DNA from: Methylovulum sp.
Lineage (GTDB): Bacteria > Pseudomonadota > Gammaproteobacteria > Methylococcales > Methylomonadaceae
DNA length: 34,407 nucleotides
NCBI GenBank assembly: GCA_030689765.1
Contig: JAUYEP010000295.1
Span: 1 to 34,407, forward strand
Direction: 5' to 3'
Below are positions 1-34,407 of the stretch, piece by piece (position 1 is the first letter of the stretch; every line of letters starts with the position of its first letter). Made by a program: the position numbers and the translations under genes. The notes beneath the pieces were generated by a model. That model saw only the letters and a program-made list of their open reading frames with translations. It did not search any database and was not told the origin of the DNA.

Positions 1-1
1 T

Positions 2-661
2 TCCTTTGCCGATTTAATGACCGCGCTAATGGTGATGTTCTTGCTGGTCATGAGCGTGGCGCTGTTGGCGGTCACCAAAACCGTTTCCGAAGAGCAACGT
101 GCCGCCGATGCGCGTAAAGAAGCCATTGAAAAACTACTGGATAGAGTCGAACAAGCGGCACAAAAAGACCCGCAATTCTCCGGCATTCACGTCAACCGGG
201 AGCGGCAAGTGATTGATTTTGGTGACCGCGCCCGTTTCGATACCGCCAGCCATCAACTCAATAATGACCAGTCGCGATTATTACGCGCCTTTATTCCGCA
301 TGTGCTGGACATTGCCAACAGTGAACTGGGCAAGGATTGGCTGAAACGTATCGTCGTGGAAGGCTTTGCCGACAAACGCGGCAGTTATTTACTTAACCTT
401 AATTTGAGTATGCAGCGTAGCCAGCGGGTGCTTTGTGTATTGTTAGCCAAACCGGATGCGGGTGAAACCGAACTGTCACCGCAGCAGCATGAAGATATTC
501 GCCAGCTATTTCTGGTCGGCGGTTATTCCTCCAATTCACAAAAAGACACGCTGGAAGAAAGCCGCAGGATTGAATTAAGACTGGAATTTAGGGGTATTAA
601 AGAACCCGCCCGAACCTCACCGCCCATCAGCGAAGGCAATTTCGGCACTTGTGCGCTATAG
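2..661 (+). CDS. zorB: ZorB-like MotB/OmpA-domain protein of a Zorya system, 5' truncated by the window edge
   Basis: The reading frame is open from base 2, so the start lies outside the window. The first visible residues (SFADLMTALMVMFLLVM) form the single MotB-like membrane helix that follows a short cytoplasmic tail. A helical linker leads to an OmpA-type peptidoglycan-binding domain with the pattern FADKRGSY...N..LS..R, and the protein closes with SRRIELRLEF, as in ZorB proteins. In Zorya, ZorA and ZorB form a MotAB-like inner-membrane ion-driven motor anchored to the cell wall; it senses phage infection and works with the cytoplasmic effectors ZorC and ZorD. The zorC-like gene downstream supports the call. 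zorA would lie to the left, outside the window. The gene is not directly followed by zorC, because an antitoxin gene and a toxin-antitoxin pair lie between. A generic MotB/OmpA protein is the main alternative. Confidence 0.8.
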   Translation, partial: SFADLMTALMVMFLLVMSVALLAVTKTVSEEQRAADARKEAIEKLLDRVEQAAQKDPQFSGIHVNRERQVIDFGDRARFDTASHQLNNDQSRLLRAFIPHVLDIANSELGKDWLKRIVVEGFADKRGSYLLNLNLSMQRSQRVLCVLLAKPDAGETELSPQQHEDIRQLFLVGGYSSNSQKDTLEESRRIELRLEFRGIKEPARTSPPISEGNFGTCAL

Positions 662-711
662 GCGAAAATATAACAACCGCAGCGCATGAGAGCGAGATAA
701 TACATTCCGTG

Positions 712-726
712 TACAATAAATTTATT
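712..726 (+). promoter_or_regulatory. Possible -10 box overlapping an AT palindrome upstream of the AbrB-like gene
   Basis: TACAAT (712-717) overlaps the perfect 12-bp palindrome AATAAATTTATT (715-726), about 15 bases before the AbrB-like start. Antitoxins of this family usually bind palindromes over their own promoter, so this could be the autoregulatory operator. No convincing -35 box is visible, and this is a weak call. Confidence 0.3.
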
Positions 727-741
727 TGCGAGAATAACCAC

Positions 742-996
742 ATGCCCACCTTATCCATCCACGGCGATGTCCACATTCCCGATAATGTCATCCGGGCACT
801 GGGCTTAAAACCCGGTGCCGAACTGACTTTTGAACGCCAAGGTGACGCGATTGTCATGCGCCCGGTTAAAACAATCAAAAGCTCGGGAGTTGAAGAAGAC
901 CCAAAAATACTAAGTTATACCGGACAAACCGTTACGCTGGAGGAAATGGACAACGTCATTGCCAAAGGCACGGTGTCCCGCAAGAAAAACGCCTGA
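742..996 (+). CDS. AbrB/MazE-type DNA-binding antitoxin, no adjacent dedicated toxin
   Basis: This 84-residue protein begins MPTLSIHGDVHIPDNVIRAL, the SpoVT/AbrB swapped-hairpin fold in which LKPGAELTFE and AIVMRP complete the beta barrel. The C-terminal half (about residues 45-84) is charged and probably the toxin-binding or flexible tail. The start at 742 is chosen because the fold begins there; an upstream in-frame codon at 649 would run into the zorB stop. The next gene, 65 bases on, is itself a VapB antitoxin, so two antitoxins lie in tandem with one toxin. It may be an orphan antitoxin, or its toxin may have been lost. Its placement directly behind zorB suggests insertion of a toxin-antitoxin cassette into the Zorya operon. 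Confidence 0.75.
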   Translation: MPTLSIHGDVHIPDNVIRALGLKPGAELTFERQGDAIVMRPVKTIKSSGVEEDPKILSYTGQTVTLEEMDNVIAKGTVSRKKNA

Positions 997-1002
997 GAGT
1001 AT

Positions 1003-1032
1003 TTGACACTGTTTATCTTCCAGGGATAGAGT
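1003..1032 (+). promoter_or_regulatory. Probable sigma-70 promoter of vapBC
   Basis: A perfect -35 box TTGACA (1003-1008) is followed after 18 bases by TAGAGT (1027-1032), four of six matches to the -10 consensus. It lies 30 bases before the vapB start, and a GGAG ribosome-binding site sits just ahead of the ATG. Confidence 0.5.
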
Positions 1033-1061
1033 GAATGTATATAGCAATAGTGGAGTAACGC

Positions 1062-1295
1062 ATGGCAACCAGCACCGTATTCACCAATAACCGCAGCCAG
1101 GCAGTCCGCTTGCCCGCCGAGATGCGCTTCCCCGATTCCGTAAAAAAAGTTGATGTGCGGATAATGGGTTTGGAGCGCATTATTGCCCCCGCAGAATCAG
1201 CTTGGGACAGTTTCTTTTTAGGAGGGCAAACCGTCAGTGATGATTTTATGTGCGAACGTGCCGACCAGCAGCAAAGCGAACGCGACAGCCTGTAG
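1062..1295 (+). CDS. vapB: VapB-family antitoxin
   Basis: The 77-residue protein opens MATSTVFTNNRSQAVRLPAE, the typical VapB/MazE-like N-terminus in which TVF..NRSQAVRLP forms the DNA-binding AbrB fold. The tail (W..FF at about residues 49-52, then QQQSERDSL) is the usual toxin-wrapping segment. It would neutralise VapC and repress the operon. vapC starts 14 bases downstream. The gene appears intact, unlike its toxin. The last codons recur almost exactly in a degraded copy at 2931-2957. Confidence 0.88.
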   Translation: MATSTVFTNNRSQAVRLPAEMRFPDSVKKVDVRIMGLERIIAPAESAWDSFFLGGQTVSDDFMCERADQQQSERDSL

Positions 1296-1309
1296 ACGCC
1301 GTTTATCAG

Positions 1310-1713
1310 ATGCTGAAATATTTGCTCGATACCAATATTGTCATTTATGTGATCAAACAACGCCCAGTTGAGGTGTTGACCCTGTTCAACCACCAGCATG
1401 GCCGAATGGCCATATCCGCTATTACGCTTGCTGAATTGGTTCATGGCGCTGAAAAAAGCCACAGCCCTCCCCGCAATCTGGCAGTTGTTGAAGATTTTTG
1501 CAGTCGTTTGATCACGCTACCTTATAGTGATACGGCGGCTTATCATTACGGCAGTATCCGTGCTGTCTTGGAGTTGGCGGGTCAAACTATTGGCGTAATG
1601 ATTTGCATATTGCAGCCCATGCACGGAGTCAAGGCTTGGTGTTGGTAAGCAACAATTTGCGCGAATTTGAGCGTGTGCCAGGATTGTTGATGGAAAACTG
1701 GGGGGGTGAATAG
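1310..1713 (+). pseudogene. vapC: VapC PIN-domain ribonuclease toxin, inactivated by a one-base deletion
   Basis: The frame starts MLKYLLDTNIVIYVI, the PIN-domain first strand with catalytic Asp7, and continues through the second acidic residue in TLAELVHG (Glu42). At about 1594-1596 (GGC GTA ATG) one base is missing: the PIN motif NDLHIAAHARSQGL continues in another frame to NNLREFERVPGLLMENW and a TAG at 1711-1713. Without the shift the product would be 134 residues, normal for VapC; as it stands the frame ends at 1648 with an unrelated tail. The third acidic position (Asp of NDLHIA) is lost, so nuclease activity is not expected. VapC toxins of this group cleave tRNA or rRNA. The total span of 404 bases is not a multiple of three, consistent with a single deletion. 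Confidence 0.85.
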
Positions 1714-2654
1714 GATGATTTTTCACTATGGCGGTGGTTAAGGAAATTCTGTATGAATCCAATCGCCGCCTTCCGTAACCGTTTGCGCCAAATCAATGCC
1801 GAGGTGTTGCATACGCCTATCCCGAGCTTAACTGAAGAAATGGCGCAAACCACCCAACGCTTACGCACGGAGTATGGCGATATTTCACGGGGCACGGGTG
1901 ATCAGCAAGGCATTGCGGCTGCGGTGATTGACTTCCTGCAAAACCATCAGTTGCCTACTTATCGCGACATCAAATATGTCTGTTTTGGTGTATCGTCACC
2001 CTACGGCATCCCTTTAACCCGCGTTATTGAACATGAATCGCTGTTCTCCAAGCTACTCAAAGAAGTCGGGCAACTACAATCCGAACCGCGCAAGTTTCGG
2101 CGCTGTTATCAAGGCTTGCTAAAAGCCTATTTACGTTATCCGGGTCAGCAAAGCGAACACACCACCGGACGTAATAATTGGTTAGCGTTACGCGAATTTC
2201 TGGCGCAACACTGCAAGGCTTTAAAACAGCAAAAACCAGTCTTGGAATGGGCGCAAGCCCTTTATGACCATCGTAATCTGCTGGCGGACAATCCCTGTAA
2301 ACCTTATGCTAAAGCCTTGCTGGCAGGCGATAGCACGGTTGTTGATGAACTTAAAGCCCGGCTTGGCATTGATGACGATACCTGGGTGATGAACGAGTTG
2401 GTACTGGCTCAAGTTCAGGCGGCAACGGCATTGAATGATTCAGCGTTTTTGCCCCAAGTGAAGCCTTTGGTGCAGCTTCTGGAACAGCATTCAGGGTTGA
2501 TCACTAAAGGTCTAGCTTTGTTGCTTAAACGCTATGAAATGTGTTTGGATCATACCGAACATCCTACACTCCGCGAAGCCGCACTAACTCAATGGAAAAG
2601 CCCTTGGTTGGATGCCAATAAACCACTGTGGTATGCACAGATTGGTGAGGCTGC

Positions 2655-2756
2655 CAATTTCCAGGCAGTAGTTATGCAGCCTATTTCTTCGGCTTGGGCA
2701 GGGGCTGCCAAAAAACCAAGGGATAATAAGCTGCAACGGACAAGTATTTTTTTCAT
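2655..2756 (-). pseudogene. creA: Fragment of creA (signal peptide and first mature residues) inside the 3' end of zorC
   Basis: Read on the minus strand from the ATG at 2756, this encodes MKKILVRCSLLSLGFL followed by AAPAQAEEIGCITTAWKL. It differs from the start of the intact creA at 9432 at only five of about 102 bases. Homology also covers the GAGAATGCT just before the ATG, and ends abruptly at the codons for WKL. The remaining three quarters of creA are absent. It is a duplicated, non-functional piece that landed in zorC in antisense orientation. Confidence 0.9.
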
Positions 2757-2784
2757 AGCATTCTCAAGTAGATTATGGGTAAGT

Positions 2785-2813
2785 GTAGGGGCGTTGCAAT
2801 GCGGTATCTCTAC
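2785..2813. repeat. 29-bp degenerate palindrome, related to the one at 27099
   Basis: It begins GTAGGGGCGTTGCA and ends GGTATCTCTAC. The perfect palindrome at 27099-27127 has the same length, the same GTAG...CTAC ends and the same TTGCA core. These are two members of one dispersed small palindrome family. Confidence 0.6.
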
Positions 2814-2846
2814 AAAGCACTGTATGCACACGATACGTTGCTGAGT

Positions 2847-2928
2847 ATGTTTCAATCCACAGCCGACCTCATCTGTCGGATGACAAAGCCACTGACAGAT
2901 AGAGGTCGGTGGACTATACCCCCCCGTG
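2847..2928. repeat. Dispersed hairpin repeat, copy 1
   Basis: It shares about 80 bases with 20775-20854, from ATGTTTCAATCCAC to CCCCCGTG. The two arms TCCAC..CCGACCTC.ATCTGTC and GACAGAT.GAGGTCGGTGGA pair into one long, nearly complete stem around a loop of about 12 bases. In this copy the outer stem CCGACCTC/GAGGTCGG is perfect; the inner stem has one G-T pair. The left end resembles the end of some CRISPR repeats (GTGGATTGAAAC on the minus strand), but there is no array. Confidence 0.8.
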
Positions 2929-2930
2929 GG

Positions 2931-3009
2931 CAGCAAAGCGAACGTGACCGCCTGTAAGGGCAAATTATCAGCTGCTGAATACCAAGGATTAGTGTTGGAG
3001 AACTGGGTA
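2931..3009 (+). pseudogene. vapBC remnant with a large internal deletion
   Basis: CAGCAAAGCGAACG...CTGTAA matches the last codons of vapB (1267-1295), giving QSERDRL then stop versus QSERDSL. It is followed by TTATCAGCTGCTGAA, matching the vapC start (TTATCAGATGCTGAA) with ATG changed to CTG. The next bases (2983-3009) encode QGLVL then ENWV, matching the very end of vapC. Most of the toxin gene, over 300 bases, is missing between. It is a second, scarred vapBC copy in the same orientation, downstream of zorC. Confidence 0.75.
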
Positions 3010-3093
3010 ACATGCAGCAATTCTCATTATGACTTTTAGGCGTTCATGCTGCTCGTCATTCCGGCATGGATGCTAAGAATCCAGTCACCAGGA

Positions 3094-3123
3094 GTGGAGT
3101 ACAAACCTAGGGTTGTACTCCAC
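3094..3123. repeat. Hairpin with 11-bp perfect stem
   Basis: GTGGAGTACAA and TTGTACTCCAC are exact inverted copies around an 8-base loop. No T-run follows on either side, so it is not a clear terminator. It lies in the gene-free stretch 3010-3300, which otherwise holds only repeats. Confidence 0.6.
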
Positions 3124-3163
3124 CAGCTAAATCTAATGTTATTAACCTAATCTGAAAATGCTG

Positions 3164-3233
3164 TAAGTATCTACACAAGTTTTATAGCACGTCATTCCGG
3201 AATGACGATGTTCAGGATTTATGTAGATACTTA
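3164..3233. repeat. 70-bp element with perfect 12-bp terminal inverted repeats
   Basis: TAAGTATCTACA at the left and TGTAGATACTTA at the right are exact inverted copies. Inside is the palindrome CGTCATTCCGGAATGACG. It abuts the truncated left side of the MITE at 3236. No coding potential is visible. Confidence 0.6.
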
Positions 3234-3235
3234 TA

Positions 3236-3327
3236 CTTTGAAAAAAGGGGATCGAGGGGCAGAGGGGCGTATCTAATAAAATCTCCCCTAACCCCTCTTT
3301 TTCAAAGAGGGGGAACTGAATAAGTAC
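3236..3327. mobile_element. IS66-like MITE, copy A (left end missing)
   Basis: It shares the core (TAATAAAATCTCCCCTAACCC) and the right end (GGGAACTGAATAAGTAC) with the copies at 9165, 25699 and 28289. The left terminal repeat is absent, replaced by the 70-bp element at 3164. The right end overlaps the helicase gene and gives it its last codons and stop. No 8-bp duplication can be seen because the left end is lost. Confidence 0.75.
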
Positions 3328-6007
3328 GTCCCGTCTTAGGGTAGCCAGAATGTTTATCTACCAACGCACCAAGCAAATCCCAGCGTTTTTCTGTCACCAT
3401 AATAAACTGGCATTTACCACCGGATAACTCTGCCCATAGCCCGCCGATCAATCTATCGGGTTCAGCCTCTTTCCACCCATTTTTACCTTTATATTCAACA
3501 ATCAAAATAGAAGCGTCAGGCAACTTACAAATAAAGTCTGGATAATACCGTCCAGTGGCCTGTTGAAAAAAGAATGAGCTGGTTGGTTTTTTCACCAAGT
3601 TCCGCACCCAAAATTTAATTTTTTGCCTCTCCGCCAGTTGGTCAAGACGGCAGGCGCATTCAAACTCTTCTTTAGAATCAAAATCGCCAATTTGCGGATA
3701 ATAATGGTGATTAAAAAGATAAAAACCGTATTCGCTGCTATTGGCTTCGTAATAGCTGCTTGGGGAATACTGTTGCGGGTGAAAGTCGAACAGATAACTA
3801 CTGCCCACACAAACCCTTTTCCGCACTTCATCACTGAACAAAAGGCTTTGATAAGCACTTTTTGCCGCTTGTTTCCGTAATCCGTCTATCCGTTGTTCAA
3901 GCAACACCCGAATGAAAAACTTTTGCTGATTGATGTGCGCCAACTGAAAATCTGCCAATAAGGCTTGCAACCAATGGCTGACAAAGGCCAGTTTGCTTTC
4001 GTGCGTTACCGTAGGGTCATGCAGCTGTCGGCAAAACCACGCGGCTAACTTGGTTTCAGTCCAATGTTCAGGCACATAAACCAAATCCAGATTGCGTTGC
4101 AAGTTTGCCATAAATTTTGAAAACGTCTTGCCTTGTTCAGTCACATCCAGCTCACCGCTTTCGGCGCTCTTCAGGCTATTTTTTAATTTGCTGATGTCAT
4201 CCGCTGTCGGCGTGGCATCCAATAACGATAAATCCCACGGATAATCAAGCATTTCGGTTTCATCAAATAGCTTTAGCTCGCCCTGAATATAAACCGCCAA
4301 TTGTGGAACGCTGATAACTTCGCCGCGTTCGGAAGGCGATTGAATAAAGGTGATCGCCGTGGTGCGGCTGCTTTCGGCGGCTTGTTCAATGGCGTTTTGT
4401 GCGGGTAGATCATCAACGGTAGCTTTTAATTCTTCCGTTTCTTTGAGTGTGAGCGGCGCGTTAATGGTCAAGGTGTTTGTGCCATTATCCCAAACCAGTT
4501 TTTCTTTTAAGGGCTTGGAAATGCCTTTAAACACGGGCTTGACCGATAATTGAACGGCGACGGGGTCGCTTTTAATGCGGCCTTGCAAGCGTTCCAAATC
4601 AAATTGGTCGGGTTTCGTGGCTTGGATAAAATCTTTAAGGTCTTTGCGGTCAAACCCTGCACCACTGACCAAGCGGTCACGCAAGGCTTCCGCCGTTTCT
4701 GAAAAATACCGCGACACCACAAACGCATAAGAACGGTTCAGTTCCGGCGTGTGGCGGTGGCTGGCATCCGGTTGGCGTAAAATCCGCCCTAATAATTGTT
4801 CCACCGCCGTTGATGAATGGATTGCCGCCATACTGACCAAAATATACGCAAACGGACAATCCCAACCTTCCGCCAAGGCTTTTTGGGTAATCACAAATTT
4901 AACCGGACACACGGGGTCGGAAATACCCAGTGCATAACCCGCCTCGCAGTCCCGTAACCCCCTTTCTTCGCCCGTTGCAACCACGATTTCATGCTCAGGG
5001 ATGGCATGGTTAGTTATCAATTCATCACGGACTTTATACACATCCAGCGTTTCAAAACCCGCGCGTTTGGGTTCAGCCTGAATCAACACCACAGGCCGCA
5101 AATACGCCGCGCCTTGACGCTGTTCCTGTTCGGCGAGGACGTGCAGCTCATTACGGCAAGCAATGGCATAGCCCAAGCATTTTTGCCAGTCAGGTTCAGT
5201 TTCCAAACGAATCGGCAGCTTTATCATTTCCTCCGTTTTCAACTCGACCGCCGACACGCTATGCAGCACATTGGACGGCGTTTTTTCGGTATCGGGCGTG
5301 GCGGTCAGTTCCATAATGCCGCTGGGGTTAAATTTAGCCAAAGTGTCAAAACCTAATTCCGTGCGGCTGTTATGGGCTTCATCGACAATGATAAACGGGC
5401 GGCGCAAGCGCAAGGCATTGGCTAATGAATAAGCCACCGTGTCATCGTCCCTGAGCAATTCGCTACGCTGTTCGGGTGACAGCGCTTCAAAATGCGACAT
5501 TAACGCGCCGTTATCGCTGTAAACTTTGCGGCCTTCCTCGTTTTCCACCTGAAACGCTTGCCGTGTGGCGACAATCACCGTGGTGGACGTGTTTAGCGTG
5601 GCGGCGGTCACGCTTTGCGCTTCATCCAACGCCAACACGTTAATATCACCCGCTTCCCGCAACGCGGCATGTAAGGGATGGTTTAAATCCTTCAAGCCTT
5701 TCAGCGTTTGCTCTTTGATTTGATTGGACGGCACAAGCCACAAAATCACGCTGTAGCCAGAACGTAACAAATGCGTGTTGATCAGTTTGACGCTTTTCGC
5801 CGCCAGCCAGGTTTTGCCGCCGCCCGTGGGAATGCGCAGACAAAAATACGGCATATCCTCAGAAAAACCGGACAGTCCGTTATAGGGCATAGTGGTCAGG
5901 CTATAAAAAGCCAGTGAGGGGCTGGGTAAGGTATGGCAAGCCTTAAAATATTCTTCGATTCGGCTTAAGACCTGTTTTTGATAGGTTTTGGGTTCAAAAT
6001 AGCGCAT
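3302..6007 (-). CDS. Type III restriction-like DEAD/DEAH helicase with C-terminal PD-(D/E)xK nuclease, solitary
   Basis: This 901-residue cytoplasmic protein has SF2 helicase motifs in order: Walker A RIPTGGGKT (about residues 58-66), DEAH (209-212), TATP (235-238) and motif VI QLLGRILRQ (404-412). Near residues 820-840, YPDFICKL...IVEYKGK is a PD-ExK nuclease core as in type III Res subunits. The start at 6007 is preferred over a TTG at 6037 because TTAAGG precedes the ATG and the conserved sequence begins there. No Mod methyltransferase gene lies beside it, so it is not a standard type III restriction pair. It may act alone in defence or DNA repair. It is convergent with the Zorya genes and therefore not in their operon. 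The last seven to eight codons (TYSVPPL) and the TGA come from the MITE, so the native C-terminus was altered. Confidence 0.85.
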   Translation of the reverse strand: MRYFEPKTYQKQVLSRIEEYFKACHTLPSPSLAFYSLTTMPYNGLSGFSEDMPYFCLRIPTGGGKTWLAAKSVKLINTHLLRSGYSVILWLVPSNQIKEQTLKGLKDLNHPLHAALREAGDINVLALDEAQSVTAATLNTSTTVIVATRQAFQVENEEGRKVYSDNGALMSHFEALSPEQRSELLRDDDTVAYSLANALRLRRPFIIVDEAHNSRTELGFDTLAKFNPSGIMELTATPDTEKTPSNVLHSVSAVELKTEEMIKLPIRLETEPDWQKCLGYAIACRNELHVLAEQEQRQGAAYLRPVVLIQAEPKRAGFETLDVYKVRDELITNHAIPEHEIVVATGEERGLRDCEAGYALGISDPVCPVKFVITQKALAEGWDCPFAYILVSMAAIHSSTAVEQLLGRILRQPDASHRHTPELNRSYAFVVSRYFSETAEALRDRLVSGAGFDRKDLKDFIQATKPDQFDLERLQGRIKSDPVAVQLSVKPVFKGISKPLKEKLVWDNGTNTLTINAPLTLKETEELKATVDDLPAQNAIEQAAESSRTTAITFIQSPSERGEVISVPQLAVYIQGELKLFDETEMLDYPWDLSLLDATPTADDISKLKNSLKSAESGELDVTEQGKTFSKFMANLQRNLDLVYVPEHWTETKLAAWFCRQLHDPTVTHESKLAFVSHWLQALLADFQLAHINQQKFFIRVLLEQRIDGLRKQAAKSAYQSLLFSDEVRKRVCVGSSYLFDFHPQQYSPSSYYEANSSEYGFYLFNHHYYPQIGDFDSKEEFECACRLDQLAERQKIKFWVRNLVKKPTSSFFFQQATGRYYPDFICKLPDASILIVEYKGKNGWKEAEPDRLIGGLWAELSGGKCQFIMVTEKRWDLLGALVDKHSGYPKTGRTYSVPPL

Positions 6008-6043
6008 AACAGCCTTAATAGAAGCGTTGAAAATCAATTTATC

Positions 6044-6141
6044 GTTCCCACGCTCCGGCGTGGGAATGCAGCTAGTGACGCTCCAGCGTCACGCAACGCT
6101 GGAGCGTTGCCGGATGAATTCCCACGCCGGAGCGTGGGAAC
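6044..6141. repeat. Large palindromic REP element with 23-bp perfect arms
   Basis: The arms 6044-6066 and 6119-6141 (GTTCCCACGCTCCGG... and its complement) are exact inverted copies. A second hairpin, GACGCTCCAGCGTC, and an inverted CGCTGGAGCG lie inside. It fills the space between the helicase start and the next repeat. Confidence 0.8.
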
Positions 6142-6172
6142 TATGTAAATAATTTAAGTCGGGTACGGACAA

Positions 6173-6270
6173 GGCTTAACCGTTCGTCCTGAGCTTGTCG
6201 AAGGATGAGCGGTTAAGATGAGCGGTTAAGCCGTTCATGGTTCGACAAGCTCACCACGAACGGCTTAACC
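6173..6270. repeat. REP-like inverted repeat with the GAGCTTGTCGAA motif
   Basis: The left arm GGCTTAACCGTTCGTCCTGA and the complement of the right arm (GGTTAAGCCGTTCGTGGTGA) match closely, and both continue into GCTTGTCGAA. A partial arm (CCACGAACGGCTTAACC) recurs at 28188-28204. It is a dispersed repeat without coding content. Confidence 0.75.
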
Positions 6271-6363
6271 TGTCCCAACTTGAATGGCTAGCCTTAATGA
6301 AGAATGAAACCGCTGTAATTTGTCCCTTTTGTGTTGGCAGTCCGGGCAATACGGGCAAGCCAA

Positions 6364-7467
6364 TCAGCCCATAACAACCGCTTTTCGTTGCGCGCCCCAG
6401 CGTCCTGGTTTTGTATTAAAAACACCCGCGCAACGTTCGCCGCAGAATCGGCAACAACCCGTTTTATCCAAATTCCACTCAGACAATTGATACCAGTCAC
6501 GGCCTATCAATAATTTGCCGCAGCTGTGACAATAAGTGCTGTCTGCGGATTTGTCATGCACATTGCCCACATAGGCATAATGCACACCATTTTTTAACGC
6601 GATCTGCCGCGCTTGTAACAAGGATGAAACCGGCGTAGGCGGCTTATCGAGCATTTTCCAATCTGGGTGAAAAGCCGTGAAGTGCATCGGCACATCGGGC
6701 CCAAGATGGTCTACGACCCATTGCGTCATCGCTTCCAGTTCTGCTTCAGAGTCATTTTCGCCGGGAATAATCAGCGTTGTCAGTTCCAACCAGACGGCGG
6801 TTTCATGTTTGATATATTCCAGTGTTTCTAAAACCGGCTGCAAATGACCGCCGGTAATTTCATGATAAAAACGCTGACTAAATGCTTTTAAATCAATGTT
6901 GGCGGCATCCATCCATTGATAAAACTCGGCTCTGGGTTCGGCGCATTGGTAACCTGCCGAAACGGCTACGGACTTGATGCCAAGGCTTCGGCAGGCCTCT
7001 GCGGTGTCGATGGCGTATTCATGGAACACCACCGGATCATTATAGGTATAAGCGACACTGTCACAGCCATAGTCCAGCGCGGCCTGGGCAATCGCAGCGG
7101 GAGATGCCCGGCTCATCAGCGTATCCATTTCACGCGATTTGCTGATGTCCCAATTCTGGCAAAATTTGCAGGCCAGATTACAACCGGCGGTGCCAAAAGA
7201 GAACACCGGCGTGCCTGGCAAAAAATGGTTAAGTGGCTTTTTTTCAATAGGATCAATAGCAAAACCGCTGGAGCGGCCATAGCTGGTCATGACAATCTGA
7301 TGGTCGAGATTTTGCCTGACGAAGCACAGGCCACGCTGACCCTCGTGCAATTTGCAAAATCTCGGACACACATCACACTGGATGCGCCCATCATTTAACG
7401 TATGCCAATAACGGGTTTTTACCGTGTCTGCCAATGCGCCTTCGGTATGTGCAATAAATTCAGTCAT
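6364..7467 (-). CDS. amrS: AmmeMemoRadiSam system radical SAM enzyme
   Basis: The 367-residue protein has the radical SAM cluster motif CNLACKFC (Cys96, Cys100, Cys103), which binds a 4Fe-4S cluster and S-adenosylmethionine. Ahead of it lies a Cys-rich block CDVCPRFCKL...GLC (residues 31-48); near the end come YCHSC and CCRFCGERC, as in AmrS. The reaction is not established. The amrB and amrA genes start on the other strand beyond a 363-base spacer, so the complete three-gene set is present but divergent. The spacer holds a double hairpin and a MITE, which separates the two promoters. Length is normal for the family. Confidence 0.92.
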   Translation of the reverse strand: MTEFIAHTEGALADTVKTRYWHTLNDGRIQCDVCPRFCKLHEGQRGLCFVRQNLDHQIVMTSYGRSSGFAIDPIEKKPLNHFLPGTPVFSFGTAGCNLACKFCQNWDISKSREMDTLMSRASPAAIAQAALDYGCDSVAYTYNDPVVFHEYAIDTAEACRSLGIKSVAVSAGYQCAEPRAEFYQWMDAANIDLKAFSQRFYHEITGGHLQPVLETLEYIKHETAVWLELTTLIIPGENDSEAELEAMTQWVVDHLGPDVPMHFTAFHPDWKMLDKPPTPVSSLLQARQIALKNGVHYAYVGNVHDKSADSTYCHSCGKLLIGRDWYQLSEWNLDKTGCCRFCGERCAGVFNTKPGRWGAQRKAVVMG

Positions 7468-7560
7468 TTCTGTTTCTCCTAATGAACCATTTAATAAATC
7501 GTTTTGTCACCTTGCGCGATGTCTCATAATTTACAGGTAACACCTATCAGATTGTGTGCC

Positions 7561-7612
7561 GGAGTTCAACGGCTTTAGCCGTTGAAAAAAATGGCTGAAG
7601 CCATTTTACTCC
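7561..7612. repeat. Double hairpin between amrS and amrB
   Basis: CAACGGCT TT AGCCGTTG and AAATGGCT GA AGCCATTT stand side by side, enclosed by GGAGT and ACTCC. Together they can fold as a three-way junction. The function is unknown; it belongs to the dispersed-palindrome content of this genome. Confidence 0.65.
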
Positions 7613-7658
7613 CCCCCTTATTTATTAATGGCTTGGCTCATAGGTGAGTAGCTACATT

Positions 7659-7775
7659 GTAATTATTCACCTCCCCCTTTGAAAAAGGGGGAGGGCAAAG
7701 CGAGGGGGCAGAGGGGATTTATTTAAAAAATCTCCCCTAACCCCTCTTTTTCAAAGAGGGGGACTGAATAATTAC
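7659..7775. mobile_element. IS66-like MITE, copy B
   Basis: The 117-bp element begins GTAATTATTCAC and ends CTGAATAATTAC, with long G/C-run inverted arms. The flanks GCTACATT (7651-7658) and GTTACATT (7776-7783) agree at seven of eight bases, an aged 8-bp target duplication. It lies between the divergent amrS and amrB genes, 55 bases before the amrB start. Confidence 0.88.
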
Positions 7776-7830
7776 GTTACATTTACAGATTGATTTCAAC
7801 TTACATTAAACGCCAGCGAGGAGATGATTT

Positions 7831-8610
7831 ATGAATAGACTGCCCGCCGTAGCAGGACGCTTTTACCCAGAAGATCCGAAACAACTGCATACCATGATCG
7901 ATCACTTTCTGAACGATGCTGATACCGGCAAGAAAGTTCCTAAAGCCATCATTGCACCCCATGCCGGTTACATTTATTCAGGCCCCATAGCGGCAAGCGC
8001 TTATGCCCGGTTAAAAAAAGCGCATGACCGGATTAGCCGGGTGGTGCTTATCGGGCCGTCCCATCATGTTGCATTCAAAGGCTTGGCAGTGAGTAGGGCA
8101 CAATTGTTCATTACGCCGCTAGGCAGTATTCCCGTAGATCAGGCCGCCGTAAAGTCTATAGCCGATCTGCCTTTTGTAGACTACCTTGAACAGGCTCATG
8201 CTCATGAACACAGCTTGGAAGTGCAGTTGCCTTTTTTACAGGAAATGCTGGATAACTTCAATATTGTGCCCATCGTCGCCGGTGACGCTTCACCTGAACA
8301 GGTCGGCGAAGTGATTGATGCACTTTGGGGTGGCGATGAAACACTGATAGTCATCAGCTCCGACCTTAGCCATTACCATAATTATGCTACGGCCCAAAAG
8401 CTGGATAGGGCGACTAGCGTAGCGATAGAGCAATTGGATTACGGACAACTTGATTTTGAATCCGCTTGCGGCCGGGTTCCGGTCAGTGGACTGTTAAAGG
8501 TCGCTCAGGAAAAATCACTCACCATTAAAACCATCGATTTGCGCAACTCCGGCGATACGGCGGGCGATAAAAACAGAGTGGTGGGGTACGGGGCTTATGT
8601 CATTGAATAA
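7831..8610 (+). CDS. amrB: AmmeMemoRadiSam system protein B (Memo-like)
   Basis: The 259-residue protein has the Memo family pattern: LPAVAGRFYPEDP at the start, IAPHAGYIYSGP (His44), LIGPSHH (His78, His79) and SSDLSHYH further on. The fold resembles class III extradiol dioxygenases, and the conserved histidines form the metal-like pocket. A GAGGAGA site precedes the ATG. The stop overlaps the amrA start by 14 bases, indicating translational coupling. The cellular role is unresolved; the constant company of amrA and amrS points to a shared pathway. Confidence 0.92.
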   Translation: MNRLPAVAGRFYPEDPKQLHTMIDHFLNDADTGKKVPKAIIAPHAGYIYSGPIAASAYARLKKAHDRISRVVLIGPSHHVAFKGLAVSRAQLFITPLGSIPVDQAAVKSIADLPFVDYLEQAHAHEHSLEVQLPFLQEMLDNFNIVPIVAGDASPEQVGEVIDALWGGDETLIVISSDLSHYHNYATAQKLDRATSVAIEQLDYGQLDFESACGRVPVSGLLKVAQEKSLTIKTIDLRNSGDTAGDKNRVVGYGAYVIE

Positions 8611-9157
8611 AGGACATCAACAACGGTTGCTGGCCTTGGCGAAAAATTCTATCGCGCATGGTTTACGGACAGGCCGGCCATTACAAATCACTTTGGCTGA
8701 TTTTCCGGCAGAATTGACAGAACAGCGGGCAACTTTTGTAACCTTGCAAAAGCATCATCAGTTGCGCGGTTGTATCGGCATGTTGGAAGCCGTCAGGCCG
8801 CTTGCGGAAGATATTGCGCAAAACGCTTATGCGGCGGCATTCAAAGACCCGCGCTTTGAGCCACTGCAAGCCGATGAACTGGACAAACTGGAGATACATC
8901 TCTCGATACTCACATCGCCAGAACCTATTGTTTTTACCTCTGAAAATGATTTGTTGGGCAAGCTTAAGCCCGGCATAGACGGCTTGATTATCGAAGAAGG
9001 TTATCGGCGCGGCACTTTTTTGCCTTCCGTCTGGGAATCGTTGCCCGAACCGGAACAATTTCTGCGGCATTTGAAACAGAAGGCGGGGTTGCCTTCTAAT
9101 TATTGGTCAGAAACAGTTCGGATTTATCGGTATTGTGCTGAAGTTATACCTTCTTAA
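8597..9157 (+). CDS. amrA: AmmeMemoRadiSam system protein A (AMMECR1 domain)
   Basis: The 186-residue protein contains the invariant AMMECR1 motif LRGCIG (residues 56-61), followed by PLAEDIAQNAYAAAF..PRF and LEIHLSIL. It ends at the usual length for the bacterial family. The molecular function is unknown. It overlaps amrB by 14 bases and must be cotranscribed with it. A MITE inserted immediately after the stop; its 8-bp target duplication begins with the last base of the TAA. Confidence 0.92.
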   Translation: MSLNKGHQQRLLALAKNSIAHGLRTGRPLQITLADFPAELTEQRATFVTLQKHHQLRGCIGMLEAVRPLAEDIAQNAYAAAFKDPRFEPLQADELDKLEIHLSILTSPEPIVFTSENDLLGKLKPGIDGLIIEEGYRRGTFLPSVWESLPEPEQFLRHLKQKAGLPSNYWSETVRIYRYCAEVIPS

Positions 9158-9164
9158 CACTGGG

Positions 9165-9317
9165 GTAAGCATTCACTTCCCCCTTTGAAAAAGCACCCAA
9201 GGGCATAAAGGGGATCGAGGGGGAGAGCAACGCGAGGGGGCGTATCTAATAAAATCTCCCCTAACCCCTCTTTTTACCCTCTGGGGCACAAAGTCAAAGA
9301 GGGGGAACTGTAAGTAC
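9165..9317. mobile_element. IS66-like MITE, copy C (long-arm variant)
   Basis: It begins GTAAGCATTCACTTCCCCC and ends GGGAACTGTAAGTAC. The exact 8-bp duplication ACACTGGG flanks it (9157-9164 and 9318-9325). It is longer than the other copies because each arm carries about 15-18 extra bases (AGCACCCAAGGGCATA on the left; the complement on the right reads TGTGCCCCAGAGGGTA). The two insertions are inverted counterparts of each other. Confidence 0.92.
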
Positions 9318-9431
9318 ACACTGGGCAGTTTTTTTACGGTCAGATTCTTGGTGGAATATCCTTTCCCAGTTGCTTTATACTCAGCGGCGTACCGCACGTC
9401 AGACCCATCCCCTAACCCACCCGAGAATGCT

Positions 9432-9899
9432 ATGAAAAAAATACTTGTCCGTTGCAGTTTATTATCCCTTGGTTTTTTGGCAACCCCTGCCCAATCCGAA
9501 GAAATAGGCTGTATAACTACCGCCTGGAAATTGATCGGTGCAAACCATAAAGTCTGTGTACAGGCTTATGATGACCCCAAAGTCGAAGGTGTTGCCTGCC
9601 ATATCAGCCAAGCCCGCACCGGTGGTCTTGCCGGAACGTTTGGCGTCGCCGAAGACCCTTCGCAGTTCTCAATTGCCTGCCGTCAGGTAGGCGTCATTAA
9701 AATCAAAGGCAAGTTGCCTGAAGAAGAAACCGCATTCAGTGAAGACACGTCACTCTTTTTTAAAGAAACCCGTGTCACCCGTTTGTTTGATGCCAAACGC
9801 AACACATTGGTGTACGTTGCAGTCAGCCGCAAACTGATTGAAGGTGCGCCGGCTAACAGTATTTCTACGGTTCCCATCATGCCGTGGGCAGGGCAATAG
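9432..9899 (+). CDS. creA: CreA family periplasmic protein
   Basis: This 155-residue protein starts with a signal peptide (MKKILVRCSLLSLGFLATPAQS, cleavage probably after about residue 20). The mature part has the CreA pattern: IGCITTAWK, VQAYDDPKVEGVACHISQARTGG, SIACRQVG, and VTRLFDAKRNTLVYVA. The function is not established; it is a conserved secreted protein of proteobacteria. The ATG at 9432 is chosen because the signal peptide begins there. A strong terminator follows. The first 34 codons are duplicated in antisense inside zorC at 2655-2756. Confidence 0.9.
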   Translation: MKKILVRCSLLSLGFLATPAQSEEIGCITTAWKLIGANHKVCVQAYDDPKVEGVACHISQARTGGLAGTFGVAEDPSQFSIACRQVGVIKIKGKLPEEETAFSEDTSLFFKETRVTRLFDAKRNTLVYVAVSRKLIEGAPANSISTVPIMPWAGQ

Positions 9900-9914
9900 T
9901 CATAAAAACCTTAT

Positions 9915-9954
9915 AACAGATAACATTCCTTGAAGGGATGTTATCTGTTTTTTT
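9915..9954 (+). terminator. Rho-independent terminator after creA
   Basis: AACAGATAACATTCC pairs with GGGATGTTATCTGTT around a short loop and is followed by a run of seven T. It lies directly between creA and the stop of the convergent GGDEF-EAL gene and could serve both directions. Confidence 0.88.
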
Positions 9955-12900
9955 ACATATACTTACGGGTAAATTCAGCTTCCGGCAGCGGTTTGCTTAA
10001 AAAATACCCCTGAAACCCTTTGCAGTGCTTGTCATTTAAAAATTGCAATTGCTCCGCCGTTTCGACCCCTTCGGCAATTACCGATAGCCCAAGGTGCCCG
10101 GCCATTGCGATAATGGTTTCAACGATAATGGCATCGTTGGGGTCAATGCTGATGTCGCGGACAAAACTTTGGTCTATTTTAAGCTGGCTGATCGGCAACT
10201 TTTTTAAGTAGGACAACGACGAATAACCCGTACCAAAATCGTCGATAGAAATATTAATACCCCAGTTTTTAAGTGCCTGCAATTTGGCAATACTGTTGTT
10301 AATGTCATCAATGATGATGCCTTCGGTGATTTCCAGCATTAACCGTGATGCGGCAATATCATCATCTTTCAGGATAGCGATAATATTGGCTTCAAACTGC
10401 GGCTGTTTAAATTCCTTGGGGCAAATATTGATGGCCAAATGCGGCAGGTTCGGCCATTGTTGCAATTGCTTACAGGATTTACGCAAAACCCATTCGCCTA
10501 TGGCTAAAATGAGGCCTGTCTCTTCGGCAACCGGAATAAAATCAGCAGGCGATATCATCCCTTTTTCAGGATGCCGCCAACGCAGCAGCGCTTCAGCGCC
10601 TATCAATTGTCCGTTGTCATCAAACTGAGGCTGATAATGTAGAAAAAATTCTTCATTACTAAGGGCATTGCGTAAATCCTGCTCTAAAAGCAACCGCTGA
10701 TCGGCGCGCAATTGCATGTCCCCGTTATAAAAGCTGATGGTGTTGCGCCCCCGCTGCTTGGCATGGTACATCGCGGTATCCGCTTGTTTTAAAAGTTCCC
10801 CTGAAGTAATTTCTTGCGACATCATAGCGGTTTTATCCAGCAGGGTAATGCCAATGCTGGAACTGATGTGATGGGTATAGCCTTTTAGCTCATAAGGCTT
10901 TTGCAACATCATTTGTACCCGCTCCGCAATGGTTAATGCGTGGTCAAATAATGTCCCTGTGATTCCCCTGCTATTCAGCAATAACACAAATTCATCCCCG
11001 CCTAGCCGGGCTACGGTATCTTCATCACGGATGCACTCTTTGAGGCGATTGGCCACTTGTATCAAAAGCTCGTCACCGACATCGTGCCCCAACGCATCAT
11101 TCAAGGTTTTAAAATGGTCAAGGTCAAGATATAGCAGTGCGCTGCCGGTAAAACTACGCACTGCTTTAGCAATGACCTGTTCCAGTCGGTCAAAAAATAA
11201 GCGGCGATTAGGCAAATTGGTTAGTGCATCAAAAAATGCAAGATGGGTAATCCGTTCTTCCGACTGTTTTTTTTCAACCGCAATGCTGACCAACTGGGAA
11301 ATATCTTTGATTTCATCAATCTGTGCCGCATTCGGACAAAACGGCATACGATGATAAATGACAAAGGTACCCAGAAGCTGTTTTGTTGAAGAAAAAATGG
11401 GTTCCGACCAACAACTTGCCAAGCCTGCCTGTTTTGCATAGCCTTGCCAAAAGGAATCGTGTCCAATGTCTTCGACAATCATGCGTTGGCCGGGATGGGT
11501 CGCTGAACCGCAGCAGCCGACCCCGTTGGAACCTATCACTTGATTGTAAGATTCTGGCAAACGGGACTCGGTATTCAGGCGTAGCCGTTTTTTATCCTCA
11601 TCGGGCAGCAAGATTGAACACAGGCTTTCGGGATAGGTGTGTTCTGTAATATTAACAATCAGGTCAAGTATATCTTTTAGCGGCTTAGTGCTGACGATGG
11701 CTTGCAGCACTTTGTTATGGTCATTGCGTTGCTGGATAATTTTCTTGCGTTCGGCAATTTCCCTTTCCAACTCGCCGGTGCGGAGCTTGACTATCCCCTC
11801 GATTCGCATGGTTTGCCCCGTCAACATCATTAAACCCAGTCCAATCAGGCTAACCAACAGCAAGCTGCCTAAAATCAACCACCAAATGTGCCAGGAAAGC
11901 TGGGTTGTATAAAATAGCGGCGTGGCACTGTAAGTTATATTCCAGTAACGGTTGGCTACCTGTAGCCGCAAGTTTTTTTCCAGTTTCGGGAAGTCCGAAT
12001 TAAGTGCAGGGTAGCCTGTTGTGTCATTAAAAAGTTCGATATCCTCATCGGTAATTTTTAATGACAATTGCAAATGTTCAAACTGGTTTTTAATTTCGTT
12101 GACTTTGTTGTCCACCAATAACACGTTGGCGACAAACCCCCGTAAATATTGCCGACGTTGTTGTTCTGTATGTACCCACTGATGTGCTTGATAAACTGGC
12201 GTATAAATGACAACGGCGGGATAGTTGTTAGCATCTTGTATCAGTTGAATCCTTTTTGTCATTGTCGTTTGTCCCGTATCGCGTGCCATTTGAATGGCTT
12301 TGTACGCCGCTGGATTGGAGCTGATATCAAAACCGAAAGCGCGTTCATTGCTTCTATAAGGTTCCACATAAGCGATGGGGAAATATTCATTTCGAGGCGG
12401 GGCGGCTTGCATCTTTCGCTTGGCATCAGGCACCTGAATAACAAAAGATGGGCCTAAGAGCTGTTGATAATAACGCCGGTTATCAGCAGTGATGCGCGGT
12501 ATCCATTCCAATGCCTGGATATTTTTGTGGGTTATTAAAACAGTATGGGTAAACGTCTTGAACGCAGAGGGTGTAATCTCCATTGAGCCGTCAAAAAACG
12601 CTTTTAACGTCTGGTTAATATCGACGGTACGGTTAAACTCGTTCTGCAATGCATTGCCCAGCAAGCTGGCGCGTTCCTCAAAAAGTGTGCTGACACGCTT
12701 TTGTTCCTGGTATTTACCCAAGTAAAACAACGCCGTTACGAACAGCAGAAGAATTACCAGCGGCAACGCAATCGAATTGATCCGGGTCTGCCACAGCGGT
12801 CTGGGTTTGCCAATGATGCACAGCAACAAAGGTGTGAAAATCAGTACGCCGATAGTATCGCCGCTCCACCATGTCAACCACCCAAAAACGACATCATCTT

Positions 12901-13339
12901 GGTTGATTATGCCTCTCACATATAGTGTAAACATGCCAACTGATGCACAAACCATACAACTGACAGGCCCACCCAAACTAAAAAAGCGCAAAATGCCACC
13001 ATCGTTAATCAGTGCCGTATCCGCACCGGCATAGCGTTTGATCAGCCACGTGCCAAATCCAGCTTGCAATGAAGCCGCAGTGCTGACAATCGCGCCAGTA
13101 ACCAGCGAAGCGAAAGCTGTTTTCAAGCTGGATGCATCCAAAAACGCATACGTCTGAATTAAAAAAGAGCCTAACCAAATGCCGGGCAGCACACGCCATC
13201 CATAAACAACAAAACCAGCAAGCGCAATCCCCGCTGCTGGCCATATAGGGCTGGCATGACTAGGCGGAATGGCTATCAAAGTGCCTAAATAACCGCCTAA
13301 AAAATAACTGATTCCTAAATAAATGTTAAGTCGGATCAT
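9953..13339 (-). CDS. MASE1-CHASE-GAF-GGDEF-EAL membrane cyclic di-GMP enzyme
   Basis: The protein is about 1128 residues long. The N-terminal third is a MASE1-type multi-helix membrane sensor (YFLGGYLGTLIA, SPIWPAAGIALAG). A periplasmic CHASE domain follows (ALEWIPRI, FPIAYVEPY, GFDISSNPA), then a further membrane helix, a helical linker, and a GAF domain (CSILLPDED to SQLVSIAVE). The GGDEF domain is intact (RLGGDEF) with an RDED inhibitory site five residues upstream; the EAL domain has EALLRW, LEITEG, IDDFGTGYSS and LKIDQSF. Both catalytic domains therefore look active, so it may make or break c-di-GMP depending on the sensor state. The start is uncertain: ATG at 13339 fits the MASE1 beginning, while a TTG at 13408 would add 23 residues. 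Neither has a strong ribosome-binding site. Confidence 0.9.
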   Translation of the reverse strand: MIRLNIYLGISYFLGGYLGTLIAIPPSHASPIWPAAGIALAGFVVYGWRVLPGIWLGSFLIQTYAFLDASSLKTAFASLVTGAIVSTAASLQAGFGTWLIKRYAGADTALINDGGILRFFSLGGPVSCMVCASVGMFTLYVRGIINQDDVVFGWLTWWSGDTIGVLIFTPLLLCIIGKPRPLWQTRINSIALPLVILLLFVTALFYLGKYQEQKRVSTLFEERASLLGNALQNEFNRTVDINQTLKAFFDGSMEITPSAFKTFTHTVLITHKNIQALEWIPRITADNRRYYQQLLGPSFVIQVPDAKRKMQAAPPRNEYFPIAYVEPYRSNERAFGFDISSNPAAYKAIQMARDTGQTTMTKRIQLIQDANNYPAVVIYTPVYQAHQWVHTEQQRRQYLRGFVANVLLVDNKVNEIKNQFEHLQLSLKITDEDIELFNDTTGYPALNSDFPKLEKNLRLQVANRYWNITYSATPLFYTTQLSWHIWWLILGSLLLVSLIGLGLMMLTGQTMRIEGIVKLRTGELEREIAERKKIIQQRNDHNKVLQAIVSTKPLKDILDLIVNITEHTYPESLCSILLPDEDKKRLRLNTESRLPESYNQVIGSNGVGCCGSATHPGQRMIVEDIGHDSFWQGYAKQAGLASCWSEPIFSSTKQLLGTFVIYHRMPFCPNAAQIDEIKDISQLVSIAVEKKQSEERITHLAFFDALTNLPNRRLFFDRLEQVIAKAVRSFTGSALLYLDLDHFKTLNDALGHDVGDELLIQVANRLKECIRDEDTVARLGGDEFVLLLNSRGITGTLFDHALTIAERVQMMLQKPYELKGYTHHISSSIGITLLDKTAMMSQEITSGELLKQADTAMYHAKQRGRNTISFYNGDMQLRADQRLLLEQDLRNALSNEEFFLHYQPQFDDNGQLIGAEALLRWRHPEKGMISPADFIPVAEETGLILAIGEWVLRKSCKQLQQWPNLPHLAINICPKEFKQPQFEANIIAILKDDDIAASRLMLEITEGIIIDDINNSIAKLQALKNWGINISIDDFGTGYSSLSYLKKLPISQLKIDQSFVRDISIDPNDAIIVETIIAMAGHLGLSVIAEGVETAEQLQFLNDKHCKGFQGYFLSKPLPEAEFTRKYM

Positions 13340-13483
13340 CAAGGTGAATAATTGTGTCGGAACAAAAATGAAAGATAATAGCAATAGTCCAGGCTCTATC
13401 GCCACCAACTTCAGCGGTAATCCACTTATTTAGCGATAGCGCGTTTGACTATTAAACGCAAAGAAAAATTTCAAAATTTTATC

Positions 13484-13513
13484 TTGGTGTAGGCACAAAA
13501 AAGCAGATACAAT
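13484..13513 (+). promoter_or_regulatory. Probable promoter of tRNA-Leu
   Basis: TTGGTG (13484-13489) and TACAAT (13508-13513) are separated by 18 bases; transcription would start about ten bases before the tRNA. The hairpin GCGTTT/AAACGC just upstream (13441-13459) may end transcripts from the left. Confidence 0.45.
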
Positions 13514-13531
13514 GGCAAGTTCATTTAAAGT

Positions 13532-13616
<85 letters not shown>

Positions 13617-13627
13617 CCAAATCATCT

Positions 13628-13654
13628 AAAAGATAGCAGTGATGCTATCTTTTT
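13628..13654 (+). terminator. Rho-independent terminator after tRNA-Leu
   Basis: AAAAGATAGC and GCTATCTTTT form a perfect 10-bp stem with a 6-base loop and a T-rich tail. It separates the tRNA from tig. Confidence 0.88.
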
Positions 13655-13719
13655 CAATTCTTTATGAGCCGTTCACCGGTATCTGTAAAAACTCTTTTAT
13701 AAATGTGTGAGGTAAAGAC

Positions 13720-15021
13720 ATGCAAGTTTCTGTCGAAAAGACATCAGAATTAAGCCGAAAAATGACTGTTAGTGTGCCTGAATCCATAGTCCAGGAAAAA
13801 ATGGCAGCACGATTGAAGTCTTTGGCACGCGAAGTTAAAGTCGATGGCTTTCGTCCAGGCAAAGTGCCTCAGCATGTTGTCAAAAAAATGTTCGGTATCC
13901 AAGTGCGCAATGAGATCGCCGGCGACCTGATTCAATCCACCTATTATGACGCGCTGAAAGACCAGGATTTAAGGCCTGCCAGCCAACCTTATATTGATGA
14001 ACAGGAAGAGGCCGAAGGTTTTAAATATACCGCAGTGTTTGAAGTCTACCCTGAAATTTCACTTGAAAATCTTGGTCAGCTCGAAATCGTCCGCCCAATG
14101 GCCGTGGTTGAACAATCTGATGTTGATGGCATGATTGAGAAGCTGAGATTACAGAAAAGGGAATGGGTAGCCGTTGAACGTGCGTCGCTGGAAAACGACC
14201 GTGTCACTATTAATTTTTCAGGGCAGTCGGAAGGCGAAAATTTTACCGACGGAGTAGTAGAAAACTACTCGGTTGACATCGGTTCAAAACAAATGATTAC
14301 TGGTTTTGAAGACAATCTTGTCGGCCTTGAGATTGGTGCGGTTAAAGCGTTTGAACTCACTTTTCCGGAAAAATACGGTAATGAAAAGCTGGCTGGCAAA
14401 ATCGGTGGATTTGAAGTTACCGTTATCAACATTGAAGGGCCGGTTGTGCCGGAAATTGATGCTGAATTCATCAAAGGCTACGGTATCGAGGAGGGTACGC
14501 TAGAGTCTTTTCGTGACGATGTGAAAAACAATATGGAACGGGAGCTTGTACAGGCATTGCGCGGCAAATTAAAAGACGCTGTTATGGACGCCTTGTATGA
14601 AAAAATTCAGTTTGCCGTGCCTGGCTCTTTGATAGATGAAGAAATTGAAAATCTGATGAAGCCCTACTTGGAAACGGCTAAACGACAGAAGATAAAGCTG
14701 GAAGATCTACATATAACGCGCGATCTTTTTGAAGGACAAGTTAAACGACGCATTGCGCTGGGACTGATCCTGAGCGAAATTATCCAGAAAAATGCGATAA
14801 AACTGGATGACAATAAAGTACGCGCTATGGTAGAAGATATGGCAAAGAGCTATGAGCGTCCAGAAGACGTTGTCAATTGGTATTACGCCGATAAAAACCG
14901 TTTGAATGATGTCCAGCAAATGGTTCTGGAAGATCAGACGGTAGACTGGCTTATGGCGCAAGCGAAAGTTTCTGACGGGACATTAAGTTTTAGTGATGTA
15001 ATGGATAAACAGCAGTCATAA
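13720..15021 (+). CDS. tig: Trigger factor, ribosome-associated chaperone and prolyl isomerase
   Basis: The 433-residue protein has the three trigger factor parts: the ribosome-binding domain with FRPGKVP (about residues 44-50, the signature loop), an FKBP-type prolyl isomerase domain (DRVTINFSG to [10 protein letters not shown]) and the C-terminal chaperone arms. It binds the ribosome exit site and protects new chains. GTGAGGT precedes the ATG. clpP starts 10 bases after the stop, and clpX follows, as in most gammaproteobacteria. Confidence 0.97.
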
Positions 15022-15031
15022 GGGGCCTTAC

Positions 15032-15676
15032 ATGTATACACAGCACACAAATCAAATGATAGCACCGCAAGCAGCTGGCGGCCTGGTTCCCATCGTTATT
15101 GAGCAAACCGCCCGTGGTGAGCGCTCTTTCGATATTTATTCCAGACTATTAAAAGAACGGGTTATATTTTTGGTAGGTCAGGTCGAAGATTACATGGCTA
15201 ATCTGGTGGTGGCCCAGCTGCTTTTTCTGGAATCAGAAAACCCTGACAAAGACATCCACTTATATATCAACTCACCAGGTGGCTCGGTAACTGCCGGTAT
15301 GTCAATTTATGACACCATGCAGTTTATAAAGCCGGATGTCAGTACGATGTGTATCGGTCAAGCGGCAAGCATGGGCGCATTGCTTTTAACCGGCGGCGCC
15401 AAAGGCAAGCGTTACTGTTTGCCCCATTCAAGAATGATGATCCATCAGCCCTTAGGCGGATATCAGGGCCAGGCTTCTGATATTGACATTCACGCCAGGG
15501 AAATTTTGTTAATCCGGGATAAGCTGAACAAAGTCTTGGCCCATCATACCGGTCAACCTATAGAAAAGATCCAACTGGATACCGATAGGGACAATTTTTT
15601 AAGTTCCAGTGACGCCGTCAGTTATGGTCTCATTGACAAAGTCTTGTCGAGCCGGACTGCTGTCTCTGATATATGA
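15032..15676 (+). CDS. clpP: ATP-dependent Clp protease proteolytic subunit
   Basis: The 214-residue serine peptidase has the catalytic Ser in [11 protein letters not shown], the His in MMIHQPLGG and the Asp in DTDRDNF. It assembles into the 14-subunit chamber that degrades proteins fed by ClpX. AAGGGG precedes the ATG. The first residues are a short propeptide-like extension that ClpP removes itself. Confidence 0.97.
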
Positions 15677-15727
15677 TATGGGTGTTTTGATAGACAGCAC
15701 AGCGTTGTTGCTTGCCGGAGTTTGCTA

Positions 15728-17002
15728 ATGAGTAATGATAAATACAGCAAAGATGACGATAAACTGCTTTATTGTTCTTTTTGCGGTAAAAGCCAGAATG
15801 AAGTCCGAAAACTGATTGCAGGGCCTTCAGTCTATGTCTGTGATGAATGCGTTGAGCTTTGTAATGACATCATAAAAGATGAATTACAGGATGATGATGC
15901 TTCTTTTGGCGACAATAGGCTACCTAAGCCAAAAGAAATAAAAGAAGAACTGGATGCGTATGTCATCGGTCAGGAACGTGCTAAAAAAATTCTGGCCGTA
16001 GCGGTTTACAATCACTATAAACGCCTGCGTAGCAAGACAAAAAAAGATTCGGTTGAACTGGCCAAGAGCAACATCCTGCTGATCGGCCCTACCGGATCGG
16101 GTAAAACCTTATTGGCCGAAACCCTGGCGCGATTACTGGATGTGCCGTTTACCATTGCAGACGCTACAACCCTGACGGAAGCGGGTTATGTCGGCGAAGA
16201 TGTAGAAAACATCATCCAGAAAATCCTGCAAAAATGCGATTATGATGTGGAAAAGGCTGAGACTGGCATCGTTTACATTGACGAAATCGATAAAATTTCC
16301 AGAAAAGCAGATAACCCCTCGATTACGCGCGATGTTTCGGGCGAAGGTGTCCAGCAGGCTTTACTGAAACTGATTGAAGGCACGATTGCTTCAGTCCCGC
16401 CGCAAGGGGGCCGCAAGCATCCCCAGCAGGAATTTTTGCAAGTCAATACCGCCAATATCCTGTTCATCGTCGGCGGTGCTTTTGCGGGGCTGGATAAGGT
16501 GATTAAAGCGCGTTCCGAAAAAGGCGGCATCGGTTTTTCTGCCGACGTCAAAACCAAAGATGAGGATAAAAATGTAGGCCAGTTGTTTGCTGAAGTTGAG
16601 GCTGAAGATTTGATCAAATATGGCCTAATCCCTGAGTTTGTCGGTCGCCTTCCCATTGTCGCCACATTGGAAGAACTGGATGAACAGGCGTTGATACAAA
16701 TATTGACGGTACCTAAAAACGCATTAATCAAGCAATATAAACATTTGTTCGAAATGGAAGGTGCCGAACTGGAATTTAGGGAAGAATCCCTGGGTGCGAT
16801 AGCCCGCAAATCAATGGAAAGAAAAACCGGCGCCAGAGGCCTTAGGACTATTGTTGAAAATGTGTTGCTGAACACAATGTATGAACTGCCATCAACCGAC
16901 AATATTTGCAAGGTCGTCGTTGATGAAAGCGTCATTATGGGGCATTCCGAGCCTTTTTTGGTGTACGAAACCGAAAAGAAAATGGCGGCCTCTGAATTTT
17001 AA
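15728..17002 (+). CDS. clpX: ATP-dependent unfoldase subunit of ClpXP
   Basis: The protein has 424 residues, the same as the E. coli protein, when started at the ATG at 15728; a TTG six bases upstream is less likely, and GGAG lies before the ATG. The N-terminal four-Cys zinc domain (YCSFCGK...CDECVELC) is followed by Walker A GPTGSGKT, Walker [11 protein letters not shown] and the sensor and pore regions of an AAA+ ring. It unfolds tagged proteins for ClpP. In many relatives lon follows; here the next gene is ald on the other strand. Confidence 0.97.
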
Positions 17003-17072
17003 AATCATCCCCCTACCAGCCCGACCTGCCTTGCCTCATATTTATCCCATACACATCAACTTAAGGAATAAA

Positions 17073-17116
17073 AACACGAAGTTCACGAAGAAAAGTCAAT
17101 GTAAAAACTTCGTGTT
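17073..17116. terminator. Inverted repeat between convergent clpX and ald
   Basis: AACACGAAGTT (17073-17083) and AACTTCGTGTT (17106-17116) are exact inverted copies with a 22-base loop; further partial copies of CACGAAG flank them. No clean T-run follows, so a terminator role is only likely from its position. The motif may equally be a dispersed repeat. Confidence 0.45.
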
Positions 17117-17186
17117 CCCGGTGTTTTTCGTGGGTGTGTAATCAATCTGCGTACACTTTTATTGATTGAATGTGCGGACTTTCTGC

Positions 17187-18299
17187 TTAAGTTGATGCGT
17201 ATGGTCTTGCCTCATATTTATCCAGCATCCCAAGACCCACAGCCACTGCTTTACAGGTAATGGCGCCATCCAACGTATTAACCGCCGTAGCCAGTCCTTT
17301 ATCACGCATTAACGGTTCCTTACCCCTATCTGCAATTTTTAGGATATACGGCAACGTTGCATCCATTAAAGCAATCGTTGACGTTCTGGGATAGGCTCCT
17401 GGCATGTTGGTCACGCAATAATGCACAACACCATGCTTGATAAATATCGGGTTTGAATGTGTTGTCGGTCTTGATGTTTCAATGCAACCGCCCTGGTCGA
17501 TACTGACATCAACGACGACGGAACCTTCAGCCAACGACATTATCATCGCTTCGCTTATGACTTTGGGCGCATGTGCCCCTCGGCAGAGTATTGCGCCAAC
17601 GGCCAAATCGGCATCAAGCAGATGTTCAGTGATATTTTCAGGCGTGGATAAAAAGAACGAGGCTTCCGGCAGCACGGTGCTATGGATTTTTTGCATAAAT
17701 GCCGGATTAATTCCCGCAACAAACACATTTGCCCCCATTCCGCAGGCGACTTGCGCAGCATGCTGCCCAACCACACCATCACCAATAACCACAACCTTAC
17801 CGTGGCGTTTACCCAACACTTTGCCCAATTGTACGCCTTTGCCCTGATTGAACTTAGCCAGATAATAACTGCCCATCAGCGTCGCCATATTGCCGGCAAT
17901 AGCGCTCATCGGCGCAAGGATTGGCAAACGGCCGCGTGAATCTTCCAATGTCTCATAAGCAATCGCTGTTGTATTTTTTTTCAACAATTCCAAAGTAAGG
18001 CCGGGGTCAACACCCGCCAAATGGAAAAAAGTGAACACCATTTGCCGATCCAGATAGTGATATTCGGATGGCGCAGGTTCTTTCACTTTTACAACCAGGT
18101 CTGCAGCCCACGCTTCGGCAGCCGAAACCATTCGGACGCCTGTTTGCCCGTATTGCGCATCGTCAAAACCAGATATTGCGCCCGCATCCATTTCAACAAC
18201 CAGGGAATGTCCCTGCTGGATCAAGTGCGATGCACCGGCAGGCGTTATCGCTACCCTGCCTTCATTGTCTTTTATCTCTTTTGGAACGCCAATTTTCAT
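17187..18299 (-). CDS. ald: Alanine dehydrogenase
   Basis: The 370-residue protein opens MKIGVPKEIKDNEGRVAITP, the alanine dehydrogenase/transhydrogenase signature. The NAD-binding segment is VVVIGDGVVGQHAAQVACGMGA. Near-terminal features (GVVHYCVTNMPGAYPRTST) are characteristic. It converts L-alanine and NAD+ to pyruvate, ammonium and NADH, reversibly, linking carbon and nitrogen metabolism. AGATGAGG precedes the ATG. It lies downstream of sucC-sucD on the same strand with a 60-base gap holding a hairpin, so partial cotranscription is possible. Confidence 0.95.
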   Translation of the reverse strand: MKIGVPKEIKDNEGRVAITPAGASHLIQQGHSLVVEMDAGAISGFDDAQYGQTGVRMVSAAEAWAADLVVKVKEPAPSEYHYLDRQMVFTFFHLAGVDPGLTLELLKKNTTAIAYETLEDSRGRLPILAPMSAIAGNMATLMGSYYLAKFNQGKGVQLGKVLGKRHGKVVVIGDGVVGQHAAQVACGMGANVFVAGINPAFMQKIHSTVLPEASFFLSTPENITEHLLDADLAVGAILCRGAHAPKVISEAMIMSLAEGSVVVDVSIDQGGCIETSRPTTHSNPIFIKHGVVHYCVTNMPGAYPRTSTIALMDATLPYILKIADRGKEPLMRDKGLATAVNTLDGAITCKAVAVGLGMLDKYEARPYAST

Positions 18300-18322
18300 A
18301 ATTACCTCATCTTAGCCAAGTA

Positions 18323-18348
18323 GTAGGGTAAGTCTGTGCATACCCTAC
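18323..18348. repeat. 8-bp hairpin between sucD and ald
   Basis: GTAGGGTA and TACCCTAC are exact inverted copies with a 10-base loop. It could attenuate or stabilise the transcript between the genes, but no T-run follows. Confidence 0.45.
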
Positions 18349-18359
18349 AAGCTGCATTC

Positions 18360-19232
18360 CTACGCGTTAAAACATCCCTTCATTGCCACACCAATATCGG
18401 TAGGCGAACTGACCACCTCTATTCCCGCAGCCTTCAATGCTGCAATTTTGCCTTCCGCCGTACCCTTGCCGCCGATGACAATCGCCCCGGCATGCCCCAT
18501 GCGTTTACCGGCAGGCGCAGTTTGTCCCGCTATATAGGCAACGACAGGTTTGGTGACATGGGCTTTAATGTAATCGGCGGCATCTTCTTCTTCGCCGCCG
18601 CCGATTTCACCAACCATGACGATGCCTTTGGTTTGCCCGTCGTCCTGAAAACGGCGGAGCACATCGACAAAGTTCATGCCGTGTATCGGATCGCCGCCTA
18701 TGCCCACGCAGGTGCTTTGGCCTAAGCCTTGTTGCGTGGTTTGATGCACCGATTCGTAGGTTAATGTGCCGGAACGCGACACGATGCCGATGGAACCGGG
18801 CAAATGGATTTTGCCGGGCATAATGCCGATTTTACATTCGCCGGGCGTGATGACGCCGGGGCAGTTGGGGCCGACCAGTAACGTGCCGGTTCCCGCCATA
18901 GCCGCTTTAACGCGCAACATTTGCAATATCGGTATGCCTTCGGTGATGCAAACGATGAGCTTGATACCGGCATCGACGGCTTCGAGTATCGCATCGGCAG
19001 CGTAAAAAGGCGGCACATAAATGACGCTGGCGGTAGCTCCCGTGGTATTTACAGCCTCCTGTACGGTATTAAAGACCGGCAAGCCCAGATGGGTTTCGCC
19101 GCCGCGTTCCGGCGTGACGCCGCCAACCAATTGTGTGCCGTAGTCCAGCGCTTGCTCTGAATGGAAGGTGCCTTGTTTGCCGGTGAAACCTTGGCAAATC
19201 ACTTTGGTGTTTTTGTCGATTAAAATGCTCAT
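18360..19232 (-). CDS. sucD: Succinate-CoA ligase alpha subunit
   Basis: The 290-residue protein has the CoA-binding N-terminus ([19 protein letters not shown]) and the phosphorylated active-site histidine in RMGHAGAI (His247). With SucC it makes ATP or GTP from succinyl-CoA in the citric acid cycle. The start lies 18 bases after the sucC stop, with AGAGA as ribosome-binding site. In serine-cycle organisms the close relative malate-CoA ligase (mtkAB) must be considered; the sequence alone does not separate the two with certainty. Confidence 0.93.
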
Positions 19233-19250
19233 ATTATCTCTGCCAATGCC

Positions 19251-20708
19251 TTAGTTAGATTGCTCATCAGTCATATTGATTACTTTTAAAAATTCTTTAT
19301 GAAGCCAGTCATACCTCAAGTCTTCTTTTAGGCCACCGTTTGCTAAATATTCTCCAACTGTTTTACTACCACGATAATTTTCGTATCTTTCCCAAGGTGG
19401 TTCGCCAACTCTCTTAGGATTAAAATCTATCAGCCATTCAATTCTGTCGCCTTTACGAACTAACAGATCTTTGAACATACCAACTTTTTCGGTAGGATCG
19501 TAATCGTAGCTTTGTTCAATGGAGAGAACTGAATCATTCGTTGCTACTGTCTCCGCCAAAGCAACCACTTGTTCTGCCGCGTGTGCCAAATTATCCGCAG
19601 CGTAAATTTTAAGCCCGGTATTGCTCAATAATGCCCGGCCCTCTTCAACATTCGTGCCTTCCAGGCGGACAACCACAGGCACGGCCACATGAATTTGTTC
19701 TATCGCTGCCAAAATGCCTGATGCGATCACATCACATTTGACAATACCGCCGAAAATATTGACCAATACCGCCTTGACGCTGCTGTCAGACAAAATCAGC
19801 TTGAAAGCTTCACAGACTTTTTCGACATTGGTGCCACCACCGACATCAAGAAAATTAGCTGGCAAACCGCCTTTCAACTTGACCAAATCCATCGTTGCCA
19901 TCGCAAGGCCAGCGCCGTTCACCATACAACCGATATTGCCTTCCAGTGTGATGTAATTCAGGCCAAACTGTTGCGCTTCGTTTTCCTTATCATCTTCTTG
20001 CGCCGGGTCTTTCATGGCCAAAATATCAGGATGACTCGCCACGGCGTTATCATCGAAGTTGATTTTCGCGTCCAGCGCCATTAAATCGCCGCTGTCTGTT
20101 TCTATCAGAGGATTGATTTCAATCTGGCTGGCATCCTTGGCTAAAAACAAATCGTACATGCCTTGCATGATGCGGGTTATGGCTTTGTGCTGCGGGCCTT
20201 TGAGGCCTAATGCGTAAGCGACTTTGCGGCATTGATAGCCTTGCAGGCCTGCGGCGGGATGGATCTGCACAGAGATGATCCGTTCAGGCGTTTCGTGGGC
20301 AACGGTTTCAATGTCCATACCGCCCGCTGCCGAAGCGATAAAAATAAGCCGCTCACTGGTCCTGTCCAGCAATAGGCTTAAGTACAACTCGCGTTTAATC
20401 GGATAAATTTTTTCTATCAATAAGGAATTGATCGGTAATCCAGTGCTATCGGTTTGAATCGTAACCAACCGTTCTCCCAGCAGTCCACGGCTAAAGCCAG
20501 TGACTTCAGCCAGCGTTTTAGCCAATTTTACACCACCCACTTTACCTCTCCCGCCGGCATGGACTTGCGCTTTGACGACCCAGCCGTCACCGCCCAATGC
20601 GTCGGCTATTTCAGAGGCTTGCTCTGGTGTTGTTGCCTGTTTTCCTTCAGGCACAGGTATTTCGTAATTGTGAAATAACTGCTTGGCCTGGTATTCATGA
20701 ATATTCAT
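19251..20708 (-). CDS. sucC: Succinate-CoA ligase beta subunit with extra C-terminal tail
   Basis: Residues 1 to about 390 are a standard SucC: MNIHEYQAKQLF start, ATP-grasp domain with KAQVHAGGRGK and EINPLIET, and the ligase domain with NIFGGIVKCDVIA and VVRLEGTNV. The usual protein ends near residue 388; this one goes on to 485. The tail contains RIEWLIDFNPKR, RYENYRGSKTVGEYL and LRYDWLHKEFLKV, and its DNA (19254-19540) is visibly richer in A and T than the body. The origin of the tail is not recognised; the frame is uninterrupted, so this may be a fusion with a foreign reading frame. AGGAG precedes the ATG. The same malate-CoA ligase caveat applies as for sucD. Confidence 0.92.
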   Translation of the reverse strand: MNIHEYQAKQLFHNYEIPVPEGKQATTPEQASEIADALGGDGWVVKAQVHAGGRGKVGGVKLAKTLAEVTGFSRGLLGERLVTIQTDSTGLPINSLLIEKIYPIKRELYLSLLLDRTSERLIFIASAAGGMDIETVAHETPERIISVQIHPAAGLQGYQCRKVAYALGLKGPQHKAITRIMQGMYDLFLAKDASQIEINPLIETDSGDLMALDAKINFDDNAVASHPDILAMKDPAQEDDKENEAQQFGLNYITLEGNIGCMVNGAGLAMATMDLVKLKGGLPANFLDVGGGTNVEKVCEAFKLILSDSSVKAVLVNIFGGIVKCDVIASGILAAIEQIHVAVPVVVRLEGTNVEEGRALLSNTGLKIYAADNLAHAAEQVVALAETVATNDSVLSIEQSYDYDPTEKVGMFKDLLVRKGDRIEWLIDFNPKRVGEPPWERYENYRGSKTVGEYLANGGLKEDLRYDWLHKEFLKVINMTDEQSN

Positions 20709-20774
20709 TGTTTGCTCCTGGTTGATAAGTAGAAACCGATGTGGGTTTCCTTAAGTTTTTGCATCGATGCTATG

Positions 20775-20854
20775 ATGTTTCAATCCACAGCCGACCTCAT
20801 CTGTCGGATGACAAGGCCACCGACAGATAGAGGCCGGTGGATTGCCCCCCCGTG
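20775..20854. repeat. Dispersed hairpin repeat, copy 2
   Basis: It matches 2847-2928 over the whole length with few differences. The inner stem ATCTGTCGG/CCGACAGAT is perfect here, while the outer stem has one A-C mismatch. It lies in the 325-base divergent space between sucC and pilS, so on the minus strand it would be part of the sucC leader or promoter region. Confidence 0.8.
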
Positions 20855-20985
20855 TACCCGCAAGGGGCATCCCCATGACTGCAAGGCTGCTACCGCAGCC
20901 AGCAGCCCTATGAAACGGGGAGGTTTCAGACCAGCAAGGTATTTCGATGAACGACACCTTGATCTGACACCATGATCTGACGGCA
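20855..20985. other. Hairpin-rich intergenic stretch between sucC and pilS
   Basis: Small stems follow one another: GGGG-CAT-CCCC, GGCTGC-TACC-GCAGCC and GAAAC-GGGGAG-GTTTC. After them TGATCTGAC occurs twice (20957-20980). No gene is seen. It could be a structured leader of sucC on the minus strand or part of the repeat next to it. No known riboswitch is recognised. Confidence 0.35.
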
Positions 20986-21033
20986 CGCTGATATTCTAGC
21001 CAAGTCCTTACAAAACGCTATCGTTAAAAACAA

Positions 21034-22662
21034 ATGACCGCAAATACCTCAGAAACTCTCTTTCCCTGCCCTTTTTCGAAAGGTTACGGCATTCCAGCGC
21101 GACAAGCCTGGACTTTGTTGAAGGTTTTTTTAATTTATCGCTTGATCCTTGCCAGCCTGTTCATTGTGTTGCTTTTCCATCGGAGTGATTCGGCTTATCT
21201 GATTCCCCACGTTAACGATTTGTATATCTACAGCAGCCAATGTTATTTGATCCTTACAGTCATCGCGATAATCAGCGTATTCTGGCGGCTCACCGCGTAC
21301 ACCACACAAGCGCAACTGCTTATTTTTACGGACATTATCCTGCTCACCTTGTTAATGCATGCCTGCGGCGGCATTAAAAGCGGCATAGGCATCCTGCTCG
21401 CTGTTTCTATTGCTTCAGGCGGATTATTGATTGGCGGTCTCTGTGCCATGCTGTTTGCCGCGCTTGCCAGCCTGTCGGTGTTGGCCGAACAGATCTTTAC
21501 CAGCCAAACCCAAAACGTTGACACCGCTTCATACACGTATTCCGGCATGTTGGGCGCAACCTTCTTCACCATTGCATTGCTGTCTTATATCCTTGCAAAA
21601 CGCAGTGAAGAAACGTTGCAACTGGCAGACCAACAAAAACAAACCATCGTTAAGCTGGAAGACCTCAATCAATATATCATCCAACATCTGCAATCCGGCA
21701 TCATCATTGTCGACCGGCATCAAGCAGTGCAAATGCTCAATGAAGCGGCTTTACGGCTAGCCGACCTCGTGGCTGCACCACGCCATCTTAGCGATATTTC
21801 CATTCATTTATCAGAGGCTTTTCAACGGTGGCTTACCGATTCCAAACAGGATTCTGTCCTGTTACCCATCCCAAACCAGCCGGAAATTTACAGCCGTTTC
21901 ATGCCCCTCTCAAAAAGCTATGATTTTTATTACATGATTATTCTTGAAGACATTTCGCTTTATAACCAAAGGCTACAGCAAAGCAAACTCGCTTCGTTAG
22001 GGCGGCTGACCGCCAGTATTGCCCATGAAATACGCAATCCATTAGGCGCAATCAGCCATGCCGGGCAGCTGCTCTCTGAAAATCAGGACTTATCGGGTCA
22101 GGATCACCGGCTAACGGTCATCATACAAACGCATTGCAAACGCGTTGACCGTATTATTGAAGACATCCTGCAACTTTCGAGGAGGAGCGATTCCAGACGG
22201 CAAAAAATACACCTGCAATCCTGGCTGGACACCTATCTGAAAGAATTCATAATTGAACATGCGATCACGCCTGGCACATTTGAATTGTTACAAGCCACTG
22301 AACCGCTAGCCGCGTTTATCGACCCCAGCCACTTAAAACAGATCATGGATAATTTGTGCCAAAATGCTTTGAAATATAGCTGTCCTGAACGGGCCCACAT
22401 CGTGTTGCGCAGTTTTATATGGCAGCATTCGCCGTGTATAGAAGTCATCGATAACGGCCCTGGAATCAGTGCGGAACATCTCAAGCATCTTTTTGAGCCC
22501 TTTTTCACAACCTCGTCCAAAGGGACAGGGTTAGGGCTTTATATCTCAAGGGAATTGGCCGAATTAAACCAGGCGAAATTGAGCTATCATTTGACAAATG
22601 ATAAACGGAGCTGCTTTAGGCTCTGTTTAATGGATGCTGAAAAAACCTTGATTGAAATATGA
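21034..22662 (+). CDS. pilS: PilS-like sensor histidine kinase
   Basis: The 542-residue protein has about six N-terminal membrane helices (residues 25-190), a PAS-like segment (YIIQHLQSGIIIVDR), the phospho-acceptor motif SIAHEIRNPLGAISHA and an ATPase domain with DNGPGIS and GTGLGLYISRELAE. It pairs with PilR, whose gene starts 14 bases downstream, and together they control type IV pilin transcription with sigma-54 in Pseudomonas and relatives. The N-terminal membrane block, rather than a periplasmic sensor, is typical of PilS. Confidence 0.9.
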   Translation: MTANTSETLFPCPFSKGYGIPARQAWTLLKVFLIYRLILASLFIVLLFHRSDSAYLIPHVNDLYIYSSQCYLILTVIAIISVFWRLTAYTTQAQLLIFTDIILLTLLMHACGGIKSGIGILLAVSIASGGLLIGGLCAMLFAALASLSVLAEQIFTSQTQNVDTASYTYSGMLGATFFTIALLSYILAKRSEETLQLADQQKQTIVKLEDLNQYIIQHLQSGIIIVDRHQAVQMLNEAALRLADLVAAPRHLSDISIHLSEAFQRWLTDSKQDSVLLPIPNQPEIYSRFMPLSKSYDFYYMIILEDISLYNQRLQQSKLASLGRLTASIAHEIRNPLGAISHAGQLLSENQDLSGQDHRLTVIIQTHCKRVDRIIEDILQLSRRSDSRRQKIHLQSWLDTYLKEFIIEHAITPGTFELLQATEPLAAFIDPSHLKQIMDNLCQNALKYSCPERAHIVLRSFIWQHSPCIEVIDNGPGISAEHLKHLFEPFFTTSSKGTGLGLYISRELAELNQAKLSYHLTNDKRSCFRLCLMDAEKTLIEI

Positions 22663-22676
22663 AGCTTGATTGAATT

Positions 22677-24026
22677 ATGAAAACGCCTGTCGCATTGATT
22701 GTAGATGATGAACCTGATATCCGTGAATTGCTGGAAATCACGCTGAACAGAATGTCGATCCAAACACATTGCGCTGAAAATCTAGCGTCTGCCAACGCAT
22801 TGTTGAAACAGCAACTGTTCGACCTTTGCCTGACGGACATGCGCCTGCCTGATGGCAATGGCTTGGAACTGGTTGATTTTATTCAGGCGATGCCTAGCCC
22901 AATACCTGTTGCTGTCATTACCGCGCATGGCAACATGGATACGGCCATACTTGCGATGAAAAAAGGCGCTTTTGATTTTATCTCCAAACCGGTGGACTTA
23001 TCGGTGTTAAGGCAACTGGTAAGCAATGCGCTAAAACTGTCCCAACCGGCCGATATCCCCGAAAATGACCGGCGGATGCGCCACATACTACTCGGCGAAT
23101 CAATCGCCATGCGGGAAATTCGCTCAAAAATTTCAAAATTGGCGCGTAGCCAGGCACCTGTTTATATCAGCGGAGAATCCGGCTCAGGCAAGGAATTGGT
23201 TGCCCGTCTTATCCACCAGCAAAGCTCACGTAGCGGACAGCCTTTTGTCGCCATTAACTGCGGCGCCATTCCGCATGAGTTGATGGAAAGCGAGTTTTTC
23301 GGCCATAAAAAAGGCAGTTTTTCCGGTGCTGTCAGCGACAAAAAAGGCCTGTTTCAGGCGGCGGAAGGTGGCACGTTATTCCTCGATGAAATCGCCGACC
23401 TGCCGCAATCACTACAGGTTAAATTACTGCGTGCGATACAGGAAAAGAAAATCCGCCCTGTTGGCGAACACCAGGAAATTCCGGTTAATATCCGTCTGCT
23501 TAGTGCGACCCACCGCAACCTTGCCGGTATGGTCCAGGATGGCAGTTTCAGGCAGGATTTATATTACCGTATCAATGTGATTGATCTCCATATCCCCCCC
23601 CTGCGTGAGCGTAGCGCCGATGTTCCGTTACTTATCGAACATACCCTGTCGAAATTGGCAGCCGCCACATCTACGGTTAAACCCAGCTTGTCAACGGGGG
23701 CATTGACAGCGCTGCAACGCTATCATTTTCCGGGCAATGTGCGGGAACTTGAAAATATTCTGGAGCGGGCCCTCGCTTTATATGAGGGCAAACATATTGA
23801 AGTTGACGACTTGAATCTGCCGGTAAATAACAATGGCGCGGTTGGCGTGCCGGACTATGACCCTGCCAAGGGATCACTGGAAGATTATCTGGAAGATATT
23901 GAAAGAAAAGCCATTTCCGTTGCACTGGAAGAAAATAGATGGAACAAGACAGCCGCAGCCAAGCAGTTAGGCCTCTCTTTTAGATCATTTCGCTATCGTT
24001 TGAAGAAACTCAACCTGGATAATTAG
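22677..24026 (+). CDS. pilR: PilR-like sigma-54-dependent response regulator
   Basis: The 449-residue protein has a receiver domain with the acidic pair VDDEPD and phospho-acceptor Asp in LTDMRLPDG, an AAA+ domain with Walker A GESGSGKE and Walker B GGTLFLDEIADL, and a Fis-type helix-turn-helix at the end (NKTAAAKQLGLSFRSFRYRLKKL). The sigma-54 contact loop reads GSFSGA instead of the canonical GAFTGA; Ser at the second position is common in PilR, but the T to S change is notable. Its stop lies one base from the stop of the convergent fleQ gene. Confidence 0.92.
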   Translation: MKTPVALIVDDEPDIRELLEITLNRMSIQTHCAENLASANALLKQQLFDLCLTDMRLPDGNGLELVDFIQAMPSPIPVAVITAHGNMDTAILAMKKGAFDFISKPVDLSVLRQLVSNALKLSQPADIPENDRRMRHILLGESIAMREIRSKISKLARSQAPVYISGESGSGKELVARLIHQQSSRSGQPFVAINCGAIPHELMESEFFGHKKGSFSGAVSDKKGLFQAAEGGTLFLDEIADLPQSLQVKLLRAIQEKKIRPVGEHQEIPVNIRLLSATHRNLAGMVQDGSFRQDLYYRINVIDLHIPPLRERSADVPLLIEHTLSKLAAATSTVKPSLSTGALTALQRYHFPGNVRELENILERALALYEGKHIEVDDLNLPVNNNGAVGVPDYDPAKGSLEDYLEDIERKAISVALEENRWNKTAAAKQLGLSFRSFRYRLKKLNLDN

Positions 24027-24027
24027 C

Positions 24028-25482
24028 CTAACGCGGGAGTTCATACTTGCGCAATTTTTCAACCAGGGTGGTACGGCGCATATTCAGGCGTTTGGCGGCA
24101 TGTGCGACAACGCCATTACATTCCTCCAAGGCCTGACGGATCAAATCAATTTCCATAATATTCAGATATTCCTTCAAATCGATACCCTGCTTCGGTAACT
24201 GTGTTAATCCTGTTGCGCTGTTGCCGATAAATTCTTCTGCTGTTACGGCCAGCGCCCCTTCCAATTCGTCTTCGTCATCATCGGTTTTTGTATTATCAGC
24301 CATACCTTCCGGTACGTTGTAGTTTTGAAATTTTTCCGGCAACCCAGTGACATCGACCAACTCTTTGGGGTAAATGATCGCCAGCCGTTCAATCAAATTA
24401 GCCAATTCCCTGATATTACCCGGCCATTCATGCTGCATCAGCACCGCCATCGCGGCATTGTTCAGCCGCACTGAACCACGGTTTGAGGCCTGCATCCTGG
24501 CGACAAGATCGGCTACCAGCAGCGGTATATCTTCAGGCCGTTCCCTTAAAGGCGGCATCTCGATAGGAAAAACATTCAGGCGATAAAACAGGTCTTCCCT
24601 AAACCGGTGGCTTTTAATCTCGTCTTCGAGAAACCGGTGCGTCGCCGCAACAATCCTGACATCGCAATGTATTGTTTTATTACTGCCCACACGTTCAAAC
24701 GTGCGTTCCTGAAGCACCCGCAATAGTTTGACCTGCATGGTCATGGGCATATCGCCAATTTCGTCAAGGAACAAGGTGCCGCCTTCCGCCATTTCAAAGC
24801 GTCCTTGCCTTGCGCTTAATGCTCCAGTAAACGCGCCTTTTTCATGCCCGAATAATTCGCTTTCGAGTAATTCGCCCGGAATTGCACCGCAATTAATGGG
24901 GACAAACAGTTTTGACCGTCGATTGGAAAGGTCATGTAGCGCTCTGGCGACCACTTCTTTTCCGGTTCCCGACTCGCCCAAAATTAAAACGGTGGCATCT
25001 GATCCGGCAACCTGATGGATCAATTTGCGGACATTGGCAATCGTGCGGCTGTTTCCTTGCAGGCGGTCAATGGCGGAAAAACGCGGCTCATCCCGTGTGC
25101 CTTGATGGATTGGCTGTGGCATCGAGGAATCGGAAAGTTTATCGATGATCCTTTTCAGGTCTGGATAGGTGGCAGGCCATTCGAGAATAGGGAACACCGG
25201 GTCACTAACCGCTGCTGGCATCGGGTGTGTGCTGCTTTTATCAATTAACAAAATGATCGGGGTATTGTGCGCCAGCTCTTCAAACGCCCTGAGTATGGCA
25301 GCCTGTTTAGCGATACCATGACCTAAAAAAATGACCAACAAGGCGTCAAGACTATCAACACGCGCCTCATAATTTAATGAAGTTGCCGTTTCCACCTGAA
25401 ATTCCATAAACTGAAGGACGGTCTCAAGCTGTTGGGATCTTGTCTTATTATCATCAACTAGCAAAATGCGCGACAACACCAT
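24028..25482 (-). CDS. fleQ: FleQ-like sigma-54-dependent flagellar regulator
   Basis: The 484-residue protein has a degenerate receiver domain (ILLVDDNKTRSQQLETVL, without a clear phospho-acceptor Asp at the expected strand, where LLVIFLG is found), an AAA+ domain with GESGTGKE, the canonical loop GAFTGA and Walker B GGTLFLDEIGDMP, and a C-terminal Fis helix-turn-helix ending RLNMRRTTLVEKLRKY. This is the FleQ/FlrA layout: a flagellar master regulator that in Pseudomonas also binds c-di-GMP. A flagellar gene (fliK) lies 363 bases away on the other strand, and two c-di-GMP enzymes lie within the window, which fits. Confidence 0.88.
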   Translation of the reverse strand: MVLSRILLVDDNKTRSQQLETVLQFMEFQVETATSLNYEARVDSLDALLVIFLGHGIAKQAAILRAFEELAHNTPIILLIDKSSTHPMPAAVSDPVFPILEWPATYPDLKRIIDKLSDSSMPQPIHQGTRDEPRFSAIDRLQGNSRTIANVRKLIHQVAGSDATVLILGESGTGKEVVARALHDLSNRRSKLFVPINCGAIPGELLESELFGHEKGAFTGALSARQGRFEMAEGGTLFLDEIGDMPMTMQVKLLRVLQERTFERVGSNKTIHCDVRIVAATHRFLEDEIKSHRFREDLFYRLNVFPIEMPPLRERPEDIPLLVADLVARMQASNRGSVRLNNAAMAVLMQHEWPGNIRELANLIERLAIIYPKELVDVTGLPEKFQNYNVPEGMADNTKTDDDEDELEGALAVTAEEFIGNSATGLTQLPKQGIDLKEYLNIMEIDLIRQALEECNGVVAHAAKRLNMRRTTLVEKLRKYELPR

Positions 25483-25619
25483 ATTTCCACACTAAACACT
25501 CAAAATTAACAGGTAAACCCGACCGCCAATGGCAGCGATTTATTTTCATTACCCCATTATAGTCAATGTACTGATAAAAACCCTAAGCCCAACGTTGCAG
25601 GCCGCCATCGCAAATGTTA

Positions 25620-25693
25620 GCCACCCTATTTTTTTCTTGTAATGGGTGGCATGGAGGATAATATTACGATGTTTAAAGTCCGACGCTTTAAAC
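25620..25693. repeat. Two hairpins between fleQ and fliK
   Basis: GCCACCC (25620-25626) pairs with GGGTGGC (25644-25650), and GTTTAAAG (25671-25678) pairs with CTTTAAAC (25686-25693). The second ends inside the target duplication of the adjacent MITE, so it was part of the insertion site. The rest of the 363-base space shows no gene. Confidence 0.45.
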
Positions 25694-25698
25694 CAAAC

Positions 25699-25818
25699 GT
25701 AACTATTCAGTCCCCCTCTTTGGAAAAGAGGGGTTAGGGGAGATTTTATTAGATACGCCCCCTCGCGTTGCTCTCCCCCTCAACCCCCCTTTTTCAAAGG
25801 GGGGAGGTGAATACTTAC
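25699..25818. mobile_element. IS66-like MITE, copy D
   Basis: The 120-bp element starts GTAACTATTCAGTCCCCC and ends GGTGAATACTTAC. The exact duplication AACCAAAC flanks it at 25691-25698 and 25819-25826. It sits 27 bases before the fliK start codon, so it separates the fliK ribosome-binding site from any upstream promoter. Confidence 0.95.
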
Positions 25819-25845
25819 AACCAAACAACTTTCCGGGAGGATTTC

Positions 25846-27015
25846 ATGAATATCGAAGGCGCAAAGTTACCCAGCAATAACACAGTTGGACCGGATGTTG
25901 GCGCTTCATTTGGAAAAATGTCTGTTGGCAGCGGCAATGAATTTGCCAATGCCTTTAACGATCAGATTAAACGGTCAAAAACAGCGCCTGTCCAGGCTGA
26001 AATATCCCAACCGGCTGAATTGCAATATAAACAGCCTCAAAATGATGTGCAACCGGGCTTGTCCGATGATGAAGCGCTTACTGCGTTGCTCGGCAATAGG
26101 CCGCTATCAGCAGATAAAATCGACAAAGAAACTGAACGTGAACCTGCATTGGGCGAAGATTCCCCTGATACCACAAGCCAGCAAAATGCCAGTGGCGGGG
26201 TAGCACCCAATGACTTGCTTTTTTTGACCGACACAGTAAAACCTGCAACATTGGGCGAAGTTTCCACCGATACGGCAAACCAGCAAAATGTTAGCGGCAT
26301 AGCGCTGTCCAATGGCTTGCCATTTGCAAAGCCGACGACAGAAGCGCCTAATCAGGGCGCCCCCGTGGCTGACATTTCCCTGGATGACATCCTGCCAAAC
26401 AAAACTTTTTTTTCTGGGCCAGCAACAGGCACACAAGAAATGGCCCTAGAAACCCCCGATAGTGCAGAAGCGGCTGAGAAACCGGCGCAGGCCGATCAGC
26501 CCTCTATGCCAGAACTGGAAAATGCACCCTCCGGAACAACCCAGCTGCAACAAGCTATCGACAGCAGAACAGGGCTTCCAACAATAGCCAAACCGATAAA
26601 CCATCCTGGCTGGAGTAAAGATCTGGGTGAACACGTCGTATGGCTATGTAACAAGGCGATACCGTCCGCGGAAATCACACTCAATCCAGAACATCTTGGC
26701 CCGATCACTGTGCGCATCGATGTCGATCAGGATCAGGCATCAATCCAGTTTACGACGCCACATGCGGCGGTCAAGGAAGTGCTGGAAGCGTCTATTCCGA
26801 AACTAAGGGAAATGCTGAATAGCCAGCAACTCAATCTGGTTGATGTCAATGTTTCGCAGCATTCGGCATCAAATCAGCAACAGCCCTCCCATCAAGGCGT
26901 TGCTAACCCGTTTGGACAACGGGGGCAAAATGCCGAAGATGCCATTGAGGTTATTGAACAGACTGAAAATGGGCAGGCGGTAGCAGTAAAAGGCCTGTTA
27001 AGCCTTTATGCGTAA
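25846..27015 (+). CDS. fliK: Flagellar hook-length control protein
   Basis: The 389-residue protein has a long low-complexity, Gln/Ala/Pro-rich N-terminal part and a C-terminal hook-length domain with LNPEHLGPITVRIDVDQDQ, SIQFTTPHAAVKEVLE and LREMLNSQQLNLVDVNV. It acts as the molecular ruler that ends hook growth and switches the export gate. The middle has a repeat of about 40 residues: LGEDSPDTTSQQNASGGVA and LGEVSTDTANQQNVSGIAL (around residues 110-170). The start at 25846 is chosen for the GGGAGG site and because the upstream frame runs into the MITE. Flagellar genes are not otherwise seen nearby except fleQ. Confidence 0.85.
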   Translation: MNIEGAKLPSNNTVGPDVGASFGKMSVGSGNEFANAFNDQIKRSKTAPVQAEISQPAELQYKQPQNDVQPGLSDDEALTALLGNRPLSADKIDKETEREPALGEDSPDTTSQQNASGGVAPNDLLFLTDTVKPATLGEVSTDTANQQNVSGIALSNGLPFAKPTTEAPNQGAPVADISLDDILPNKTFFSGPATGTQEMALETPDSAEAAEKPAQADQPSMPELENAPSGTTQLQQAIDSRTGLPTIAKPINHPGWSKDLGEHVVWLCNKAIPSAEITLNPEHLGPITVRIDVDQDQASIQFTTPHAAVKEVLEASIPKLREMLNSQQLNLVDVNVSQHSASNQQQPSHQGVANPFGQRGQNAEDAIEVIEQTENGQAVAVKGLLSLYA

Positions 27016-27098
27016 GGCAACCCGAAAATATCCCCCAAAGCATGGATATTCGGAATGACGGCTGTTGCCACTGGTGGTTAATTTTGCGGGATAACACC

Positions 27099-27127
27099 GT
27101 AGAGACGTTGCATTGCAACGTCTCTAC
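27099..27127. terminator. Perfect 29-bp palindrome between convergent fliK and cyclase gene
   Basis: GTAGAGACGTTGCA and TGCAACGTCTCTAC are exact inverted copies around a single T. Its place between two convergent genes suggests a bidirectional terminator, but there is no T-run and a degenerate copy occurs at 2785, so it is also a dispersed repeat. Confidence 0.55.
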
Positions 27128-27136
27128 CTCGGTGGG

Positions 27137-28021
27137 TCAATCCACCGCCACTTGGTTTCTGCCGTTATGCTTGGCTTTGTACATTGCACTGTCGGCACGT
27201 TTGACAAGGCTATTGGCCGTATCGTCGATACGCAACATGCTGACACCCAAGCTTACCGTCAGCTTGATGACCGCCATGTCGTAAGCCAGTGTATGCCGTT
27301 CAATTGACTGTCGGATCCGTTCTGCCAGTAATTTGGCCCCGTCAATATCGGTGTCGCTGAGCAAAACCACAAACTCTTCACCGCCGATCCTGAATACAAT
27401 ATCGCTGCCACGCAGATTTTCTTTGACCCGTTTTGCTACAGAAGTCAGCGCAACATCGCCGCACTCGTGGCCATAATTGTCATTAATCGCTTTGAAATGG
27501 TCAATATCAAGGAAGATCATCGACAAGTTTTTCTTATGGCGTACCGAGAGGTTGATTTCACGCTTGAGCGCATCACTAAAACACGCCCTGTTATTTGTTT
27601 GGGTCAATGGATCGGTATAAGCCAATTTTAATGCCTGCTGAAATAAGGTTGCATTTTTCAACGGATAAATCAGGCAGCATAACAGCGTTTCCAGCAATTT
27701 TATTTCAGCATCGCTGAACCGCTGGTTCCGCATCAGCGTCAATTCACCAAGCCCCTGCTCTTCAACCTTAAGCGCGTAACTGCATGAGTGTTTAGTAAAA
27801 ACCCCGCTTTTAATTTCCAGGCCAAATTCCATATTAGTATAAGCATAAGCACTATGAGGGATCATGCTTTCAATTTTGCCACTAAAAATTGCGATGAGTT
27901 CATTAAATTCCAGCGTCGTTTGCAATGCACTACTGATGTCATAGTGATGCAAATTAACCACTTTTGTTGCTTCAAAGGTGTTGTTATTAACAATCGCCAA
28001 TTTTGCTGATGAATTTTGCAT
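27137..28021 (-). CDS. Diguanylate cyclase (GGDEF domain, GGEEF variant)
   Basis: The 294-residue soluble protein has an N-terminal half of about 125 residues that looks like a divergent GAF-type sensor, then a complete GGDEF domain: DPLTQTNNRACF, FLDIDHFKAINDNYGH, RIGGEEFVVLL and ADSAMYKAKHNGRN. GGEEF is a fully active form. RGSD five residues before GGEEF is the product-inhibition site. It makes c-di-GMP from GTP. No membrane helix is predicted. Its position near fleQ and fliK suggests a link to motility control, as an inference. Confidence 0.9.
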   Translation of the reverse strand: MQNSSAKLAIVNNNTFEATKVVNLHHYDISSALQTTLEFNELIAIFSGKIESMIPHSAYAYTNMEFGLEIKSGVFTKHSCSYALKVEEQGLGELTLMRNQRFSDAEIKLLETLLCCLIYPLKNATLFQQALKLAYTDPLTQTNNRACFSDALKREINLSVRHKKNLSMIFLDIDHFKAINDNYGHECGDVALTSVAKRVKENLRGSDIVFRIGGEEFVVLLSDTDIDGAKLLAERIRQSIERHTLAYDMAVIKLTVSLGVSMLRIDDTANSLVKRADSAMYKAKHNGRNQVAVD

Positions 28022-28288
28022 TGCCGCTACTCCGTGTCTTGAAACATTATTGTTGCAATAACTTAAGCGAATACTATGCCATGCCTTAAATATAATTAAA
28101 AATCAATATATTGTGATCATTAATAGGGTGTGTGCCGAAATTTTGGCAGCATAAATAGCCAATAATATGGCGGTACTGCCTGTCAGACCACGAACGGCTT
28201 AACCTACAAAAACCGAAGGCTTGACTGTTTAAAACATAAGTAGGTGTCCATCAGTTTTTTAACATTGCCCACAAAAGTTAAAATATTT
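28022..28288. other. AT-rich spacer without a gene
   Basis: This stretch contains the promoter side of the cyclase gene and a partial REP arm CCACGAACGGCTTAACC at 28188-28204 (compare 6173-6270). Nothing else recognisable is present. Confidence 0.5.
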
Positions 28289-28413
28289 GTAACTGTTCAG
28301 TCCCCCTCTTTGGAAAAGAGGGGTTAGGGGAGATTTTATTAGATACGCCCCCTCGCCTTGCTCTCCCCCTTTTTCAAAGGGGGAGAGCAAGGCGAGGGGG
28401 ACTGAATACTTAC
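28289..28413. mobile_element. IS66-like MITE, copy E
   Basis: The 125-bp element begins GTAACTGTTCAGTCCCCC and ends CTGAATACTTAC, with the exact 8-bp duplication AAATATTT on both sides (28281-28288, 28414-28421). Its core is nearly identical to copy D. It lies just beyond the stop of the pyruvate kinase gene. Confidence 0.95.
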
Positions 28414-28437
28414 AAATATTTTTGCATGGCTACTTAT

Positions 28438-30330
28438 TCACCATTGCAATGCGCGCAAACGCGAGAATTTTTTCCGTTGATGTTCCTGCATACGGATCAT
28501 CACATTCACCAGGGCGGCTATCGCATCCAATATATAGGGGCCTTTGTTCAACATCACGCATTCGGCGCGGACAGCCATTGCCGCATCGGTAAATTCAGGC
28601 CGTGACCGGACGCCTTTTTTGGCGATGGACTCCAGGACCTGCGTCGCCCAAATCACCGGCACATGCGCAGCCTCGCATACCCAAAGCAATTCTTCCTGAA
28701 TTTCGGCAAGACGCGCGCTGCCCAGTTCGACGGCCAAATCGCCTCTGGCAATCATGATGCCAAGGCTGTGTCGGCCGAGGGTGCCAAGAATAATATCGGG
28801 CAGATTTTTTACCGCAAGGTTGGTTTCGATTTTGGCAATAATGGGTATATCGGTTGCGTTGCGTTTGGCGAGCTCGGACATTAAATAATCCATGTCCGCC
28901 AAAGTTTCGACGAAAGAAAAACCGATCAAATCGGCATGTGTGCAGGCAAAATCAAGGTCAATCAAATCTTTTTCGCTTAACGGTGACAAGCACAGATCGG
29001 TGTCGGGAAAGTTGATGCCCTTATCGCTTTGTATGCCCACGCCGCCGCTACGTGCCTGATTGACGCGCAGTAACGCGCCTTGCCCGGAAATATTTTCCAC
29101 GATGGCGCCAAGCTTGCCATCGTCTATCCAAACCGGCTGGCCGATGGTCAGTTTGGTGCTGAATGACGACAAGGTGCAACCAATTTGAGCGGGCTTTATC
29201 AAGACGCCGTTTTCATCATATTCAGCTGGCGTACCGACGGCATTATTTTCTGTCAACAACAATAAGTCATTCTTGAACAGGCGTATTTCCAGCGGCTCAC
29301 CAGTAAACAGGCCCAGATTAAATTTATCAGCAGTATCAGCCTCATGCTTATCCGGCTCAAGCAGCGTCAATTCACATCTGGACATCAGGTAACTGCTCTG
29401 GTTGCAGCTAACCAGCCACTCGGTATCGGAAATTGCTGGTCCTATTAGCAAATGGCGCTGTTTTTGCCTCGCATCAATAAATGCCAAACGGCATCCAGGG
29501 TTGAGCCGTTTATGGAGCGCTTCAGGAATGGATACGCGAAACAGGGTGGTAATGCCGTCTGTCATTTCCGGTTCTGGTGTGCTGCCCGTGGTTAAGATTA
29601 ATTGTTCGGCGGCGATTATTTTTCCGCAAACATCTTTTTTTACTTTGATGTGACGTACAGGCGAACCCAGCGCAATCGCACCGGTGCGAATTTTGTGGCC
29701 GGCAAGATCCATTAAAATGCGGCAGATTTTGCCTGTTTCTGTTTCGGCACGGCGGATATTTCGGATCATGCGCCGCCAAAGTACGGGGTCATCGTGGGCA
29801 CAATTGATTCTGGCGCAGGTCATGCCATTTTTCAGCAAGGCCAGGATCAGATCGTAATTCCAGGCGGTATCGGTCGCCAGCGTCACCATGACATGAACTT
29901 TGCTGTGCTCATGAAACGGGCCGAACAATTCGATGCTGTGCTGATCCAATAATTGCAAGCCACGGTTAAAGCCATATTCGGTTGGATTTTTGCCGTCAGG
30001 CAAGTACGACTTGTCAGTGGCCCGTTTTAATACTTCGATGACCGCATCGAGCGTCGATAATACCGAGGCTTCCGACCGGCCCAGCGATGACAAGCCCGCC
30101 TGGGCCAGCCGATCTTGTAAGTGGCGCAGGTCAAACTGCCTCAGCGCCAGATAATGGGCGAGATTGCAGGCGCTTCGGTTAAATACGCCGGCTTGGTAAT
30201 TCGCCTTGTATTTGTGCAGGCGGTTAACCGCATTCTGCTCAATTTCCTGGCGCAAATCAGAAACTTCCAGCAGCAGTTGTTTAAGCGTGTCATCGTAAAT
30301 ATCGCGGTTGTTTGGCGATGGATTGGTCAT
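28438..30330 (-). CDS. Atypical pyruvate kinase with N-terminal extension, lacking the C-terminal domain
   Basis: The 630-residue protein has an extra helical N-terminal part of about 140 residues before a pyruvate kinase barrel. Active-site motifs are present: ARINCAHD (174-179), MDLAGHKIRTG (207-217), PIIAKIET with the catalytic Lys, MIARGDLAVELG and WATQVLES. The usual regulatory C-terminal domain is absent, as the protein ends soon after MLNKGPYILDAI. In muscle-enzyme numbering, position 113 is Leu (Leu209) instead of Thr, 117 is Lys (Lys213) instead of Glu, and one K+ ligand Ser is Ala (Ala178). Leu113 with Lys117 marks K+-independent pyruvate kinases. The reaction is phosphoenolpyruvate plus ADP to pyruvate plus ATP, if catalysis is intact. 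The start at 30330 is followed directly by the helical extension. Confidence 0.85.
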   Translation of the reverse strand: MTNPSPNNRDIYDDTLKQLLLEVSDLRQEIEQNAVNRLHKYKANYQAGVFNRSACNLAHYLALRQFDLRHLQDRLAQAGLSSLGRSEASVLSTLDAVIEVLKRATDKSYLPDGKNPTEYGFNRGLQLLDQHSIELFGPFHEHSKVHVMVTLATDTAWNYDLILALLKNGMTCARINCAHDDPVLWRRMIRNIRRAETETGKICRILMDLAGHKIRTGAIALGSPVRHIKVKKDVCGKIIAAEQLILTTGSTPEPEMTDGITTLFRVSIPEALHKRLNPGCRLAFIDARQKQRHLLIGPAISDTEWLVSCNQSSYLMSRCELTLLEPDKHEADTADKFNLGLFTGEPLEIRLFKNDLLLLTENNAVGTPAEYDENGVLIKPAQIGCTLSSFSTKLTIGQPVWIDDGKLGAIVENISGQGALLRVNQARSGGVGIQSDKGINFPDTDLCLSPLSEKDLIDLDFACTHADLIGFSFVETLADMDYLMSELAKRNATDIPIIAKIETNLAVKNLPDIILGTLGRHSLGIMIARGDLAVELGSARLAEIQEELLWVCEAAHVPVIWATQVLESIAKKGVRSRPEFTDAAMAVRAECVMLNKGPYILDAIAALVNVMIRMQEHQRKKFSRLRALQW

Positions 30331-30508
30331 AATCTTTTCCTTACAGATAGCTCATTGCCCACGGTTAGGCTCTTTTGGGGAAGAATATACCCGACTGCCG
30401 TTCATTAAACTAAAATTGTAAAATAAATGCCGTTTAAAGGGATGTTGTAAACAAAATATCGGGGGTTACAACAGGGTTCGGCAATCACTTTTTGTATGCG
30501 GGGGGAGC

Positions 30509-30796
30509 ATGGTTTCGGAGGTAGAACCATCTGGGCTTTCGGGTAAATTGGGGAGAACGGCCAAAGGGCTTTCCGGTACGGAACAGGCTGATTTTGAAAA
30601 ATGGCCAACGCCAGACAAAGGGGCATTGACAGAGGAATGTCGGAGCCAATACTTAAAGCGAAAAAAGGCCGTCAAAATGTACCTAAATGGCTGTTCCCAG
30701 GAATGGTTGCTTGAAAACTATGGCCTTAAGCTAAACCATGTTTACCGGTTAATAACCGAACGTTGCGTCATCACCCATCCTGACGGGCAAATTTAA
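30509..30796 (+). CDS. Hypothetical protein, possible N-terminal remnant of a Mu/Tn7-type transposase
   Basis: The 95-residue frame has a helix-turn-helix-like end: YLKRKKAVKMYLNGCSQEW followed by LLENYGLKLNHVYRLITERC and HPDGQI. This resembles, from memory, the DNA-binding start of integrase-type (DDE) transposases, where it continues into a larger catalytic domain; here a stop comes right after HPDGQI. A GGGGGAG site lies very close to the ATG. It may be a leftover of a mobile element at the edge of the zinc island. The function is not known. Confidence 0.4.
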   Translation: MVSEVEPSGLSGKLGRTAKGLSGTEQADFEKWPTPDKGALTEECRSQYLKRKKAVKMYLNGCSQEWLLENYGLKLNHVYRLITERCVITHPDGQI

Positions 30797-30854
30797 TTAA
30801 CCCCCATTTTGTAACAAAACTCTTTCAGAATGTGCTGCATTAGTAAGGGTAGGT

Positions 30855-30888
30855 TTGACGATGAATAGTATATGTTATATTATAACAT
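30855..30888 (+). promoter_or_regulatory. Promoter of zur overlapped by a perfect Zur-box core
   Basis: TTGACG (30855-30860), a 17-base spacer and TATTAT (30878-30883) form a good sigma-70 promoter. The -10 region is covered by the 17-bp palindrome ATGTTATATTATAACAT (30872-30888), an exact match to the core ATGTTATANTATAACAT of Zur operators. Zinc-loaded Zur bound here would block transcription of the gene starting at 30915. Confidence 0.8.
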
Positions 30889-30914
30889 TACATTCTATGC
30901 AATAAGCCCACACA

Positions 30915-31419
30915 ATGAATTCTTCTACCGAAGCACGCCATAGCCATTCCGATGCCTTAGGACACGGTCATAAACAGTGTGTCAGTGAAGCATTAGGTGC
31001 TGCCGAAAATTTGTGTTTGGCAAGAGGCGTACATTTAACCCCTATTCGTCACCAAGTGCTGGAGTTGATTTGGGACAGCCATAAAGCGGTTAAAGCCTAT
31101 GAGTTGTTGGATCGGATCAAACCTTCACAACAGCCCGCGACAATTTAAGGGCACTGGATTTTTTGATCGAACAAGGCTTTATACATCGGGTAGAAAGCCT
31201 TAATGCCTTTATTGGTTGCAGTTGTTCTGGGCATCAACATGAATTGTTACTGTTAATTTGTAAGCACTGCTAATGAAGTCGAGGAGCGCCTTACCCAGAA
31301 AGTGATGGCAACCTTGTCGCAAGAGTTTTTCTCAAGCAGGCTTTATTGTGCATAGTAAGGCAATAGAAGCCCAGGGAGTTTGCGTTAAACGTCTAGGGGT
31401 TGAGGATACTCAAAACTGA
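30915..31419 (+). pseudogene. zur: Zur-type zinc uptake regulator (Fur family), broken by several frameshifts
   Basis: The first frame (30915-31148) encodes a His-rich start and the winged-helix beginning LTPIRHQVLELIWDSHKAVKAYELLDRI, then hits TAA. With one base restored near 31146 it continues as RALDFLIEQGFIHRVESLNAFIGCSCSGHQHELLLLICKHC split over a second break at about 31272, then NEVEERLTQKV..TLSQEFF and, after a third shift near 31325, QAGFIVHSKAIEAQGVCVKRLG to a TGA at 31417. The fragments follow Zur in order, including the CxxC of ICKHC. Three or more independent shifts within 200 bases, beside intact genes, argue for real decay. An intact Zur elsewhere would be needed for the operators here to matter. 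Confidence 0.88.
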
Positions 31420-31497
31420 TTTGTTGGGAATGCCGGGAAGTATTTTTAACATCTATGGGCATGTAAAATCATTTTTGAAATGGCGGTGATTACTCTT

Positions 31498-31520
31498 TTA
31501 AAGTTATGTTATAACATTTC
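31498..31520 (+). promoter_or_regulatory. Zur box upstream of the TonB receptor gene
   Basis: The right half TATAACATTTC (31510-31520) matches the 23-bp Zur consensus exactly; the left half TTAAAGTTATG matches at 7 of 11. Together 18 of 22 informative positions agree. It lies 60 bases before the receptor start, where a repressor site is expected. Confidence 0.7.
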
Positions 31521-31580
31521 TAATTGCTGTGGTTCACTCTACACCCTACTGTTTTCATTAAATATAGAAATAAGCATCAT

Positions 31581-33629
31581 ATGAAAAAATCCGATATTTA
31601 TTACCTTTTATTAGCTATGGCAATAGTGCCGACAGCTTATGCAGTTGAACAGAGCATCGTGGAACTGGACCAAGTGGTTGTCACTGCACCCTTGGCAGAA
31701 AAGGTCTCTGACACAGCTACCCCCGTTACGGTTTTAGCGGAAGATGAACTCCGTTTAAAAGTCGGACACAGCATCGGCGAAACCCTGAAAAACGAACTCG
31801 GCATCACCAGCCAATCTTTCGGCTCCGGTGTTGGCACACCCGTGATACGCGGGCAAAGCGGGCCACGGGTGCGGGTGTTGAATAACGGCATCGGCAGTAA
31901 CGATGCTTCTGCAATCAGCCCTGACCATGCGACCAGCGTCGAGCCATTGCTGGCAGAGCGCATAGAAGTATTACGTGGCCCTGCCACCCTGCTTTACGGT
32001 AGCGGCGCGATAGGCGGCGTGGTTAACGTCATCGACAATCGTATCCCCGAACAACTGCCGGAAAAACTCTTAGGCGGCGCGTTGGAACAACGTTTTGATT
32101 CAGTTTCTGACGAAACCGCCACCACCATGAAACTGGAAGGCGGCAAAGACCACATCGCCTACCATATCGACGGTTTTTTCCGTGACCGTGGCAACGTTGA
32201 TATTGGCGGCAACGCCATTGACATCAACGCCGCACGGAAAGTTGACCCGACTTTGCCAGACACCTTGCAAAGCACCCACGGCTTTATTAACAACAGCAGC
32301 AGCGATGCGATCAGCGGCTCGGCGGGCTTGTCGCTAGTCGGCGAACCAGGCTTTGCAGGCGTATCCATCAACCGCCTGGAAAACAACTATGGCATCGCCC
32401 CTGACGGCACAGGCGGCGAAATCGTCCGCATTGATCTGAAACAAAGCAAATATGATTTGAAAAGCGAGCTGAAAAATCCGTTCCCTTTTGCCGAATCGCT
32501 ACGCATGAAACTGGGCTACACCGACTACCAACACACCGAAGTGCCCAACGGACAAGAAGCGGCATTTTTTACCAACAAAACCTACGAAAGCCGCTTGGAA
32601 TTGACCCACAAACCGATTGCCGGATTGCACGGCGCGTTGGGTTTTCAAGCCATTGCCAGCGACTTTGCCGCGATTGATAAAGAAACTGGTGATGCCCTTG
32701 TGCCGCAATCATTGACCAACAGCTACGGCGTGTTTGCCGTCGAATCCTTCAAACTAGGAACGCTGAACAACCAGCTCGGTTTCCGGGTGGAAGATACAAC
32801 TATTGCCCCCGAAGGCTTGGGCAGCCTGAATTACGTTCCCGTTAGCGCGTCCGCGTCCAGTCTGTGGAAAATCAACGACAGCAATAACCTCAATCTGGCG
32901 ATAACCCGCTCCCAACGTGCGCCGCAAGTGCAAGAATTGCTTGCCAACGGTTTTCACGATGCCACCCGCAGTTTCGAAGTCGGCGATGTCAATTTGCGTG
33001 AAGAAACTTCGTATAACTTAGATTTGGGTTACAAATTTAAAACCGACTGGATGCGTGCGGAGATAGACCTGTTCCACAACTGGGCCAACGATTACATCTA
33101 CCAACAGCGCAATGGACAATTTGTTGATGAAGACGGGGTTATTTGTCCTCCAGACACCCCTTGTTTCCCCGTGGTCGAAAGCCGCCAAGCCGATGCCACC
33201 TTTATGGGTTACGAAAGCAAGCTGATTTTCCCGCTGATGGAAAATCACTATGGCTTAGTCGATTTGACCCTGTTCAGCGACTACACCCGTGGGCAATTCG
33301 TCAACGGTGGTGATGTGCCACGGATGCCGCCATTACGTTTCGGCTTCCAACTCGACCATATCAAAGGCGACTGGAACAGTAACCTGCGCCTAACTCGTGG
33401 CGAAGCCCAAGGCCGCCCAGGCGATTTCGACACCGCCACCGCCAGCTATGTACAGCTTAACTTGAGTACCCAATACCTTATCAAGCAAATCAAAGACGTG
33501 GACGTGATGGTGTTTGCCAAAGCCAATAACTTGCTGGATGAGAATATCCGCAATTCAACCTCGTACTTGCGGAATTTTGCACCAGAGCCAGGTAGAGGCG
33601 CGGAGATAGGGGTCAGAGTGAATTATTGA
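31581..33629 (+). CDS. znuD: TonB-dependent outer-membrane receptor, ZnuD-like
   Basis: The 682-residue protein has a signal peptide (cleavage after TAYA, about residue 21), a TonB box region (ELDQVVVTAP), a plug domain with TPVIRGQSGPRVRVLNNG and RIEVLRGPATLLYGSGAIGGVVNVID, and a 22-strand barrel ending in an aromatic-rich last strand (GRGAEIGVRVNY). The length and plug sequence fit the ZnuD group of zinc or zinc-complex receptors, and the Zur box upstream supports zinc. The start at 31581 begins the signal peptide; an upstream TTG frame does not. The gene is intact although the regulator and GTPase genes on both sides are damaged. Confidence 0.85.
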   Translation: MKKSDIYYLLLAMAIVPTAYAVEQSIVELDQVVVTAPLAEKVSDTATPVTVLAEDELRLKVGHSIGETLKNELGITSQSFGSGVGTPVIRGQSGPRVRVLNNGIGSNDASAISPDHATSVEPLLAERIEVLRGPATLLYGSGAIGGVVNVIDNRIPEQLPEKLLGGALEQRFDSVSDETATTMKLEGGKDHIAYHIDGFFRDRGNVDIGGNAIDINAARKVDPTLPDTLQSTHGFINNSSSDAISGSAGLSLVGEPGFAGVSINRLENNYGIAPDGTGGEIVRIDLKQSKYDLKSELKNPFPFAESLRMKLGYTDYQHTEVPNGQEAAFFTNKTYESRLELTHKPIAGLHGALGFQAIASDFAAIDKETGDALVPQSLTNSYGVFAVESFKLGTLNNQLGFRVEDTTIAPEGLGSLNYVPVSASASSLWKINDSNNLNLAITRSQRAPQVQELLANGFHDATRSFEVGDVNLREETSYNLDLGYKFKTDWMRAEIDLFHNWANDYIYQQRNGQFVDEDGVICPPDTPCFPVVESRQADATFMGYESKLIFPLMENHYGLVDLTLFSDYTRGQFVNGGDVPRMPPLRFGFQLDHIKGDWNSNLRLTRGEAQGRPGDFDTATASYVQLNLSTQYLIKQIKDVDVMVFAKANNLLDENIRNSTSYLRNFAPEPGRGAEIGVRVNY

Positions 33630-33706
33630 CCAATAAAGCTTGTGGAGTAATTGATTCAACTTTCTGACAGCCATCCTATTGAAATAAGCAAGGGATTGCA
33701 TTGGGC

Positions 33707-33795
33707 ATAAGCGGATTGCCGTAACTCGTAGATAAGGTTTGTTTCTCTCCGGTTTCATCCCTGTATCGGTGCGTCGGTAACGGCAATCCACTTAT
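33707..33795. repeat. 89-bp MITE-like element with 19-bp terminal inverted repeats
   Basis: The ends ATAAGCGGATTGCCGTAAC and, inverted, ATAAGTGGATTGCCGTTAC agree at 17 of 19 bases. No coding sequence is inside. A related piece (GGTAATCCACTTAT) is found at 13413-13426. No target duplication is evident. It fills the gap between znuD and the next small gene. Confidence 0.6.
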
Positions 33796-33825
33796 GTCCA
33801 GCGCAAAGCCCATCAACACAAACTT

Positions 33826-34038
33826 ATGCTTAAAACCCAAAATTTGGCAAATCGCAAAAACCTGCCGTGTCTATGCGGTATCGCTTTGGAAGCGGCTTAT
33901 ATCAACTCCCGCATTGCCGCGTTGGATAATGCCGAAAGCGAAGAAACCTCGCGTTTCCGACGGTTATATGGCGACCAGCACTGGCAAAATGTATTGCTTT
34001 GGTTCCGGCAAGCACAGCAAGAATTAGCTGCCGCTTGA
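33826..34038 (+). CDS. Small hypothetical protein in the zinc island
   Basis: The 70-residue frame reads KTQNLANRKNLPCLCGIALEAAY, then NSRIAALDNAESEETSRF and HWQNVLLWFRQAQQELAAA. The CLC pair and the regular helical second half look like a real protein; the overlapping frame at 33794 is less protein-like. It lies between a zinc receptor gene and a COG0523 GTPase gene, which hints at metal homeostasis, as an inference only. No family is recognised. Confidence 0.55.
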   Translation: MLKTQNLANRKNLPCLCGIALEAAYINSRIAALDNAESEETSRFRRLYGDQHWQNVLLWFRQAQQELAAA

Positions 34039-34056
34039 GAATTTTGTTTAATTTGT

Positions 34057-34077
34057 CCCGCTATAGCAAATAGCGGG
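34057..34077. repeat. 8-bp hairpin upstream of the GTPase gene
   Basis: CCCGCTAT and ATAGCGGG are exact inverted copies with a 5-base loop. No T-run follows, so a terminator is unlikely. Confidence 0.4.
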
Positions 34078-34098
34078 GAAACATCCCATATAAACTAT

Positions 34099-34311
34099 AT
34101 GACCGCAAACCCTTTACCCGTCACCGTCTTATCCGGCTTTTTAGGTGCTGGCAAAACCACCTTATTAAACCAGCTTCTCGCCAATCGCGAGGGGTTGAAA
34201 ATTGCCGTGATCGTCAACGACATGAGCGAAATCAATATTGATGCCGTTTTAGTCAAAGCGGGGAGTCGCTATTTTTGCGAAAGCTTGTTTTGGGCATCCC
34301 AGCCGTCCTGA
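34099..34311 (+). pseudogene. COG0523 (CobW-like) G3E GTPase, interrupted after about 56 codons
   Basis: The start [23 protein letters not shown] contains the Walker A motif GFLGAGKT (residues 12-19), followed by [15 protein letters not shown], the typical second motif of zinc-regulated G3E metallochaperone GTPases. After VLVKAG (about 34263) the sequence leaves the family: the CXCC motif and everything beyond are missing, and a frame of 15 foreign residues ends at 34311. The breakpoint coincides with the left end of a palindromic element. COG0523 proteins of this type deliver or save zinc under shortage and are often Zur-controlled; no Zur box is seen directly before this gene. Confidence 0.85.
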
Positions 34312-34407
34312 GTCTCTCGTTCGCCACCCAACGAGGGGTGGCTCACATCATCCCAATGACTCGACGCGATTTCGGGATGCTTTGCATTTTCACTACGCAA
34401 AAAACGC
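34264..34407. mobile_element. Palindromic element inserted in the GTPase gene, running to the window edge
   Basis: The left end (GCTATTTTTGCGAAAGC...GGGCATCCC) and the complement of the right end (GCGTTTTTTGCGTAGTG...AAGCATCCC) are imperfect inverted copies of about 35 bases. Inside is the hairpin CCACCC-AACGAG-GGGTGG. It has the build of a MITE of at least 140 bp. The right border may lie outside the window, so a target duplication cannot be tested here. Confidence 0.55.

Follow-up and report, generated by a model that had tools for sequence, protein, structure and literature searches.

A long-form accessory pyruvate kinase of Methylovulum sp. with a family-specific N-terminal domain and a probable second lid copy

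The gene at 28438–30330 (minus strand) of the window, which is the whole analysed stretch of 34,407 nucleotides from Methylovulum sp., most likely encodes an accessory pyruvate kinase that is functional and belongs to the PRK14725/Pyk2 type; the enzyme is predicted to convert phosphoenolpyruvate and ADP into pyruvate and ATP. The protein is a member of this family, its barrel holds every catalytic residue checked, the C-terminal regulatory domain (C-domain) is absent, and a helical N-terminal domain is present. The type is already named in databases (PRK14725), and one case has been studied, in Corynebacterium. The link of the family genes with phosphate and polyphosphate genes is new here. 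This link and an apparent second copy of the lid domain are the points most worth pursuing; both offer handles on the regulation and purpose of a pyruvate kinase without a C-domain.

Gene and family membership

The open reading frame starts with ATG, contains no internal stops and encodes 630 amino acids followed by a stop codon. The coordinates given in the preliminary description, the strand and the length are correct. A purine-rich stretch resembling a ribosome-binding site is located immediately 5' of the ATG, and a clear promoter or terminator was not found at the gene. In the search with NF011314, which is the NCBIfam model for the PRK14725 pyruvate kinase, residues 12–629 match with 662.8 bits (E = 4e-199), above the curated whole-protein cut-off of 642 bits. 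The Pfam pyruvate kinase barrel profile matches the protein in two pieces. The AlphaFold model shows a mean pLDDT of 86.8, and its fold matches solved pyruvate kinases. The earlier identification as a pyruvate kinase is thus supported by fold, sequence and conserved catalytic residues.

An ordinary pyruvate kinase (L001) is also encoded on another contig of the same draft genome, the nearest named relatives of which are Methylococcaceae. Scores above the NF011314 cut-off were obtained in 7 of 299 Pseudomonadota genomes and in 27 of 369 genomes of the class. Within the genus, the family gene is patchy, and an ordinary pyruvate kinase is present in almost every genome. The family relatives were drawn from several phyla. 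Only two relatives were detected on viral contigs, and the protein gave no meaningful match against the viral structure library. The third isozyme of Vibrio cholerae was considered as a relative and rejected, as the V. cholerae gene (1461 bp) is of ordinary length.

Domain architecture

All features of the gene are on the minus strand. Residues 1–143 (29902–30330) form a family-specific N-terminal domain, delineated by family conservation and helical in the model; the extra front of about 140 residues reported earlier is real, with a length of about 143. No significant relative of this domain was found by sequence in Pfam or PDB, and thus its role is a guess. The first part of the barrel comprises residues 144–216 (29683–29901), which correspond by alignment to positions 4–87 of the Pfam PK profile. 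The barrel match is split by an insert of about 135 residues in the B (lid) domain, a feature absent from the preliminary description. The insert spans residues 217–352 (29275–29682) and, by profile comparison and fold search, is probably a second B-domain copy in degenerate form. The B domain proper, residues 350–446 (28993–29283), has a conserved Asp-Asp-Gly motif and matches the canonical B-domain profile with a probability of 99%. The second part of the barrel, residues 447–630 (28441–28992), was located by profile match and alignment, and carries the equivalents of Lys269, Glu271, Asp295 and Thr327. The protein stops just past the barrel, in agreement with the earlier statement that the C-terminal regulatory domain is absent.

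In the profile comparison, the insert matches the B domain with a probability of 91% (P = 1e-6, 57 columns), and unrelated profile pairs (the insert against the N-terminal domain, and the N-terminal domain against canonical B domains) gave no match. The direct comparison of the insert with canonical B domains is weak (probability of 11%). The insert modelled alone shows a mean pLDDT of 83.4. In the fold search of the PDB with this model, the ten best matches are all pyruvate kinases with E-values of 0.016 or higher, and thus the fold matches are support and not proof. The simplest reading of these sequence and model comparisons is that the lid is probably duplicated and that the outer copy has degenerated. 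The insert is missing from four of the 30 members of the first alignment. These members are basal in the family tree under midpoint rooting, which fits a single gain of the insert. In the open-licence literature, no description of a duplicated pyruvate kinase lid was found.

Signature and catalytic residues

The signature MDLAGHKIRTG corresponds to residues 207–217 (29680–29712). Aligned with ordinary enzymes and numbered as in the muscle enzyme, the stretch from 112 to 120 is Asp112-Leu113-Ala114-Gly115-His116-Lys117-Ile118-Arg119-Thr120, and Ala is located at position 76. Thus, Leu113 and Lys117 are as described previously, and the Ala that was said to replace a Ser ligand of K+ is Ala76. 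Among 106 relatives, many of them from other phyla, Lys117 is found in 105, Ala76 in 105, Thr120 in 102 and Leu113 in 100. Ala114 predominates in the long-form family. His116, in place of the usual Pro, is a subgroup feature (40 of the 106). The Ser-Gly/Ala-Glu motif of ordinary enzymes near the end of the barrel is missing in the family, and Asn-Lys is observed there. The catalytic set of the superfamily (Arg72, Asn74, Asp112, Arg119, Lys269, Glu271, Asp295 and Thr327) is complete in the 630-residue protein, and the equivalent residues are invariant in the 106 relatives except Asp112, which is nearly so.

In the ordinary pyruvate kinase of this genome, the corresponding sequence is Asp-Leu-Gln-Gly-Pro-Lys-Ile-Arg-Ile, the classical K+-independent pattern. 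As this enzyme also has Leu113 and Lys117, Lys117 is no distinguishing mark of the long protein. Leu113, Lys117, Ala76, the absent C-domain and the front of about 143 residues are features of the whole type and are not peculiar to the 28438–30330 gene.

Gene neighbourhoods

Phosphate-uptake or polyphosphate genes are located near 27 of 128 family loci, whereas the 40 control loci of ordinary pyruvate kinases, all from Pseudomonadota, have no such neighbours (Fisher p = 3e-4). The neighbourhoods were the fetched flanks, mostly of about 8 kb, and the gene classes counted (PstSCAB, PhoU, polyphosphate kinase, exopolyphosphatase, CHAD proteins and SixA) were picked after they recurred in the first locus set. 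In a later gammaproteobacterial set, some genomes of which may overlap the first set, the counts are 5 of 30 and 0 of 40 (p = 0.012). The phosphate-linked neighbours are spread over several phyla, and several are immediate neighbours on the same strand; for example, ppk1 lies 99 bp away in L064, and the distance to a pst permease gene in L086 is 107 bp. The glycogen phosphorylase gene is also found repeatedly near the family gene in relatives. At the 28438–30330 locus, no phosphate-linked genes were found within the window, and no Pho box was detected before the gene (the best site matches 12 of 18 positions, the chance level). Across the family, Pho boxes show a weak excess only.

Several other neighbours were observed. 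In the methanotroph relatives L064, L065, L068, L154 and L158, the glycogen phosphorylase gene adjoins the family pyruvate kinase gene, and polyphosphate kinase is also present in L064. Near the family gene, a ParA-type ATPase is encoded repeatedly (L095, L099, L100, L121, L123, L204, L209 and L222), in some cases with CHAD proteins, and a P-type cation-transporting ATPase is likewise found in L195, L203, L219, L082, L087, L096 and L155.

The neighbourhood of the 28438–30330 gene contains flagellar genes together with genes for a GGDEF protein and a zinc-type TonB receptor. The receptor, encoded at 31524–33629 (plus strand), is TonB-dependent and shows the best likeness to the zinc-piracy receptor ZnuD, with 404 bits, below the cut-off of 950. 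Between the pyruvate kinase gene and the receptor gene, a Fur/Zur-like reading at 30903–31520 (plus strand) is broken across frames; it is probably a zinc-uptake regulator, either broken or mis-assembled. The palindromes TGTTATATTATAACA (30873) and GTTATGTTATAAC (31503) are located near this reading and before the receptor gene. At 1753–6037, an EH_Signature-domain protein adjoins a large ResIII helicase-like protein, and the pair is possibly part of a defence system. The Rfam search of the window gave a tRNA and nothing else.

Function and regulation

The K+-independent signature pointed out in the preliminary description is present (Leu113 and Lys117 in DLAGHKIRT), but it is common to the family and to the ordinary enzyme of the genome. 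We consider the chances even that the 630-residue protein works as a pyruvate kinase without K+, with Lys117 substituting for the charge of K+ as in the published cluster II enzymes. The characterised Lys117 enzymes are K+-independent (PMC8835810), Leu113 accompanies Lys117 in the present protein, and Ala76 removes a ligand of K+. The consensus of the cluster II K+-independent enzymes, Gln114 with Leu, Ile or Val at 120, covers 77% of the Lys117 sequences (PMC8835810); the present protein has Ala114 and Thr120. Thr120, kept almost throughout the family, is tied to lid closure in K+-dependent enzymes, but the muscle-enzyme mutant T113L/K114Q/E117K gains K+-independent activity (PMC8835810) and keeps Thr120, as does the 630-residue protein. 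In the tree, which was built without the signature columns and rooted at the midpoint, the 24 family members tested form their own clade, separate from ordinary enzymes with Glu117 or Lys117, with a moderate support of 71. The tree against K+-dependent and K+-independent forms that had been proposed previously separates the family but nests it in neither, and the separation from the ordinary Lys117 enzymes may argue against K+-independence. Pyk2 (NCgl2809) of C. glutamicum, the sole characterised relative found for the family, also argues against it. Pyk2 is reported to show an absolute dependence on Mn2+ together with a monovalent cation, and the activities relative to K+ are 73% with NH4+, 51% with Na+ and 38% with Li+ (PMC5112673). 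No ionic-strength control is described in the part of the methods consulted, and the cation dependence could therefore be partly an ionic-strength effect. As Lys117 and Thr120 are combined in the family, the need for K+ is not decided by the sequence alone. With the signature shared by the whole family and the ordinary enzyme, and with the cation need of Pyk2, K+-independence is possible and only a prediction. For bound K+, Lys117, Leu113 and Ala76 would speak against it, and Thr120 and the Pyk2 data would speak for it.

A tentative and somewhat doubtful reading is that the enzyme acts mainly in phosphate or polyphosphate metabolism, perhaps sensing phosphate, polyphosphate or sugar phosphates via its extra domains. 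The excess of phosphate-linked genes over the control loci in several phyla, the immediate same-strand neighbours and the recurrent glycogen phosphorylase are consistent with it, but most family loci, including the present one, are without such neighbours, the Pho box data are negative here and weak elsewhere, and the gene classes were chosen after their recurrence. Moonlighting, suggested previously together with unusual regulation, found nothing in its favour. The changes adjacent to the active site (His116, Ala76 and the lost Ser-Gly/Ala-Glu motif) and the extra domains might point to a non-catalytic or moonlighting relative, but such a relative is very improbable, given the near-invariant catalytic set and Pyk2, which shows activity both in vitro and in vivo and complements a pyk double mutant (PMC5112673). 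Unusual regulation is plausible by analogy with Pyk2.

In a working accessory pyruvate kinase, which is the preferred reading, catalysis would occur at the standard site beneath the inner, conserved lid. Pyk2 elutes as a hexamer and is activated by FBP without a C-domain (PMC5112673). Thus, the N-terminal domain and the outer lid copy may take over the part of the lost C-domain in oligomerisation and the effector response. The long-form enzyme would serve particular conditions, such as phosphate or storage-polymer metabolism or low oxygen, and housekeeping glycolysis would be left to the ordinary pyruvate kinase of the genome.

Comparison with known enzymes

The near-universal Lys117 of the family, set against the cation requirement reported for Pyk2 (PMC5112673), bears on the published rule that Lys117 enzymes are K+-independent (PMC8835810). 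It is conceivable, though unlikely, that the family is a widespread third lineage of pyruvate kinases, in which Lys117 is nearly fixed and at least one member is cation-dependent, regulation has shifted from a lost C-domain to the duplicated lid and a new N-terminal domain, and a link to phosphate and polyphosphate exists.

The ordinary cluster II enzymes, such as that of the same genome, share with the family the barrel, the catalytic residues, Leu113 and Lys117. They have Gln114, Leu/Ile/Val120, Ser76 and a C-domain, whereas the long-form family mostly has Ala114, with Thr120, Ala76, the N-terminal domain and the lid insert, and no C-domain. The short family members (L011–L014 and L144) have the N-terminal domain, the barrel and Lys117, and also lack the C-domain, but they have a single lid and consist of about 500 amino acids.

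The closest studied enzyme is Pyk2. The C. glutamicum genome gives an NF011314 match above the cut-off (E ≤ 1e-150), and Pyk2, compared here by its description, is taken as a family member from this match and its published layout. According to PMC5112673, Pyk2 is nearly the same size as the present protein, with an N-terminal extension of about 120 residues and no C-domain, and its barrel is in two parts (128–213 and 346–606) with about 130 residues between them. The same source places the Pyk2 gene in an operon with ldhA, induced by oxygen deprivation, whereas the 28438–30330 gene has other neighbours.
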